Assembly: GCA_949288065.1 (NCBI GenBank)
Contig: CASEIL010000002.1
Coordinates: forward strand, 124,001-188,000
DNA: 64,000 nt
Reading direction: 5' to 3'
DNA from: an uncultured Phascolarctobacterium sp.
GTDB lineage: Bacteria > Bacillota > Negativicutes > Acidaminococcales > Acidaminococcaceae
The translations under genes and the position numbers were made by a program. The notes under the pieces were generated by a model, which saw only the letters and a program-made list of their open reading frames with translations, made no database searches and was not told the origin of the DNA. This document shows positions 1 through 64,000 of the stretch, one piece after another; the stretch's first letter is position 1, and the number at the start of each line of letters is the position of its first letter.

Positions 1-363
1 GCCGCTGCGCGATAGCTGCCCCATCAGCCCGGCGACGGCTTTTACAAAGCCCTTCTTTTCTGCCAGCACGCTAAAATACGGCAGCTGCTGCGTTTCGGCG
101 TAGCCCTTTAAAATTTCTTCGATGATAAGTTCCTGCGTGCGGCGCGAAATGCGTTTTAAATTGGTGTAGCCGTTGGCATTTAACAGCCCGCTTGCCACAT
201 CGTCAAAATTTTTTACGCGCACCGCGCCCTCTTTACAGGCACGGCTTTGCAGCACGCCGCTTGGCAAAACCAAAAGGCTTTCTTCCTGCCCGCTGCGCTC
301 AATCTCTTTTATAAAATATTCCCTGGCGCTGCACCCCAGGGGGACATAATAAAGTTTATTCAT
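1..363 (-). CDS. addB: AddB-like ATP-dependent nuclease subunit B, N-terminal part (partial)
   Basis: The window edge cuts this gene, leaving about 121 N-terminal residues. The ATG at 361-363 follows a GGAG ribosome binding site. The translation starts MNKLYYVPLG and contains a hydrophobic 'LLVLPSG' strand, a 'VKNFDDVASGLL' segment, and an 'RISRRTQELIIEEIL' to 'LPYFSVLAEKKGF' stretch, ending in a 'GLMGQLSRSG' helix. This order matches the N-terminal helicase-like domain of AddB/RexB proteins, which pair with AddA to process double-strand breaks and initiate recombination at Chi-like sites. The C-terminal nuclease domain lies outside the window, so the assignment rests on the N-terminal pattern only. 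Confidence 0.55.
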   Translation of the reverse strand, partial: MNKLYYVPLGCSAREYFIKEIERSGQEESLLVLPSGVLQSRACKEGAVRVKNFDDVASGLLNANGYTNLKRISRRTQELIIEEILKGYAETQQLPYFSVLAEKKGFVKAVAGLMGQLSRSG

Positions 364-507
364 AATTTTGCTCCAAGGTTTTTCTTTTTATTTTACCATA
401 AAACAATGACAAAGCCCAAAACCAAAATTTGCTAAAATCGCTCAATAAGCAGTGTACACTATTTAAAGCATTAACGTTAACTCTATGTTAAATTTTTCAA
501 ATAATAA

Positions 508-536
508 TTTACATTTTCTTAAAAAAGTAGTATTCT
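508..536 (+). promoter_or_regulatory. Predicted sigma-A promoter of the glycerate operon
   Basis: TTTACA at 508-513 and TATTCT at 531-536 are separated by exactly 17 nt, upstream of the permease start at 584. A perfect palindrome TTAACGTTAA at 471-480 lies just upstream and could bind a regulator; that role is inferred. Confidence 0.55.
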
Positions 537-583
537 ATATAAGAAATTTTAAATCTTTTTTAAACCAAGGGGGAATTTTTATT

Positions 584-1972
584 ATGTCAGGTTTAGGTTT
601 AATGATAGCGTTTTTAATTGCTATCATCGTGATGATTGTTGCTATTTCCAGATACAAGATTCATCCGTTCCTGTCGATTATGACAGTATCGCTTGTGCTG
701 GGGCTTGTTGCCGGTATTCCGCTGGTGGACACCAAGGTTGACGGCAAAACCGTGCAGGGCATTGCCACCGTTATCGGCTCCGGCTTTTCCGGCACGTTTA
801 CCAGCATCGGTATCGTTATTATTTTAGGCGCACTTATCGGCGGCATTTTGGAAATTACCGGCGCTGCCTTTAAACTGGCCGACCTCATCATTAAATTAGT
901 CGGCAAAAAGAACCCGGAACTTGCCATCGAACTGATGGGCTGGGTTGTTTCCATCCCTGTTTTCTGCGATTCTGGCTTTGTTATTTTAAACCCTATCCGC
1001 AAGGCGCTGGTTAAACGCACCCTTGCCTCCAGTGCGGGCATGTCGGTTGCCTTAAGCGCAGGCCTTTATATTTCTCACGTTTTCATTCCCCCTACGCCGG
1101 GCCCTATCGCTGCGGCTAACACGCTGGGCGTCGGCAACAACCTGCTGCTGGTTATCGCCATGGGCGCGGTTGTTTCCATCTTCCCGCTTATTGCGGGCTA
1201 CTGCTTTGTTAAATACATTGGCAAAAAAGTTAAAACACCGGAAGATATTAACGACGGCGAAATTGTAAAAACCTACGAGGAAATTATGGCCTCCCATAAA
1301 AACATTCCGGGCGCGTTCATGTCGCTGGCGCCGATTGTTATCCCTATTTTGTTAATGGCTTTGGGCTCCATCAGCAACATGGCTAAATGGACCGGCATTG
1401 TCAGCGAACTGTGCGTATTTTTGGGCACCCCGGTTATCGCGCTGGCAGTTGGCGTAATCTTTGCCGTTATTCAGCTGGTAAGTTCCGGCAAAACAAGTGA
1501 ATTTTATGAACTGACCAACGAAACCTTAAAGGTCAGCGGCCCGATTTTGTTTGTAACCGCAGCGGGCGGCGTTTTGGGCAAGGTTATTGCCGTTAGCGGC
1601 ATGGTGCAGTACATTACCGCCAACGCTGGTATTTTGGAAACCATCGGCATTTTCTTCCCGTTCATCCTTTCGGCTATCCTCAAAACCGCGCAGGGCTCTT
1701 CCACCGTTGCGCTTACCACTACCGCAGGCATTGTAGCTCCGCTCCTCGGCGTGCTTGGGCTTGATACCCCGATGCTTACCACCCTTACCGTTATGGCCAT
1801 CGGCGCAGGCGCAATGGTTGTTTCGCACGCTAACGACTCCTACTTCTGGGTTGTTACCAACTTTGGCGAAATGACTCCGGACCAGGGCTACAAAACGCAA
1901 ACCGTCTGCACCCTTATCCTCGGCCTTGCCTCCATGGCAGAAATCTGGCTGCTCTCTCTCGTTTTAAGATAA
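584..1972 (+). CDS. GntP-family permease, probably glycerate/gluconate:H+ symporter
   Basis: A polytopic inner-membrane protein of 462 residues with about a dozen hydrophobic segments, matching the length and pattern of the GntP (gluconate permease) family. Family hallmarks include the early 'HPFLSIM' segment, the conserved 'AQGSSTVALTTTAGI' stretch and 'VVSHANDSYFWVV'. I chose ATG 584 because AAGGGGG lies just upstream; the longer reading frame from 485 runs through the predicted promoter and lacks a ribosome binding site. The glycerate kinase gene begins 13 bases after the stop codon, so glycerate is the likely substrate. GntP members also carry gluconate and related sugar acids, so substrate choice is inferred from context. 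Confidence 0.85.
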   Translation: MSGLGLMIAFLIAIIVMIVAISRYKIHPFLSIMTVSLVLGLVAGIPLVDTKVDGKTVQGIATVIGSGFSGTFTSIGIVIILGALIGGILEITGAAFKLADLIIKLVGKKNPELAIELMGWVVSIPVFCDSGFVILNPIRKALVKRTLASSAGMSVALSAGLYISHVFIPPTPGPIAAANTLGVGNNLLLVIAMGAVVSIFPLIAGYCFVKYIGKKVKTPEDINDGEIVKTYEEIMASHKNIPGAFMSLAPIVIPILLMALGSISNMAKWTGIVSELCVFLGTPVIALAVGVIFAVIQLVSSGKTSEFYELTNETLKVSGPILFVTAAGGVLGKVIAVSGMVQYITANAGILETIGIFFPFILSAILKTAQGSSTVALTTTAGIVAPLLGVLGLDTPMLTTLTVMAIGAGAMVVSHANDSYFWVVTNFGEMTPDQGYKTQTVCTLILGLASMAEIWLLSLVLR

Positions 1973-1985
1973 CAGGAGCCGCACC

Positions 1986-3116
1986 ATGAAAAAAATCCTG
2001 TTAATTCCCGATTCCTTTAAGGGCACCATGTCCTCCATGGAAATTTGCGGTATTATGGCTGACGCCATCCACCACCACTACCCGGATGCCGAAGTTGTCA
2101 GCATCCCTGTTGCCGACGGCGGCGAAGGCAGTGTGGACGCTTTTTTGGAGGCGCTGGGCGGCGACAAGGTAACCGTTAAGGCGCAGGACCCTTACGGGCA
2201 CGAAATTGATTCGTTTTACGGCATTTTGCCGGACGGCACCGCCGTTATTGAAATGGCTGCCGCTGCCGGGCTGCCCCTTGTTGGCAACAACAAACACGCC
2301 GAAAAAACTACCACCTACGGCGTGGGCCAGCTGATTAAGGACGCACTGCGCAACAAGTGCAAAAAGCTGGTTGTGGGCCTTGGCGGCAGCGCTACCAACG
2401 AAGGCGGCTGCGGTGCTGCTGCGGCTTTGGGCGTGCGTTTTATTGATGCCAAAGGGCAAAGCTTTGTGCCTGTCGGCGAAACGCTGCACGACATTGCCCG
2501 CATCGACGTCAGCGGCTTAGACCCGCTTTTAAAAGAAACCAGCATTGTTACCATGTGCGATATTGATAACCCGCTCTGCGGCCCGCACGGAGCTTCGGCA
2601 GTGTTTGGCCCGCAAAAGGGCGCGGACGCCGAGTGCATTAAAATGCTGGACAACGGCCTGCACCACATGGCAGACGTTATCCGCCGCGATTTGCAAAAGG
2701 ACGTGCTGAACCTGCCCGGCAGCGGTGCGGCAGGCGGCATGGGCGGCGGTATGGCGGCATTTTTTAACAGCCGCTTGCAGCCCGGCATTGAAACCGTGCT
2801 TGACACTGTACACTTTAACAATCTTTTGCAGGGCGCAGACCTTGTCATCAGCGGCGAAGGCAAAATCGACAGCCAGTCGCTGCGCGGCAAGGTTGTTATC
2901 GGCGTTGCACGCCGCGCCAAAAAATCGTCTGTGCCGCTTATTGCCGTCGTCGGCGATATCGGCAGCGATATCCAAAAGGCGTATGATGAAGGCGTTACCG
3001 GCATTTTCAGCATTAACCGCGTTGCCCTGCCCTATGAACAGCTTAAGCTACGCGCCAAGGACGACCTGCGGCTGACGGTTGACAACATTATGTACTTTTT
3101 AAAAAATATGCGTTAA
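1986..3116 (+). CDS. glxK: Glycerate kinase, type I (GlxK/GarK family)
   Basis: A 376-residue cytoplasmic kinase, the full length expected for the family. It phosphorylates D-glycerate with ATP, feeding lower glycolysis; type I enzymes are usually 2-kinases. Visible family features are the N-terminal 'PDSFKGTMSS' motif, 'DGGEGSVDAFL', the glycine-rich 'VGLGGSATNEGG' segment and 'VISGEGKIDSQSL'. An AGGAG site precedes the ATG. The gene is the second in a two-gene operon with the upstream permease and ends at a strong terminator, so the pair forms a self-contained uptake and activation module. Confidence 0.93.
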   Translation: MKKILLIPDSFKGTMSSMEICGIMADAIHHHYPDAEVVSIPVADGGEGSVDAFLEALGGDKVTVKAQDPYGHEIDSFYGILPDGTAVIEMAAAAGLPLVGNNKHAEKTTTYGVGQLIKDALRNKCKKLVVGLGGSATNEGGCGAAAALGVRFIDAKGQSFVPVGETLHDIARIDVSGLDPLLKETSIVTMCDIDNPLCGPHGASAVFGPQKGADAECIKMLDNGLHHMADVIRRDLQKDVLNLPGSGAAGGMGGGMAAFFNSRLQPGIETVLDTVHFNNLLQGADLVISGEGKIDSQSLRGKVVIGVARRAKKSSVPLIAVVGDIGSDIQKAYDEGVTGIFSINRVALPYEQLKLRAKDDLRLTVDNIMYFLKNMR

Positions 3117-3123
3117 AAAAATT

Positions 3124-3157
3124 ATCCTGCCCTGTACAATACAGAGCAGGATTTTTT
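3124..3157. terminator. Bidirectional Rho-independent terminator after glxK
   Basis: ATCCTGC (3124-3130) pairs with GCAGGAT (3146-3152), with an inner CTGT/ACAG extension and a T run on the plus strand. The convergent acidic-repeat gene ends at 3171, so the hairpin can serve both strands. Confidence 0.8.
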
Positions 3158-3170
3158 ATGCCTAATTTAA

Positions 3171-3626
3171 TTAATCGTCCTCATAACGGTCGTCGTCCCA
3201 CCAGTCGTCGTCCTCGCGTTCGTAACGGTCATCATCCCAGCGGTCGTCGTCATCCCTGTCGCGGCGGTGTTCGCGCCTGCGCTCGTAGCGGTCGTCATCG
3301 TCCCAATCGTCGTCGTCGCGTTCCCAGCGGTCATCATCCCATCTATCGTCATCGTCGTCATCACGGTCAGGCCTGCGGGGCGGTTTCTTATCCCATTTGT
3401 CATTGCCGCGCCTGCCGTTGTCGTGCCCGTTGTCGTGGTCAAAGGGGCTGTCCTTGCCGCCTGCCGCACGCAGAATATCGCTTACAACACCGTAATTTAC
3501 ATTATGTTGTTCAGTAAGGCTTACAGGCTCTAAAACAAAAGCGTCCTGCTCAAAAGCAGGCTCCGCCGCAGAAGCATAAAACGGAACCGCTGCCAGCACC
3601 GCCGTCAGTAAAACCTTTTTCAACAT
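3171..3626 (-). CDS. Secreted acidic protein with Asp/Arg/aromatic repeats
   Basis: A 151-residue protein of no family I recognise. It begins with a clear signal peptide (MLKKVLLTAVLAAVPFYASA, cut expected after AEP). Residues from about 25 to 50 look like an ordinary folded or linker region. From about residue 60 to the end the chain is almost entirely Asp and Arg, in repeated DDDDRW, DDDRY and RDDDDW units with Trp or Tyr at regular intervals. An AAAGG site precedes ATG 3626, and an AT-rich -10 (TATAAT at 3668-3673) lies upstream. The low-complexity tail should be disordered and strongly charged; binding of divalent cations or of a cationic cell-wall component is possible but only inferred. 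Confidence 0.7.
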   Translation of the reverse strand: MLKKVLLTAVLAAVPFYASAAEPAFEQDAFVLEPVSLTEQHNVNYGVVSDILRAAGGKDSPFDHDNGHDNGRRGNDKWDKKPPRRPDRDDDDDDRWDDDRWERDDDDWDDDDRYERRREHRRDRDDDDRWDDDRYEREDDDWWDDDRYEDD

Positions 3627-3724
3627 CGTCCGTCACCCTTTCTTAACCGCGTATTTTTATTAATTTTATTATACAAAAACACAGTATTTTAAGGCAACAG
3701 CTAACAAAAATTTTACAAAACATA

Positions 3725-3763
3725 CAAAAACAGCACCGCCCGTTTTTACGCAGGCAGTGCTGT
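3725..3763 (-). terminator. Terminator of the marR operon
   Basis: On the minus strand a CAGCAC/GTGCTG stem with an inner GC-rich extension is followed by TTTTTG. It lies directly downstream of the small Cys-rich gene that ends at 3784. Confidence 0.7.
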
Positions 3764-3783
3764 TCTTTTATTTGCTATGCTTT

Positions 3784-4137
3784 TTACAGTTCTGCTTTTT
3801 TGGCAAGGATTGCCTCGCAGGCCTTGCAGGCCGGGCAATCGCAATATTTAGCACCGTTTGCTTTCAGCTCTTCGGCGTGAGCCAGAACATTTTTAGCCAT
3901 TTCTGCGCCAAAAACCTTAGCGCCTGCTTCGCTGCCGACAAAAGCAATTAAACCGTCGATGGGCATAATATCGGCTTCCACTTCGGCAAGCAGTTTTTTG
4001 GTTGCTTCCGCTTCCTTATCGGTGCCAGCGGCTGCCAGCCACTCTTCGCCCACAGCTTTGGCTTCCGCGCAGCAGCTCGGCGCTGCCACCAAAGCGTTTA
4101 CCTGTTTAGTCATATAAGCCAGTAATTCTTTAGTCAT
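3784..4137 (-). CDS. Small conserved Cys-rich protein
   Basis: A 117-residue soluble protein with no signal peptide. It has an N-terminal SCC pair (about residues 21-23) and a C-terminal cluster CDCPACKAC near residues 98-106, with a predominantly helical Ala/Glu/Lys-rich body between. The spacing of the C-terminal cysteines suggests metal or redox chemistry. I recall close relatives in anaerobic Firmicutes carrying unconvincing chaperone labels; I do not assign that function. The gene starts 31 bases after the MarR-family gene on the same strand, has an AAAGGATG ribosome binding site, and ends at a terminator, so it is probably the target or partner of that regulator. Confidence 0.7.
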   Translation of the reverse strand: MTKELLAYMTKQVNALVAAPSCCAEAKAVGEEWLAAAGTDKEAEATKKLLAEVEADIMPIDGLIAFVGSEAGAKVFGAEMAKNVLAHAEELKANGAKYCDCPACKACEAILAKKAEL

Positions 4138-4168
4138 TGTTAATCATCCTTTCGCTGTAATGTGGAGG

Positions 4169-4600
4169 TTAGCTGTATTTTTTCATGTTTTCCAAAATGC
4201 GTGCCAGCATTGCTTCGCACTGGCGGATTTCGTCCCCGCTGAAGCCTTCGTAAAAAATATCGCTCATCTTGTCGGATACCAGCATATAGTCCTTTTCAAG
4301 GCTTTTAGCCTTCTCCGTCAGCGCCAGCAGCGTTTTGCGCCGGTCGTTTTTATCCGGCACACGGCACACCAGCCCGGCTTTTTCCATGCGGTCAACCATG
4401 CTTGTCAGCGTCGTCGCCGCAAGGCCGGTTTTGTCTGCCAGCTCACGCAGTGATATGCCGTCCTGCTGCCACAGCACATACAAAATATGCCCTTGCGCGC
4501 CGTTAAAAGCATCGATATTTTTTTCTGCTAAAATCTGGGCTAAAATCCTGCCGCTCAGCCTTTTAATCTGCGAAACCAGATTACCGCCTTTAATTTCCAT
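4169..4600 (-). CDS. MarR-family transcriptional regulator
   Basis: A protein of about 143 residues with the winged-helix architecture of MarR: 'GISLRELADKTGLAATTLTSMVDRMEKAGLV' is the helix-turn-helix and 'RVPDKNDRRKTLLALTEKAKSL' the wing. I prefer ATG 4600 over ATG 4606 because AGGAGG at 4609-4614 is 8 nt from the former and only 2 nt from the latter. It probably represses its own two-gene operon: a palindrome lies in its promoter and the Cys-rich gene follows. The ligand is unknown; MarR proteins commonly sense phenolics, oxidants or metals. Confidence 0.9.
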   Translation of the reverse strand: MEIKGGNLVSQIKRLSGRILAQILAEKNIDAFNGAQGHILYVLWQQDGISLRELADKTGLAATTLTSMVDRMEKAGLVCRVPDKNDRRKTLLALTEKAKSLEKDYMLVSDKMSDIFYEGFSGDEIRQCEAMLARILENMKKYS

Positions 4601-4621
4601 TTTCATTTCCTCCTGTATAGG

Positions 4622-4650
4622 ATTATACTATATAGTAGTATATTTTTCAA
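4622..4650 (-). promoter_or_regulatory. marR promoter with overlapping palindromic operator
   Basis: On the minus strand TTGAAA (4645-4650) and TATAAT (4622-4627) are 17 nt apart. The perfect palindrome TACTATATAGTA (4626-4637) overlaps the -10 edge and spacer, a position where a bound MarR dimer would block RNA polymerase. Autoregulation is inferred. Confidence 0.7.
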
Positions 4651-4661
4651 GAGGGCGCGCA

Positions 4662-4690
4662 TAAAAAATGCCTGCGGTTAAGCAGGCATT
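4662..4690 (-). terminator. Terminator of the DUF4241-DUF4261-DUF5713 genes
   Basis: The minus strand has AATGCCTGC and GCAGGCATT arms followed by a T run. It is 10 bases beyond the stop codon of the DUF5713 gene. Confidence 0.8.
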
Positions 4691-4699
4691 AAAATATTT

Positions 4700-5026
4700 T
4701 TACCAGTCGCGTTCGCGGATAGCTTCTTCAACATCAATAGGAATATTAAACCAGTGTAAAATATAATCTACTGTTACGCCGATGCAATCTCTTGCCACAG
4801 TTTCAATTTCGCTGTCGGTTTCATCAAACTCATCTTGCAAATCGTTGATAGCGCAGGTAATTTCATCAAATTTTTTCTGAATAACTTCAACGTCGCTTTC
4901 TCCGCTTTCCAGTAAGTCGATTACTTTTTGTATTTCAGCTTTTACCTTATCAACTAAAAAATTAGGATAGTATTCATCTTTATACATCTCTTCCAAAAGA
5001 ACATAATTTTCATCAAACTTTTTCAT
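4700..5026 (-). CDS. DUF5713-family protein
   Basis: A 108-residue acidic, helical, cytosolic protein ending in 'EEAIRERDW'. The 'MYKDEYYPNFLVDKVKAEIQKVIDLLE' start and 'TCAINDLQDEFDETDSEIETVARDCI' middle match, from memory, the DUF5713 family. No catalytic motif is visible. It is the last gene of a run of immunity-like genes on the minus strand and has a GGAGG site directly upstream. A stand-alone immunity or antitoxin role is suggested by the neighbours only. Confidence 0.7.
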   Translation of the reverse strand: MKKFDENYVLLEEMYKDEYYPNFLVDKVKAEIQKVIDLLESGESDVEVIQKKFDEITCAINDLQDEFDETDSEIETVARDCIGVTVDYILHWFNIPIDVEEAIRERDW

Positions 5027-5046
5027 ACTAATACCTCCTTTTAAAA

Positions 5047-6126
5047 TTAATATTCAATTTTTAATGTCATTCCGGGTAATGAAACACCTTCACTGTAAGT
5101 TATTGCGTGTTTATCTTCGGCGCTGAACCCTATTGTTTCCCCATCTTTAAGCGTTACATCATATTCAAGTACATAGCCTGCCAGGCTGTAAATAAAATCG
5201 CGTAAATCGTTAGGGTCTGCGTCAGCATCCAAAACTTCCATTTCATCTTTGCCAAATTCAGACATGCCATAGGTATAGCCGCAAATGCCTTTTTCACTGC
5301 GGTACAAGCCAACCCAAATCCAGTTAAAAACAGGCAAAGCATCTTCTTTCATTATGTTTGCAAATTTAGCATAATACCACGGCGCAAAAACTACGCCGCT
5401 TGTATAAACGCCCAGCGCTCCCGGCTGTGCGCAGCAGCAAGCCAAAATTTTGGTAAACAGTTTGCCGCATTTCAGTAAATTTTCTTCTTTGCCGATAATA
5501 GCAACCATAATATGGGCTTTATGTGCTTTGGCTGCTTCCACGGCTTCCGGCCACATATAATTATTTCCGGCATTGGTTTCTGCTTCACCGTCAGGTATCG
5601 GCGCAGGCATAAGGCTTACGGCAGCAATCATCTTGCCAACTTCAAAAACTAAAGAATCTTCCCGTTGTTCGCCTTCATCTTCAATGGCCTCAATTCCCCA
5701 TTCTGCTTTTAAATCGCTGATAAGCTGCTTTTTGTTCCATTCATTTTCAGCCATCAGCACAAAGCCAGCAAAACTTCCTGCCCTGTTTTTGCGCTCTTCC
5801 GCCTGTTTTGCCTGCTCCATCCAGTAGCTGCGTATCATCTCCACCATTGCCGAAGCTTTTTCAACGGCAGTTTCTTCTGCATACGTTTCCATTTCGCTAA
5901 ATACATGTCCGCAGTGTTCAAGCCCGTCAGCTTCATAGCCGCCGCATACGCCAAGCAGCCACTCTCCATTTGTTTCCGGCTGATACTTAAAAAGATAATA
6001 CAACATATCGTGCAGCTCAAACGTGCCTGCACATTCTATTGCAGCAGGTTCGTGCCCAAGCTCCTGCGGGTGCGCCAGCCATTCTGCCATTGCTGCCTGG
6101 GCAGCCTGCATTTGTTGTGTATTCAT
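5047..6126 (-). CDS. DUF4261 domain-containing protein
   Basis: A 359-residue cytosolic protein with two parts. Residues 1 to about 110 form an acidic helical region of unknown type. Residues about 115 to 359 match DUF4261, including 'WVGLYRSEKGICGYTYGM', 'FGKDEMEVLDA' and the C-terminal 'DVTLKDGETIGFSAEDK' and 'GMTLKIEY' segments. No catalytic residues stand out. The start overlaps the stop of the upstream DUF4241 gene by 4 bases, indicating translational coupling. Families of this type recur near toxin-immunity loci, but the function of this protein is unknown. Confidence 0.75.
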   Translation of the reverse strand: MNTQQMQAAQAAMAEWLAHPQELGHEPAAIECAGTFELHDMLYYLFKYQPETNGEWLLGVCGGYEADGLEHCGHVFSEMETYAEETAVEKASAMVEMIRSYWMEQAKQAEERKNRAGSFAGFVLMAENEWNKKQLISDLKAEWGIEAIEDEGEQREDSLVFEVGKMIAAVSLMPAPIPDGEAETNAGNNYMWPEAVEAAKAHKAHIMVAIIGKEENLLKCGKLFTKILACCCAQPGALGVYTSGVVFAPWYYAKFANIMKEDALPVFNWIWVGLYRSEKGICGYTYGMSEFGKDEMEVLDADADPNDLRDFIYSLAGYVLEYDVTLKDGETIGFSAEDKHAITYSEGVSLPGMTLKIEY

Positions 6127-6875
6127 ACTAATTCCTCCTCATCTTCATTAATGTAATTACGTTCTATATCAATAAACTGAATTATAAGCTGGCAAACTGC
6201 TCCGCTTTCATCAAATCCCCAATAAACCGGGTATGCTCCGTCCCCAAAACCAGCTTGAAAAAACGGAACGTAATAGTTTGTACCGGGAACCTGCCAGTTA
6301 ATCCAATCTCCACCATCGCGCTGGTACTGCGGATTTTGTTTATAACTATCTTTAAACAAATCATAAAAATAATCGTTATAAATCTCGCCGTCCGGATTTT
6401 CCTTTTCCCATTTTTCCTGCCATTCACTAATAAATTTATTTGTTTCGGCATCACAGATACATCCCAAACCGGCATCTACATTAAAGCCAAAATATTCCCC
6501 CTCTTCAAAGTTTTCCAAATCTTCATTGCCAATAAGCGCCTCGTAAAATTTCACGGCGTGATTTTGGTTAAACCGCAGTCGTACAGCAGCATAACGCGCA
6601 CAATCACCATCATGCGGCTTAATAACGCAAACTTCCGTTTGATAACTTCCGGCAGGAGCATGCACTAAATATGGTGTACAGTTTTTATCAAGGTAAACCA
6701 AAGGGTCAGCAACTATTACTTTGCCACTTGGCAAATCGCATAAACCAATATTCATTACATCCAAAGCCATTCCGGAAATTTCTTTTTTCTCAAAATAGTT
6801 ATTAAAATCAACTATACTTTTAGTTAATTCTTTTTTCTGTGCATATAAAGCAAGCCATTCTTTTGCAGGTTCCAT
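6123..6875 (-). CDS. DUF4241 domain-containing protein
   Basis: A protein of about 250 residues. The C-terminal half, with 'YAAVRLRFNQNHAVKFYEALIGNEDL', 'FGFNVDAGLGCICD' and 'GDGAYPVYWGFDESGAVCQLIIQFIDI', is the DUF4241 pattern. The ATG at 6873-6875 is 8 nt from GAGGAG, whereas the GTG three codons earlier lies inside that site and is rejected. The last bases overlap the next gene. Upstream sequence 6885-6975 is very AT-rich and could hold a promoter (TGTTATAAC on the minus strand). No enzymatic motif is evident. Confidence 0.75.
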   Translation of the reverse strand: MEPAKEWLALYAQKKELTKSIVDFNNYFEKKEISGMALDVMNIGLCDLPSGKVIVADPLVYLDKNCTPYLVHAPAGSYQTEVCVIKPHDGDCARYAAVRLRFNQNHAVKFYEALIGNEDLENFEEGEYFGFNVDAGLGCICDAETNKFISEWQEKWEKENPDGEIYNDYFYDLFKDSYKQNPQYQRDGGDWINWQVPGTNYYVPFFQAGFGDGAYPVYWGFDESGAVCQLIIQFIDIERNYINEDEEELV

Positions 6876-6975
6876 AAAAATCACTCCTCTTAATTTCTGA
6901 TTTCATAGCTGATTGTTATAACATATTTATATTTGGATATTTTTTACTTTTTAATTTTATATTTTCTCCAATTTT

Positions 6976-7197
6976 TTAAAACAGCACCAACAATTCACAA
7001 ATTATTAATATCAAACCCAGTGCGCCGAAGATGAGACGGTACATGCTGCGGCTCAGCCGGTGCCCGTCCGGCTTGCCTACCGGGCTGCACAGCCAGTTCC
7101 AGTTTTTAACAGCGCCCACTAAAATAACCACGCCGATAAGCAGCGTTATATAATTGTCGTATTCGGCTATAAAAGCCATTATTTTTGTTTCGTTCAT
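6976..7197 (-). CDS. Imm17-like two-helix membrane protein
   Basis: A 73-residue protein with two predicted transmembrane helices (about 15-30 and 50-72) joined by a basic loop containing 'NWNWLCSPVGKPDGHRLSRSMYR'. Size and pattern, a helix, an NW-rich turn, then a 'R.I.GALGLILIICELLVL' helix, resemble Immunity protein 17. It starts three bases after the stop of the SuFu-domain gene, with a ribosome binding site inside the end of that gene. If the match holds, it protects against a membrane-acting or cell-surface toxin; no such toxin is in the window. Confidence 0.55.
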   Translation of the reverse strand: MNETKIMAFIAEYDNYITLLIGVVILVGAVKNWNWLCSPVGKPDGHRLSRSMYRLIFGALGLILIICELLVLF

Positions 7198-7200
7198 GGC

Positions 7201-9117
7201 TTAATCCTCATCGTTCAGCGGTTCTAATTTTTGCCACTCGCCGTTTTCGTCACGTTCAAAAGCCGTGCCGTAAGGCGCGTTTAATAACGGCAAAATATCC
7301 GGGCACAAATTGCAGATGGTGTTTAAATCGTAAATGCCGTATTCAGCGTCTTCATCGGGGTAAGCCTCTGCTTCGTCGCCCGCTTCAAAATACCAGCCGC
7401 TGTCCCAGCCGGTATCGTCGCTGTCGGGCTCCTCGCGGCAGCAAAAGGCGGCGGGGCGGCCATCAGCCATAATGCGTTTGCTTACGCGGCAATGGCGTGC
7501 GCCCTGCCAGTCCGGCAAAAGCTGCTCAAACTGCGTTTCGTCGGCAGCAGGCGCGTCACCTGCCCTGCCGTCAGCCTCCGCAGCAAGCCATTCGGCAAAG
7601 CGTTGGGCAATAATGGCGCTCACGGCGCTATAATACTCCTCACCCCACGGCAGCAGCAGGTATAATACTTCGGGCGCAGCAGTTTCGTGCCCTTTAAAAT
7701 ATTTCTGCGCACAGGCTTTTACGTCTTTTATATAGGCATAGGGCATGCTACGGTTGCCGGTGTTGTACCAGTTGGCAAACTGCACGCCGACGCAGTTGTA
7801 ATCGGTTATCATCAGCCTGCCGCCCAGCCCGTCGCGCACAAAGGCGCGCAAATCCGTTACGCTGCCGCTTTGCACGGCACGCACCACATCGCCGTGCTGC
7901 TGCATAAACACGTCGCCCATCAGGTTCTGCTCCATGCACCAGCGCAAATAGGCAGCCATGTGGTTGTACGCCGCTGTTTCGTCAACACTCAAACCGTGCC
8001 TGGCAATCAGCTGCAAATGTTCGTCGGCGCTGTCCATTTCGCGGTCGTCGTAGTTCAGCGTTTCCGCATCGGTTATCGCGTTTAAACGCGTGGGGTTTAT
8101 AACCTCCAAAATTTCATCGGGGCATTTTTGCAAAAGTTTGTCCACGCCGTGCTCCACCTTGTAAGCGAGCTCTTCCCTGTAAAGCGGTATCACCTGGTAA
8201 AAGTTCACCAGCTCGCCGCCCGGCAGCCTGCACTCATAGCTCGGCTCGCCAAACACGCCGGGGCTTAAGGTAATAGCGGCGCACAGTCTGGTGCTTTCGT
8301 CAAAGCTTTCTATATCGTCAAATTCCATGGTGCTGCCCCACGCGTGGTAAACATCGCCGCCCAGCGGCGCGCGTGCCATAAATTTTAAAAAGCGGATGGG
8401 CCAGTACCATTTTTCGTCCTTCAGCGCTTCTTCGTCCAGCCGCCAGTCCGCAGGCAGGTTTATTAACAGCTCGGCGCGCGCCAAATCCTCATAGCCCTCC
8501 GGCACGGGCATTTTGGCTGCGCCCATGCCCATGGTTACCAGCGTGTAGTATTCGTGTTCCGCCCGCGGCGGGATAACGCAAATATCAATGTGTACATCTG
8601 GCGACATTATTTCATGCATTACTGTTTCGTATTTGCCGAAGTGCTGTTCAATGTGTTTACCAACAGCTTTCATTTCTTCAAAATTATAAACTACCGGCTC
8701 GCCGTAGCTTTCTTCAATGTATTCTTCAATGGTTTTAATAAGGTTGGCCGCGTCCTCGTCGTCCGGATTAAGCTGCTGCCATTTGCGGGCATGCGCCAGC
8801 GCCTCCAGTTCGCGCCCTTCCATCATCCACAGCGCGTAGGCCATGCGGCTGTGCCAGTACCAGTCGTCCAGCCCTTCAAGGCGCACGCTTTCAAAAAGCT
8901 TCACGGCTTTTTCCATTAAAAATATATCAATACCGTCCTCTTCCGCCTTTTCCTTACGGTCGCCCAGCACTGCCAAATTGCTGTACGCCCTGCCCAAAAG
9001 CACCGTCAACGCGTAGCCGCGTTCTTCCTCGGGCACTGCTTCAATCATTTCAATGCATTTGCTGTATTCGTCAGCTTCGTTAAGCTCGGTTATTTTTTCA
9101 ATTAAATCCTTCAGCAT
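7201..9117 (-). CDS. SuFu-domain protein with C-terminal DUF2185 (Imm33) domain
   Basis: A protein of about 638 residues built from separate modules. The N-terminal 150 residues are helical and TPR-like ('YSKCIEMIEAVPEEERGYALTVLLGRAYSNL'). A SuFu (suppressor of fused) domain follows at roughly 160-340 ('ICVIPPRAEHEYYTLVTMGMGAAKMPVP' to 'VNFYQVIPLYREEL'). The middle portion is unassigned. The last 100 residues match DUF2185/Imm33 ('CRVSKRIMADGRPAAFCCREEP' to 'YDLNTICNLCPDILPLLNAPYGTAFER'). The start at 9117 is chosen from its AGGGGG site; the reading frame upstream runs through a terminator-like hairpin. SuFu and Imm33 are both known immunity modules, so a multi-domain immunity protein is plausible. 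Confidence 0.75.
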   Translation of the reverse strand: MLKDLIEKITELNEADEYSKCIEMIEAVPEEERGYALTVLLGRAYSNLAVLGDRKEKAEEDGIDIFLMEKAVKLFESVRLEGLDDWYWHSRMAYALWMMEGRELEALAHARKWQQLNPDDEDAANLIKTIEEYIEESYGEPVVYNFEEMKAVGKHIEQHFGKYETVMHEIMSPDVHIDICVIPPRAEHEYYTLVTMGMGAAKMPVPEGYEDLARAELLINLPADWRLDEEALKDEKWYWPIRFLKFMARAPLGGDVYHAWGSTMEFDDIESFDESTRLCAAITLSPGVFGEPSYECRLPGGELVNFYQVIPLYREELAYKVEHGVDKLLQKCPDEILEVINPTRLNAITDAETLNYDDREMDSADEHLQLIARHGLSVDETAAYNHMAAYLRWCMEQNLMGDVFMQQHGDVVRAVQSGSVTDLRAFVRDGLGGRLMITDYNCVGVQFANWYNTGNRSMPYAYIKDVKACAQKYFKGHETAAPEVLYLLLPWGEEYYSAVSAIIAQRFAEWLAAEADGRAGDAPAADETQFEQLLPDWQGARHCRVSKRIMADGRPAAFCCREEPDSDDTGWDSGWYFEAGDEAEAYPDEDAEYGIYDLNTICNLCPDILPLLNAPYGTAFERDENGEWQKLEPLNDED

Positions 9118-9136
9118 GGCGTTTGCCCCCTTGTGC

Positions 9137-9292
9137 TTAAAAAATGCAAAAAGGCGCTTTAATACCTGCCGTAAGGCAAGCACCAAAGCGCCCAATTTTT
9201 AAACTGTGTTTTGCAGCATAACAAATTTGCGGCATCATGGCGTTGTGCCGCGTTAAAAGGCTGTTTGATATCAGGTTTTGCCGTTTCTGCAT
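9137..9292 (-). CDS. Possible 51-residue leader ORF overlapping a terminator hairpin
   Basis: ATG 9290-9292 sits 9 nt after AGGGGG (9302-9307) and opens a 51-codon frame starting MQKRQNLISN and ending PFCIF. Its last third is encoded by the terminator-like hairpin upstream of the SuFu gene, and its stop lies 20 bases before the SuFu start. The peptide has no recognisable family. It could be a leader peptide whose translation affects hairpin formation, or a chance frame in a 5' leader. Confidence 0.3.
   Translation of the reverse strand: MQKRQNLISNSLLTRHNAMMPQICYAAKHSLKIGRFGACLTAGIKAPFCIF
9138..9192 (-). terminator. Terminator-like hairpin in the leader of the SuFu gene
   Basis: On the minus strand GGCGCTTT (from 9192) pairs with AAAGCGCC (to 9153), with an inner TGCC/GGCA helix, followed by TTTTTGCATTTTTT. 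It lies between the MFS gene and the SuFu ribosome binding site, so it either ends MFS transcription or attenuates the immunity genes. Confidence 0.6.
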
Positions 9293-9356
9293 AATGTTCA
9301 GCCCCCTGCTATGCTTTAAAATTATTATACTAAATTTTTTAGCCGCCAACAATGCC

Positions 9357-10520
9357 TCAGCCCATTCTGGCAAAGTAATATTTAACGGCAGCGGCCTGCG
9401 CCGCAAGAAGCAGCACCAACAAATAAAACACATATTCAATGCCAAAGCCGTGCGCCACAAAGCCCAAAACGGCAGGCCCCAAAATAACGCCGGTGTAGCC
9501 CATGCTGGTTATCGCCGTAACGGCGGCGTTAATGGGCATAACCTTCTGGTACTTGGTCAGCGAATATATCGTCGGCACAATGTTGGCCAGCCCCAGCCCC
9601 ATCAGCACAAAGCCGCATTGCAAAGCATAAAAGTTATCCAAAAAAATTACGCTTACAAAACCCAGCGCGCCGGTAACGCTGCCCAAAATCAGCGTTTTTT
9701 CCTCGCCCAGCGCGGCAACAATCTTATCGCCCAAAAGGCGCATTACAAGCATGGCCACGCTGAACACCGCATAGCCCACGCCCGCCAGCGAAAGCTCCGT
9801 GCTTTTAACTTCTGTAAGCAAAACGCCGCTCCAGTCCATAACGGCACCCTCGCCCAAAAAGGTTATGCACGCCAAAAGGCCAAAGAACACCACAATGCCT
9901 TTAGGTATGGCAATGGGCTTTTCGTTGCCCGCGCCCTTAAAATTTAAAAAGTGGCGGCTGTAAACAGCCGTGCACAGCATTACAATAGCGCTGTGGATGG
10001 CAGCAATTAGCGTTATGCCCAGCCCCGCCTTAGCCAGCAGGCTAAACAGCCCCGCACCGGCAAAGCAGCCCACGCTCCACAGGGCGTGCATGCCGCTCAT
10101 CATACGTTTTTTGCTGGCATTTTCTACAATAACGGCGTTCAGGTTCATGTTAACATCAATGCAGCCCATGGCCGCGCCAAACACCGCCAAAAACACCAAA
10201 AAGCCCCAAATATTGTTTAAAAGCGAAAGCACAATTAAATCGGCCGCCATTACGGCGATGGCTATGCGCAGCACCTTTTTGCAGCCAAAACTGCGGCTGA
10301 ACATGCCTGCCAGCGGCATAAAGATAAACGCGCTGATGCCGATGCTTAAGAGCAGCAGCCCCAAAACGTCCGCGCCAATTTGCAGCTTTTCCTTAACAGC
10401 GGGTATCATTGGCGCCCAGGTAGATACGGCAAAGCCGGATATAAAAAACGCCATGCGCGCCGCCATTTGTTCTTTTTTGCCAACCTTAAAGGTTGATAAA
10501 TAATCGTCTACTAAACCCAT
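9357..10520 (-). CDS. MFS transporter (YbjJ-like)
   Basis: A 387-residue inner-membrane protein with about twelve hydrophobic segments and the MFS layout. The first half contains 'GFAVSTWAPMIPAVKEKLQIG' and 'GAAMGCIDVNMNLNAVIVE'; the second contains 'GEGAVMDWSGVLL' and 'GMGLANIVPTIYSL'-like motifs, typical of the YbjJ/FucP-related branch. AAGAGG precedes the ATG. It sits between the nuclease lipoprotein and the immunity-like genes. The substrate cannot be read from the sequence. Confidence 0.85.
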   Translation of the reverse strand: MGLVDDYLSTFKVGKKEQMAARMAFFISGFAVSTWAPMIPAVKEKLQIGADVLGLLLLSIGISAFIFMPLAGMFSRSFGCKKVLRIAIAVMAADLIVLSLLNNIWGFLVFLAVFGAAMGCIDVNMNLNAVIVENASKKRMMSGMHALWSVGCFAGAGLFSLLAKAGLGITLIAAIHSAIVMLCTAVYSRHFLNFKGAGNEKPIAIPKGIVVFFGLLACITFLGEGAVMDWSGVLLTEVKSTELSLAGVGYAVFSVAMLVMRLLGDKIVAALGEEKTLILGSVTGALGFVSVIFLDNFYALQCGFVLMGLGLANIVPTIYSLTKYQKVMPINAAVTAITSMGYTGVILGPAVLGFVAHGFGIEYVFYLLVLLLAAQAAAVKYYFARMG

Positions 10521-10534
10521 AGTTACCTCTTAAA

Positions 10535-11461
10535 TTAAGGCTTGCAAATACCGCACGGCTCGTAGCCCTTGCTGATAAGCTCGTTGCGGCTGCCCTTAAA
10601 ATTCTCTTTATTTTTGGCGCTGATGTCCTTCGCGCCGCTGCAATCTGGCTTGTGGAACTTTTTGCTATTGGTATTCAGCACAAAGTTTTTAACGGCGTAT
10701 TCCTCGCCCGTTGGGCAAACCTTGCTTTCAGTTTTGGCAGCGCCGCTATTTGCCAGCCTGCTTTTGCCGGTGGCGTAATCAATCTCCACGCCCGGCTGCA
10801 CGTTGTAGCAGTATACGTTAAAGCAAATGCCCTCGCCCTTGTCCTCTACGGAAAGCGCTTCCATCTGCACGCCGCTGGCAACAAGGTTACCGCCCTTAAA
10901 CACCGGCGTTACGCGATATAAAACGTGGTTGCCGGTTTCTTTAACGTAGTCGGCTACCATGTTTTCAAACGGCAGCATACCGTCCACATTCATATAGCGC
11001 GTGCCGGTAATTAAATTCTTTTCGTTGGCGTTTTCAGCTGTCAGCTGAAAGCCGATTAAATGGCAGCGGTTATATAACGATTTGCCGTCCACGCAATCGT
11101 ATTTAGCCTGCACCCAGCCGCTGGGCTTTACGCTGCTGATGCTGCCCCTGTCCTCCTTCGGCATGGTGTCGCGGCTTACGTTGGCAAACGCTGCTCCGCA
11201 GCGCCCCAGCTTATCAAGCGGGCTGTAGTTTTCAAAACTTTTGGTAGTTAAATCCTTCTCGCTAAAACTGGGCACATTGCCGTTAATGGCAACATAAGGC
11301 TTGCCGCTGTATGCCGGTATGCTGCTTAAATCGCTTGCTGCTGCCGTTGTACTTACCGCAGGTTTGGCGTTAGCCGCCGCATCATTTTTTTGCCCGCAGC
11401 CGCCCAAAACCACGCTTACTGCCAATAATAATGAACATATTAACGCTAAAATCTTTTTCAT
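10535..11461 (-). CDS. Lipoprotein DNA/RNA non-specific endonuclease with C-terminal Cys/His motif
   Basis: A 308-residue exported protein. A signal peptide with lipobox LGGC (about residues 19-22) anchors it to a membrane. The beta-beta-alpha-metal nuclease core spans about 90-230, with the catalytic histidine in 'YNRCHLIGFQL' (the DRGH equivalent) and the metal-binding Asn in 'NEKNLITGTRYMN'. The last 50 residues, 'FHKPDCSGAKDI' to 'GYEPCGICKP', form a Cys/His zinc-type motif like that seen in Ada-type tails. Such enzymes degrade extracellular or periplasmic nucleic acids for nutrition or DNA uptake. The gene overlaps the upstream small gene by 4 bases. Confidence 0.88.
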   Translation of the reverse strand: MKKILALICSLLLAVSVVLGGCGQKNDAAANAKPAVSTTAAASDLSSIPAYSGKPYVAINGNVPSFSEKDLTTKSFENYSPLDKLGRCGAAFANVSRDTMPKEDRGSISSVKPSGWVQAKYDCVDGKSLYNRCHLIGFQLTAENANEKNLITGTRYMNVDGMLPFENMVADYVKETGNHVLYRVTPVFKGGNLVASGVQMEALSVEDKGEGICFNVYCYNVQPGVEIDYATGKSRLANSGAAKTESKVCPTGEEYAVKNFVLNTNSKKFHKPDCSGAKDISAKNKENFKGSRNELISKGYEPCGICKP

Positions 11462-11859
11462 TTTACATAAACCTCTTCCGTAATTTTATCGTGCGATGTG
11501 CCTGTAAAATCCGTGCTTTCCACAAGCCGCCAGTTTGCTAAATCAAGGTCAAAATATAAATCCGCCGGGTAAACGCGGTTCCATTTGTACAAAACTATTT
11601 TTTCTATTTTGCCGGCATAAGCCCCCGGGGCAATGTTTTCGGCAAAGCAGTAATCGCCCGCCGCTGCCTTTTGCATAAAAGCCTCATCCACCGTTATGCC
11701 TGCCGCGCCGTTAAACTGCTTATAGCTGTAAGCATTCATCCACAGCTTTTGGCCGCCGCAGCGCTCCAAAATACGCGCCCGCACGGCGCTGTCCATGCTC
11801 TGCCGCCGCTTGTTAAACAGCATGCCCATTTTATCGTCAACACAGGTAATAAAAATCAT
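11458..11859 (-). CDS. Conserved hypothetical protein upstream of the nuclease
   Basis: A protein of 133 residues starting MIFITCVDDKMGMLFNKRRQS. The ATG at 11857-11859 is 8 nt from GGAGGG; the longer frame begins with TTG inside that site. Similar short proteins in Firmicutes have been labelled ribonuclease Z, which I consider unsupported because no metallo-lactamase motif is present. The conserved features I can see are 'CVDD', 'MNAYSYKQF' and 'FAENIAPGAY'. It is translationally coupled to the nuclease lipoprotein. Confidence 0.65.
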   Translation of the reverse strand: MIFITCVDDKMGMLFNKRRQSMDSAVRARILERCGGQKLWMNAYSYKQFNGAAGITVDEAFMQKAAAGDYCFAENIAPGAYAGKIEKIVLYKWNRVYPADLYFDLDLANWRLVESTDFTGTSHDKITEEVYVK

Positions 11860-11930
11860 GGCTGCACCCTCCAAAAATAACGTAACTTCATCATAGCATT
11901 ATAAAATCCGCTTGGCAAGCGTATGTTTGT

Positions 11931-11970
11931 AAAAAAATTAAAGCACCCTCTGCAAACCTGCAAAGGGTGC
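11931..11970 (-). terminator. Terminator after rubrerythrin
   Basis: GCACCCT and AGGGTGC arms with an inner TGCA/TGCA pairing are followed on the minus strand by TTTAATTTTTTT, just beyond the rubrerythrin stop codon. Confidence 0.8.
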
Positions 11971-12000
11971 CTGGGTTACTTATTAAGTTTTAGCGCGGTA

Positions 12001-12555
12001 TTAGTAGTTTACTTTGCGCAGTTCAAAATAAGCTTTCGGGTGGTCGCAAACCGGGCAAACTTCCGGAGCTTTTTCGGCAATTACAATGTGGCCGCAGTTG
12101 CCGCAAATCCACACCTGTTTTTCTTCACGTTTAAAAACGCGGTCGTTTTCAATGTTGGCAACAAGCGCATTGTAGCGTTCTTCGTGTTCTTTTTCAATTT
12201 TGCCAACTTCTTCAAACAGGGTTGCAATGTAGTCAAAGCCTTCTTCTTTAGCAACTTTGGCAAATTCGGCATACATTTCGGTCCATTCGTAGTTTTCGCC
12301 TGCTGCTGCGTCTTTCAGGTTGGTTAAGGTATCGGGCAGACTGCTGTGTGCCACGCCGCCGCTGGTTAACAGTTTAAACCAAATTTTAGCGTGTTCTTTT
12401 TCGTTGCCGGCAGTTTCTTCAAAAATATTGGCAATCTGGTTGTAGCCTTCTTTTTTAGCAACGCCTGCATAATAGGTGTATTTGTTTCTTGCCTGAGATT
12501 CGCCTGCAAAGGCTGCCTGCAAATTTGCTTCGGTTTTGCTTCCTTTAAATTCCAT
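12001..12555 (-). CDS. rbr: Rubrerythrin
   Basis: A 184-residue soluble protein that reduces hydrogen peroxide in anaerobes. The N-terminal ferritin-like four-helix domain carries diiron ligands in '[12 protein letters not shown]', '[14 protein letters not shown]', '[15 protein letters not shown]' and '[13 protein letters not shown]'. The C-terminal rubredoxin domain has the paired 'CGNCG' and 'CPVCDHP' cysteines. ATG 12555 follows TGGAGGT; the longer frame is not supported. The gene lies 40 bases downstream of the Fur-family regulator, forming a classic peroxide-sensing and detoxifying pair. Confidence 0.95.
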
Positions 12556-12595
12556 TGTACATACCTCCATAAATTTAAAATTTGTGCGTTGGCAC

Positions 12596-12997
12596 TTACT
12601 GCTGTTCTTTAGCTTCAAGCTTCTGGCAATCGGGGCACAGGCCGTTAAACACAATATCGTGGCTCTGCATTTTAAAACCGGTAACCGCCGCCACCTTCTC
12701 GTCAAGGTCCTCCATATAATCCATGTTGTCCACATTCATAAACTTGCCGCACTGGCTGCATTTTATATGGTAATGTTTGGTCAGCATGTGGTCAAACCTG
12801 TCGGCGCCGCTGGGTACGGAAACCTTATTTAAAAGCCCGCTTTCCACCAGCGAATTAAGGTTGCGGTACACCGTGCCCTTGCTTATATCAGGGTATTCCA
12901 TTGTAATGCGTTCGTAAACCTCATCGGCAGTCGGGTGGTCCGCCAAAAAGCGCACAGCCGCAATAACAAGCTGCCTTTGAATAGTATTGCGTTTCAT
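12596..12997 (-). CDS. perR: PerR-like Fur-family peroxide regulator
   Basis: A 133-residue regulator with an N-terminal winged helix ('[34 protein letters not shown]') and a C-terminal metal-binding dimerisation domain. The structural zinc site is formed by 'CSQC' and 'CPDC', and '[12 protein letters not shown]' plus 'NVDNMD' supply the His/Asp sensor ligands typical of PerR. ATG 12997 is chosen from its GGGAG site. The downstream rubrerythrin supports PerR rather than iron-sensing Fur, although feoAB is divergently located nearby, so an iron role is not excluded. Confidence 0.85.
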
Positions 12998-13035
12998 TCT
13001 GCCTCTCCCTTCTAACAAAACTTATTCTCAATTAC

Positions 13036-13063
13036 ATTATATACCCAAAAGCAATCTTGTCAA
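13036..13063 (-). promoter_or_regulatory. perR-rubrerythrin promoter
   Basis: On the minus strand a consensus TTGACA (13058-13063) is followed after 16 nt by TATAAT (13036-13041). The AT-rich sequence just downstream, around 13021-13040, is a plausible place for a PerR box, but I see only partial dyad symmetry. Confidence 0.7.
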
Positions 13064-13211
13064 GCAGCTTCACCTTTTTTTCACCACGGCACACTTTCCG
13101 CCTTAGCGCAGCGCAAAATTTAAATAAGCTTACGCTGATGTATTTTTAAAAGCGCAATAAGTAATATTTTTTATTTACCACATTTTAATTATATTAAAAA
13201 GATAAATTTGT

Positions 13212-13239
13212 TTGATTGCTCATAGATTAGTGGTATAAT
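13212..13239 (+). promoter_or_regulatory. feoAB promoter
   Basis: TTGATT (13212-13217) and TATAAT (13234-13239) are 16 nt apart, and TGG before the -10 gives an extended -10 element. It lies 42 bases upstream of the feoA start. I see no convincing Fur box. Confidence 0.6.
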
Positions 13240-13281
13240 AAATTTGCAGTTAGTCATAAGTAATTAAAGGAGAATTTATAT

Positions 13282-13524
13282 ATGGAAACAACTACCTTAA
13301 ACACCCTGGCAATCGGCCAGAAGGCCACGATTGTTACCGTGGGCGGCGAAGGCATTTTGCGCCGCCGCTTTTTAGACATGGGGCTGACCCCCAAAACAAA
13401 GGTTATGGTGCGCAAGCGCGCGCCACTCGGCGACCCGATTGAGATTTTTCTGCGCGGCTACGAGCTGACGCTGAGGCTTGACGACGCCAAAAAAATAACC
13501 GTTGTGCCGGAGGATGAACCATGA
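13282..13524 (+). CDS. feoA: Ferrous iron transport protein FeoA
   Basis: An 80-residue SH3-like cytosolic protein that supports FeoB. It shows the family pattern 'LNTLAIGQKATIVTVGGEGILRRRFLDMGLTPKTKVMVRKRAPLGDPIEIFLRGYELTLR'. AAAGGAG precedes the ATG, and the last 4 bases overlap feoB, so the two are translated together. Confidence 0.95.
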   Translation: METTTLNTLAIGQKATIVTVGGEGILRRRFLDMGLTPKTKVMVRKRAPLGDPIEIFLRGYELTLRLDDAKKITVVPEDEP

Positions 13525-15536
13525 AACTGACCTTTGCACTTGTAGGCAACCAAAACTGCGGCAAAAGCACGCTGTTTAACTATTTAACCGGCAGCAACCA
13601 GCACGTCGGCAACTTTCCGGGCGTAACGGTGCAGAAAAAAGAAGGCACCCTGCTGATGGACAAGGATATTACCGTTGTCGATTTGCCTGGCATCTACTCC
13701 CTTTCGCCCTATACTTCCGAAGAAATTGTGACGCGTGATTTGCTTTTGCGCAACAGCCCGGACATTATTGTAAACGTGCTGGACGCCACCAACATTGAGC
13801 GCAGCCTGTACCTTTCCTTACAGCTTATTGAGCTGAACACGCCGATGATTATCGCCCTGAACATGATGGACGAATTGCAGGCCAGCGGCGGCAGCATTGA
13901 TATTAAAACGCTGGAGAAAAAGCTCACCATTCCGGTTGTGCCCATCACCGCCAATTCCGGTGCTGGTGTGGAAGAGCTTGTGCGCCGCGCGAAGGAAACT
14001 GCCGAGAACCACCGCCTGCCGGAACGCCTTGACTTTTGCTCCGGCCCGGCGCATGTGGCCATCCACTCCATTGCCCATTTAATTGAACCCAAAGTACGCC
14101 AGAAAGGTTTGCCGCTGCGTTTTTCGGCAACCAAGCTGATTGAAGGCGACGACCTTTTAAGCAAAGAGCTGGAACTGACGGAAAACGAAAAGGACATCAT
14201 CGGCCATTTAACCACGGAGCTGGAAACCGCGCTTGATACCGACAAAGAAGCCGCTTTGGCGGATATGCGCTACACCTACATTGAAGAGCTGTGCAGCCAG
14301 ACGGTGCATAAGCCGGACGAAAGCCTCGCACAGCAGCGCTCCGTTAAAATGGACCGCTATTTAACCAGCAAATATTTTGCCATCCCCATCTTTTTACTAA
14401 CGATGTTCACCGTTTTCTGGCTGACATTTGACGTTATCGGCGCCGCTTTAAGCGACTGGCTGGAAACAGGCATTACAGCCGTTACCGAAGCTGCGGACGC
14501 AGGGCTTACGGCAGCAGGCGTCAGCGCGCCTATTCATTCGCTTATTATCGACGGCGTGTTTACCGGCGTAGGCAGCGTGCTATCCTTCCTGCCTACCATC
14601 GTAACGCTGTTCTTCTTCCTCTCCCTGTTGGAAGATACCGGCTACATGGCGCGCATTGCCTTTGTTATGGATATGCTGCTGCGTAAAATCGGGCTTTCCG
14701 GCTCGTCCTTCGTGCCGATGCTGATTGGCTTTGGCTGCAGCGTGCCCGCCATTATGGCAACCCGCACCCTCGCCAGCGAGCGCGACCGCAAAATTACCAT
14801 TATTTTAACGCCGTTTATGTCTTGCAGCGCCAAGCTGCCTGTTTACGGCGTGTTCATCGCCGCGTTTTTCGCGGAAAACCGCGCGCAGGTTATGATGTTT
14901 TTATACCTCACCGGCATTTGCATCGCCATTCTTTCGGGCCTTTTGTTAAAAGCCTTTGTGTTTAACGGCCAGCCGGTGCCCTTTGTAATGGAACTGCCTG
15001 CTTACCGCCTGCCGACCGCGCGCAACATCGGTCTGCACATGTGGAGCAAAGCCAAAGACTTTTTATACCGCGCGTTTACCATTATCTTCCTTGCCAGCAT
15101 CGTTATCTGGCTGCTGCAAAGTTTTGATACCCGCTTTTACATGGTGGATAACCCGGCAGAAAGCATGCTGGCGCAAATCGGCAGCTTTATTGCCCCGCTG
15201 TTTGCCCCGCTGGGCTTTGGCGACTGGCGTGCAGCAACAGCGCTTATTACCGGCATTACCGCTAAAGAAGTTGTTATCAGCACTCTTTCGGTGCTTACTG
15301 GCAGCGGCGACGAGCTTGCAGGCAGCGCCCTGCACAGCATTTACAGCCCGCTTACCGCGCTTAGCTTTTTAACCTTCACCCTGCTGTACCCGCCGTGCGT
15401 GGCAGCCTTGGCCGCCATCAGGCGCGAAATGAACTCCGCCCTTGCCACACTTGCCATTATGGCCTATGAAATTTGCGTAGCGTGGCTGGCAGCCTTTGCC
15501 GTATACCACATCGGCATGCTGCTGGGCTTTAACTAA
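13521..15536 (+). CDS. feoB: Ferrous iron transporter FeoB
   Basis: A 671-residue inner-membrane Fe(II) transporter with a cytosolic N-terminal GTPase domain. G1 is 'GNQNCGKST' (about residues 9-17), G3 'DLPG' (54-57) and G4 'NMMD'. A GDI-like helical region follows, then a membrane domain with two 'gate' repeats, including 'SFLPTIVTLFFFLSLLEDTGYMARIAFVMD' and 'GFGCSVPAIMATRTL'. It is slightly shorter than many FeoB proteins but all core elements are present. It is co-transcribed with feoA; no feoC is evident. Confidence 0.96.
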   Translation: MKLTFALVGNQNCGKSTLFNYLTGSNQHVGNFPGVTVQKKEGTLLMDKDITVVDLPGIYSLSPYTSEEIVTRDLLLRNSPDIIVNVLDATNIERSLYLSLQLIELNTPMIIALNMMDELQASGGSIDIKTLEKKLTIPVVPITANSGAGVEELVRRAKETAENHRLPERLDFCSGPAHVAIHSIAHLIEPKVRQKGLPLRFSATKLIEGDDLLSKELELTENEKDIIGHLTTELETALDTDKEAALADMRYTYIEELCSQTVHKPDESLAQQRSVKMDRYLTSKYFAIPIFLLTMFTVFWLTFDVIGAALSDWLETGITAVTEAADAGLTAAGVSAPIHSLIIDGVFTGVGSVLSFLPTIVTLFFFLSLLEDTGYMARIAFVMDMLLRKIGLSGSSFVPMLIGFGCSVPAIMATRTLASERDRKITIILTPFMSCSAKLPVYGVFIAAFFAENRAQVMMFLYLTGICIAILSGLLLKAFVFNGQPVPFVMELPAYRLPTARNIGLHMWSKAKDFLYRAFTIIFLASIVIWLLQSFDTRFYMVDNPAESMLAQIGSFIAPLFAPLGFGDWRAATALITGITAKEVVISTLSVLTGSGDELAGSALHSIYSPLTALSFLTFTLLYPPCVAALAAIRREMNSALATLAIMAYEICVAWLAAFAVYHIGMLLGFN

Positions 15537-15626
15537 TTTTTAGCCTTGCGGCTGATTATCAGTTGCAGGCATACACATTCAAACAGGTAATTATAAAGTC
15601 TAATTTTACCGAAAGGACGTGAAACT

Positions 15627-15785
15627 ATGCTCCCCAACCAGGAACTTGCCAAAGATTTTGTTACCGCTCTCATACGCGCCGATAGAATTGCAAGCCCCGA
15701 AAACATAGTAAATACCTATTATGAAATTATAAAACTGCTGGAAGAAAAACAGGCAGAGTTAAAAGCTGAAAGCACTAAAAAGTAA
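15627..15785 (+). CDS. Small helical protein downstream of feoB
   Basis: A 52-codon frame starting MLPNQELAKD, with AAAGGA 9 nt before the ATG and a terminator just after the stop. It is strongly helical and ends in a charged 'LLEEKQAELKAESTKK' tail. The good ribosome binding site, the terminator and the amphipathic composition support a real gene. It may be part of the feo transcript or have its own promoter in the 90-base gap; I do not recognise the family, although it resembles small phage-like or accessory proteins. Confidence 0.6.
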   Translation: MLPNQELAKDFVTALIRADRIASPENIVNTYYEIIKLLEEKQAELKAESTKK

Positions 15786-15800
15786 ATAAACTAAAACAAC

Positions 15801-15846
15801 AAACCCCGTCCATACCTGCAATACAAGTATAGGCGGGGTTATTTGT
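15801..15846. terminator. Bidirectional terminator
   Basis: AACCCCG (15802-15808) pairs with CGGGGTT (15834-15840), with an inner ATAC/GTAT helix. It ends the small feo-linked gene on the plus strand and the convergent HTH gene on the minus strand. Confidence 0.8.
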
Positions 15847-16188
15847 TTAACCTTTTCTGTTCACTATCAGCGATACGGAAGGCTGGCTGATGTTAAACAA
15901 ATTTGCCAAAAATATCTGGCTCAAGCCCTGCTCGTGGTAAAGCCGGTATATTTCGGCGTTGCGCTCCGCGCGTGTTTTAAAACGGTTAATGGCAATTTCT
16001 TCCACATTCTGCTCAAAGCCGTAATCGCGCACCACGGCAATTTTGCGTTTGCCGTCAGGCAGTTTTATTTTAAGCTCCCACATTTGTATGCCGCTTTTAC
16101 TGCGCGGGTTGTGCAGGCACAGCTCTATTTTGCCGTCACCGGCGATGTGTTTTAAGGTTTCTTCGTCTAACGACTGTTGAGTTAGCAC
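15847..16188 (-). CDS. Helix-turn-helix DNA-binding protein
   Basis: A 113-residue protein. The N-terminal two-thirds has 'IELCLHNPRSKSGIQMWELKIKLPDGKRKIAVVRDYG', a beta-rich region of unknown family. The C-terminal 40 residues, 'NAEIYRLYHEQGLSQIFLANLFNISQPSVSLIVNRKG', form a clear helix-turn-helix of the Trp-repressor/sigma-region-4 type. It uses a GTG start 8 nt after GGAGG; an ATG two bases earlier is out of frame. An AGATA-CGT-TATCT inverted repeat at 16236-16248 upstream may be its own operator. The target genes are unknown. Confidence 0.7.
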   Translation of the reverse strand: MLTQQSLDEETLKHIAGDGKIELCLHNPRSKSGIQMWELKIKLPDGKRKIAVVRDYGFEQNVEEIAINRFKTRAERNAEIYRLYHEQGLSQIFLANLFNISQPSVSLIVNRKG

Positions 16189-16235
16189 ATTCTTTTCCTC
16201 CTTTTATAATTTTTTATTTCACTTTACACCTTTGC

Positions 16236-16248
16236 AGATACGTTATCT
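16236..16248. promoter_or_regulatory. Possible operator of the HTH gene
   Basis: AGATA (16236-16240) and TATCT (16244-16248) form a 5-bp inverted repeat with a 3-base spacer, about 50 bases before the GTG start of the HTH gene. Confidence 0.3.
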
Positions 16249-16275
16249 CTTTTTAGTATTTACTTTCTCATTCAT

Positions 16276-16302
16276 GTTACTTTTTATGGGCTAAAAAGTA
16301 AC
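16276..16302. repeat. Perfect 11-bp inverted repeat (stem-loop)
   Basis: GTTACTTTTTA and TAAAAAGTAAC flank a TGGGC loop. It opens a 0.5-kb non-coding block rich in inverted repeats; related TACTTTTT and AAAAAGTA words recur near 16490 and 16560. Confidence 0.6.
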
Positions 16303-16880
16303 CAAAAAGCCTTCGCTCCTGCAAAAAATTTAACCGCTACGTATCAAAGGTGTTTGCCACTTGCAGCGCCTGCGGAACTCGCTTGCTGCGCAAGCTCAAA
16401 CATCCTCGGCAAATGCTGCAAGTGCCTTTTTATTTCAAGCCTCCGCTGATTTTTTGAAAGTCGCGCTCCGCCCAAATTCGCACTTTGGGTACTTTTTACT
16501 TTTGATAGTAATGTTATCATCAGTTTTTGCTTTATTAGATTGTATGTTGTGGACTTAACCAAAAAGTAAAAACGGTAAAGTATGACGCTCGGCAACACGC
16601 GGCATCGGATTTTAGCAACATTTGCTAAAAAGCAAATGCAAAAATCGTGTCTGAGCGAAGCGAATCTCGAATTTTTGCAGTTGCGATACTAATAGTTGCG
16701 CAGCAAGTCACGATAGTGACGCCGCAAAAAATCCGACTAGCCGCGGAACTTTCTTGGTTCGTTCTTTGGTTACAAAGAATGAACAATGAATAAAATAGTA
16801 AGAATATAGTACAAACCTTCTTACAAAGAACAAAATTAAAGTTTCAAACTTTTAAAAACAAAAACTATAACTTAATATTA
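16303..16880. other. Structured non-coding block, no gene recognised
   Basis: No credible coding frame is visible between the HTH gene and the autotransporter. The block has several hairpins: CACTTGCAGC (16358-16367) with GCTGCAAGTG (16415-16424), enclosing GCTTGC-TGC-GCAAGC (16381-16395) and followed by CCTTTTT; an ATTTGC/GCAAAT hairpin near 16620; and a longer imperfect pairing of CGCGGC..CGGATTTT near 16600 with AAAATCCG..GCCGCG near 16730. It resembles a decayed intergenic repeat element. Copies elsewhere in the genome would be needed to confirm this. Confidence 0.5.
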
Positions 16881-16926
16881 AAACTTGTTTAAAACAAAAG
16901 GGAGCTTTGCTCCCTTTTGTTTTTTA

Positions 16927-19900
16927 TCAGAACGTCCACTGTACACCGGCGTTAATCTGATACGTTTCGTCGTTATCGTTGCCGAAGGATTTTTCAAAAT
17001 CCATAAACGCATAGCTGTTTTTGCCCATTGCCGTTGCAAAGCCAAAGCCTACGTCGTACCACGTTCCCTCGTTTTCATAGGTTTCGTGCAATGTGCCGGT
17101 GGCGTCCGCCGCACTAATATCCTGCTCGCCTAAAAATTCGTGCAGCAAATCTGCTTTAACGTAAACCGTGCTGCGCTCGCTAAGGTCACGCCCAAGGCGG
17201 AAGCCCGCACGACCGATTAAGCTGTTAATACCGTCAAGGCTTACTTTGGTGCCCTGGCTGGTTACATAATCTGCACCGGTTACGCGTGCCAGTTGCAGCT
17301 GTGCCTGCGGCTCAAAATACCAGCCGCTGCCCATCTCGTTCTTTTTGCCGTATTCTGCGCTTACGCTGAATACGTTGTTGCTGTAATCGCCGCTGATTTT
17401 TTCGCCCGTTGTGCGTGCCATAATGTCAAAATCGTTTTCAAGGTGTCCCCATTTGGCAACGTAATCGGCATAATGCCCTTTGTCGCCCATCCAGGTGTCA
17501 TACAGCCACAGTCCATAGCGTTTTACATCGCCGTCACCCGCAATGCCGGTGTATTCAGCCTTGCCGTCCATGTAGTCAATGGCAAAGCCAACACGGCGCT
17601 CGCCGTTGTCACATTCCTGCTTTTCTTCGTAGCCCATTTCGTACATCGTGTTCTGGCTTCTAAAAGCATCGTCCTTGCCGATTCTATCGTGGCGGATGCG
17701 CACCCATATGCCGCTGTTTTCTTCATTATCAAGGTATTTTGCTTCACCAACGCGTTTGTTCAATCTATCCATATAAATAGCGTTGTTGTAGTTAACCTTG
17801 CTCATGTTAATAATGGTTTTGCCCGCGTCACTTACCTTATCGCCGGAGCTGTCTTTAGCCAGCAGCCAGTTAGTAGCACCTGCATAATTTTTATCAACAT
17901 ACTTGTCACCCGGTTTTACTTCATCAAATTCAGTACCACCATTATAGCCTTCATTTTCTTTTTTGCTATCATTTACATCATATTTTTCGCTTTTAATAAC
18001 AAATGCATTATTCATTACGCCGTTATCTGTAAGCATGATGCCATTTTTATCATTGCCGTAGCTGCCAAAATTATAATCACCGCTAAAAGTCAAATTTTCA
18101 GAATTTACGGTTGCAAAACGCAGGCTGTCACCGTCTTTCAAATTTTCCAAACCGTTAATGCTGTTAATCCACAGTTTCTGCTCTCCAACTGCATTACCTT
18201 TAATAAACAGCATATCACTAACGCTGTGTTCTGTATCCAAATCCATTACAAAGGTATGGCTGCCTTCAAGGTCGCCAATATGTACCGCATGCGATGTAAC
18301 ATCAGCACTGCCGTTACGCATATCAATAACGCCGCCGGTACCTTCAAGTTTTGTAAGCCAGCTTTGACCGGTTACATCCCATGTCGCACCTTCGGCAAGG
18401 TTTACATTTACAGTACCGCTGGCAGCAATATCATGGCTGAATTTAGGGTTAAAAAATCCGCTCTCTACCTGTCCTTTCAAATCAGCGTCCTGATAGTCGT
18501 CCGCACGGCCTGTCCATGTACTGCCGCTTGTTAAGTTAATACTTAATTTGCCGCCGTTAGCGGAAAGCGCATCACCGGTTAATTTAAGCGTACCGGCATT
18601 ATTGCGCGCACTTAAAGTGCTGATACCGCTTTCTGCATTGCCAATGGTAATATTGCCGCCGTAACCGCTGATAATATCGCCTTTAATATCACTGCCTAAA
18701 CCATAGTTAAGGTTGATGTTGTTGGTGCCGCCTAACGGATTTTCAAAATCGGCACTTTCTTCATTCCAACCTTCCGTGCCTGCCACAACGGCAATATCCT
18801 GCCCGCCGCTGGTGCTGATTGTTGTTGTACCATTAATAGTAATGTTGCCGCCTACTGTTGACCAAAGCCCGTAAACTTTGGAACCTTCTGCCGCACCATT
18901 TGCATTTGCAGAAATATTTGCCGCACCGTTAACAGTAACATTACCGCCACTTGTTTTAATACCAACATTTTCAACAATGCCACCGGTTGAATTTGTTGTA
19001 ATCTCTATATCAGCAGTATTAACAATATTATTACCATAAGTAAATAAATAACCTTCTGCCATTAGATTACTAATGGTTTTAATACCTGCTACACTCACGT
19101 TACCATTACTGTTTGCAGTTACATTAACAGAACTTTTTTCAACAACTTCAATTAAAGTATTTGCATTTGATTTATAAGAACTTCCTATAATACCCGTAGC
19201 TTCTACTGCTGCATCTTGTTCGTTTGTCGCAGCAACAGTTATATCTGCACTTTTTACAGCAATAACATTTGTAACATTCTTTTTGCTACTAACCGCATTT
19301 AAACCTTCCGCCACACTTAACATATAACCATAATCACTTCTGCCACCCGAACTAGCTTGAGCTTTAATAACTACGTCACCGGCAGCAATAATATTATAAG
19401 CAGTATTCTCACTTTTTTCACCTGTTTGACTCAAATCTATTCCCGTTGCCGTAGCTTCTTCATTGTTATTTTGAGAAGTATTATTTGCTGTTACGTTAAT
19501 TTCTACTCTATCTAAGCTTTTTACTGTTTCTCTCAAATTGACAACATCATTAAATTTTTCAAAATCGCTGTTATTATAATTACCCTGATAGCCTAAAATT
19601 ATTTTATTATTATTGCCAGATGCATTTCCATCCATATGTACACCAGTAAGTCTATTATATAAATCAAGATCTTCATTTATTGTGCTTGTATTTGTTATAA
19701 TGCCGGTACCATATACTAACAAATTATCTTCATCGCCTGAAATATTGCCGCCATACAAATTAATGGCATGAATATCATAACTGTTATCAGTATTTGTTAA
19801 AGTAATATTTCCATTGCCTAAATAAATTTTATTATTCGTACCATTTAATTGAACTGCACTATTGCCACCTATTATTTCAAAATTAGCACCTTCACGCATG

Positions 19901-20289
19901 TCCAGCACAGAATTTGAACCACGTGTTGATATTCCGTAAAGTACATCTGGATCAAATTTTCCTTCACCTTTCTGCATTTTTATATCTATTGCACCAGCAA
20001 TAACAATATTTTCATTTTCAGCATTAATGCCTATAGTATTAAAATCAAATGTTTGAGTGCTTTGATTTTGATAATATGTTTTTAAATCAAGTACTGCGCC
20101 ATCACCTAAAGTATAAGTATATGTATTAGTGCTTTCGTTATAAGTTTTTTGTGGTTCAGTATATTTATCATCAGCACCGCTTATCGCTTCTGTATATGTT
20201 GTTGCCGCCTGTGCCATGCCATACGGCAGCATTAACAGCACGCTTAACGTAACCGCCTTTGCTAAATTCTTCTTCATCGTCCTTTTCAT
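16927..20289 (-). CDS. Autotransporter (type V secretion) with outer-membrane beta-barrel
   Basis: A 1120-residue surface protein. A signal peptide (residues 1 to about 26, ending 'LLMLPYGMAQA') leads to a long Asn/Gly/Thr-rich passenger of beta-helix character, with 'NITINGTTTISTSGG'-type repeats. The C-terminal 260 residues form the autotransporter barrel, from 'SGIWVRIRHDRIG' to the terminal 'NAGVQWTF', ending in the Phe required for BAM recognition. I chose ATG 20289 from its AAAGGAG site. The N-terminal passenger DNA is more AT-rich than the barrel-coding part. A G8 tract lies in its promoter. The passenger is probably an adhesin or surface-display domain; no protease motif was seen. Confidence 0.92.
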   Translation of the reverse strand: MKRTMKKNLAKAVTLSVLLMLPYGMAQAATTYTEAISGADDKYTEPQKTYNESTNTYTYTLGDGAVLDLKTYYQNQSTQTFDFNTIGINAENENIVIAGAIDIKMQKGEGKFDPDVLYGISTRGSNSVLDMREGANFEIIGGNSAVQLNGTNNKIYLGNGNITLTNTDNSYDIHAINLYGGNISGDEDNLLVYGTGIITNTSTINEDLDLYNRLTGVHMDGNASGNNNKIILGYQGNYNNSDFEKFNDVVNLRETVKSLDRVEINVTANNTSQNNNEEATATGIDLSQTGEKSENTAYNIIAAGDVVIKAQASSGGRSDYGYMLSVAEGLNAVSSKKNVTNVIAVKSADITVAATNEQDAAVEATGIIGSSYKSNANTLIEVVEKSSVNVTANSNGNVSVAGIKTISNLMAEGYLFTYGNNIVNTADIEITTNSTGGIVENVGIKTSGGNVTVNGAANISANANGAAEGSKVYGLWSTVGGNITINGTTTISTSGGQDIAVVAGTEGWNEESADFENPLGGTNNINLNYGLGSDIKGDIISGYGGNITIGNAESGISTLSARNNAGTLKLTGDALSANGGKLSINLTSGSTWTGRADDYQDADLKGQVESGFFNPKFSHDIAASGTVNVNLAEGATWDVTGQSWLTKLEGTGGVIDMRNGSADVTSHAVHIGDLEGSHTFVMDLDTEHSVSDMLFIKGNAVGEQKLWINSINGLENLKDGDSLRFATVNSENLTFSGDYNFGSYGNDKNGIMLTDNGVMNNAFVIKSEKYDVNDSKKENEGYNGGTEFDEVKPGDKYVDKNYAGATNWLLAKDSSGDKVSDAGKTIINMSKVNYNNAIYMDRLNKRVGEAKYLDNEENSGIWVRIRHDRIGKDDAFRSQNTMYEMGYEEKQECDNGERRVGFAIDYMDGKAEYTGIAGDGDVKRYGLWLYDTWMGDKGHYADYVAKWGHLENDFDIMARTTGEKISGDYSNNVFSVSAEYGKKNEMGSGWYFEPQAQLQLARVTGADYVTSQGTKVSLDGINSLIGRAGFRLGRDLSERSTVYVKADLLHEFLGEQDISAADATGTLHETYENEGTWYDVGFGFATAMGKNSYAFMDFEKSFGNDNDETYQINAGVQWTF

Positions 20290-20337
20290 TTCTAAACTCT
20301 CCTTTTGTAAGTTTTTGCCACCCACACCTGTAGCTAT

Positions 20338-20368
20338 ATTATAATACCACACAAATCCCCCCCCGCAA
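20338..20368 (-). promoter_or_regulatory. Autotransporter promoter with G8 tract (candidate phase-variable switch)
   Basis: On the minus strand TTGCGG (20363-20368) runs into eight consecutive G residues (20357-20364), followed by TATTAT/TATAAT (20338-20346). The spacing is 19 nt to TATAAT or 16 nt to TATTAT. Slippage in the tract would change the spacer length and so promoter strength. Confidence 0.6.
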
Positions 20369-20477
20369 GACATTTTGGTTTATTTGTGATTTTCTTTACG
20401 TTGTCTTGCGCACTGGTAACTTTTATGTAAAACCCAAAACTTTTTAGTTTACCATAAAAAATTTTGCAAAAACAGAC

Positions 20478-20507
20478 TTGTTTTTTGGCTTTTCTTTTCG
20501 GTATAAT
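20478..20507 (+). promoter_or_regulatory. Weak promoter for the sigma-like gene
   Basis: TATAAT at 20502-20507 is clear. The best -35 is TTGTTT at 20478-20483 with an 18-nt spacer. The remainder of the 210-base divergent region holds nothing else I can name. Confidence 0.45.
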
Positions 20508-20584
20508 GGGTTTCGCCGCTTTTACAGGGTGCGCACCGCAAAAGCAGGTTAAAAAATTTTTTATCAAGAAAGGAGTCATTAACA

Positions 20585-21325
20585 ATGACCGAAAACCAAA
20601 AATTTAATACTGTTAACCATTTTGCAGGTGCCAAAAACGAACACCCGCCTCAGCACAGCGCCAATACCAAAGCATTTGCAAGCCTTGCCCAACGGGCTGA
20701 AACTGTTGCCAATGCCGAACAGCAAGCAGAAAGCACTAATAGTATAGCGCAAACTGCTGATACTACCGTAAATGAGCAGGCACAAAAATTAAAAGCGCTC
20801 GTAACCGCCGCACAAAACGACAGCACCCAAGCGCTGGAAGAACTTTGTATTATGTTTGAATCCCTGTTCCGTAAGGAAATGAAACGTGAGATTTTTTATA
20901 ATTCGATAGGCTTTGAGGAAGGTTTAAGCCTTGCACGTTTACGCTTTATTGAAATTATAATGAGTTATAATGGTGCAGATTTTACTAACCTGCCCGGTTA
21001 TATCCGCTGCCGCATTCATTTTGCGCTTTATGATGAAATGAAAAAAGCGTGGGAACGCCAAAACAATGAAGCTGCCCTGCCCGCTGATGACGGCGAAGCA
21101 AATATATCCGCCCTTGGCTATAATGTTATAGAGCGTGAGGAGTTAGCTATTTTGCTGGAACTGGCACTAAAAAAGCTAAATGAAAAGCAGCGTAAAACTA
21201 TAAAAGCCTTATACTTTGAAGGCTACACCGGCAAAGAGTTTGCCGAAAAACAAAAAATAACGCCTGCCATGGTTAGCAAAAACCACAAGCAGGCGTTAAA
21301 AAATCTAAAACAGAATATTGCTTAA
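20585..21325 (+). CDS. Sigma-70-family-like regulator with region-4 HTH
   Basis: A 246-residue protein. Residues 1 to about 75 are a Gln/Ala/Asn-rich, probably disordered extension. Residues about 80-160 resemble a divergent sigma region 2 ('ALEELCIMFESLFRKEMKREIFYN' to 'LPGYIRCRIHFALYDEMKKAWERQ'). The C-terminal 60 residues are a clear region 4 ('LELALKKLNEKQRKTIKALYFEGYTGKEFAEKQKITPAMVSKNHKQALKNLKQ'). AAAGGAG precedes the ATG. It is divergent from the phase-variable autotransporter, so it may control it, but this is only suggested by position. The long N-terminal extension is unusual for the family. Confidence 0.75.
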   Translation: MTENQKFNTVNHFAGAKNEHPPQHSANTKAFASLAQRAETVANAEQQAESTNSIAQTADTTVNEQAQKLKALVTAAQNDSTQALEELCIMFESLFRKEMKREIFYNSIGFEEGLSLARLRFIEIIMSYNGADFTNLPGYIRCRIHFALYDEMKKAWERQNNEAALPADDGEANISALGYNVIEREELAILLELALKKLNEKQRKTIKALYFEGYTGKEFAEKQKITPAMVSKNHKQALKNLKQNIA

Positions 21326-21339
21326 TAGATAAAAAATAA

Positions 21340-21372
21340 ACTCTCATACAAACGGTATGAGAGTGTTTTACT
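21340..21372 (+). terminator. Terminator after the sigma-like gene
   Basis: ACTCTCATAC (21340-21349) pairs perfectly with GTATGAGAGT (21355-21364), followed by GTTTTACTTT. Confidence 0.85.
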
Positions 21373-21376
21373 TTAT

Positions 21377-21404
21377 TTGACTTTTTACGCATGTTTGCTA
21401 TAAT
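21377..21404 (+). promoter_or_regulatory. Promoter of the candidate antitoxin RNA
   Basis: TTGACT (21377-21382) and TATAAT (21399-21404) are 16 nt apart. No coding frame follows, only the short structured RNA described next. Confidence 0.7.
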
Positions 21405-21410
21405 ATTTAT

Positions 21411-21515
21411 AGAAACGAAAAAGGCTGCCGATAGACGGTTAGCCGCAAATTATAGTGAAAACTTAAAGTAAGCCGTCACAAACTTGCAGGTCCTGTGGCG
21501 GCTTACTTGCTTTTA
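21411..21515 (+). ncRNA. Candidate type I antitoxin antisense RNA
   Basis: This predicted RNA of about 105 nt begins a few bases after a strong promoter, forms a 5' hairpin (GGCTGCCG..CGGTTAGCC, 21422-21444), and ends in a 15-bp stem (21466-21480 with 21494-21508) followed by GCTTTT. Its 3' end is complementary to the end of the small hydrophobic peptide gene on the other strand. This is the layout of TxpA/RatA and BsrG/SR4 systems, in which the antisense RNA pairs with the 3' end of the toxin mRNA. The RNA itself is inferred from sequence only. Confidence 0.6.
21466..21508. terminator. Shared bidirectional terminator stem of toxin and antitoxin RNAs
   Basis: AAGTAAGCCG(T)CACA pairs with TGTGGCGGCTTACTT over 15 bp (one G-U). 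Short T tracts follow on both strands. Confidence 0.7.
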
Positions 21516-21601
21516 CGTGACAAATCTTTTCCGAGGGTATAACCCAGAGAAAAAACTGCTATTGTATAACTTGCAATCGCAAGAAACGATAACATATCCA
21601 C
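21503..21601 (-). CDS. Holin-like small hydrophobic peptide, candidate type I toxin
   Basis: A 32-residue peptide starting at GTG 21601 (or 30 residues from ATG 21595), with AGGAGGGG 7 nt before the GTG. The sequence MDMLSFLAIASYTIAVFS continues LGYTLGKDLSRKSK: a single transmembrane helix with a basic tail, the pattern of Firmicute type I membrane toxins. Its mRNA should start near 21726 and carry a leader of about 125 nt with mutually exclusive CCCTCC/GGAGGG pairings that could hide the ribosome binding site. Its stop codon lies inside the terminator stem shared with the antisense RNA. Confidence 0.65.
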   Translation of the reverse strand: MDMLSFLAIASYTIAVFSLGYTLGKDLSRKSK

Positions 21602-21732
21602 GTTATCCCCTCCTGCATAGTATTTCCGTCTTTTGGCAACGCCCTAAGCCGGATTTCTATTTTATCGGAGGGTCACAGTCCCTCCGCTGGAGGGCTAACC
21701 ACCTACCGTTATGGCAGCACATTTGCTTTATT

Positions 21733-21761
21733 ATTCTAACAGAAAAATATAAAACTGTAAA
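21733..21761 (-). promoter_or_regulatory. Promoter of the candidate toxin mRNA
   Basis: On the minus strand TTTACA (21756-21761) and TAGAAT (21733-21738) are 17 nt apart, about 130 bases before the toxin start. Confidence 0.65.
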
Positions 21762-21768
21762 GATAGCA

Positions 21769-21815
21769 AACAGGCTTTCACCTAAATATTTAGGTGAAAG
21801 CCTGTTTTGTTTTTT
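21769..21815. terminator. Terminator of the trp operon, perfect 19-bp palindrome
   Basis: A 38-base perfect palindrome (21769-21806) has T-rich sequence on its plus-strand side (TTGTTTTTT). It lies immediately beyond the trpA stop codon and separates trp from the toxin promoter. Confidence 0.75.
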
Positions 21816-22596
21816 ACACTGTCCCATGCACCGCCGCTGCCATTTGGTATACATAATCGGTTACGGGTTTCAGGCAGTTTATTCCGTGTTCGCCTACAAT
21901 GCGCACTACGGCGCTGCCTACTATTGCGCCGTCGGTAATTTGCGCCATTTCCACCGCCTGCTGCGGCGTGGCAATGCCAAAGCCAACTGCGGCGGGCACG
22001 TTTGTTACCTCGCGTATTTTGGTGGCAATGGCGGCGATGTCGGTCGTTATATCCTGCCGCACGCCGGTTACGCCCAGCGACGATACTATGTACACATAGC
22101 CCTGTGCCTCGCGCGCAATCATTTTTATGCGCTCGTCGGAAGTAGGCGCTACCAGAGGTATTAAATCCACGCCGTACTTACCGCACAGTTCCGCCAGCGG
22201 CGCTTTTTCTTCATACGGCACGTCCGGCACGATAATGCCATCCACGCCGGTGCGCTGGCAGGCTGCCAAAAATTTTTCCGTTCCGTAGGTAAAAATGGGG
22301 TTAATGTAGGTTAAAAACACCAGCGGCACGTTTGTTTCCTGGCGCACTTCTGCCAGCATGTCAAAAATTTTATCGGTGGTGGTGCCTGCGCTTAAAGCGC
22401 GGATATTAGCCTCCTGTATTACTTCGCCCTCCGCCACCGGGTCTGAAAATGGTATGCCAAGCTCCACGATATCCGCCCCGGCGTTAGCCATGGCAACGAT
22501 GAGCTGTTTGGTTAGCTGAAGGTTCGGGTCGCCCGCCGTGATGAACGGAATAAAGCATTTACGCTGTTTTTGAAAGGCTGCCGCTATTTTACTCAT
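21814..22596 (-). CDS. trpA: Tryptophan synthase alpha subunit
   Basis: A 260-residue TIM barrel that cleaves indole-3-glycerol phosphate to indole, which is channelled to TrpB. The catalytic Glu is in 'ELGIPFSDP' and the catalytic Asp in '[10 protein letters not shown]'; the phosphate-binding '[10 protein letters not shown]' is also present. I chose ATG 22596 because it follows GGGGGTGG and overlaps the end of trpB by 8 bases, as is usual; the frame open further upstream is not used. It is the last gene of the trpDCFBA operon. Confidence 0.96.
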
Positions 22597-23782
22597 GTAA
22601 ATCCACCCCCATGTATCTTGCAATGGGCGCTACATCCTTATCGCCGCGCCCGGAAACATTTACTACAATAATTTTATCCTTCGGCAAAGCCGGCGCCAGC
22701 TTTTGCGCGTAGGCAATGGCGTGGGCGCTTTCAATCGCCGGAATGATGCCTTCCGTGCGCGAAAGGTAGCTGAACGCCGCTACTGCCTCGTCATCCGTTG
22801 CCGATACATACTGCGCACGCCCTGTATCGTACAGCTCGGCGTGTTCCGGCCCGATGCCGGGGTAATCCAGCCCGGCAGAAATGCTGTACACCGGCGCAAT
22901 CTGCCCGTATTCATCCTGCAAAAAGTAAGATTTCATTCCGTGGAAAATGCCGATGCTGCCGCGGGCAATGGTTGCCGCCGTCTGCGCCGTGTTTACGCCG
23001 CGCCCCGCCGCTTCCACGCCGATGAGCTGCACCTCGTTATCTGGAATAAAATCATAAAACAGGCCCATGGCGTTGCTGCCGCCGCCCACGCATGCCATTA
23101 CCACATCCGGCAGGCGGCCTTCTTTTTCCAGCATTTGCGCTTTAACTTCCTTGCCGATAACGCTCTGAAAATCGCGCACCATTTGCGGGTACGGGTGCGG
23201 GCCCATAACGCTGCCCAGCACATAATAGGTGTCGTTAACATGTGCCGTCCACTGGCGCAGCGCCTCGTTAACAGCGTCCTTTAAAGTTTTGGTACCGCTT
23301 TCCACCGCCACAACCTTCGCGCCCAAAAGCTCCATGCGGAACACGTTCAGCGCCTGGCGCTCGGTATCTTCGCGCCCCATGTAAACCGTACATTCCATGT
23401 CCATCAGCGCCGCCGCTGTTGCCGTTGCCACGCCGTGCTGCCCCGCACCGGTTTCTGCCAGCACGCGTTTTTTGCCCATTTTCTTGGCCAGCAGCACCTG
23501 CCCCAGCACGTTGTTAATTTTGTGCGAGCCGGTGTGGTTTAAGTCCTCGCGCTTTAAATAAATCTTCGCGCCGCCCAAATCCTTCGTCATTTTTTCTGCG
23601 TAGTACAAAAGCGAAGGCCTGTTGGCGTATTCGTGGAACAATTCCTGCAATTCCCGGTTAAACTCCGGGTCGTTTTTATAATATTCGTAAGCCTCTTCCA
23701 GCTCAATTACCGCGTTCATCAGCGTTTCGGGTATGTACTGCCCGCCGTGCACTCCGTATCTGCCCTTAGTCATTTCGTTCAT
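22589..23782 (-). CDS. trpB: Tryptophan synthase beta subunit
   Basis: A 397-residue PLP enzyme that condenses indole with serine. The PLP lysine lies in '[15 protein letters not shown]', and the phosphate-binding glycine loop is '[10 protein letters not shown]'. The N-terminal '[16 protein letters not shown]' is typical of TrpB1, the form that pairs with TrpA. It overlaps trpF upstream by 4 bases and trpA downstream by 8, indicating tight coupling. Confidence 0.97.
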
Positions 23783-24396
23783 CCTTTCGCCTGTTTTATA
23801 AAAACCTGTATCTTCTTCTCGTCCTTACTGCCTGCGGTTTCCACGCCGCCGCTCACGTCCACGGCGTAGGGCTGCGCAAGTTTAAGCGCCTGCCGCACAT
23901 TTTGTGCGTTCAGCCCGCCTGCCAAAAAGTAAGGCTTGTTTATGTTAACGCCGCTTAAAAGCTGCACATTAAACTGCCTGCCCGTGCCGCCGTAGGCGGA
24001 TTGGCTGTAAGTGTCAAACAGCAGGTAATCGCAATCGTAATAAGCGGCCCGCTTAATATCGTTTTCATCCTGCACGCGCACTGCCTTAATGATGGGCAGC
24101 GGGCACAGCCTTTTAAGCCTTGCAATGTAGGCGTTGTCCTCATCGCCGTGCAGCTGCACCAAATCTATAATGCCGCGTTCCGCAGCGGCGGCAATTTCTT
24201 CCACCGGTGCGTTTACAAACACGCCAACGGTTTTAATGCGCGCGTCCAAAAGTTTTTTCAGCCTGGCGGCGATGATGAGGCTGACATACCTTTTACTGAG
24301 CGGGTAAAACACAAAGCCTGCGTAATCCGGCTTCTGGCGGTTCAGCACTGCTACGTCCGCCGCTGTTTTAATGCCGCAGATTTTTACTTTAACCAT
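23779..24396 (-). CDS. trpF: Phosphoribosylanthranilate isomerase
   Basis: A 205-residue TIM barrel converting phosphoribosylanthranilate to CdRP. It has the N-terminal '[16 protein letters not shown]' with the catalytic Cys, '[10 protein letters not shown]', and the C-terminal '[15 protein letters not shown]' and '[19 protein letters not shown]' motifs. The start overlaps the trpC stop in a TAATG arrangement. Confidence 0.95.
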
Positions 24397-25175
24397 TACG
24401 CCCCACCTGCCAGTTCTTTGAGCTTTGTTTTAACGTCGCCGCTTTTCATTAAGGTTTCGCCAATCAGCACCGCGTCCGCGCCTGCCGCCTCCAGCTGCGC
24501 TACGTCCTGCCGCGTTTTAATGCCGCTTTCCGCTACAAAGGTTATGCCGGGCGGCGCCAGCTTTTTCAGCCGCAGGCTATTGTTAAAATCTACCGCAAAA
24601 TCGCGCAGGTTGCGGTTGTTCACGCCGATAATTTCCGCGCCGCAGTTCAGTGCAGCTTTCAGCTCTGCTTCGTCGTGCACTTCGGTTAAAACATCCAGCC
24701 CAAGGTTTTGCGCTATTGCCAAATACTCGCGCAGTGCTCCTTCTTCAAGCAGCGCGGTTATTAAAAGCACTGCGTCCGCACCGATTATTTTTGCCTCGTA
24801 AATTTGCGCTACGTCCACCGTAAAATCCTTGCGCAGCACCGGCAACGTCACGCTCTGGCTAATTTCAGTTAAGTATTCGTTGCTGCCCAAAAAGTACTGC
24901 GGTTCAGTTAAGCAGCTTATCGCCGCTGCACCCGCTTCTGCGTAAGCCGTTGCCTGCTGCACCGGGTTAAAACTTTTGGCAATCAGCCCCTTTGAGGGCG
25001 ACGCTTTTTTTACCTCGCAGATAAAGCTCAGTCCGTTTTGCTTTAACGCCCCCGCAAAGCTGCGTTTTGTTTTGGGCAGCGCCTCTGCCTCGCTGCGCAG
25101 CGTGCTTAAACCGTATTTTGCTGTAAGTGCTGCGGCGCGCTCCCTGCTTGCTGCCGCCAGAGTATCTAAAATCAT
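24396..25175 (-). CDS. trpC: Indole-3-glycerol phosphate synthase
   Basis: A 259-residue TIM barrel closing the indole ring. Key segments are 'FICEVKKASPSKGLI' (catalytic Lys region), 'LPVLRKDFTVD' (catalytic Lys), 'VLTEVHDEAEL', 'IGVNNRNLRDF' and 'VAESGIKTRQDV'. An AGGTG site precedes the ATG. The gene begins 4 bases after the trpD stop codon. Confidence 0.96.
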   Translation of the reverse strand: MILDTLAAASRERAAALTAKYGLSTLRSEAEALPKTKRSFAGALKQNGLSFICEVKKASPSKGLIAKSFNPVQQATAYAEAGAAAISCLTEPQYFLGSNEYLTEISQSVTLPVLRKDFTVDVAQIYEAKIIGADAVLLITALLEEGALREYLAIAQNLGLDVLTEVHDEAELKAALNCGAEIIGVNNRNLRDFAVDFNNSLRLKKLAPPGITFVAESGIKTRQDVAQLEAAGADAVLIGETLMKSGDVKTKLKELAGGA

Positions 25176-25179
25176 GCTA

Positions 25180-26187
25180 TCACCTGTTGCTTAAGTTAAT
25201 CAGCTGCTGCAATTTTTCGTAGGCCCTGCCGCTGTCAATCGTCGCTTTGGCAAGCTCAACGCATTCCGGTAGCGTGCCCTTGCCGCCCAAATAAAGGCTT
25301 ACCGCGCTGTTCAGCAGCACCGCGTCGCGCTTCGGCCCGTGCAGCGTGCCGTTTAAAATGCCGGTGGTAATCTGCGCGTTCTCCTGCGCGTTGCCGCCCA
25401 CCAAATCTGCCTTTTGGCATTTTGTAAAGCCCAGCTCACAGGGGTTAAAAGTGTATTCCGTAACCTTGCCGTTATCAATTTCCGCCACCGTGTTGGTTGC
25501 CGAAACCGTTACCTCGTCCAGCCCGTCGTTGCCGTACACCACCATGCCGCGCTTTACGCCAAGGTTAGCCAGCACACGCGCCAGCGGGGCAACAAGTTCC
25601 TTCTGGTACACGCCTAACAGCTGTAAGCTGGCAAAAGCCGGGTTGGCCAAAGGCCCGATGATGTTAAACACGGTTCTGATGCCGATTTCCTTACGCACCG
25701 GCCCGGCATAGCGCATGGAGGAGTGGCAGGCCTGCGCGAACAAAAAGCACAGGTTAATTTTTTGCAATAGCTCCTCGTTTTTTGCCGCCGGTAAATCTAT
25801 CTTCACGCCCAGCGCTTCCAAAACATCGGCCGCGCCGCTTTTGCTGGATACGCTGCGGTTGCCGTGCTTGGCCACCGGCAGCCCCGCCGCGCTGATAACA
25901 AACGCGCTGGTGGTAGAAATGTTAAAGGTGTTGGCGCAGTCGCCGCCGGTACCGACAATATCGAGCACATCGCCATTAGTATGGATGCGCGTGCATTTTT
26001 CGCGCAGCACCTGCGCGCAGGCGGTAATTTCGTCAATCGTTTCGCCCTTCATGCGCATGGCGGTTATAAAAGCCGCAATCTGCGCGTTGGTAGCGCCGCC
26101 GCTCATAATCTGGTTAAAAGCCGCGCGCGTTTCGGCAGCCTGTAAATTTTGCCCTGCGGCAAGTTTTGCAATAGCACTGTTAATCAT
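25180..26187 (-). CDS. trpD: Anthranilate phosphoribosyltransferase
   Basis: A 335-residue enzyme adding phosphoribose from PRPP to anthranilate. The PRPP loop is 'DIVGTGGDCANTFNIST', followed by 'VAKHGNRSVSSKSGAADVLEALG' and 'NIIGPLANPA'. GGGAGG precedes the ATG. It is the first gene of the operon and lies directly downstream of a Trp-specific T-box terminator. Anthranilate synthase genes (trpE, trpG) are absent from the window and must be elsewhere if the pathway is complete. Confidence 0.96.
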   Translation of the reverse strand: MINSAIAKLAAGQNLQAAETRAAFNQIMSGGATNAQIAAFITAMRMKGETIDEITACAQVLREKCTRIHTNGDVLDIVGTGGDCANTFNISTTSAFVISAAGLPVAKHGNRSVSSKSGAADVLEALGVKIDLPAAKNEELLQKINLCFLFAQACHSSMRYAGPVRKEIGIRTVFNIIGPLANPAFASLQLLGVYQKELVAPLARVLANLGVKRGMVVYGNDGLDEVTVSATNTVAEIDNGKVTEYTFNPCELGFTKCQKADLVGGNAQENAQITTGILNGTLHGPKRDAVLLNSAVSLYLGGKGTLPECVELAKATIDSGRAYEKLQQLINLSNR

Positions 26188-26241
26188 TGTTGTTTCCTCC
26201 CAAATTTTATTGTTGGAATGGCTGCCGCTTTAAATAAAAAA

Positions 26242-26510
26242 GCCTGCCCCTGTAAAACTACAAGGACAGGCATAAATTGTAAACCTGCGGTACCACCTTG
26301 ATTCGCGGCTACGCCGCGCACTTTAGCAGAGTGCCAACACACCCCTCGCCCGTAACGCAGGCGCTGCGTTGCAGAATACTCCCGCCAAAGCGGTTTGGCT
26401 GCACCCTCAACGGTCCATTTACCGGCCTGCATCTCTATCCCTTCACAGCTCCCGGGACTCTCTGTAAGCGCATCTACCGGCTTGATCTCCGTCTCTTAGG
26501 TTTAGTGGTA
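26242..26510 (-). promoter_or_regulatory. T-box riboswitch, Trp (UGG specifier), upstream of trpD
   Basis: The T-box core AAGGTGGTACCGCA is at 26286-26299 (minus strand) and the terminator GCCTG..CAGGC with TTTTTT at 26239-26271. Stem I lies upstream, with the sequence AATGGACC placing a UGG specifier codon at 26415-26417. Uncharged tRNA-Trp would stabilise the antiterminator and switch on the trp genes. The specifier position was judged by eye. Confidence 0.93.
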
Positions 26511-26527
26511 ATTATTAACTTGTGTAT

Positions 26528-26556
26528 AGTTTACGCAGTATACGCCGTTTAGTCAA
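26528..26556 (-). promoter_or_regulatory. Promoter of the trp T-box leader
   Basis: TTGACT (26551-26556) and TAAACT (26528-26533) on the minus strand are separated by 17 nt, just upstream of the T-box RNA. Confidence 0.6.
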
Positions 26557-26582
26557 CAAAAATTTATAAAAATCGTTAAAAA

Positions 26583-26630
26583 AATAAATGTACTGCAATT
26601 TATGTAAAGCAATTTACACTATTTGCAGCA
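26583..26630 (-). terminator. Terminator at the end of the secA-to-SH3 transcription unit
   Basis: Nested arms CTGCAA..TTGCAG and TGTAAA..TTTACA, with coordinates 26593-26628, are followed on the minus strand by TTTATTTTTTT. Confidence 0.7.
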
Positions 26631-26641
26631 CATTTTGTTAA

Positions 26642-27388
26642 TCAGTCATCCTTGCGCAGCACAATTTTGGTAACCCTGTCGTGCGCGTCAATGTAAAAAT
26701 CAAGCCCGGCGTCCTCATAAGCGCCGTCCTCCGGAAAGTCGTACCCCAGCATCATCGTCTGCTTTAAGGTTTCGTCCTTTTTATCAGGCGTAAAGTAAAC
26801 CACGCGGTTCGGCATGCCATACTGCCCCACAACGCGCGCAGCCTCATCGCCCGTGCTTACGCCGCGCATCGTGGCAAACAGCGGCGTTTTGCCCTCCATC
26901 GCTACAATGGTGTGCTTTTTGCGGTGCACGCTAATTTTAACATCGGCGTATTCATAAACATACGCGCCGTGCTCCCTGCCCTCTTTCAGCAACTTGCCCA
27001 GTTTGGCGTTTTCCGGCGTAAACACATCGTCCAGCTTCCATTCGCCAAAGTTAATGTCCTCGTCGTTCAAAAGCGGCTCGGCTTCCGCCGGAGTAAGGTA
27101 TTCGGTGGCAATATAGCCCTTCTGCCCGTTCCACACCGCTTCTGCCCAGGGCTGCTCATCCCTGGTGATGCGCAAAAGCGAATGGCGTGGCAGGCAGCTG
27201 ATAATATTATTGCTCAGCGCCGGATTGCTGCGGAAGTTAACATCATCCTCCGTTAAAATCATAAACTCGCCGCTTTTATAACCGCTGACGCGTTCCGTAG
27301 AATAAAATTTGCTCAAATCCTCTGCCGAGGCAGAATTAACAAAAGTTACGCAGCACAACGCCGCTAAAGCCAAAACTCCTTTTACCAT
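26642..27388 (-). CDS. Exported SH3-like domain protein
   Basis: A 248-residue protein with a signal peptide (MVKGVLALAALCCVTFVNSASA) and a bacterial SH3 domain at about 40-100 ('FMILTEDDVNFRSNPALSNNIISCLPRHSLLRITR' to 'GQKGYIATEYL'). The remainder is unassigned. ATG 27388 is chosen from its AAAGGAG site. Bacterial SH3 domains often bind peptidoglycan, which fits its position at the end of a cell-envelope operon after ctpA. Location in the periplasm is inferred. Confidence 0.8.
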   Translation of the reverse strand: MVKGVLALAALCCVTFVNSASAEDLSKFYSTERVSGYKSGEFMILTEDDVNFRSNPALSNNIISCLPRHSLLRITRDEQPWAEAVWNGQKGYIATEYLTPAEAEPLLNDEDINFGEWKLDDVFTPENAKLGKLLKEGREHGAYVYEYADVKISVHRKKHTIVAMEGKTPLFATMRGVSTGDEAARVVGQYGMPNRVVYFTPDKKDETLKQTMMLGYDFPEDGAYEDAGLDFYIDAHDRVTKIVLRKDD

Positions 27389-27401
27389 TGCTGCTCCTTT
27401 C

Positions 27402-28553
27402 TTACTTTGCAAGCTGCTCTTTTAAATAATTTTCAGCCGCTTCCAGCTGATTATCCTTCATTCCGTTAAGGTCAAGCTCCACCTCAACATCCGGCTTAAT
27501 GCCGGTGCCGTGGATAGAACGCCCGCTCGGCGTATAATATTTGGCGGTTGTTAATTTTAAACCGGTATTTTCGCTTAATTTATAAACGGATTGCACCGAG
27601 CCCTTGCCAAAAGTCTGCACGCCGAAAAGTTTGCCCGCACCGGTATCCTGCACAGCACCGGCTACAATTTCTGCCGCGCTCGCACTGCCATGGTCAACCA
27701 GCACCGCCAGCGGGTATTTAACCTTCTCAAGGTCAGATTCCTCCACAAAAGTATTGCCGTTGCGGTCCTTAATGGAAACCACCGGTCCCTTGGGCACAAT
27801 GTACTGCGCAACCTTCACGCACTCGCCCAAAATGCCGCCGGGGTTGTGGCGCAAATCCAAAAGCAGCGCCTGCATGCCCTGTTTTTCCAGCTCGTTATAT
27901 TTCTTAGCAAAGTCCATGCCGGTCTGCTCGTTAAACACGCTAATGCGGATGTAGCCAATATTCGTGCCGGGCAGCATTTCGCCGCCTACGGATTCAACTT
28001 TAATATCGCCGCGGATTAAGCGCACCGTGCGCTGCGCGCCGTCAGCGCCTGCCAGCGTAAGCTCCACCTCGGTGCCCTGCTTGCCGCGTATTTTGCCAAC
28101 GACGTCCTCCAGCTGCAGGCCGTCCACATTAGTGCCGTCCACAGCAAGGATTTTGTCGCCCGCTTTAATGCCCGCCTTGTCGCCCGGCGTGCCTTCCATG
28201 GGGGCAACAACCACAAAATCGTCGTCCTTTTTGCCCAGCACCACGCCGATGCCGCCGAAAACACCGTCAGTTAAATCGGTAATTTCGCTGAAGCTTTTTT
28301 TATCTAAATAAGCAGAATACGGATCGCCCAGCGCTTTAACCATGCCTGCCGTCGCGCCGTCAAACAGCTTTTCCGTGTCCACCGGCTCAACGTAGTTTTC
28401 GCGCACCGTTACCAGCGTTTTTAAAAACGTCATGCCGCTTACGGAATTGCCGGCCGCCTGCTGCACCAGCGCCAGTATGCCGGCAATGGTTACCACAACG
28501 GCGCAGGCGCACGCCATCAGCAGCGTAAAAAGACTAAACCTTTCTTTAAACAT
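27402..28553 (-). CDS. ctpA: C-terminal processing protease (S41 family)
   Basis: A 383-residue periplasmic serine protease anchored by an N-terminal membrane helix. A PDZ domain occupies about 95-185 ('FGGIGVVLGKKDDDFVVVAPMEGTPGDKAGIKAGDKIL'). The S41 core has the catalytic Ser in 'DHGSASAAEIVAGAVQD' and Lys in 'TFGKGSVQSVYKL'. Such proteases trim peptidoglycan hydrolases or envelope proteins. It follows the M23 peptidase gene by 24 bases, suggesting that it regulates that hydrolase. Confidence 0.94.
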   Translation of the reverse strand: MFKERFSLFTLLMACACAVVVTIAGILALVQQAAGNSVSGMTFLKTLVTVRENYVEPVDTEKLFDGATAGMVKALGDPYSAYLDKKSFSEITDLTDGVFGGIGVVLGKKDDDFVVVAPMEGTPGDKAGIKAGDKILAVDGTNVDGLQLEDVVGKIRGKQGTEVELTLAGADGAQRTVRLIRGDIKVESVGGEMLPGTNIGYIRISVFNEQTGMDFAKKYNELEKQGMQALLLDLRHNPGGILGECVKVAQYIVPKGPVVSIKDRNGNTFVEESDLEKVKYPLAVLVDHGSASAAEIVAGAVQDTGAGKLFGVQTFGKGSVQSVYKLSENTGLKLTTAKYYTPSGRSIHGTGIKPDVEVELDLNGMKDNQLEAAENYLKEQLAK

Positions 28554-28577
28554 TTATGCCCCTCCAATAACTACAAT

Positions 28578-29669
28578 TTAAGGCAGATAATTCATCGGGT
28601 CGGTCAGCTCGCCATTCAGGCGCGCTTCAAAGTGGCAGTGCGGCCCTGTGGACCAGCCGGTGCTGCCTGCCAGCGCAATGGTTTGCCCCTGCTGCACGTA
28701 CTGGCCTTCTGTTACCCACAGCTCGCTGTTGTGGCCGTACAGGCTTACCAGCCCGCCGCCGTGGTCAATCATTACGCAGTAGCCATAGCCGCCCAGCCAG
28801 CCGGAATATACCACCGTGCCGTTATCGGCGGCAACAATCGGCGTGCCGGTGTCGCAGGCAATATCGTAGCCGCTGTGGTAACGAGTAGTGCCAAAAATCG
28901 GGTGCGTGCGCCAGCCGTAGTACGAGGTAATCTCGCCCTGCACCGGCCAGATAAACGCGCCTGTGCCGCCAGCGCCCGGCATGCCGCCCGCATTTTGCAG
29001 GCTGCGCAGCATGCTGGCAATGTTTTCGCTAATCGCCATTAAGCGGTCGTATTCGCCTTCCACCTTGCTGCGTTCCTCTTCGGCAGCATACAAAAGCTGC
29101 GCCCTTTCTTCGCGGCGCGCTTCAGCATCTGCACGTTTTTCTTCCAGCTCTTTCTGCTGAGCGTCAAGCTCAGTCTGTCGCTGTTTAATCTCATCCATCG
29201 ATTTATTAATGGCTTCCAGCATCGCTATATCGCGGCTGATGATTTTCTGCAATAAAAACATACGGGAGGAAAAATCCGAAAAATCCTTCGCCCCTAAAAG
29301 CACGTCCAGATAGTTAATCTGTCCGTTAATATATATATCGCGCAGGCGCTTTTTAAAAATATTCATCCTGCGCTCTAAATTTTCTTTTTCTTCGGCAAGG
29401 CGGGTTTCGTTCTCCGCAATGGCACTGTTCAATTCATCAAGGCGCATTTGCAGCTCGCGCAGCTCGCTTACAACCTCTTCCATACGGCTGCTGGCAGCGT
29501 CCGCCGCAGCACGCGCCTCATCGCGCTCGGCTTCCATCTCGCGCATCTGCTGCTGCACCTGGTCGTATTCCGCCTGCTTTTCGCTAAGTTCGTCCGCATA
29601 GGTATGCAGCACCGGCAGCCCGGCCATGCAAACGGCCAGCACCGCTGCCAAAACCTTACTCTTTAACAT
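28578..29669 (-). CDS. EnvC-like murein hydrolase activator, M23 peptidase family
   Basis: A 363-residue exported protein. The signal peptide (ending 'LPVLHTYA') is followed by a long coiled coil at about 30-225 and a C-terminal LytM/M23 domain. The zinc motifs are 'RYHSGYDIACD' and 'GPHCHFEARLNG'. ATG 29669 follows AGGGGGG. Because it is directly downstream of ftsEX, it is probably the periplasmic partner that FtsEX activates during division, as EnvC or PcsB is in other bacteria. Its zinc motifs look intact, so it may be an active hydrolase rather than a pure activator. Confidence 0.92.
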   Translation of the reverse strand: MLKSKVLAAVLAVCMAGLPVLHTYADELSEKQAEYDQVQQQMREMEAERDEARAAADAASSRMEEVVSELRELQMRLDELNSAIAENETRLAEEKENLERRMNIFKKRLRDIYINGQINYLDVLLGAKDFSDFSSRMFLLQKIISRDIAMLEAINKSMDEIKQRQTELDAQQKELEEKRADAEARREERAQLLYAAEEERSKVEGEYDRLMAISENIASMLRSLQNAGGMPGAGGTGAFIWPVQGEITSYYGWRTHPIFGTTRYHSGYDIACDTGTPIVAADNGTVVYSGWLGGYGYCVMIDHGGGLVSLYGHNSELWVTEGQYVQQGQTIALAGSTGWSTGPHCHFEARLNGELTDPMNYLP

Positions 29670-29683
29670 GCGCAGCCCCCCTG

Positions 29684-30571
29684 TCAAACCCTTAAAAACT
29701 TGCGCAGGGATACATAGCTGCCTGCCGCGCCAATCGCGGTGCCGCTGATGATGATGAACAAATCAACATAAATCAGCATCGGGTACGAGGGCAGCATCGG
29801 CAAAAACGCCAGCGTGGAATAAATGCGCGCCAGCAGCGCCGAATAAGAAATATTAATAACCGTTATGGAAATCAGCGAGCCGAAAAAGCCCAGCGTCATG
29901 CCCTCCAGCATAAACGGCCAGCGGATGAACCAATCCGTCGCGCCGACGTATTTCATAATGTTAACCTCGCGCCTGCGGGCGAAAACCGTTAGGCGGATGG
30001 TGTTGGCAATAATGAACAGCGTGGCAAAGGCCAGCAAAATTACCAGCACTACGCCGCCGACGCGCAGGATTTTTGTAATCTGAAACAGCTGTTCCACAAC
30101 TTCCTGCCCGAATTTGGCGGTTTCCACGCCTTCCATATCGCCAATCTGCGGCGTTAATTCCGCAATGCGCTCCGGCGCATCAACCTCCACCTCAAAGGAA
30201 TACGGGAAGGGGTTATCGGTGCCCAGCGCGTTCAGCAGGTTTTGCTGCTCGCCCAGGCGTTCCTTAAAGCGTTCCAGCGCCTCGTCCTTCGTTACGGCAG
30301 TAACCTTTTGCACGCCCGGCAGCCCTTCCAGTTTGGTGCGCGTTGCTTCCAGCACGCTGTCGTCAATATCGTCCTGCATATAAACGGTAATCTGCACCTG
30401 GCTTTCAAGGTATTGGGCAAGGTTATTTGTATTTAAAAATAATAAAAGAAACATACCCAAAACCAACAGCGAAAGGGCGACGGTGGACACAGACGCCACA
30501 CTCATCAGCCCGTTGCGCCGGATGGATTTATATGTTTCTCTTACAAAATATTCTTTGGTACTAAGACTCAT
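29684..30571 (-). CDS. ftsX: Cell division permease FtsX
   Basis: A 295-residue inner-membrane protein with four transmembrane helices and a large periplasmic loop at about 45-165 ('YLESQVQITVYMQDDIDDSVLEATRTKLEGLPGVQKVTAV'). The cytoplasmic 'FARRREVNIMKYVGATDWFIRWPFMLEG' motif is the FtsX signature. ATG 30571 follows AAAGGAG and overlaps the end of ftsE by 11 bases. With FtsE it couples cytosolic ATP hydrolysis to the M23 protein encoded next. Confidence 0.96.
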   Translation of the reverse strand: MSLSTKEYFVRETYKSIRRNGLMSVASVSTVALSLLVLGMFLLLFLNTNNLAQYLESQVQITVYMQDDIDDSVLEATRTKLEGLPGVQKVTAVTKDEALERFKERLGEQQNLLNALGTDNPFPYSFEVEVDAPERIAELTPQIGDMEGVETAKFGQEVVEQLFQITKILRVGGVVLVILLAFATLFIIANTIRLTVFARRREVNIMKYVGATDWFIRWPFMLEGMTLGFFGSLISITVINISYSALLARIYSTLAFLPMLPSYPMLIYVDLFIIISGTAIGAAGSYVSLRKFLRV

Positions 30572-31247
30572 AGCCGTATACTCCTTTAGCGTCGTCGCGC
30601 ACAATCCGTCCGTGCTCAATCGCTATAACCCTTTTTTCCATTTCGTCAACAATTTCGCGGTCGTGCGTTGCCATAACAATCGTTGTGCCGCTTTTGTTAA
30701 CCTCGCGGAAAATATCCATAATTTCCCAGCTGGTTTCCGGGTCAAGGTTGCCGGTCGGCTCGTCGGCAATCAGTAAAATCGGGTCGTTAACAATGGCGCG
30801 CGCAATGGCAATGCGCTGCTGCTCGCCGCCGCTCAGCTCCGTCGGGTAAGCGTGGGCGCGCTTGCGCAGCCCTACCAAATCAAGCACATCGTTTACGCGG
30901 CGCTTAATTTTGCGGTACGGCGTTTCAATAACCTGCATGGCAAAAGCAACATTGTCATAAACAGTGCGGTCAGGCAGCAGCCTGTAATCCTGAAAGACAA
31001 TGCCCAGCTGCCTGCGGAAATACGGTATCTCCTTATCCGTCATTTTAACAAGGTCCTGCCCGTTAACAATTACCTTGCCGGTTGTGGGCAGCACCTCGCG
31101 GAACAGCATTTTAAAAAAGGTCGATTTACCTGCGCCGCTCGGCCCAACGACAAACACAAATTCGCCCTGCTCAATGCGGACGTTAATATCCTGCAAGGCT
31201 ACCGAACCGCCGGGATAGGTTTTGCTTACATTTATCATTTCCAGCAT
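30561..31247 (-). CDS. ftsE: Cell division ATP-binding protein FtsE
   Basis: A 228-residue ABC ATPase, the usual FtsE length. Walker A is 'GPSGAGKST', the signature 'LSGGEQQR', Walker B '[12 protein letters not shown]' and the H-loop 'ATHD'. ATG 31247 follows AAAGGAG. It is translationally coupled to ftsX. Confidence 0.97.
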
Positions 31248-31261
31248 ACGGCCTGCTCCTT

Positions 31262-32356
31262 TCACTTTTTACCGCCAAGCAGCGCAAAGGTTTCGTCAAG
31301 GTTCAGCTGTGCTTTGCGGCGCAGCTCGCCCATCTGTTCGTTCTGGGCGGCAGGCGGCGCGCTCCACGCACGCTCCAGCACCTTAACAAGCTCTGTTTCG
31401 CTGATGTCATCCACACTGCCTGCCAGCACGCCGCCCGCAGTGTTTACAAAGGCGTCCACCTTCGGGTCGTACGATACCGCCAGCACAGGCACGCCCATAA
31501 CGGCGGCAAACACCAGTGCGTGCAGGCGCATGCCCAACAGCAGCTTAAAATTGCCTGTCAGCGATAAAAATTCTTCCGTGTTAAAAGCTTTATCCAAAAA
31601 GAAGATGTCCTGCTCTGTTTTTAAAAGCTCTGCCAGTGCGGCGCAGCTTTTTAAATCTGCCGGGTATTGCAAAGGCAGCAGCACAATCTGTGCATCGTGC
31701 CTTCTTTTAAACTGTTTTAAGGCTGCGGCAATTACCTTAAAGCAATTTATATCGTTAGCCCACGGGCGCACGGAAATACCCAGCACCGGGCGCGTTAAAT
31801 CCACGCCGGCGCGTTTAAGTATGCCCTGCCCGATTGCTTTGTTTGCTACCGGCAGCGCCAGCACCGAATCGGCAGTGACTAAAATATTTTTGCCGTCCAG
31901 CCCCATTTTTAACAGCTCGCTTTGCGAATCGGCATCCCTGACCGTAATTAAATCCGCTTTGCCGCAGACAATTCTGGTTAATTTTCGTGCCAGCGTGTTA
32001 CGGATAGGCCCGATGCCGTGCGAATACAGCATTACCTTTTTGCCTGCCAGCTTACCTAAAGTAATGATAAACAGGTAATAAAACAGGCTGCGCAGGCTGG
32101 TAACATCCTGCAAAAGGCTGCCGCCCCCGCTTAAAAGCATATCGGCCTTTTTAATGGCGCTGTATATTTTAAAAAAGTTAAAACGGTAAATGCTTTTTAC
32201 CCTGTGTTTGGCGGCGGTTTCCGCCGGGTTGCCGGAAATAACCGTCAGGTCAATATCCGGCTGCACCCCGCGTAAAGCCCTTACAATAGATGTAAGCATG
32301 GCCTCGTCGCCCGCATTGGCAAATCCGTAATATCCGGAAATGACAATTTTATTCAT
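31262..32356 (-). CDS. csaB: Polysaccharide pyruvyl transferase CsaB
   Basis: A 364-residue enzyme transferring pyruvate onto cell-wall polysaccharide. It begins 'KIVISGYYGFANAGDEAML' and contains 'LLSGGGSLLQDVTS' and 'LLGMRLHALVFAAVMGVPVLAVSYDPKV', the typical CsaB blocks. Pyruvylated polymers act as anchors for SLH-domain proteins, and in Negativicutes SLH proteins tether the outer membrane. The start overlaps the DUF5693 gene by 8 bases. Confidence 0.93.
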   Translation of the reverse strand: MNKIVISGYYGFANAGDEAMLTSIVRALRGVQPDIDLTVISGNPAETAAKHRVKSIYRFNFFKIYSAIKKADMLLSGGGSLLQDVTSLRSLFYYLFIITLGKLAGKKVMLYSHGIGPIRNTLARKLTRIVCGKADLITVRDADSQSELLKMGLDGKNILVTADSVLALPVANKAIGQGILKRAGVDLTRPVLGISVRPWANDINCFKVIAAALKQFKRRHDAQIVLLPLQYPADLKSCAALAELLKTEQDIFFLDKAFNTEEFLSLTGNFKLLLGMRLHALVFAAVMGVPVLAVSYDPKVDAFVNTAGGVLAGSVDDISETELVKVLERAWSAPPAAQNEQMGELRRKAQLNLDETFALLGGKK

Positions 32357-34442
32357 TACCCAAATATCTCCTTTGCCACTTCTGTAAATAAGGCATTAAC
32401 AAATTAAGTACAATAACGGCGCAAATGCCGATTAAAGCGCCCAGCCAGTAACCGTCCAGCGCGCGCACATAACTCATAATAACAGGGGTGCGCATGTGGG
32501 CAAAGGTTTGCACCAGGCTGCCCTGCCCAATAACGGCGGCTGCCACCAGCACCATTTGCCACAAGCGCGGCGCTTTGTAATAAGCAGCGTAAGCCGCTAC
32601 AAAAAAGGCGGGATGCCCAATCATAAATTCCTTGGTACGCGGGCGCGCATACATCAGCTGCTCCAGCATGGCGCGCATTTTAAGCTCAATGCCCAAAACC
32701 GGCACGCCGGAGGTATGGCCGCTGCGGCCCACAAAAATATAAGCAACAAATGCCAGCACACCTAAAATAAAAAGGTGTTCCAGCCTGATATGCGTCGATA
32801 ACAAATAGCGTGCGTCAGCCAGCAGACCGCCGCCGGTTTTGCCGCCGAATACGTTAAAGCGTTTAACGTACCACAAAAGCATTAAAAGCACCGGCATAAT
32901 AAAGGTCAGCTTAACGCCGCGGTAAATGTCAATTTCCAAAAAGAAGCGTACATCGCCCAGCAGTGCGGAAATCATCGCCGCGCCGCACAGCGACATTAAA
33001 ACGGCCAGACCCAGCTGTACCGTGGTGCGCATAATAAACTGCACCATGCATTTGCAGCGCACCTTAACGCTTCCCCACCACTCAATAATTACAATCATCG
33101 AAAGTACAGGGAACACGCAGGCGGAAGCAAAAGCCAAAGCCTGCCTCAAGAGCGGCGACTGCGCCTTTAACAGCAGGCACGCCACGCACAGACCAGAAGA
33201 CGCCATGATAATGTTCTGCCATTTAAACGGCAAAAAGCCAAATGTAAGGCTTACATACATCCAGCAGGCCGCCACAACAGCCAGCGCCGGTAAAATCAGC
33301 AGCTTTTTATCGGGGAAATAGCCCGTTGCACTGCCGTCCGGGTTAGTAAACACATCGCTGGTGCCCAGCTTAAAGCCGCGCGCCTTAACGTCGGCAGCAA
33401 TGCTGCTTACATAATCAAGGTTCAGTTCTAAAATATCCTGCCCGTTCTGCGGCAGCATAAAGGGTTTAATGTAGTTAATGCGGATGTTGCGTTCTTCATC
33501 GGTTAATGCCCAGCGGCGCAGCGCCTCCGGCATTTTCAGCTTACGCTGCTCATCCTGCCCGATGATGTAGGAACGCGCTACCTGGTAATCCATTTTTTCC
33601 GCCAGCGGGATAAGCCCTTCCATCGGGGCAAATTGCAGCTGCGTGTAATGCTCCACCATGCCGAAAACCATGTTGTGGCTTTTCAGCTTTTCTGCCATAT
33701 AATCCAGCTTATCGGGGAAGCCTACAACTTCCTTGCCGCAGCCAATGTAGGAAACGACGTTGGCGCCGGAAGCATCAATGCGCTCAAACACGCTGTCAAT
33801 CTGCTTTTCCGTTACCGGCAGGTAGTTTTGCGGGCGGACGATAACATTAAAGCCTGCGTTGGCCACCTTTTGCATTTCTTCGGTAGAAAGGCCGAGCGGC
33901 GCCTGCATTAACGGCTGCTTGGTATCGTAGTTATCCTTTTCAAGGATGCGCGGGTCGCCCAGCACACGGATAATGCGCGGGTTTTCGCTGACAACTTTAA
34001 TGCGGCTGTCTGCATAACGCAGGTGCAGGTCCTCCTCCACCTCTTTAAAGGTTACGGGCGAACTGCCGCTCGTGATGTAAACAGCGTCGGCAATAACCTT
34101 ATCCTTCATAACAGGTGCAAACCTGCCGCCGGTGCCGTTTACGCCGTCCTGCAAAAGCTCGCGCCCGGTTACGGCATACACCAGCCCCTTGTCGTTCAGC
34201 TTCTGCAAGGTAGTGTCAAAAACTATCAGCGAGGTTACGCCGGCATCCTTAAACTGGTGCAGCACATCGTCAAACGGCAGGCCTTCCCAGGCAGCCAGCT
34301 GCTGCAAGCCTTCGTATTCCATCGCCATTTCTACGGTTTTATTTTGTTCTTCTATCTGGTACCTGGTGTAGTTAAGCCACAAAGCGCCCACAAGCCCGAT
34401 GAGCATAACTATAATCAGCACAGGATTAAAACGGCTTTTCAT
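32349..34442 (-). CDS. DUF5693 membrane protein
   Basis: A 697-residue protein. One N-terminal transmembrane helix is followed by a soluble domain of about 350 residues ('EYEGLQQLAAWEGLPFDDVLHQFKDAGVTSLIVFDTTLQKL' to 'VKARGFKLGTSDVF'). The C-terminal half is polytopic, with about eight helices. This is the DUF5693 arrangement, and the gene is regularly a neighbour of csaB. The extracytoplasmic domain has a TIM-barrel-like or deacetylase-like feel, but I see no catalytic residues. ATG 34442 follows GGTGGAG. A role in exporting or modifying the pyruvylated wall polymer is inferred from the neighbour. Confidence 0.85.
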   Translation of the reverse strand: MKSRFNPVLIIVMLIGLVGALWLNYTRYQIEEQNKTVEMAMEYEGLQQLAAWEGLPFDDVLHQFKDAGVTSLIVFDTTLQKLNDKGLVYAVTGRELLQDGVNGTGGRFAPVMKDKVIADAVYITSGSSPVTFKEVEEDLHLRYADSRIKVVSENPRIIRVLGDPRILEKDNYDTKQPLMQAPLGLSTEEMQKVANAGFNVIVRPQNYLPVTEKQIDSVFERIDASGANVVSYIGCGKEVVGFPDKLDYMAEKLKSHNMVFGMVEHYTQLQFAPMEGLIPLAEKMDYQVARSYIIGQDEQRKLKMPEALRRWALTDEERNIRINYIKPFMLPQNGQDILELNLDYVSSIAADVKARGFKLGTSDVFTNPDGSATGYFPDKKLLILPALAVVAACWMYVSLTFGFLPFKWQNIIMASSGLCVACLLLKAQSPLLRQALAFASACVFPVLSMIVIIEWWGSVKVRCKCMVQFIMRTTVQLGLAVLMSLCGAAMISALLGDVRFFLEIDIYRGVKLTFIMPVLLMLLWYVKRFNVFGGKTGGGLLADARYLLSTHIRLEHLFILGVLAFVAYIFVGRSGHTSGVPVLGIELKMRAMLEQLMYARPRTKEFMIGHPAFFVAAYAAYYKAPRLWQMVLVAAAVIGQGSLVQTFAHMRTPVIMSYVRALDGYWLGALIGICAVIVLNLLMPYLQKWQRRYLGNE

Positions 34443-34468
34443 CGCTATCTCCACCCATTAGCCCGTAA

Positions 34469-35579
34469 TTAAAGTTTCTTTTGCTGCGACCTTAAATAAG
34501 CCTCAATAAACATATCCAGCCCGCCGTCCATTACGGCCTGCACGTTGCCGGTTTCCGCGCCGGTGCGGTGGTCTTTAACCATTTTATACGGCTGGAAAAC
34601 ATAGGAGCGTATCTGGCTGCCCCATTCAATATCCTGATAATCACCGGCAATATCGTTTTTCAGCGCTTCCTGTTTAGCGCGTTCATATTCATATAATTTG
34701 GCGCGCAAAAGCTGCATGCAGCGTTCGCGGTTCTGAATCTGCGAGCGTTCGTTCTGGCACTGCACGATAATGCCCGTCGGTATGTGCGTCATGCGCACGG
34801 CGGAGCTTGTTTTGTTAACGTGCTGGCCGCCTGCGCCGCTGGCACGGTAGGTATCAACCTTCAAATCGGAAGGGTCAATTTTAATATCGACGGTGTCGTC
34901 CAGTTCCGGCATAACGTCAACCGCCGCAAAGGAAGTATGACGGCGTGCGTTAGCGTCAAACGGGGAGATGCGCACCAGGCGGTGTACGCCCTTTTCGCTG
35001 CGCAGATAGCCGTAAGCGTTGTGCCCGTTAATTTGCAGCGTAGCGCTTTTAACGCCTGCTTCATCGCCCGGCAGATAGTCCAGCATTTCAATCTGGAAGC
35101 CTTCGCGCTCGGCATAGCGGGTAAACATGCGCAAAAGCATGCTCGTCCAGTCCTGCGCTTCCGTGCCGCCTGCACCGGCGTGCAGCGTTAAAATGGCATT
35201 GTTGGCGTCGTATTCACCGTTCAGCAGCATGCCAAGCTCTAAATGCTCAATCTCTGCCTTAGCGGCTGCCAAACCCTCTTCAAGCTCGCTCTCAAGCCCT
35301 GCTTCCGGGTCTTCCATAGCCAGCTCTACCATTACTTCCAAATCGTCCAGCCTTTGTTCAAGGTTGTGTACGGTTTCCACCTCAGCCTTAAGCTGGGTTA
35401 CAGCCTGCGCGGTTTTCTGCGCGGCATCAGGGTCGTCCCAAAAATCGGGCGCACCCATTTTATGTTCTAATTCAGCAATGCGGTCCTCTTTGGCAGCGAC
35501 GTCAAAGAGATCCCCTCATTTCCTCTAATTTTTGCTTTAATGCGGATATTTCCGGTTTGTATTCCTCTATCAGCACCAA
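34469..35579 (-). CDS. prfB: Peptide chain release factor 2 with programmed +1 frameshift
   Basis: RF2 recognises UGA and UAA stop codons. The gene is split between two frames. The short first frame starts at TTG 35579 (or GTG 35576) after GAAGGG and ends at TGA 35502-35504. The main frame continues to 34469. At the junction the sequence AGGGGA..CTT TGA C is the canonical autoregulatory frameshift site with its internal Shine-Dalgarno. The catalytic GGQ is in 'RASGAGGQHVNKTSSAVRMTH'. The frameshift is genuine rather than a sequencing error. The gene lies between secA and DUF5693. Confidence 0.96.
35500..35516 (-). promoter_or_regulatory. RF2 programmed +1 frameshift site
   Basis: AGGGGA (35511-35516, minus strand), then TCT CTT TGA C. 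The slow UGA codon and the upstream SD-like sequence cause +1 slippage when RF2 is scarce. Confidence 0.93.
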
Positions 35580-35625
35580 ATTCACATCCCTTCGTAGGTA
35601 ATTTTATTGTAATTTTTTGTTTTAA

Positions 35626-38148
35626 TTATTTATCCTTGCCGCAGCAGTTTTTATATTTTTTGCCGCTGCCGCATGGGCACGGGTCGTTGCGGCCCGGTTC
35701 TTCCTTTTTAACCACAGGCTGTTTGGTTCCTTCGTCCTGCGCGTTGGTGGAAGCGTTTTCAAGGCGGTCCTCAACCTTCGGCTGGGTAATTACGTTTACG
35801 CGGTAAATGTAGCGTACAACGTCGTCCTGAATAGCGTCAATCATCGCCTGGAACATATCATAGGCTTCAAATTTATATTCAACCAGCGGGTCTTTCTGGC
35901 CGTAAGCACGCAGGCCCACGCCCTCGCGCAGCATATCCATGGCGTCGAGGTGTTCCATCCAGTGGTTGTCCACAACCTTCAGCATTACCAGGTTTTCCAG
36001 CTCGCGCATCAGCTCCGGCGTAATAGCGGCTTCGCGCTCTGCGTAATGCTCGTCGGCAACCTTATGCAGGTATTCCTCCAGCTCTTCGCGGCTGAGGTTC
36101 TGCAAATATTCAACAGTCAAAAGTCCGCGCGGAGCGTAAAACTCTTCGGCGTAGTTAATAAGTGCCTGCAAATCCCAGTCCTCGGAATATACTTCCGGCG
36201 GAGCATACATAGCCATAGTGCGGTCCACAACTTTATGCACCATTTCCATAATGGTATCGCGCAGGTTTGCCTGATGCAGAATTTTGCGGCGCTGGCTGTA
36301 AATAACCTCGCGCTGCTGGTTCATTACGTTATCGTATTCCAGAACCTGCTTACGGATGGTAAAGTTGCGCGCTTCTACCTTCTTCTGTGCAGATTCAATG
36401 GACTTGGTTACCAGCTTGTGCTCAATCGGCTCGTCCTCTTCCATGCCCAGCTTGTCCATAATGCCGGAGATGTTGTCGCTGCCGAACAGGCGCATCAAAT
36501 CGTCCTCCAAAGAAAGGAAGAATTTGGAAGAGCCCGGGTCGCCCTGACGGGCGCAGCGTCCGCGCAGCTGGTTATCAATGCGGCGGCTTTCGTGGCGTTC
36601 GGTGCCGATGATGTGAAGGCCGCCCAGCTCAGGCACGCCGTCGCCCAGCACAATGTCGGTACCGCGGCCTGCCATGTTGGTGGCAATGGTTACAGCGCCG
36701 TACTGGCCAGCGTGCGAGATAATCTCCGCTTCTTTTTCGTGGTACTTCGCGTTCAATACGTTGTGGGCAATGCCGCGGCGTTTCAGCATGGCGCTCAGCT
36801 CTTCGCTCTGCGCGATAGAGGTTGTGCCAACCAGTACCGGGCGGCCAGATTTATGGCATTCTTCAATTTCCGCAACGGCGGCTTTGTATTTAGCGCGTTT
36901 GGTTTTATAAATAACGTCCGGATAGTCGATACGAATCATCGGCTTGTTGGTCGGGATAACGATAACGTCCAGGCCGTAAATCTTCTGGAACTCCTGCTCT
37001 TCCGTTTTAGCCGTGCCGGTCATGCCGCTCAGCTTGTTGTACATACGGAAGTAGTTCTGGAAGGTAATGGTTGCCAGCGTCTGGCTTTCGCGCTCTACCT
37101 TTACGCCCTCTTTGGCTTCAATAGCCTGATGCAGGCCTTCGGAGAAACGGCGGCCGAACATTAAGCGGCCGGTAAATTCATCGACGATAATAACCTGCCC
37201 GTCCTTAACAACGTAGTCCTTATCGCGGTGCATAATGGCTTTCGCTTTTAAAGCGCACATTAAATGGTGCGAGAAATCCACGCCGTGTTCAGCATCGTAC
37301 AGGTTGGAAATGCCCAGCATTTTTTCCGCTTTGGCAATACCTGCTTCCGTCGGTGCAACGGTTTTCAGCTTTTCGTCAACGGTATAATCCTCGCCCTCGT
37401 TCATGTTGGCAACAACGTGCGCCAGCACGCGGTACAAATCGGTAGATTTTTCGCCCGGGCCGGAAATAATCAGCGGGGTACGCGCCTCGTCGATTAAGAT
37501 ACTGTCAACCTCATCGACGATACAGTAATTCAGCTCGCGCTGTACCATCTGGTTTTCGTCAACAACCATGTTGTCGCGCAGGTAGTCAAAGCCGAACTCG
37601 TTGTTGGTGCCGTAGGTAATATCGGCAGCATAGGCAGCCTTGCGGTCGGGGTAATCCATGTCGTGCACAATAAGGCCTACGCTCAGCCCCAGCGCTTTAT
37701 AAATGCGGCCCATGTCCTCGCTGTCGCGGCGGGCCAGGTAATCGTTAACGGTTACAACGTGCACGCCCTTGCCGGTAAGCGCATTTAAGTATGCAGGCAG
37801 GGTTGCCACAAGGGTTTTGCCTTCGCCGGTGCGCATCTCGGCAATTTTGCCGCGGTGCAGCACGCAGCCGCCGATAAGCTGAACATCAAAATGGCGCATG
37901 CCGGTAATACGTTTACTGGTTTCGCGCACAACAGCAAAAGCCTCCGGCAGAATATCGTCAAGAGTTTCGCCCTTGGCAAGGCGCAGCTTAAATTCGCTGG
38001 TTTTTGCAGCCAGGTTAGCCGAGCTTAACGACTGCATTTCAGGCTCCAAGGCATTGATTTTATCAACAATGACCTGAATTTCTTTTAATTCCTTGGCATT
38101 CGGGTCACCAAAAATCTTTTTCAATAAGCTTTCGAGCAACACTCTCAC
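35626..38148 (-). CDS. secA: Preprotein translocase ATPase SecA
   Basis: An 840-residue ATPase driving Sec-dependent protein export. Walker A is 'MRTGEGKT', the DEAD-like box '[20 protein letters not shown]', and motif VI '[21 protein letters not shown]'. The C-terminal zinc-binding SEC-C motif '[14 protein letters not shown]' is present. It heads the long envelope operon. A strong promoter lies 40-70 bases upstream. Confidence 0.98.
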
Positions 38149-38190
38149 TCCTTAAATTTCCGTGTTTTATAAACACTATACTAATGTATA

Positions 38191-38219
38191 ATTTTATCAA
38201 AATAGCAGCAAAAAGTCAA
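38191..38219 (-). promoter_or_regulatory. secA promoter
   Basis: TTGACT (38214-38219) and TAAAAT (38191-38196) on the minus strand are 17 nt apart. The -35 overlaps the base of the hpf terminator. Confidence 0.7.
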
Positions 38220-38240
38220 AAGCCCGGGAGCTTTGTCCCG
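38217..38240. terminator. Terminator after hpf
   Basis: AAAAGCCCGGGA pairs with TCCCGGGCTTTTTT; T-rich tails occur on both strands. Confidence 0.85.
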
Positions 38241-38266
38241 GGCTTTTTTGTGAAATCAATGTAAAG

Positions 38267-38797
38267 TTATTTTAATTCCGGCTGTAAGAGGCCATAGTTG
38301 CCGTCTTTGCGGCGGTATACAACGTTTACTCCGCCATAGTCGGGGTCATAATATACGAAAAAGTCATGGTCCAGAAGGTTCATTTGCAGGATTGCTTCTT
38401 CAGCCGTCATCGGGTTCATCGAGAACTTCTTGTTCTTGATAATCTTGAATTCTTCTTCAGGCGCCGCTTCTACTTCGGGAGCAGGTACGGGCTCTACAAA
38501 GTTGCTGTATTTACGTTTGGCAAGGCGTGTTTTATATTTATGTACCTGGCGTTCGATTTTTTCTACAACCAAATCAATGGAAGAGTACATGTCTTTCGTG
38601 GTTTCCTGTGCCCTGATTAAAATGCCGCTGGCAGGAACGGTAATTTCAACGATATGGTTGCCTTTTTCAACCTTCAGCACCGCGCTGATGTCGCCGACAG
38701 TTTTAAACTGGCGCGTAATTTTCGTAATTTTCTTTTCCACATACTCTTTGAGCGCCGGAGTTACAACAATGTTCTTTCCTCTTACGTTAACGTTCAT
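38267..38797 (-). CDS. hpf: Ribosome hibernation-promoting factor, long form
   Basis: A 176-residue protein that dimerises 70S ribosomes into inactive 100S particles. The N-terminal HPF domain ('VRGKNIVVTPALKEYVEKKITKITRQF') is joined by an acidic linker to the C-terminal dimerisation domain ('FSMNPMTAEEAILQMNLLDHDFFVYYDPDYGGVNVVYRRKDGNYGLLQPE'). AGGAGGG precedes the ATG. The gene has its own promoter and terminator, and its 5' leader folds into two hairpins. Confidence 0.95.
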   Translation of the reverse strand: MNVNVRGKNIVVTPALKEYVEKKITKITRQFKTVGDISAVLKVEKGNHIVEITVPASGILIRAQETTKDMYSSIDLVVEKIERQVHKYKTRLAKRKYSNFVEPVPAPEVEAAPEEEFKIIKNKKFSMNPMTAEEAILQMNLLDHDFFVYYDPDYGGVNVVYRRKDGNYGLLQPELK

Positions 38798-38819
38798 AAA
38801 TTATCCCTCCTTAATCCCG

Positions 38820-38878
38820 AGGTTCGGGATAACAAACATCTTTGTTTGTTATTATATGTATTCGGCAAAGTATTTAAA
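38820..38878 (-). promoter_or_regulatory. hpf promoter and hairpin leader
   Basis: TTTAAA (38873-38878) and TATAAT (38851-38856) on the minus strand are 16 nt apart. ATAACAAACA and TGTTTGTTAT form a perfect 10-bp inverted repeat at 38829-38852, touching the -10 element, and ATCCCGA/TCGGGAT forms a second hairpin just before the ribosome binding site. Confidence 0.55.
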
Positions 38879-38885
38879 ACTCCTG

Positions 38886-38936
38886 CAAAAAATTACAAAA
38901 ACTCGTGCAAAAAAGTCTTTTTTCTGCACGAGTTTA
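38886..38936 (-). terminator. Terminator of the amino-acid ABC transporter operon
   Basis: AAACTCGTGCA and TGCACGAGTTT arms are followed on the minus strand by TTGTAATTTTTT. Confidence 0.8.
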
Positions 38937-38963
38937 CAGTTTGATAAATTTGTAACAATTTGC

Positions 38964-39695
38964 TTATAAAATTTTGGAGAGGAAGCTGCGGGTACGCTCT
39001 TCCTTGGCATGCAAAAAGATGTCGTCCGGCGCGCCCTGCTCTAAAATTTTGCCGCCGTCAACAAACAGCACCCTGTCGCCCACCTCGCGGGCAAAGCCCA
39101 TTTCGTGGGTAACAACAACCATCGTCATGCCTTCGTTGGCAAGGTTTTTCATAACGTCCAGAACCTCTTTAATCATTTCCGGGTCAAGCGCAGAGGTCGG
39201 CTCATCAAACAGCAGCGCTTTCGGCTTCATCGCCAGCGCGCGCGCAATGGCCACGCGCTGCTGCTGCCCGCCGCTGAGCTGGTCAGGGTAGCTGTTAGCC
39301 TTGTCGGAAAGGCCTACCTTGCTCAAAAGTTCCATCGCTGTTTTTTCGGCCTCGCTGCGGCTGATGCCGCGCACTTTCATCGGCGCCAGCACAAGGTTTT
39401 CCAGCACCGTCATGTGCGGGAACAGGTTAAAACGCTGGAACACCATGCCTACTTCCTTGCGCACCTCGTTAATGTTGGCTTCGCCGTCCAGCTTAATGCC
39501 GTCCACCACAATGGTGCCCTCGGTAGGCTCTTCAAGGTAGTTCATGCAGCGCAGCAGGGTGCTTTTGCCGCTGCCGCTGGGCCCAATGATTACCACGACC
39601 TCTTTTTCGGCAATCGTTAAATCAATGCCGTTTAAAACATTCAGGCTGCCGTAATTTTTCTTCAGGCCGGTAATTTTAATCATTTCGCTTGTCAT
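38964..39695 (-). CDS. Polar amino-acid ABC transporter, ATP-binding protein
   Basis: A 243-residue ATPase of the GlnQ/ArtP type. Walker A is 'GPSGSGKST', the signature 'LSGGQQQR', and Walker B '[13 protein letters not shown]'. It overlaps the permease gene by 4 bases. Together with the permease and binding proteins upstream it imports a polar amino acid; specificity cannot be read here. Confidence 0.95.
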
Positions 39696-40348
39696 TTTGT
39701 TTCAAACCTCCGCTCCATCATTCCTACCAGGCGCGCAACCGTAAAGGTCATAATAAGGTAAATTACGGCAACAGCCAGCCAGATTTCAAAAGAAGCGTAG
39801 GTGCGGGCAATAATCAGCTGTCCGCGCCTTGTCAGCTCTTCAAAGCCGATAACGGAAACCAGTGAGGAATCCTTCAGCATGGCAATAAATTCGTTGCCGA
39901 GCGGCGGGATAATGCGTTTAAAGGCCTGCGGCATGATAACATAGCGCATCGTCTGGTACCAGGTCATGCCCAGCGAGCGGCCTGCTTCCATCTGCCCCTT
40001 ATCAATGGACTGGATGCCGGCGCGGAAAATTTCGGCAATGTACGCGCCGCTGTTAATGGAGCACGCGCAGATAGCGGCAAAGAACGGGTCGATACGCTGG
40101 CCGATAACGGTAGGTAGCGCAAAATATACCAGAAATATCTGCACCAAAAGCGGCGTGCCGCGGATAAAATCAACATAGCAGTTAGCGGCATAGCGCACCG
40201 GTTTAATGCTTGCCAGGCGTGCCACGCCGATAATCATACCTATTAAAAGGCCAAAGCCGACGCTTAAAGCGGTAATTTCGATTGTAATACCGGCGCCCGC
40301 CAGAAGAAGCGGTATTGCGTCCTCAATAATTGCAAAATTCAGTTCCAT
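39692..40348 (-). CDS. Polar amino-acid ABC transporter, permease
   Basis: A 218-residue inner-membrane protein with about five helices. It has the family pattern '[13 protein letters not shown]', '[20 protein letters not shown]' and the EAA loop '[35 protein letters not shown]'. It is coupled to the ATPase gene. An intercistronic hairpin separates it from the binding-protein gene. Confidence 0.95.
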
Positions 40349-40380
40349 TAGCCTTAATTCCTTCCAGTAGTTTCAGCAAT

Positions 40381-40424
40381 AAATAAAATACGGGGCCACC
40401 CTCGTTACCGTTAGTGTACCCCGC
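40381..40424 (-). terminator. Intercistronic hairpin between binding protein and permease
   Basis: CGGGG..CAC pairs with GTG..CCCCG, followed on the minus strand by TATTTTATTTATT. Such partial terminators or stabilising hairpins allow more binding protein than permease to be made. Confidence 0.6.
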
Positions 40425-40439
40425 ATTCAGGCTCAATGC

Positions 40440-41219
40440 TTATTTTTTCACTTCACCGAACCAGGTTTTGTAAATCTTGTCATATTCGCCGTCTTTTTTC
40501 AGCTCAGCAAGGGCTTTGTTAATATCTGCCAGCAGTTTGGTGTTGTCTTTTTTAACGGCAATGCCATACTGTTCTGCTTCCATTACGTCGCCAACGGTTT
40601 TAGCAACTTCGCTGCCGCCCTGTGCCAGGTAATAACCGATAACCGGGCTGTCGTTAATTACTGCGTCAACGCCGCCGTTGGTCAGTTCCATAGCGGATTC
40701 GGTATTGGTGTTAAAGAGGGTAACGGTTGCATCTTTTACGCTGTTGGCTTTATCGGCGCCGGTGGTGCCAATCTGTGCAGCAATGCGTTTGCCAGCCAAA
40801 TCGTCGATGCTCTTAATATCGTTGTTGTCTTTTTTAACCATTACAATCAGGCCGGAAGTGTAGTACGGGTCGCTCATGCCTACGGCTTCTTTTCTTTCAT
40901 CGGTAATGCTCATGCCGGCAATGGCAACGTCGATGTTGCCGGTGTTCAGCGCCGGGATAAGAGCGTCAAAGCCCATGTTGGCAATTTCAACCTTGTAGCC
41001 CAGCTTTTTGCCGATAGCGCGGATTAAATCCATATCAAAGCCTGCCAGCTCGTCAGAGCCCTCTTTCTGGAACTCGAACGGTGCAAAAGTCGGTTCGGTT
41101 GCTACGCGCAGAACCTTAGCGGGTTCAGCCTTGGCTTCTTCCTTAGCGCCGCCGCAGCCGGCCACAGCCAGTGCCACAAGCAACATGGCAGACATCAAAA
41201 ACAGTAAATACTTTTTCAT
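40440..41219 (-). CDS. Amino-acid ABC transporter substrate-binding lipoprotein (copy 2)
   Basis: A 259-residue SBP_bac_3-type protein. The signal peptide ends in the lipobox VAGC ('LVALAVAGCGG'), followed by 'VLRVATEPTFAPFEF', 'GFDMDLIRAIGKKLGYKVEI' and 'GMSITDERKEAVGMSDPYYTSG'. ATG 41219 is 8 nt from AGGAGG. It is a close paralogue of the next protein upstream and lies directly before the permease, with its own promoter. Confidence 0.95.
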   Translation of the reverse strand: MKKYLLFLMSAMLLVALAVAGCGGAKEEAKAEPAKVLRVATEPTFAPFEFQKEGSDELAGFDMDLIRAIGKKLGYKVEIANMGFDALIPALNTGNIDVAIAGMSITDERKEAVGMSDPYYTSGLIVMVKKDNNDIKSIDDLAGKRIAAQIGTTGADKANSVKDATVTLFNTNTESAMELTNGGVDAVINDSPVIGYYLAQGGSEVAKTVGDVMEAEQYGIAVKKDNTKLLADINKALAELKKDGEYDKIYKTWFGEVKK

Positions 41220-41269
41220 AAACATAACCTCCTGCTGAATAAATTTGCGTTACTTTCATCTGTTAAAAT

Positions 41270-41298
41270 ATTATATCCCTAAAACAGCGGTTAAGCAA
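41270..41298 (-). promoter_or_regulatory. Promoter between the two binding-protein genes
   Basis: TATAAT (41270-41275) with TTGCTT (41293-41298) at 17-nt spacing on the minus strand. The -35 is weak. Confidence 0.45.
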
Positions 41299-41331
41299 CA
41301 AAAACTTTCAAAAAACCTGCATAAAAAATCA

Positions 41332-42108
41332 TTATTTTGCTTCGCCGAACCATTTATTGTAAATTTTATCAAATTCACCGTTCTGTTTCAGCTCGTTCAA
41401 CGCCTTGTTAATATCGGCAGCCAGCTTATCGTTGCCTTTTTTAACGGCAATACCGTAGTCCTCGGCGTTCAGCACCTCACCAACGGTTTTAGCGTATTCG
41501 CTGCCGCCCTGCGCCAAAAAGTATTTCAGCACCGGCGCGTCGTTAATAACGGCGTCAGCCGCACCGTTTTTCATTTCCAAAACTGCGCTGCCGTTATCGT
41601 TAAACGCAGTAACCTTTGCGCCCTCAACCTTTTCGGCACGGAAAGCGCCGGTAGTGCCAATCTGCACGGCAATGCGCTTGCCTTTTAAATCGTCAATGCT
41701 CTTAATATCGTTGTTGTCCTTCGGCACCATAACCAGTAAGCCGGATTTATAATACGGGTCGGAGAAAATTACCTGCTGTTTGCGCTCTTCGGTAATGCTC
41801 ATGCCTGCCAGCGCCACGTCAATGTTATCAGCCTGCAAGGCAGGGATTAAAGCGTCAAAGCCCATCGCGCTGATTTCAACCTTGTAGCCCAGCTGCTTGC
41901 CGATAGCGCGGATTAAATCCATGTCAAAGCCGGTAAATTCGTCAGAGCCATCAGCCTGCATTTCAAACGGGGCAAACGAAGGCTCCGTGCCCACGCGCAA
42001 AACCTTTGCGCCGCCGTCAGCCGCTTTCTCCTCACTGCCGCCGCAGCCTGCCGTAACAAGCGCCAGCGCCAGCATCGCCGTCATCAATAATGCCAAAAAT
42101 TTTTTCAT
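41332..42108 (-). CDS. Amino-acid ABC transporter substrate-binding lipoprotein (copy 1)
   Basis: A 258-residue paralogue of the downstream binding protein, with lipobox TAGC ('LVTAGCGG') and the same conserved segments ('VLRVGTEPSFAPFEM', 'GFDMDLIRAIGKQLGYKVEI', 'GMSITEERKQQVIFSDPYYKSG'). ATG 42108 follows GGAGGGGG. The two copies differ in their ligand-pocket regions, so they may deliver different amino acids to one permease. Duplication of the binding protein is seen directly; the functional split is inferred. Confidence 0.95.
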   Translation of the reverse strand: MKKFLALLMTAMLALALVTAGCGGSEEKAADGGAKVLRVGTEPSFAPFEMQADGSDEFTGFDMDLIRAIGKQLGYKVEISAMGFDALIPALQADNIDVALAGMSITEERKQQVIFSDPYYKSGLLVMVPKDNNDIKSIDDLKGKRIAVQIGTTGAFRAEKVEGAKVTAFNDNGSAVLEMKNGAADAVINDAPVLKYFLAQGGSEYAKTVGEVLNAEDYGIAVKKGNDKLAADINKALNELKQNGEFDKIYNKWFGEAK

Positions 42109-42164
42109 TGAAAGTACCCCCTCCAAGGTTCTGCCCTAAGGCATTAGTATAATAAAATATATTA

Positions 42165-42211
42165 TAAAACTAAAAGCCCTTCTGCACAAGCAAAATTATG
42201 CAAAAAAGGCT
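42165..42211 (-). terminator. Terminator of the structured RNA gene
   Basis: AGCC..TTTTGCA (42199-42211) pairs with TGCAGAAGGGCT (42175-42186) on the minus strand with G-U pairs, followed by TTTAGTTTT. Confidence 0.6.
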
Positions 42212-42433
42212 AATTTTTATAAAATAAAGCAACTCAGCTGACCTGGTCTTCGCCCCCACACCCGCCTGCTGGAGGGTTCGCTCCTAAGCCTTCTGCTCCC
42301 CACTACTACCCCTCTCGCCTTTTGCGGCAGGACTTACCTCTAAGCTGCGCCGTGCTCACAGCAAATTTTTGCTGCTTACGTGGGTCGTTTTGCCCGCAAC
42401 TGGCATCGACTTTCAACCACAGACCTGAGCTGC
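42212..42433 (-). ncRNA. Structured small RNA gene, family not identified (6S-like layout)
   Basis: No coding frame explains this segment. A promoter places the 5' end at about G42433, where GCAGCTCAG (42425-42433) can pair with CTGAGTTGC (42229-42237) to close the molecule at both ends, giving about 205 nt. Inner elements include GGTCT/AGACC next to the closing stem, a CAGCAAA/TTTGCTG hairpin (about 42357-42373), and CGG..CAG/CTG..CCG around CTTA-GAGG-TAAG. A terminator follows at 42165-42211. Size and end-closing stem recall 6S RNA, but I cannot match conserved 6S positions, and RNase P, tmRNA and SRP signatures are missing. Confidence 0.5.
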
Positions 42434-42439
42434 ATTATA

Positions 42440-42467
42440 ATTATATCCGCTTACGCGATTTTTGCAA
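42440..42467 (-). promoter_or_regulatory. Promoter of the structured RNA gene
   Basis: TTGCAA (42462-42467) and TATAAT (42440-42445) on the minus strand are 16 nt apart; a second TATAAT follows immediately at 42434-42439. The predicted start coincides with the first base of the closing stem. Confidence 0.6.
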
Positions 42468-42501
42468 GCCCCTGCGGCAAAAAATTTTTCTAAAATCCCC
42501 T

Positions 42502-42530
42502 TTGCTATTCATTTGCGGTTGTAGTATACT
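42502..42530 (+). promoter_or_regulatory. Promoter of the HD-GYP gene
   Basis: TTGCTA (42502-42507) and TATACT (42525-42530) are 17 nt apart, 48 bases before the start codon. Confidence 0.5.
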
Positions 42531-42577
42531 ATGTAGTGCAAGATTGATTGGACGGATTTTTGACAGGATGGTTCTCT

Positions 42578-43186
42578 ATGATCGCTTTACCCCAAATACT
42601 TGATTTTCCCAAAGAAAATAACATACGCGAAATTTGCAACTCGCTGCTGACGCTGCTGCAAAAAAAGGATACGGGTTTATACATGCACAGCCAGCAGGTT
42701 GCCAACTACTCCGCCTGCATAGCGGCTAAACTGGGCCTGCCCGCGGCAGAAATTGCCTCCATAAAAAGCGCGGCGCTGCTGCACGATATCGGGCATCTTT
42801 CCGTGCCTAACGCGATTTTAAAAAAATCGCCCTATTTAAGCACGCGCGAAATGGCAACCTATAAACGCCATTGCCAGGCCGGCGCCAGCATTCTGGAAAA
42901 CATACCGGAGTTTACGCATATTATCGACATTATTTATTCTCACCACGAAAAGTGGGACGGCACCGGTTACCCCAAGCGCTTAAAAGGCGTAAACATACCG
43001 CTGGGGGCGCGCATAATTGCCGTGGCCAACTATTACGACCGCATAGTAAACCCCTGCACCCATTACTGGCAAAAAACGCCGCTGGAAGCCATTAAGGAAA
43101 TGAAGGACAAGGCCGGCACCGACTTTGACCCCAATGTTGTAAGGGCGTTTTTAGAATCCATCATCCCCTGCAAGGTGAAGGAATAA
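42578..43186 (+). CDS. HD-GYP domain phosphohydrolase
   Basis: A 202-residue cytosolic protein consisting of an HD-GYP domain without an attached sensor. The metal ligands are in 'MHSQQVANYSACIA', 'ALLHDIGHLSVP', 'KRHCQAGASIL' and 'HHEKWDGTGYPKRLKG', the last being the GYP signature. HD-GYP enzymes hydrolyse cyclic di-GMP or related cyclic dinucleotides. ATG 42578 follows AGGATGG; the frame open from 42548 lacks a site. It is transcribed alone, divergently from the structured RNA gene. Confidence 0.88.
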   Translation: MIALPQILDFPKENNIREICNSLLTLLQKKDTGLYMHSQQVANYSACIAAKLGLPAAEIASIKSAALLHDIGHLSVPNAILKKSPYLSTREMATYKRHCQAGASILENIPEFTHIIDIIYSHHEKWDGTGYPKRLKGVNIPLGARIIAVANYYDRIVNPCTHYWQKTPLEAIKEMKDKAGTDFDPNVVRAFLESIIPCKVKE

Positions 43187-43198
43187 TAAACAAAAATT

Positions 43199-43248
43199 AA
43201 AGCACCATACCAAAGAGTTTTAGCTCTAAAGTATGGTGCTTTTTTATT
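43199..43248. terminator. Bidirectional terminator between HD-GYP and rhodanese genes
   Basis: AGCACCATAC (43201-43210) pairs with GTATGGTGCT (43231-43240), enclosing AGAG/CTCT, with TTTTTT on the plus strand and an A/T-rich flank on the other. Confidence 0.85.
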
Positions 43249-43255
43249 TACGTTT

Positions 43256-43690
43256 TTATTTTACAATTTCATACGGCCAGTCCATAATGCCGCCGATGTG
43301 TTCCACATTGGTATATCCCATATCGGTCAAAGCCTGAGAGGCACGGTGCGCGCGTTTGCCGCTGCGGCAGTAAACCAAAATTTCTGCGTCCTTATCCGGC
43401 AAAACTTTGGCTACTTCGGCAGATTTGGCTTCAATTAAATCAACCGGCAAAAGTACAGCGTTTGGCAAATGCCCTGCTGCGTATTCGTCCTGGTTGCGCA
43501 CGTCAAGCACAACAGCCTGCGGGTTCTGTTCCATACGCGCTTTGGCTTCCTGCGGTGTCAGCGTTTTGTAGCTTGCAGCCTGCTGCACTGCCGCCGTTTC
43601 CTGCTGCGGTGCAGGGGTTTGTTCTGCCGCAAAGCATACAGCGCTAACAGCTAACACCAAAGCAAAAACCAGCATTAAAAATTTTTTCAT
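43256..43690 (-). CDS. Exported rhodanese-like protein
   Basis: A 144-residue periplasmic protein: signal peptide MKKFLMLVFALVLAVSAVCFA, a short Gln/Ala/Pro linker, then one rhodanese domain with the catalytic Cys in 'EILVYCRSGKRAHRAS'. ATG 43690 is 8 nt from GGAG. Single-domain exported rhodaneses move sulfane sulfur; the acceptor is unknown. It is the last gene of the rnr-smpB transcription unit. Confidence 0.9.
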   Translation of the reverse strand: MKKFLMLVFALVLAVSAVCFAAEQTPAPQQETAAVQQAASYKTLTPQEAKARMEQNPQAVVLDVRNQDEYAAGHLPNAVLLPVDLIEAKSAEVAKVLPDKDAEILVYCRSGKRAHRASQALTDMGYTNVEHIGGIMDWPYEIVK

Positions 43691-43705
43691 TTCCATCACT
43701 CCTTA

Positions 43706-44170
43706 TTATTTGTTGCGCTCCTTCAGCGCGCGTTCTACCTCGCGCTTAGCGTCGCGTTTAGCCATATCCTGACGCTTATCATACAGCTTTTTGCCTGTTG
43801 CCAGCGCCAGTTCCATTTTAATCAGCCCGTGCGTAAAATACATTTTCAGCGGCACCAGCGTGTACCCCTTTTCCTTAACCTTGCCAATCAGCCTGCGGAT
43901 TTCCGCACGGTGCAATAAAAGCTTACGGTCGCGCAGCGGCTCGTGGTTAAAGCGGTTGCCCTGCTCGTAAGGGCTGATGTGCAAATTAGAAACGATAACC
44001 TCGGCGTTTTTGGTAATCTGGGCATAGCTGTCCTTCATGTTGGCCTTACCCGCACGCAGCGATTTTACCTCCGTGCCCGTCAGCGCAATGCCCGCCTCGT
44101 ACGTTTCGTGAATTGTATAATCGTGCCGCGCTTTTCTGTTTTCTGCAACTATTTTTATCTTCTTTTCCAC
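43706..44170 (-). CDS. smpB: SsrA-binding protein SmpB
   Basis: A 154-residue RNA-binding protein that brings tmRNA to stalled ribosomes. It starts with GTG after AGAGGAA, in a TAGTG overlap with the rnr stop codon. The family segments '[35 protein letters not shown]' and the C-terminal '[27 protein letters not shown]' are intact. Coupling to RNase R fits their joint role in trans-translation. Confidence 0.97.
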
Positions 44171-46509
44171 TATTTATTCCTCTGTTTTTTCTTATGTTTG
44201 CCGCGCCTGGGTTTGGCGTCCTTCAAATACTTGTTGCCGCCAACGCCACCCTTGCCGCGTTTGGCAAATTTTTCCTTACCGCCCTTTTTCTTTTTGCCTT
44301 TTTTAGCAGGCTCGTCGCTGCGGCGCGGAACTGCTTTGCGCTGCTCTGCCAGCTGCATTTTAATGCGCTCGCGCACGCTGTCGTCCTCACCGGCAAGGAT
44401 AAAATCAATATTATGCTCGGCAATATTTACCTGAAAAACTTCAATGCGCACCGGGTCGCCCAAACGGTAGCACTTGCGCGTATGCGTGCCCATCAGCGCG
44501 TAGTTTTCTTCAATAAATTCGTAATAATCATCCAGCAGGCTGGAGATATGCACTAAGCCCTCCACGCCGTTGGCCAGCTCTACAAACATACCAAAAGCCG
44601 TAACGCCGCTGATAATACCGTCGTATTCCTCACCGATGTGACCCGCCATGTATTCTGCCTTCTTCAAATCAACGGTGGCACGCTCAGCCTCGGCAGCCAC
44701 GCGTTCGCGGATAGAAGAATGTTCGGCAATGTTATCAAGCTTATTTATATATTCGTCCTTTGTTTTTTCCTTCATGTACGGGTCAACCAGCCATTTATGC
44801 AGCAGACGGTGTACAATTAAGTCCGGGTAGCGGCGTATCGGCGATGTGAAATGCGTGTAGTATTCCGCTGCCAGCCCAAAGTGGCCGATGTTGTCCGTCT
44901 GGTAAACTGCCTGCTTTAACGAGCGGAGCGCTACGGTAGATACCATACGCTCTTCCGGCCTGCCTTCCATGGCAATTAACGCCTTTTGCAGCGCCAGCGG
45001 CTTAACCTCAGCCGCCACGGGCATTTTTACGTTAAAGCGCGCAAGCAGCAGCGACAGGTCGCGCATTTTTTCTTCCTGCGGCTTATCGTGCACGCGGTAA
45101 ATAAATGGCCATTTCTGTACCGCCATGTGGCGCGCCACAGTTTCGTTGGCAGCCAGCATAAACTCTTCAATGATGGATTCCGCCAGCCCGTGCTCGCGCT
45201 GCACAATCTCCACCGGGTGCCCTGCTTCATCCAAAATTACCTTCTGTTCCGGCAGGTCAAAATCAATCGCGCCGCGCGTTACGCGTTTTTTGTGCAAAAT
45301 TACGCACAGCTTTTCCATCTCCTGTAACATTGGCAGCGCATCGCGGTATTTTTCCGTCAGTTCAGCGTTTTTGTTCACCAAAATTTCGCGCACAATGCGG
45401 TAACTTAAGCGGTAGCGCACATTAATAACGCCGGGGAAAATATCGTAGCTTTTAATGCGGCCTTTTTTATCAACCAGCATTTCACAGCACATAACCAGGC
45501 GGTCCTCACCGGCGTTAAGGCTGCAAATGCCGTTGCTTAAACGCTCCGGCAGCATCGGCAGCACGCGGTCTACAAGGTACACGCTGGTGCCGCGCTCCTG
45601 CGCTTCACGGTCTAAAATAGTGTTTTCGCGTACGTAGTGGCTTACATCGGCAATGTAAACGCCCAGCGTAAAATCGCCGTTCTCCGCAGGCTGCACAAAA
45701 ACAGCGTCGTCAAGGTCTTTGGCGTCGTCACCGTCAATCGTTACAATCAAACGGTCGCGCAAATCGCGCCTGCCGTCCAGCTCGGTGCTTTTAATGGTTT
45801 TCGGCACGCGTTTGGAGGCCGTTATAACCTGCTCCGGAAACTCCAGCGGCAAATCGTACTGCTTAATCAGCGAAAGCAGCTCCATGCCAGCGTCGCCCAC
45901 ATTGCCCAGCACCTCCACAATTTTGCCTTCCACGTTGCGGCGGCTGTCCGGCGACCATTCCGTAATTTCGGCAACAACCTTCTGGTTATTTTTAGCGCCG
46001 CCAAAATTGCGCTTCAGCACATACACATCCTGCCCAATACGCTTGTCGTCCGGCACTACAAAGCCGTAATCGCGGCTGGCCTTAAACGTACCGACGATTT
46101 TATTATTGGCGTGCTTAATAATGCGGATAATCTCGCCCTCAGGCTTGCGCTTATCGCCGCCGGTGCTTTCCACCCTCGCCATAACGCGGTCATTGTTCAT
46201 CGCGCCGTTCAGCAAACGCGGCGGAATAAACACGTCCGGCTTTTCGCCCTTGTTATCGGGTATTACAAAGCCAAAGCCCTTGCTCGTCAGCTGAAAGCGG
46301 CCCACCACCAAACCCATGCGCTCCGGCAGCCCGAAGGTGCCAAAGCGGGTTTTAATAATTTCGCCGTTTTCCTGCAATTCCTTTAAATCCTGCCAAAAAT
46401 CGTTTAAGTTCCCCGTTACGGGTATTTCCTCAATCAAATCCTCGGCAGTCAGCGGTGCGTAGGTGCTGCGCCGCATAAACTCAAGTATTTCTTCCTTGCC
46501 CTTTTTCAT
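44170..46509 (-). CDS. rnr: Ribonuclease R
   Basis: A 779-residue 3'-5' exoribonuclease. Cold-shock domains lie in the first 230 residues, and the RNB catalytic domain follows, with metal-binding Asp residues in '[15 protein letters not shown]'. An S1 domain ('[30 protein letters not shown]') and a Lys-rich C-terminal tail come last. The basic tail is the feature by which RNase R recognises SmpB/tmRNA complexes, and smpB follows directly. Confidence 0.97.
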
Positions 46510-46510
46510 G

Positions 46511-46909
46511 TTAATCCTCCAGCATCATCTTGGCAGAAGCCTCCGCCGCTACAATGCCATCCTTCGTTATAATTTCGCCGTGCATTTCCACAAGGCGGCC
46601 CTTTTGCTTAACGCGCGTGCCCACACACTTAACCTCCTCGCCAATTTTCAGCGGCTGGCGGTAGCGCAGCTCCATTTTGGCGGTGTAAGCAGGCTTGCCT
46701 TCCATGCAAAAAAGGTAGTGCCCCATAATCTCATCCAGCAGCACGCTTATTAAACCGCCGTGCATCATGCCGTTGTAGCTCTGGTGCTCCTCCTTCGGCG
46801 TAAAGTACGATACGCACTCTTTTTCATCCATTTTAAAAGTCATTTTCAGCCCAATGGGGTTCTGTTTGCCGCAGGCAAAACACATTGGGTATTCCTTATC
46901 TTCAAACAT
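46511..46909 (-). CDS. PaaI-family hotdog thioesterase
   Basis: A 132-residue protein with the hotdog fold pattern 'HQSYNGMMHGGLISVLLDEIMGHYLF' and 'TAKMELRYRQPLKIGEEVKCVG'. It hydrolyses acyl-CoA thioesters; the natural substrate is unknown. An N-terminal 'CFACGKQNPIGLKM' motif is usual for this subgroup. An AAAGGAT site precedes the ATG. Confidence 0.88.
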   Translation of the reverse strand: MFEDKEYPMCFACGKQNPIGLKMTFKMDEKECVSYFTPKEEHQSYNGMMHGGLISVLLDEIMGHYLFCMEGKPAYTAKMELRYRQPLKIGEEVKCVGTRVKQKGRLVEMHGEIITKDGIVAAEASAKMMLED

Positions 46910-47644
46910 TTATCTATCCTTTAAAAAAGCCAGTATCCGGTTAAATACCGCTTCCCTTTCCTTATCAAGTGTTAAAATATGGCCGCTGTGCTCAAACCAC
47001 ACCAGCTGTTTTTGGCTTGCGCCGATGTTATCATAAATAAACTGCGCGCTTTGCCAGCGGACGGTATGCTCTATTTTGCTCTGCATGACAAGGCACGGAG
47101 CCTTAACCCGTTTTAAAAAGCCCTGTTTGCATTTTTTGATAAACTTAAACATGCTCACCAGCGGTTTGGTGGGCATAAGATTGTAATGAACGCAGTATTC
47201 GTCTGGTACGTCAAACACACGCTGACGCTTTTTAACGTAGCGGATGAGAAAATGCAGCCACGGCAGCAAAACCTGCCTGCGGTCGTACACATAAATCGGT
47301 GCCGCCATTACCACAATTTTATCCGGCTGCTGCTCTGCGGCAAGTTTCAAGGTCAGCAGCCCGCCCATCGAAAGCCCTGCCACATACACCCTGCTGCACG
47401 CCGCTTTCAGTTCTTTAAATCCGCGTTCCGCCTCGGCGTACCAGTCGTCAAAAGTATGCCGCGCCAAATCCTGCGGCGTTGTGCAGTGCCCCGGCAGCAG
47501 CACGCCCAAAACAGTGTAGCCTTTGCTGTGCAAAAACTCGCCCAAAAGGCGCATCTCGCCCGGTGCGCCGGTATAACCATGTATTAAAAGCACGCCCTCG
47601 CTGCCGCCTTTAAAAAAGAACGGCTTAGCGCCAAGTTTAGCCAC
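46910..47644 (-). CDS. Alpha/beta hydrolase, carboxylesterase type (Est30-like)
   Basis: A 244-residue cytosolic hydrolase with the oxyanion region 'VLLIHGYTGAPGEMR' and the nucleophile elbow 'GLSMGG'. The His is near 'EHSGHILTLDKER', and the acidic residue is in the preceding C-terminal strand. It uses a GTG start after GGAGGG. Est30-like enzymes cleave short acyl esters. It begins the esterase-thioesterase-rnr-smpB-rhodanese transcription unit, with an extended -10 (TGTTATAAT, 47673-47681) upstream. Confidence 0.88.
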   Translation of the reverse strand: MAKLGAKPFFFKGGSEGVLLIHGYTGAPGEMRLLGEFLHSKGYTVLGVLLPGHCTTPQDLARHTFDDWYAEAERGFKELKAACSRVYVAGLSMGGLLTLKLAAEQQPDKIVVMAAPIYVYDRRQVLLPWLHFLIRYVKKRQRVFDVPDEYCVHYNLMPTKPLVSMFKFIKKCKQGFLKRVKAPCLVMQSKIEHTVRWQSAQFIYDNIGASQKQLVWFEHSGHILTLDKEREAVFNRILAFLKDR

Positions 47645-47685
47645 GTTTCACCCTCCAGATATACATAATATAATTATAACACATA

Positions 47686-47720
47686 CAAAAAAATCCTACA
47701 TCTTAAGGATGCAGGATTTT
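47686..47720 (-). terminator. Terminator after secG
   Basis: AAATCCTGCATC pairs with GATGTAGGATTT on the minus strand, followed by TTTTG. It isolates secG from the esterase gene. Confidence 0.75.
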
Positions 47721-47755
47721 ACAAAAGCTTTGCTTATTATTTTATAAACATAAAA

Positions 47756-47980
47756 TTACATGCTTAATTTGGCAATAACCAGTGTAATAACGGCAAACAA
47801 AATGCCCAAAACGATAGTAGCCTTTGCCATCATCGTATCCATATCGTTGCCTTTGCCAAAATAACCGCCGCCGCCGCCAAAAGCGTCGGACAGGCCGGAG
47901 CCCTTGCCGGACTGCATAAGCACAGAGCCAATTAACGCTATGCTGACAATAACGTCCAATACCATTAACGCAGTAATCAA
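47756..47980 (-). CDS. secG: Protein-export membrane protein SecG
   Basis: A 74-residue two-helix membrane protein of the SecYEG channel. It has 'SVLMQSGKGSGLSDAFGGGGGYFGKGNDMDTMMAKATIVLGILF', the family signature. It uses a TTG start 8 nt after AGGAGG. It is transcribed alone. Confidence 0.95.
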   Translation of the reverse strand: MITALMVLDVIVSIALIGSVLMQSGKGSGLSDAFGGGGGYFGKGNDMDTMMAKATIVLGILFAVITLVIAKLSM

Positions 47981-48062
47981 CTTGGCTTCCTCCTAATAAC
48001 TAATTTACCTTTTCATTTTATCATAACGGGCAAAGCGTTACAATAAAAAATTCTGTATTGGT

Positions 48063-48091
48063 AAAAAAGCCTGCTTCAAGTTGAAGCAGGC
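48063..48091 (-). terminator. Terminator after rpsO
   Basis: GCCTGCTTCAA pairs with TTGAAGCAGGC, followed by TTTTTTA on the minus strand. It ends the long rimP-rpsO operon. Confidence 0.9.
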
Positions 48092-48104
48092 CCTTAGCTT
48101 GCAA

Positions 48105-48371
48105 TTATTTACGCAGGCCGAGCTTAGCAAGGATTGCACGGTAACGCTCAATATCCTTAGCCATAAGATAGTTTAACAAACCACGGCGCTGGCCAACCAT
48201 TTTCAAAAGGCCGCGGCGGGAATGATGGTCTTTTTTGTGCTCTTTAAGATGTTCGGTAAGATATTTAATTCTTTCAGTCAATACAGCGATTTGTACTTCC
48301 GGAGAACCGGTGTCGCCTTCGTGTCTTGCGTTAGCAAGGATGATTTCTTGTTTTCTTTCAGGTGTTAACAT
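48105..48371 (-). CDS. rpsO: 30S ribosomal protein S15
   Basis: An 88-residue protein that binds 16S rRNA helices H20-H22. '[51 protein letters not shown]' is the S15 signature. ATG 48371 follows GGAGG; the longer frame is not used. Its start overlaps the extended ribF reading frame by 14 bases. Confidence 0.98.
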
Positions 48372-49386
48372 TGTAATTCCTCCATTTTTCTGTAATCGCC
48401 AGTGCATAGAAACCGCCGGAGCAGCGTATCTCCAAGCAATGGGCAGGCAAGCTTTTTTTGCTTAAAAAGTAACCCTTAATTGCTTCTTTGTCAGCGTCAA
48501 TCTGCCTGCACAGTTCTTCAACGCCGCTGAATTTCTTTTCGGCGCGGATATATTTATGGAAATAAACCTTCATCTGTTTGCCGTACAAATCGCCGCTGCA
48601 ATCAAACAGGTTTACCTCCAGCCGCACATGCTCAACATCGTCAAAAGTGGGGTTGTTGCCGATGTTGCCCATGCCTTCGTACATTTTGCCTTCAATTTCT
48701 GCCGTTACGGCATACACGCCCGGCGCAGGCACTGCCATTTCGCCATGCACAAGCTCAATGTTAGCCGTGGGGAAGCCCAGCTTACGCCCGCGCTGCTCAC
48801 CGTGCACAATCTGCCCGGTAATGGCGTAAGCACGCCCAAGCATTTCGTTGGCATAGCCAATATGCCCGGCGCGTATTAAATTGCGGATGCCGGTGCTGCT
48901 GACGATGTTGCCGTTCATCTTCACCAGCGGCCGCACAATTACCTTAAAGCCGTTTTTGCGCCCGCTGCGCTCCAGCGTATCGGTTTTGCCGCTGCCCAAA
49001 AAGCCGTAGGTAAAATTCTCGCCCACAACCAGGCAGCGGTAATTAAACTGCTTTAAAGCCTCCAAAAATTCGTCCGGCGATAAGGCGGCAAAATCCTCCG
49101 TAAAGGGTATATTAATAAGGTAATCTACCCCGCAGGCCGCCAAAAGTTTTATTTTATCCTCTGCCGAGATAATCCTCACCGGCACCAGATCCGGCCGGAT
49201 AAGCGCCAGCGGGTGGTTGCTGAAGGTAAACACCGCCAGCTTCAGCCCGTTTTGCCGCGCGTATTCCCCGGCTGTTTTAATAACATCATTATGGCCAAGG
49301 TGCAGCCCGTCAAAAGTGCCAAGCGCAATAACCGTTGCTGGGTATTCTGTTTTTAAATCCGAAGCCAAAGATGTAATAATTTCCAT
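48358..49386 (-). CDS. ribF: Bifunctional riboflavin kinase / FAD synthetase
   Basis: A 342-residue enzyme that makes FMN and FAD. The nucleotidyltransferase part has '[13 protein letters not shown]' and '[11 protein letters not shown]', and the kinase part has '[14 protein letters not shown]' and 'GVYAVTAEI'. ATG 49386 follows TGAGG; the frame continues upstream but is not used. The usual RibF ends near '[11 protein letters not shown]'; here about 28 further residues ('[16 protein letters not shown]' onward) extend to overlap rpsO. The tail has no family resemblance that I can see. Confidence 0.95.
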
Positions 49387-49394
49387 GAACAACC

Positions 49395-50279
49395 TCAAAT
49401 AAGTTCTTGTGGTTTTTCGGCGTGCTGCAAAATTTTGGCAGCCTTCATTACGCCGCCTGCCGCTTTGCCAATGCCGTAAAACGCGCCGCCCTGCCCTTTT
49501 AAGCGGTACAGCCCATCGGCAATACCCGCCATGCTGGTGGCAACGCCCTGCGTAATACGCCACGCCTGCCTGTCTGTTAAAACAGCCTCCGGCAGGTGCA
49601 TAACGGCAGTTTCTTCCGGCTGCAAATAGCCTTCAAAGCCTGCTTCCAGTTCCTGCAAGGTAGCAGCGTCTTCAATTTTAAAGCCGCCTGCCGCCGTGCG
49701 CAGCAAAAAGCTCATCGTGCCGCACACGCCCAGCTTTGCGCAAATATCCTCCAGCAGCGTGCGGATATAAGTACCCTTGGAACACTCCACATCCACCACC
49801 GCCTTGTGCGGATTAAAAGAGATAAGCTCCAGCCGGTAGATGAAAATTTCACGCGCCTTGCGCTCTACCTCAATGCCCTGCCGTGCCAGCTTGTATAACG
49901 GCTGTCCGTTCAGTTTCAGAGCAGAATACATCGGCGGCAGCTGCTGCTGTGCGCCGGTAAACTCTTTTAGCACAGCAGCAAATTCGCCTGCCGTGCAATT
50001 TGGCAGCGCGCTTGTTTCAAGCACTGCGCCACTGTCGTCGCCGGTATCGGTTTTTACGCCGAAGGTTATTTCCGCGCGGTAGCTTTTGCCGTCCTCCATC
50101 GCGTATTCCAAAAGGCGGGTTGCGCCGCCCACAAATACCGGCAGCACACCGGCAGCGTCCGGGTCCAGCGTTCCGGCGTGGCCGATTTTTTTAGTATTAA
50201 GCACCCTGCGCAAAAAGCTGATAACATCGTGGCTCGTCATGCCGCAGGGTTTTAAAATATTAATAATGCCTGCCGTCAT
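49395..50279 (-). CDS. truB: tRNA pseudouridine(55) synthase
   Basis: A 294-residue enzyme that makes pseudouridine 55 in the T-loop of tRNA. 'GIINILKPCGMTSHDVISFLRRVLN' and 'GHAGTLDPDAAGVLPV' contain the catalytic Asp, and 'KGTYIRTLLEDICAKLG' is the second conserved block. It overlaps the nrnA gene by 4 bases. Confidence 0.97.
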   Translation of the reverse strand: MTAGIINILKPCGMTSHDVISFLRRVLNTKKIGHAGTLDPDAAGVLPVFVGGATRLLEYAMEDGKSYRAEITFGVKTDTGDDSGAVLETSALPNCTAGEFAAVLKEFTGAQQQLPPMYSALKLNGQPLYKLARQGIEVERKAREIFIYRLELISFNPHKAVVDVECSKGTYIRTLLEDICAKLGVCGTMSFLLRTAAGGFKIEDAATLQELEAGFEGYLQPEETAVMHLPEAVLTDRQAWRITQGVATSMAGIADGLYRLKGQGGAFYGIGKAAGGVMKAAKILQHAEKPQELI

Positions 50280-51226
50280 AAGGCTTTACCGATTGCTTTC
50301 AGCACTTTCTGCTTGGCTTCTGCCAGCGGCAGCTCTACCGTGCAGCCCGCCGCGCGGATATGCCCGCCGCCGCCGAACGACAGCGCAATTTCCGCGACGT
50401 CCGTATTTTGCGAACGCATGCTGACGCGCGTTTTATCCGGCTCCACTGCCTTAAACAGCACCGCCACATCGACGCCTTCAATATAACGTGCAAAGCCGAT
50501 AAAATTATCCGTATTTACGTTTTTATCGTACAAATCGCTGTTAATTTCAAGGGTGCTTACTGCGCCACCGTTGTAAAATGTCAGCGTTTGCAGCACCTTG
50601 CCCAGCATTTCTATATTAGCGCGGGTGTGCGTGCCCAGCGCGTCGCTAATTTCATTCGGCTTAGCGCCGTATTCCAAAAGCTTCGCCGCCGCGCGCATCG
50701 TCGCCGGTGTGGTGTTGCCAAAACGGAACGAGCCGCAGTCGGTATAAATGCCGGTGTACAGGCAGGTTGCCAAATCCTTATCCGGCGTAATACCGAGTTT
50801 TTCAACCAGGCTGCACAAAATTTCCGCCGTGGCCGCTGCTTCCGTATTTAAGTATAAATAATCGGCAAACTGCGTGTTGGAGATATGGTGGTCGATGTTG
50901 ACCACCGCCTGCGCCTTAACGGCGTCGGCCACTTTGCCGATACGGTCCAGCGAGCTGGCGTCCAGCACCACCAAAAGGTATGCTTCCAGCACTTCGCCCT
51001 CGGCAGGTTTTGCAAACGTATCTATCTGCGGCAAAAAGCCAAAGGCTGCGGGAACATCGTCGTCAACAAGCAGCGTTACCTTTTTGCCGGCTTTTTCCAG
51101 CGCCAGTTTCAGCGCCAGCGTAGAGCCCAAAGCATCTCCGTCCGGGCTTACATGCGGGCACAACACAAATTTGTCGTGCCCAAGCAGCAGGGCGGCAATT
51201 TCTTCAAGCGTACAATTTTTACTCAT
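50276..51226 (-). CDS. nrnA: DHH-family oligoribonuclease / pAp phosphatase (NrnA)
   Basis: A 316-residue enzyme degrading nano-RNA and pAp. The DHH domain has 'PHVSPDGDALGSTLAL' and 'NIDHHISN', and the DHHA1 domain ends in 'SFGGGGHIRAAGCTV'. It overlaps rbfA by about 8 bases. Its position in the infB operon is conserved in Firmicutes. Confidence 0.95.
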   Translation of the reverse strand: MSKNCTLEEIAALLLGHDKFVLCPHVSPDGDALGSTLALKLALEKAGKKVTLLVDDDVPAAFGFLPQIDTFAKPAEGEVLEAYLLVVLDASSLDRIGKVADAVKAQAVVNIDHHISNTQFADYLYLNTEAAATAEILCSLVEKLGITPDKDLATCLYTGIYTDCGSFRFGNTTPATMRAAAKLLEYGAKPNEISDALGTHTRANIEMLGKVLQTLTFYNGGAVSTLEINSDLYDKNVNTDNFIGFARYIEGVDVAVLFKAVEPDKTRVSMRSQNTDVAEIALSFGGGGHIRAAGCTVELPLAEAKQKVLKAIGKAL

Positions 51227-51578
51227 GCGGGGTTTCCTCTTGTTTAATTTTTCTCAGCAATTCTTCGATATGCGCGCTGTATTCCATCGAAGTATCCTTC
51301 GTGAAAATCAGCACCGGCGCAAAGCGCAGGCGGATGCGTTTAGCAATTTCCGTGCGCATATAGCCCACTGCCTTGTTAAGTCCCTGCCACGCTTCTTCCT
51401 GCTGCTTATCGCTGCCGTACAGGCTTACATAAACTTTGGCCTGGCTGATGTCGTCAGTCAGTTCCACGCCCGTTACGGTAACAAATTTAATGCGCGGGTC
51501 TTTAATATCGTGCAGCAAAATCTTGCTGATTTCCTGCTTAATTGCTTCCTGTAATTTTTCTACTCTTAATCTTGCCAT
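51219..51578 (-). CDS. rbfA: Ribosome-binding factor A
   Basis: A 119-residue protein required for 16S rRNA processing. The sequence 'RLRVEKLQEAIKQEISKILLHDIKDPRIKFVTVTGVELTDDISQAKVYVSLYG' is typical. ATG 51578 is chosen over the in-frame GTG three codons earlier, since MARLRVEKL is the usual start. Confidence 0.96.
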   Translation of the reverse strand: MARLRVEKLQEAIKQEISKILLHDIKDPRIKFVTVTGVELTDDISQAKVYVSLYGSDKQQEEAWQGLNKAVGYMRTEIAKRIRLRFAPVLIFTKDTSMEYSAHIEELLRKIKQEETPHE

Positions 51579-51590
51579 AACAAGCACCTG

Positions 51591-54134
51591 TTATTCTGCG
51601 GCAACTTCTTCCATGGAATAAACTTCAAAAATGTCCCCTTCTTTAAGGTCGCGGAATTTATCAAGTGTTATGCCACATTCATAGCCTGCCACAACTTCTT
51701 TAACGTCGTCTTTAAATCTGCGCAGGGAGTCGATTTCGCCTTCGTAAACTACAATGCCGTCGCGCACTACGCGCACCTTGGAGGAGTTGGTAACTTTGCC
51801 CTCCAGCACATAGCAGCCTGCAATAAGCAGCTTGGAAATTGTAATCAGCTGGCGAACCTCAACGCGTCCCTGAATAACTTCTTTAAATTTCGGCGCGAGC
51901 ATGCCTTTAATAGCTGCTTCAACGTCGTTAATTGCGTCATAAATAACCCTGTAAGTGCGTACGTCAACCTTTTCGGCTTCGGCTGTTTTGCGTGCGTTAG
52001 CGTCCGGGCGCACGTTAAAGCCAATAATCAGCGCGTTAGCCGCAGATGCCAGCATAACGTCGGATTCGTTAATGGAACCTACGCCGGAGTGAACAACGAC
52101 AACCTTAACCTCGTCGTTTTTGATGTTGGAAAGCGAAGATTTCAGCGCTTCGATAGTGCCCTGAACGTCCGCCTTAACAACAATGTTCAGTTCTTTCAGC
52201 TCGCCTTCCTGAATGCGCTGGAAGATATCGTCGAGGGATACCTTGGCGTTCTGCTGCATTTCTTCGCTGCGGCGTTTGGCAAGGCGTTTTTCGGCAACGC
52301 TGCGTGCGGTTTTCTCGTCCGTGCTGTCCAGAATATCGCCCGCCATCGGCACTTCGTTTAAGCCCAGCACCTCAACAGGGGTGGAAGGCAGCGCTTTTTT
52401 AACCTTTTCGCCGCGGTCATTAATCATGGCGCGCACTTTGCCGTAAGCCGTGCCTGCAATAATGGTATCGCCGATGCTTAAAGTACCGCGCTGTACCAAA
52501 ACAGTGGCAACAGGGCCGCGGCCTTTATCAAGCTGCGCTTCGATAATCGTACCGTGTGCCGGCAGGTTCGGGTTGGCTTTCAGCTCCTGCATTTCGGCAA
52601 CCAAAAGAATCATTTCCAGAAGGTCGGAAATGCCGGTTTTTTGATGTGCGGAAACGGGAACCATAATGGTATCGCCGCCCCAGTCCTCCGGAATCAGCTC
52701 GTGCTCAGCCAGCTGCTGTTTAACGTGGTCGGGGTTAGCGCCCGGGCGGTCCATTTTGTTAATAGCAACAATAATGGGCACCTTAGCAGCTTTGGCGTGG
52801 TTAATTGCTTCAATAGTCTGCGGCATAACGCCGTCGTCGGCAGCAACTACAAGGATGGCAACGTCCGTTACCTGTGCGCCGCGGGCACGCATAGCAGTAA
52901 AGGCTTCGTGGCCCGGGGTATCCAAAAATACAATCTTTTTGCCCTGGTAGTTAACCATATAAGCACCAATGTGCTGGGTAATGCCGCCTGCTTCGCGGCT
53001 GGTTACGTTGGTTTTGCGGATAGCGTCCAAAAGCGAGGTTTTGCCGTGGTCAACATGGCCCATAACGGTAATAACAGGCGGGCGCGGCACACGTTTGGCA
53101 GGGTTGTCCTCAACCTCGGGGATTTCCGTCGGGTCTTCTTCCGGCGGCAGCGGCACTACTTCAACGTCAAATTCCGTGCCGACAAGCTCTGCGGTTTCAA
53201 AATCAATATCCTGGTTAATGGTTACCATTACGCCCAGCATAAACAGTGCTTTAATAACCTCGTTAACCTCACGTTTAATAAGGTTAGCAAAATCCTTAAC
53301 ATTAATGCTTTCGCCAACCTCAACGCGGCTGGGGCGTACTACCGGAGCCTGCTGCACCGGCTGCTGCGGTTTGTTGGAAGCAGGGCGTTTTTTCATCATG
53401 TGGTCCCTGCTGTGCATATTACGGCTGTCGCGGCTTGCGTACTGCCCTTTAATCTGCGGTTTATCGTTGCGTTTTTTGTTAAACTGCTGTTTGCCGCCGC
53501 CCTGCTGGCTGCTGCGGTTCTGGTCGTTAAAGCGGTTTTGCCCCTGATTGCTTGCGGGGCGGTTTTGCTGCGCAGGCTGTCCTGCCTGCTGTCCGCGCGG
53601 TCCGATAAAAATACCTCCCTGCGGGCGCTGGGGGCGGTTTTGCTTGTTGTTTTTGTTTTGCTGCCCCTGCTGATTATTGCCCTTGCCCTGCTGTGCAGGC
53701 TGATTATTTTTCTTTACGTTCTGGTTATTATTGTTGTTTTTGTTCTGCATACGCTGTTCGTTATGCGCATTGGCAGGTTTATTAGCATTGTTTTTCTGCT
53801 TATTGTCCTGCGGCTTATTGTTATTGGCAGGTTTCGGCTGGTTGTGGTTCTGCACCTGCTGCGGCTTAACCTGCTTTTGGGTGTTAGCCTTGTTCGCCTC
53901 GTTTTTAGCTGCAACAGCCTTCGGCGCATTGTTCTGCAGTTTCGGCTGCGGTGCAGGTTTTTTCTCCGGCTGAACCGGCTTTTTGGTAAAGGCGCGCACT
54001 ACCATATCTCTGGCAGCATCGTCAACCGTACTCAAACTCTTTACATGGATGTCGTTTTTGGCCAAAACATCAATTACTTCCTGATTGGTTTTGCCAAGCT
54101 CTTTTGCTATTTCGTATATTCTATGCTTACCCAT
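51591..54134 (-). CDS. infB: Translation initiation factor IF-2
   Basis: An 847-residue GTPase that delivers initiator tRNA. The first 50 residues form an IF2N domain. A long Asn/Gln/Lys-rich disordered region at about 55-270 follows, then a second IF2N-like part. G1 is '[15 protein letters not shown]', G3 'DTPGHEAF', G4 'NKMD'. The C-terminal domains end in '[15 protein letters not shown]'. The low-complexity region is longer and more Asn-rich than usual. A long antisense frame in this region is a shadow of its codon composition. Confidence 0.98.
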
Positions 54135-54150
54135 TCATCCACCTCCAAAC

Positions 54151-54456
54151 TTAATCGTGGCACTTACTTTCTATCATCACTGCAAAATTTGCATCTGTAA
54201 TAACTACCGCCGTACGCGGCGATTTGCCTATGGCAAGCCCAATCTCGCGGCGCGAGGGGCCTGTTACTGTTTTAACGCCCGCCGTTTCCGCAAGATACTC
54301 CATTTCCTTGCGGGAGTTTTCCGCAGCGTCGCCGGCAATCAGCATCAATTTTGCCTTGCCGCCGTTTAACGCGCTGCGCACCGCAAAATCGCCCGAGGCT
54401 ACCCTGCCCGCCTTCTGCGCCAGCCCTAAGGCAAAGGCTACCTGTCTATTGTCCAT
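54151..54456 (-). CDS. L7Ae-family ribosomal protein (YlxQ)
   Basis: A 101-residue RNA-binding protein of the L7Ae/L30e family: 'FALGLAQKAGRVASGDFAVRSALNGGKAKLMLIAGDAAENSRKEMEYLAETAGVKTV'. It overlaps ylxR by 11 bases and precedes infB, the standard position of YlxQ. It probably binds a kink-turn RNA. Confidence 0.92.
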   Translation of the reverse strand: MDNRQVAFALGLAQKAGRVASGDFAVRSALNGGKAKLMLIAGDAAENSRKEMEYLAETAGVKTVTGPSRREIGLAIGKSPRTAVVITDANFAVMIESKCHD

Positions 54457-54724
54457 CGGGCAAATCCTCCAAAAGTTTTGCGTAAACTTCCTCGGTAACG
54501 GGCTTTTCCAATGCGCGCTCCAGGCGTTTTTCCTTCACGGCTTTGGCAATACACTCTTTGCTTCTGCACACATACGCGCCGCGGCCGGATTTTTTACCGG
54601 TTAAATCAAGCGAAATCTCGCCTTCCGGCGAACGCACAATGCGCAGCAGCGCTTTTTTATCTTTCATTTCGCCGCAGCCGACGCATTTGCGCTGCGGGAT
54701 TTTTTTAATCTTCTGCTGCTTCAC
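54446..54724 (-). CDS. YlxR-family nucleic-acid-binding protein (DUF448)
   Basis: A 92-residue protein beginning '[58 protein letters not shown]', with conserved CVGC and the GRGAY motif. I chose GTG 54724, 8 nt after GGGGG; upstream codons overlap nusA. YlxR proteins bind RNA or the nucleoid and modulate transcription; the role is not settled. Confidence 0.9.
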
Positions 54725-55790
54725 CGGTTTCACCCCCGATGGGTTCAAAAGGCTCTTCCTTGCTCTGGCTTTCGCTCTTAATATCAATCTTCCAGCCGGT
54801 CAGCTTGGCAGCAAGGCGTGCGTTCTGCCCTTCCTTGCCGATGGCCAGCGAAAGCTGATAATCGGGCACAACCACGCGGCAGATTTTTTCGTTTTCCAAA
54901 ACCTCGGTGCTTACCACCTTAGCCGGAGAAAGCGCATTGGCTACGTACTGCGCCGGGTCTTCGCTGTATTTAACAATGTCGATTTTCTCACCGCGCAGCT
55001 CGTTAACAATAGTCTGCACGCGCATACCCTTCTGCCCTACGCAGGCGCCAACCGGGTCAATGTTTTCGTCCTTGGTATAAACGGCAATTTTAGAGCGCAT
55101 GCCCGGCTCGCGCGCAACGGATTTAATTTCTACCAAACCGTCGTGAATTTCCGGCACTTCCAGCTCAAACAGGCGTTTTAACAGCCCCGGATGCGTTCTG
55201 GAAACCATAATTTGCGGGCCCTTGCTGGTTTTGCGCACCTCTAAAATGTAGGTTTTCATTCTGTCATGGTATTCATAAATCTCACCGGGAATCTGCTCGC
55301 CAACGGTCAAAACAGCCTCAGCCTTGCCAAGGTCAATGTAAACATTTCTGTTTTCCATACGCTGAATAACGCCGGTAACAATATCGTTTTCGCGGTTGTA
55401 GTATTTTTCAAACACCATGCCGCGTTCCGCCTCGCGGATGCGCTGCACAACCACCTGCTTGGCGTTTTGTGCGGCAATGCGGCCAAAGTTTTTCGGCGTT
55501 ACTTCAATCTCAACAATATCGTCTGCTTCGTAGCGCGGGTCGATTTTGCGTGCGTCCTCCAGGGAAATTTCGTTGGCGCTGTCGGCAACTTCTTCCACAA
55601 CGTGCTTCTGCGCATATACATGCAGCTCGCCGCTCGTTCTGTTTAAATCCACGCGCACATTCTGGCTGGTGCCAAAATTCTTTTTATAAGCGGTTACCAG
55701 CGCTTCTTCAACGGCCTCAAACAATACGGAAGGCTCAATGCCCTTTTCCTTTCCGAGTTCCTGCACTGCCATAATAAAATCTGCGTTCAC
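54705..55790 (-). CDS. nusA: Transcription termination/antitermination factor NusA
   Basis: A 361-residue protein with the N-terminal RNA-polymerase-binding domain, an S1 domain at about 135-200, and KH domains ('[35 protein letters not shown]' and '[25 protein letters not shown]'). It starts with GTG 8 nt after GGGGGAG. Length is usual for the Firmicute form without extra acidic repeats. Confidence 0.97.
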
Positions 55791-55811
55791 TTTTCTTACT
55801 CCCCCTAAAAC

Positions 55812-56288
55812 TTAAAAATCTATATGCGGTCTTACCATTGCAATAAGTTTTCTTTCAAACACAACAGCATTCTTGCTTTCGCGCCCCTTAATAACAGGCT
55901 TGGCGCTGATGGTAGCATCGTCGTGCGCCACAAGCACAGCAACAATTTCCTTGTTCTTCTCCCACGGCGCAAAAAATTTAATATCAACCTTTTTGCCGTA
56001 GAAACCTTCAAAATCCTTGTCCTTTTTCAGCGGGCGGTCAATCCCCGGCGAAGAAACCTCCAGATAATACTTATCCCTGATAGGGTCGCGTTCGTCCAAA
56101 AGCTCGGTCAGCTTTTCGCTTACCATCTGGCAGTCGTCAATTTCAATTCCGCCTGGCTTATCAATATAAATGCGCAGGTACCAGTCCTTTTCACGCACAT
56201 ATTCAACATCCACCAGCGAAATTTCTGTTCCTTCCAAAATCTGTTCCGCAAGCCCGCTTACCAGTTTTTCAATTTCCGCACTCTGCAT
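55812..56288 (-). CDS. rimP: Ribosome maturation factor RimP
   Basis: A 158-residue protein needed for 30S assembly. It has 'VSGLAEQILEGTEISLVDVEYVREKDWYLRIYIDKPGGIEIDDCQMVSEKLTELLDERDPIRDKYYLEVSSPGIDRPL'. ATG 56288 follows GGAGGTG; the upstream frame extends through a leader hairpin and is not used. It is the first gene of the rimP-to-rpsO operon. Confidence 0.96.
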   Translation of the reverse strand: MQSAEIEKLVSGLAEQILEGTEISLVDVEYVREKDWYLRIYIDKPGGIEIDDCQMVSEKLTELLDERDPIRDKYYLEVSSPGIDRPLKKDKDFEGFYGKKVDIKFFAPWEKNKEIVAVLVAHDDATISAKPVIKGRESKNAVVFERKLIAMVRPHIDF

Positions 56289-56325
56289 ATATTCACCTCC
56301 GCTTTTCTTAGCCCTATAAGAGGAA

Positions 56326-56348
56326 AGAGCGGGTAAAATACCCACTCT
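56326..56348 (-). promoter_or_regulatory. rimP leader hairpin
   Basis: AGAGTGGGTA and TACCCGCTCT form a 10-base-pair hairpin (one G-T position) followed by a T/C-rich tail, 38 bases before the rimP start. It matches the known short rimP leader motif of Firmicutes in place and shape. Confidence 0.6.
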
Positions 56349-56378
56349 CTCAAAAGAAGTCATAATTTTTCTTAATAT

Positions 56379-56407
56379 ATTATATCATTAAACACTATGG
56401 CTGACAA
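56379..56407 (-). promoter_or_regulatory. Promoter of the rimP-rpsO operon
   Basis: TTGTCA (56402-56407) and TATAAT (56379-56384) on the minus strand are 17 nt apart. Confidence 0.75.
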
Positions 56408-56431
56408 GTTTTTTGTACTAAAATTAACAAA

Positions 56432-56890
56432 TCAGCCTTTTAAATAAGCCAGAATCTCTTCGGCATTGGTATCGGGCTTGGCTTTTTTGTAAACCTTTTC
56501 AATCACGCCGTTTTCGTCGATAACAAAGGTGCTGCGCACAACGCCCCAGCTTACCTTACCGTACATTTTCTTTTCCTGCCAAACGCCGTAGGCTTCAATA
56601 GCCTGACGCTCCGGGTCGCTTAACAAAATAAACGGCAGCTCCTGCTTGGCAGCAAAATTGCTGTGCGATTTTACGCTGTCCTTGCTGATGCCGATAACTT
56701 CCACGCCCAAAGCTTTATATTCGCCGTAATTGTTGCGGAAGGCGCAGGCCTGACGGGTGCAGCCCGGCGTAGAATCCTTCGGGTAAAAATACACAACCAC
56801 TTTTTTACCGGCAAAATCGTGCAGCGACACCATATTGCCGTCTTTATCCGCCAGCGTAAAATCCGGCGCTTTAACTCCTGCTTCTAACAT
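56432..56890 (-). CDS. bcp: Thiol peroxidase, Bcp/PrxQ family
   Basis: A 152-residue peroxiredoxin. The peroxidatic Cys and probable resolving Cys lie in 'DSTPGCTRQACAFRNNY', five residues apart, as in the PrxQ group. AAAGGAG precedes the ATG. It reduces peroxides using thioredoxin and supports oxidative-stress defence alongside rubrerythrin. Confidence 0.95.
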   Translation of the reverse strand: MLEAGVKAPDFTLADKDGNMVSLHDFAGKKVVVYFYPKDSTPGCTRQACAFRNNYGEYKALGVEVIGISKDSVKSHSNFAAKQELPFILLSDPERQAIEAYGVWQEKKMYGKVSWGVVRSTFVIDENGVIEKVYKKAKPDTNAEEILAYLKG

Positions 56891-56968
56891 AATTTGGTCA
56901 CTCCTTTAGAATAAATCATCAAATAAAATTTTAAATGCTTCCAATATAAAATGCAAACATAAATCACT

Positions 56969-58378
56969 TTACGCATGCGGAATATTTGTGTAATCGGAAA
57001 TTTCTTTGTTGATGGTACACAAATCGCCGGTGCTTAAATCGTGCACGTTTTTATGCCCGGTAATGCGTGCGTAGGTTTTAAGTTCATTGTTGGAACAAAT
57101 TAAAAAATTTGCTACACGCTGCGCCGCTGCGTCAATCTTTAAGCGTTTGCGCAATTCTTCATCCTGCGTGGCAATGCCAACAGGACACTTACCGGTTCCG
57201 CAAATGCGGTACTGCTGGCAGGCTGCGGCAATCAGCGCCGCGCTGGCGATAGCAACGGCATCCGCTCCCATGGCGATGGCTTTGGCAAAATCGCTGGATA
57301 CGCGCAAACCGCCGGTAATAACCAACGCAATGTCAGCTTTAACGCTGTCCAGATATTTGCGTGCGCGGTAGAGGGCATACAACGTCGGCACACTGGTAGA
57401 ATCCCTTACCAGCTGCGGGCTGGCGCCTGTCGCGCCGCCGCGCCCGTCAATCGTAATAAAATCAGGCTCTGCAAATACGCAGAACTCCAAATCCTTTTCA
57501 ATCTTGCCGGCGGCAATTTTAATGCCAATCGGGAGTCCGTCCGATTCTTCGCGCAGCTTGTCAACCAGCGCCTTCAAATCCTCTCTGGTGTTCACGTTAG
57601 GGAACTTGGACGGGCTGATAATATCCTGCCCCAGCGGCTTGTTGCGGATAGCGGCAATTTCCGGCGTAACCTTTTCCCCCGGCAGGTGGCCGCCCATGCC
57701 CGGCTTGGTACCCTGACCGATTTTAATTTCAATAGCGTCGGCGTTTTTCAAGTTCTCCGCCGTTACGCTGTACAGGTTGGGAATGTATTCAAAAATATAT
57801 TTGTAGGATTCCGAGTGTTCCTCCGGCAAAATGCCGCCTTCTCCGCTGCACATAGCAGTTTTAGCCATTGCGCTGCCGCGCGCCAACGCAATTTTAGTTT
57901 CTTTAGAAAGCGCGCCAAACGACATGTGCGAAATAAATACCGGGCTTTGAATAATCATCGGGCGCTTGGCGTTTTTGCCGATAACCGTCATCGTGCTAAC
58001 CGGCTCGTCGTCGTTCAGCGGCGGTGGGTTCAGCTGGTTACCCAAAATTAAAACATCGTCCCAATTTGGCATTTGCATTTGCGTGCCCATCGCACCGATG
58101 ATGGATTTGCCTGTCAGCGCCATCCGGTGAATTTCTTCCATATAACGGCAGCTGGGGTCAACACGGTAATAAGCGCTGTCGTAAGCAAGGCTTTGTTCCG
58201 TTTCTTCTTCTACGCAGGGCGTTTCTATTTCTGCCGGGGCAGATTTTTCTTCTTCAAGCTTTACGAATTTTTCCGGCGGCATGCCGCATACCGGGCAGGC
58301 GTCCAGCTCTGCAAAGGTTTTGCCTTCTTTTGCTTCATCAAAAATATAACCGCATATACTGCACTGATACTTTGCCAT
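56969..58378 (-). CDS. Rubredoxin fused to FMN-binding glutamate-synthase-like domain
   Basis: A 469-residue protein. The N-terminal rubredoxin domain (about 1-45) has paired 'CSICG' and 'CPVCG' motifs. After an acidic linker comes the glutamate synthase central/FMN domain, with 'MSFGALSKETKIALARGSAMAKTAMCSGEGG', 'IKIGQGTKPGMGGHLPGEKV', 'ITIDGRGGATGASPQL', and an Fe-S-type cysteine set 'CQQYRICGTGKCPVGIATQ'. Similar fusions occur in anaerobes; the electron donor is likely the rubredoxin itself. No glutaminase domain is present, so glutamate formation is not certain. Confidence 0.9.
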   Translation of the reverse strand: MAKYQCSICGYIFDEAKEGKTFAELDACPVCGMPPEKFVKLEEEKSAPAEIETPCVEEETEQSLAYDSAYYRVDPSCRYMEEIHRMALTGKSIIGAMGTQMQMPNWDDVLILGNQLNPPPLNDDEPVSTMTVIGKNAKRPMIIQSPVFISHMSFGALSKETKIALARGSAMAKTAMCSGEGGILPEEHSESYKYIFEYIPNLYSVTAENLKNADAIEIKIGQGTKPGMGGHLPGEKVTPEIAAIRNKPLGQDIISPSKFPNVNTREDLKALVDKLREESDGLPIGIKIAAGKIEKDLEFCVFAEPDFITIDGRGGATGASPQLVRDSTSVPTLYALYRARKYLDSVKADIALVITGGLRVSSDFAKAIAMGADAVAIASAALIAAACQQYRICGTGKCPVGIATQDEELRKRLKIDAAAQRVANFLICSNNELKTYARITGHKNVHDLSTGDLCTINKEISDYTNIPHA

Positions 58379-58460
58379 AACTGCTCCTTTCTGTATAAAA
58401 ACCTAACTAATAATAATTACAAGAACCTTCATCCTTATTATAGCACAAAACCCGCCGCAT

Positions 58461-58489
58461 TTTACAAATTTGCAAAATAAAGTTATACT
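58461..58489 (+). promoter_or_regulatory. Promoter of the small 72-residue gene
   Basis: TTTACA (58461-58466) and TATACT (58484-58489) are 17 nt apart, 28 bases before the start codon. Confidence 0.65.
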
Positions 58490-58517
58490 ATCAGTAAGAA
58501 AGTTTAAGGAGGCTATT

Positions 58518-58736
58518 ATGTTAAGCTGTTATACATACCCTGCGTCGGGCGTTGTGCCGATGCTGTTTGACGATGGGCACGGCGACTACAACCGCAGCTA
58601 CGAGCGCGACTACGACGATTTTGACTACGCAGACTATTCTACCGACCACCGCGACAATAACTACCGTAACTTTGAAAAGAAACGCCGCAAAAGCGAAAAA
58701 GAAATTATTAAAGATATTTTAAACAGGTGGGATTAA
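58518..58736 (+). CDS. Small Tyr/Asp-rich hypothetical protein
   Basis: A 72-residue protein that I do not recognise. The N-terminus reads 'MLSCYTYPASGVVPMLFDDGHG'. A Tyr/Asp/Arg-rich middle ('YNRSYERDYDDFDYADYST') leads to a basic helical end ('FEKKRRKSEKEIIKDILNRWD'). AAGGAGG precedes the ATG at 58518. It has a near-consensus promoter and its own terminator, so it is a stand-alone transcription unit. The DxY-rich segment recalls the secreted acidic protein at 3171-3626, but no signal peptide is seen here. Confidence 0.65.
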   Translation: MLSCYTYPASGVVPMLFDDGHGDYNRSYERDYDDFDYADYSTDHRDNNYRNFEKKRRKSEKEIIKDILNRWD

Positions 58737-58749
58737 CAATCCCTTACGC

Positions 58750-58796
58750 AAACAGCACCTGATGAGGTTCGCCTCAGCAGGTGCTGTTTATTTTAT
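58750..58796 (+). terminator. Terminator of the small 72-residue gene
   Basis: AACAGCACCTG and CAGGTGCTGTT arms, with an inner GAGG/CCTC helix and a TTCG loop, are followed by TATTTTAT. Confidence 0.85.
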
Positions 58797-59812
58797 CTAC
58801 AACCATACATTTTTTCGTAATACTTCTGGTATTCGCCGCTGATGATTTCCTGCCACCAGTCTTTATTCGCCAAATACCATTCAATAGTTTTGGCAATACC
58901 CGCCTCAAACTTCGTCTGCGGCAGCCAGCCAAGCTCGTTGTGTATCTTGGTCAGGTCAATGGCATAACGCCTGTCGTGCCCCGGGCGGTCTTTTACAAAA
59001 GTTATCAAATCTTCACTCTTACCCAGCGCCTTTAAAATAATCTTCACAACGTCTAAATTACTTTTTTCATTATGCCCGCCTACGTTGTAAACTTCGCCCT
59101 CGCGCCCCTGGCGGATAATTAAATCAATAGCACTGCAATGGTCTTCCACATACAGCCAATCACGCACGTTAGCACCGTCACCGTAAACCGGCAGCGCTTT
59201 ATCATGCAGGGCATTGATAATCATCAGAGGAATCAGCTTTTCCGGAAAGTGATACGGACCATAGTTATTGCTGCAACGGGATATAGTTACAGGCAAGCTA
59301 TAAGTACGGTGGTATGCCAAAACCAATAAATCCGCACTGGCCTTAGAAGCAGAATAAGGGCTGGATGTATGCAGCGGCGTTGTTTCCGTAAAGAACAAAT
59401 CCGGCCTGTCCAGCGGCAAATCGCCATAAACTTCATCCGTACTTACCTGGTGATAACGTTTAATACCATATTTGCGGCAGGCATCCATAAGCACACCAGT
59501 ACCAATAATATTGGTCTTCAAAAACAGCCCCGGCTCTAAAATGCTGCGGTCAACATGGCTCTCCGCCGCAAAGTTTACTACAACGTCAGGCTTTTCTGCT
59601 TCAAATAAGCTGTAAACAAAATCGCGATCAGCAATGTCACCATTCACAAACTTAAAGTTAGGCTGCTGTAACGCATCCTTTAAGCTGCTTAAATTACCAG
59701 CATACGTCAGCTTATCTAAGCAAATAACTTCGTCCTCCGGATGCTCTCTAAGCTCATAATATATAAAATTACTGCCAATAAAACCGGCCCCGCCGGTGAT
59801 GATGAGTTTCAT
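58793..59812 (-). CDS. rfbB: dTDP-glucose 4,6-dehydratase
   Basis: A 339-residue SDR enzyme (also called RmlB) making dTDP-4-keto-6-deoxyglucose for rhamnose and related sugars. The NAD-binding motif is 'GGAGFIGSNF' (about 7-16), 'STDEVYGDL' supplies Thr/Asp/Glu, and the YxxxK pair is in 'SPYSASKASADLL'. The DNA composition is like the rest of the core window, unlike the AT-rich gene that overlaps its start (ATGA). It marks the edge of the polysaccharide cluster. Confidence 0.97.
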   Translation of the reverse strand: MKLIITGGAGFIGSNFIYYELREHPEDEVICLDKLTYAGNLSSLKDALQQPNFKFVNGDIADRDFVYSLFEAEKPDVVVNFAAESHVDRSILEPGLFLKTNIIGTGVLMDACRKYGIKRYHQVSTDEVYGDLPLDRPDLFFTETTPLHTSSPYSASKASADLLVLAYHRTYSLPVTISRCSNNYGPYHFPEKLIPLMIINALHDKALPVYGDGANVRDWLYVEDHCSAIDLIIRQGREGEVYNVGGHNEKSNLDVVKIILKALGKSEDLITFVKDRPGHDRRYAIDLTKIHNELGWLPQTKFEAGIAKTIEWYLANKDWWQEIISGEYQKYYEKMYGCR

Positions 59813-60753
59813 ATTTTTTTAGTTTTTAATTTAAATTGTTTTTCAATTTTAAATTCTACAAAATTTTCATTATTAAAAGTTTGCCATTTATTTATCTCTT
59901 GGTTTAATAATTGTTCAATTTCATTTTCTTCATAAATAGATACTATATTACATAATAAATTATTTTTATTCAATAAATCTAAATTTATTTTATATATTTT
60001 TTCTAAATTACCGTTAATTTCAACATTATCATCTGTTATAAGATTATTTGAAATACTATAATTACCAAACTCACTACAATAAACTATACGCCACTCATTT
60101 TCGTCTTTAAAGCTTGGATGTTTAATTGATAATATAGCATAAAATATAGCCTGTTTAAATAATTCTTCAACATCTTTTAAATTACAGCTTTCAATTGACT
60201 CTTTATTTGTCTCAATAAATTCTATAAAATCATTGAAATGCCTTTTAAACGTACTTCCATCAAAATAAACTACCCTAGTTAAATTTAACATTTCAGTGAA
60301 CTTATTGTTACAATTACTATTAAAAACAAATATTATGCCTTCATCTTTACAAAAATTCTTAAATAGATTGATGTCAATATTTTTATTACTATATTCTGTC
60401 AATGATAGAATATAAGTATTTTGGGCATATTTTTCATAGAAATTATCAATCATATCATCTATTACTAGTTTCCAATATTTAGCATCTTTATGTGCTTTAG
60501 CAAGTGCATCTGTCAATCTATTATACAATAAATTGTTATTATCATACAAAAATATTTTAAATAATTCTAATCCCCATTTTACTTCCATGTTGTCACTCAT
60601 TTTAGTTATGTTACGAAGCCAAATTTCTTTTTTCTTTAAAATTGAATAACCTGACAATATGTTAGTATAATGAGCTAAATTAACATTTTCTCTACGAATT
60701 CTATCAAACTCTTTAACATAATATGATAAAAAAACATTAGCTAAATCATGCAT
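59809..60753 (-). CDS. DUF2971 domain-containing protein
   Basis: A 314-residue cytosolic protein, strikingly AT-rich in coding sequence. The N-terminal 'NLAHYTNILSGYSILKKKEIWLRNITKMSDNMEVKWG' and the later 'HPSFKDENEWRIVY' are DUF2971 hallmarks. No enzymatic residues are assigned in the family as I know it. Its last bases overlap the rfbB start codon as ATGA, although composition differs sharply, pointing to acquisition at this junction. DUF2971 genes appear in accessory and defence-rich regions; a role here is unknown. Confidence 0.8.
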   Translation of the reverse strand: MHDLANVFLSYYVKEFDRIRRENVNLAHYTNILSGYSILKKKEIWLRNITKMSDNMEVKWGLELFKIFLYDNNNLLYNRLTDALAKAHKDAKYWKLVIDDMIDNFYEKYAQNTYILSLTEYSNKNIDINLFKNFCKDEGIIFVFNSNCNNKFTEMLNLTRVVYFDGSTFKRHFNDFIEFIETNKESIESCNLKDVEELFKQAIFYAILSIKHPSFKDENEWRIVYCSEFGNYSISNNLITDDNVEINGNLEKIYKINLDLLNKNNLLCNIVSIYEENEIEQLLNQEINKWQTFNNENFVEFKIEKQFKLKTKKI

Positions 60754-60838
60754 CTAAAAATATCACCTCTATTAAAGCTATCTAAAAAACAAAATATATT
60801 ACAATCTAACATTATCTTTATAACATACCATAATTATA
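60754..60838. other. AT-rich gap, no gene recognised
   Basis: An 85-base AT-rich spacer between the glycosyltransferase stop and the DUF2971 start. A GAGG-type site for DUF2971 is present; no clear promoter or terminator is visible. Confidence 0.4.
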
Positions 60839-63817
60839 TCACTTTTTTAAGTGTAAATGCACTAACAGTCTGTTAAAAGTATATTTGAATCCATGTTCTT
60901 TATAACATTTAATACCGCCTCTAATTTTTCTAGGCAGAAAAGTTATCATACGCCCAATTTTAAAAGAACGAGAATTACGCAAAGCATTTAATTCTTTTTG
61001 CAAATTTAGTTCCTTATCCCCTTCTGAATGAATATTTTTATAATTAACGCCAATTAATTTTTTTATAGTATCAGAACTCCTAATTTCCGACCATTTTAAA
61101 TTATTTGTTTTTATGGATTTTGTTTGATTTAAACGAATTAAATTCACATCCTTTTCTGTCAACCGTGGAGCATATTCAGAAACTTCACAAGTAGCACCAT
61201 CTAAAACAAAAGGTATTCCACCTAAAAAATCTATTAACTTTTCATCTTTCAATGAAGTTTTTAAATATTCTATATAGTTAACTATGTTATCATAATTATA
61301 TAAATCCCAACAACTATCTTTTTTTATAATATTCATCATTCCCTTAGCATAATCTTCAACACCCTCTATATATTCCATATATCCATATTTAATTAATGCT
61401 TTACCTTCGTTTTCATCTAATAAAGGTTCTATCTTCCCATTTTTATCTTCATAACCTAATGTCTGTCCATGAGGAGCGCGAACAAGCAATTCAATACCTG
61501 GAGTAAATATATCATTTAAACGTAACATAGAATACTTTTTACTATATTGACTTTCAATATTTCTAGAATGATATAGATAATAAGAACCCATAAAATTATT
61601 TTTATTATACCCTATAAAATTCATAACTTTAACTAAACAATCTTGCGTTTCTCCGGTACCTGCATATTCTACAAAAGCAAATTTTTTTGTAAAATCAATA
61701 TTTTGTTTTAAATATTCTGTTAATATCATTATTTTTTCTTTATCGTTATTTTGTATAGGATCTCTCCACGCTACTCTCGAACCGTAAATATAAGACGTTA
61801 TAATACTATAATTCCTCTCAGCAATAATTATATCAGCAATTTTTTTCAAAATATAACCATCACGTGCAACAAAATATAAATTTTTAATACCTTTTTTATT
61901 TGCTTCTTCTACAATCCAATTAACATAAGGAAACAATATCGGTCCACCAAACGATAAGCCAATATTTTTAATATCCGAATTTTGATTCAAAGTTCTAAGA
62001 TATTTAGTCAGCCCTATAGTTTTTTGATATTGAATATTATTTTTACTAGAATTTATTAACCAAGTCTCATAAGATGTTAACCTTTCAGCATTATATAATT
62101 TAGCTTTAACACCTAATTCTATAGCCTTTTTATAGTCACCATTATAATTATCACCATAATGTAACCAATTTTCAAACTTGATATTTTCTATAGCTTGTAC
62201 TTTTTTATATAAATCACCTGTATTTTTCTTAGCATTAAATTCGCAAGAAACATATAACGGAAGATTTTCAAAAACACTATCAACGCTACATAACAACTTC
62301 CTTATCATATGCTCTTTTAAATACATATCGCTTATTAATATAATTCTTTGATTGTTTTTTACTAAATTTTTTACTATATCTATGTTCTTTTTTATAGGTA
62401 AAATATTTTCTTTTTCTGTTTCTAATTCTAAATTTATTAATACTTTTATTTGTTCTTCCGTTAAATCATAATTTAAACCGATCAATTTATAGATTTCATA
62501 TATATCAATATCCTTTTTCTCATTAGAACAAATTCGCTGATACATAAATTTCTCTGTACTTGATCTAATATCAACGAAATTACTTTTAAGAATAAGCGGT
62601 ATTTTATAAAAATCTTTTCCCTTTAACTTCTGTTGCATAATCATAAAAATACCTTTAGGTTCTGCAACTCTTCTTGTTATTAAAGTATCAAATATGTCAA
62701 ATGAAAATAATTTTATATTATTTTCATTATAATAAAAAATATCTTCCACGATATTATCATTAACCATTTCTAAAATATTATTTTCATATATATCATATGT
62801 AGATGTTTTTAAATATTGATTGCGAATACATTTACCCATATCTGTAATTTTATCAATATTATTAATAGCATTAATAAATACATTAGTTAGATCATTTATA
62901 TTTCCAGTTTTAAATGTCCATCCACAATTCTTAGCTAAAACATATTTTGCTCCAATATTTTGGCTAAGAATTAACGGTCTACCTAACATAGCTCCTTCTA
63001 ATGCTACTAACGAACAAGATTCATCTATTGATGGTACAACAACATAATCACAATCAGAGATTAATGAATGTATTTTTTCCCTCTCTCGGATTTCTCCATG
63101 ATAAAAAATATTTTTATTTTGATTTACACTTTCCAATATTTTCGGATAAAAATTTTTAGCTCCATCCCATAATCTCCCCGCTATATGTAATTCACAATGC
63201 TTTTTCAATTTTTCCGGCAATTCTAAAAATGCATCAATTAATGTATCATAACCTTTTCTTTTTTCTATTGTTCCTAATGCAAGAAATTTAATTTTTGCTT
63301 CTTTATCATATTTTTTTAAATATCCACATTCATTGAAAACATCGTCTACAAAATTATGAACAACATGCACATTTTTATTATAATTTTTAATAATAAAATC
63401 CTGAGCATACTCACTTACACAATATAATTTATATGCTTTTTTTAAAGCTTCTTCTCTGCCCTTTTTCCAACAAAAATCAGGTAAATTTTCAGCCTCTCGT
63501 ATATACCAGATAACTGGCACAATATCTTTTGCTAAATCAGCCACTTTAAATGTACAAACAGTATTAGCTATAATAAGATTATATTTTATCGCTTCTTTTT
63601 CAATAAAATCTGTATTTATACTATCTTCGTTTACTATCTTAACATTTACACCTATCTTATAAAATTCCTCAATATAAGGACCATCTACATAACTCCACAC
63701 ATCTATTATATAATTGTTATTTTTTAATACTATACATATTCTTCTAAAACTTTGTAAAGCTCCAGTATATTGCAATTCAGGAGTGACCAAAAGAATTCTT
63801 TTTTTGTTATTGTTCAT
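60839..63817 (-). CDS. Glycosyltransferase fused to HAD-like (COG5610-type) domain
   Basis: A 992-residue protein. Residues 1 to about 365 form a GT4-type glycosyltransferase ('LLVTPELQYTGALQSFRRI', 'FLALGTIEKRKGYDTLIDAFLELP', 'VVPSIDESCSLVALEGAMLGRPLI'). From about residue 370 a HAD-like hydrolase begins, with motif I 'FSFDIFDTLITRR', motif II region 'LISDMYL' and the acidic 'HYGDNYNGDY'. A further segment, 'GIKNLYFVARDGYILKKIAD', belongs to the same COG5610-like unit. The C-terminus ends in the 'LRNSRSFKIGRMITFLPRKI' tail common in polysaccharide glycosyltransferases. It probably adds and processes sugars on surface polysaccharide. The coding DNA is very AT-rich. Confidence 0.85.
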   Translation of the reverse strand: MNNNKKRILLVTPELQYTGALQSFRRICIVLKNNNYIIDVWSYVDGPYIEEFYKIGVNVKIVNEDSINTDFIEKEAIKYNLIIANTVCTFKVADLAKDIVPVIWYIREAENLPDFCWKKGREEALKKAYKLYCVSEYAQDFIIKNYNKNVHVVHNFVDDVFNECGYLKKYDKEAKIKFLALGTIEKRKGYDTLIDAFLELPEKLKKHCELHIAGRLWDGAKNFYPKILESVNQNKNIFYHGEIREREKIHSLISDCDYVVVPSIDESCSLVALEGAMLGRPLILSQNIGAKYVLAKNCGWTFKTGNINDLTNVFINAINNIDKITDMGKCIRNQYLKTSTYDIYENNILEMVNDNIVEDIFYYNENNIKLFSFDIFDTLITRRVAEPKGIFMIMQQKLKGKDFYKIPLILKSNFVDIRSSTEKFMYQRICSNEKKDIDIYEIYKLIGLNYDLTEEQIKVLINLELETEKENILPIKKNIDIVKNLVKNNQRIILISDMYLKEHMIRKLLCSVDSVFENLPLYVSCEFNAKKNTGDLYKKVQAIENIKFENWLHYGDNYNGDYKKAIELGVKAKLYNAERLTSYETWLINSSKNNIQYQKTIGLTKYLRTLNQNSDIKNIGLSFGGPILFPYVNWIVEEANKKGIKNLYFVARDGYILKKIADIIIAERNYSIITSYIYGSRVAWRDPIQNNDKEKIMILTEYLKQNIDFTKKFAFVEYAGTGETQDCLVKVMNFIGYNKNNFMGSYYLYHSRNIESQYSKKYSMLRLNDIFTPGIELLVRAPHGQTLGYEDKNGKIEPLLDENEGKALIKYGYMEYIEGVEDYAKGMMNIIKKDSCWDLYNYDNIVNYIEYLKTSLKDEKLIDFLGGIPFVLDGATCEVSEYAPRLTEKDVNLIRLNQTKSIKTNNLKWSEIRSSDTIKKLIGVNYKNIHSEGDKELNLQKELNALRNSRSFKIGRMITFLPRKIRGGIKCYKEHGFKYTFNRLLVHLHLKK

Positions 63818-63822
63818 TATAT

Positions 63823-64000
63823 TTATCCTTTCACTAATTTTTCTAACACTTTTTTCATGGTATATTTAAATCCATAATTTCGATAAGTATATTTGCATTT
63901 ATCAATGTAATATCCTATGGATTTCTTTTTGTTGGTATCATCATTTTTCTTGTTATTATTTATTGCATATTTTAATTCTTCAATTTTATAACTAAGCGCA
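63823..64000 (-). CDS. C-terminal end of another surface-polysaccharide glycosyltransferase-like protein (partial)
   Basis: Only the last 58 residues are inside the window. They read 'ALSYKIEELKYAINNN' then a Lys/Asn/Asp linker and 'IGYYIDKCKYTYRNYGFKYTMKKVLEKLVKG'. The 'GFKYT' near the end matches the tail of the neighbouring 992-residue protein ('HGFKYTFNRLL'), so it is probably a paralogue or related transferase. Its stop codon is 5 bases before the next start, so the two genes are co-transcribed. Confidence 0.55.
   Translation of the reverse strand, partial: ALSYKIEELKYAINNNKKNDDTNKKKSIGYYIDKCKYTYRNYGFKYTMKKVLEKLVKG

Follow-up and report, generated by a model that had tools for sequence, protein, structure and literature searches.

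The raiA RNA, since renamed ModT and still typed as 'Cis-reg; riboswitch' in Rfam (RF03072), is a very widespread class, and the published clues to its function (sporulation, aggregation and c-di-GMP) come from spore-forming clostridia. In C. difficile its abundance rivals that of rRNA. Clostridial ModT is abundant, stable and growth-phase-dependent, and can be complemented in trans (PMC11706538). It influences both sporulation and the growth transition, and in C. difficile also c-di-GMP (PMC11706538). The authors of that study argue, from the non-spore-formers, for a broader core function (PMC11706538). A 7-bp pseudoknot, pk-1, that joins the P3 loop to the P5-P6 junction has been described by cryo-EM (PMC11751092), and the neighbours reported in the literature are comFC and raiA. 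A full-text search found no paper on the raiA motif in Negativicutes, with Soares et al. (PNAS 2024) and Weinberg et al. 2017 lying outside the reach of that search.

The window examined here is the whole 64,000 nt stretch of contig CASEIL010000002.1, from an uncultured Phascolarctobacterium sp. (assembly GCA_949288065.1). An Rfam scan of the complete window returned a single match at gathering level, RF03072 at 42433-42229, which covers positions 1-209 of the 209-position model (score 200.5 bits, cut-off 101.3, E = 1.5e-51). The RNA is present as a single copy in the host genome. A preliminary description had proposed a discrete structured RNA gene here, and this is borne out by the Rfam match, the predicted promoter and terminator, and covariation. 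The length of about 205 nt, the boundaries and the closing stem that it gave agree exactly with the match, and raiA was among the families that it listed for a covariance search. Judged from its sequence, the RNA is a full-length, typical and well-formed copy of a catalogued class, already known and not new. It resembles raiA/ModT of C. acetobutylicum and C. difficile in the full-length model, closing stem, pk-1, core and size, and shares with ModT a predicted sigma-A-type promoter. The predicted terminator likewise has a counterpart proposed just downstream of C. difficile ModT. Features of the locus are listed in Table 1.

Table 1. Features of the raiA RNA locus, with window positions and the basis for each assignment.
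Feature	Position	Strand	Basis
raiA gene, ribosome hibernation factor, then secA	38267..38797	-	PF02482, E 1.6e-26
Amino-acid ABC transporter operon (two SBP_bac_3, permease, ATPase)	38964..42126	-	Pfam; order recurs in many class families
Intrinsic terminator hairpin (predicted), U-rich tail to about 42167	42177..42208	-	Sequence, folding
raiA (ModT) RNA, 205 nt	42229..42433	-	RF03072 match and covariation
Closing stem P1, 3' arm	42229..42237	-	MFE fold, Rfam structure, covariation
GAGGTAAGTCC, conserved raiA-RNA segment	42330..42340	-	Alignment to Rfam consensus and relatives
Pseudoknot pk-1 3' strand, residues 85-91	42343..42349	-	Rfam pairs, relatives
Pseudoknot pk-1 5' strand, P3 loop, residues 33-39	42395..42401	-	Rfam pairs, relatives
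Closing stem P1, 5' arm	42425..42433	-	MFE fold, Rfam structure, covariation
Sigma-70-type promoter (predicted), -35 TTGCAA 42467-42462, -10 TATAAT 42445-42440	42440..42467	-	10/12 consensus matches
Stand-alone HD-GYP-type protein, divergent neighbour	42581..43186	+	Pfam HD_5, E 4e-41; HD and HHE-W-DG-G motifs conserved

The outer part of the closing stem P1, 9 bp in length, is present in both the MFE fold and the Rfam structure. Covariation was assessed in an alignment of 51 Negativicutes sequences spanning the class, using the Rfam pairs with the inner three exchanged for P3. In this alignment 94% of cells pair and two-sided changes are found at 27 of the 54 pairs; the structure is partly derived from the family model. 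Two-sided cells number 375, whereas shuffling gives 107 ± 16 and sliding the partners gives no more than 61; cells are sequences counted and not evolutionary events. Compensatory changes in the closing stem, which the preliminary description had singled out for a search in Negativicutes, occur at 11 of the 12 outer P1 pairs (the 9 bp and the next three). The published pk-1 corresponds, on our own reading, to Rfam pairs 33-39 with 85-91; these 7 pairs form in 98.6% of cells in relatives, with two-sided changes at two of them. By contrast, the RNA taken by itself has a folding energy that does not stand out from chance (z = -1.1) and is not informative as evidence, so that the case for an RNA above chance rests on the covariance-model match and the covariation among relatives.

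Two Rfam pairs, 54-80 and 55-79, are non-standard in the window RNA (C-C and G-G) and fail in 50/50 and 39/50 distinct sequences, respectively. The RF03072 structure is therefore doubtful in that part, and an updated model has been favoured for the same region (PMC11706538).

The promoter boxes, TTGCAA and TATAAT separated by 16 nt, place the predicted start at 42433, 7 nt past the -10 box, which is the first base of P1, as had been proposed from the sequence. Boxes resembling a -10 element lie at the same position in nearly all relatives. Downstream, the predicted terminator hairpin is followed by CTTTTAGTTT, and folding of the 3' flank is stronger than in shuffled sequence (z = -3.3), in keeping with the terminator claimed earlier. 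The claim that no coding frame accounts for the RNA also stands, since just one ORF of at least 40 aa overlaps it, and this TTG frame of 93 aa lies on the opposite strand. We consider it highly probable that this is the raiA/ModT RNA of Phascolarctobacterium, started from a sigma-A-type promoter, terminated, acting in trans and serving a job other than sporulation or c-di-GMP control. Transcription from the predicted vegetative promoter would begin at the initial base of P1; the transcript would adopt the raiA core fold, pseudoknot pk-1 included, and stop at the predicted intrinsic terminator. With a predicted promoter and terminator of its own, the RNA would be made independently and act in trans, and would not serve the transporter mRNA as a switch. 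Homology with clostridia suggests that it would be very abundant while cells grow exponentially and would act as they pass into stationary phase.

The locus differs from that of clostridial raiA/ModT in carrying a divergent HD-GYP gene upstream and an ABC transporter ahead of the raiA gene. The latter is on the same strand as the RNA and 3.4 kb downstream, past the transporter operon. In many families the same order is found on one strand, namely the RNA, one or more solute-binding proteins, permease, ATPase and raiA, and secA follows raiA wherever the examined stretch extends that far. Since comFC and raiA are the reported neighbours, the transporter appears to be an insertion characteristic of Negativicutes. 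No comFC gene was identified beside the RNA in the window; proximity to comFC and raiA is common, not universal, for RF03072. Divergent HD-GYP genes lie upstream of the RNA in loci of three families (f1, f28 and f31), in some of which comFC-like genes, recognized by sequence and weak Pfam matches, are found beyond the HD-GYP gene. In one locus, L062, FliS is upstream of the RNA.

Within the window, the HD-GYP gene shares the upstream intergenic region of the RNA. It encodes the sole HD_5 protein found per genome in the host and three other members of the genus; these four genomes are without GGDEF, and in each of them the gene and the raiA RNA are divergently oriented. Two tandem paralogous genes for amino-acid-binding lipoproteins, about 70% identical, occupy 40440-42126 on the minus strand. 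A strong GC-rich hairpin and T run at about 38205-38250 (minus strand), in the gap between raiA and secA, appears terminator-like by eye.

A second architecture was found in other genomes, where an ORF for zf_Tbcl/zf_Tbcl_2 on the same strand starts 33-66 nt past the RNA. It was seen in 47 genomes, which are the best zf matches and not a random sample, with a spacing of 33-41 nt in 44 and 62-66 nt in 3. No terminator was found between the RNA and the zf_Tbcl ORF in any of 20 representative loci (0.4 expected by shuffling), whereas 10 of 20 other loci have one after the RNA (about 1 expected), though the searched spacers were unequal, at 47 nt and 92 nt, respectively. In those 47 genomes the RNA thus resembles a 5' leader of the zf_Tbcl gene. 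The window belongs with the other loci, in which no zf_Tbcl ORF follows the RNA in this way.

This leader-like arrangement lends some weight to a reading in which the window RNA, in line with its Rfam type label, is a cis-acting, riboswitch-like leader of the amino-acid ABC transporter operon, which in many families indeed lies downstream in the same orientation. We nevertheless regard that as improbable. A predicted terminator separates the RNA from the transporter, as in several relatives, so that control in cis would need read-through; some families have the RNA with no transporter nearby, and the clostridial RNA works in trans (PMC11706538).

The possibility that the copy has decayed and is no longer transcribed arises from its location next to a rearrangement junction. 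Homology to RNA loci of the same genus ends at about 43174, and homology to rnr-smpB-rhodanese loci of the genus begins at about 43230-43242, the two being in separate places in relatives. The junction at 43174-43240 would be either a lineage rearrangement or an assembly chimera. Decay is very unlikely, as the score of the RNA is among the best in the class, its core is intact, and a predicted promoter and terminator are present. The suggestion in the preliminary description of an undescribed RNA, or of a divergent form of 6S or RNase P RNA, drew on a size and end-pairing similar to 6S RNA and on 11 nt that look like a block of RNase P, and can practically be discarded given that RF03072 alone reaches the gathering score, at full length and about twice the threshold. 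No match to 6S or RNase P RNA reached the Rfam gathering threshold. The RNase P-like segment, GAGGTAAGTCC, is conserved as part of the raiA consensus, and its likeness to RNase P is therefore coincidental. The host RNase R is 93-94% identical to that of Phascolarctobacterium species.

RF03072 scored above its cut-off in 177 of the 250 genomes sampled from the class, which we infer to be Negativicutes. The losses cluster in a single large family, f15, probably Selenomonadaceae, where the RNA was found in 0 of the 60 genomes counted and 59 have GGDEF in the absence of the RNA. When 28 genomes without the RNA, at least 20 of which belong to f15, were searched again for divergent copies with laxer filters, only scattered matches below 16 bits were obtained, and weak matches at that threshold were also seen in 4 control genomes. 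An exact 29-nt DNA pattern had no match in the named genomes searched. Five loci of f15 (L108-L112) retain the zf_Tbcl gene with a promoter-like TTGN...TATA-type motif (by eye), and about 100 nt of unrelated short leader is found where the RNA would be. The transporter through raiA is present in three of the five; one further stretch showed the transporter and ended before raiA, and in the remaining locus neither is nearby.

RNA, Spo0A and GGDEF profile results were cross-tabulated over the same 250 genomes. The RNA is present without Spo0A and without any GGDEF in 77 of them (52 at least 98% complete), these counts being genomes and not independent events. The effects on sporulation and c-di-GMP seen in clostridia would therefore not be the universal job, and we infer that the conserved job of raiA RNA is something other than control of either. 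Phascolarctobacterium differs from clostridial ModT hosts in this respect. No Spo0A, GGDEF, EAL, PilZ or c-di-GMP-I riboswitch was detectable in the host genome, which is 87.6% complete; here as in the cross-tabulation, HMM searches may miss degenerate domains. A member of the genus given as 100% complete likewise has no Spo0A, GGDEF, PilZ or riboswitch. Neither the c-di-GMP-I riboswitch nor PilZ was found in nine RNA-positive genomes lacking GGDEF, four of them from the host's genus, whereas each of two comparison genomes with GGDEF contains the two of them.

The role that fits best is a general one as cells leave growth; any connection to translation or RNA turnover is no more than a guess. 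The chances are about even for a wider proposal, that raiA RNA has a universal function independent of sporulation and c-di-GMP and, in other Negativicutes, is also the 5' leader of a zf_Tbcl operon from which it would be released via processing at an extended P1. Independence is suggested because dozens of Negativicutes that have small genomes and neither Spo0A nor GGDEF retain the RNA, and because the GGDEF-rich family f15 lost just the RNA from an otherwise largely kept locus. Both Phascolarctobacterium, which has the RNA without those pathways, and the RNA-less f15 serve as natural experiments with which the core function can be narrowed down. It is these comparative side results, based on gene content and gene order, that carry the value of the analysis.

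Flanks of the zf_Tbcl loci often extend P1 outward, TAAGAACC with GGTYYTTA (by eye). The homologue of zf_Tbcl in the host genome lies elsewhere, away from the RNA. In loci L062-L081, L084 and L098, the zf_Tbcl/zf_Tbcl_2 gene is highly conserved, encodes 96-100 aa, lies mostly 33-41 nt past the RNA and is preceded by a conserved AAGGTGAGGGGAT-like ribosome-binding site.
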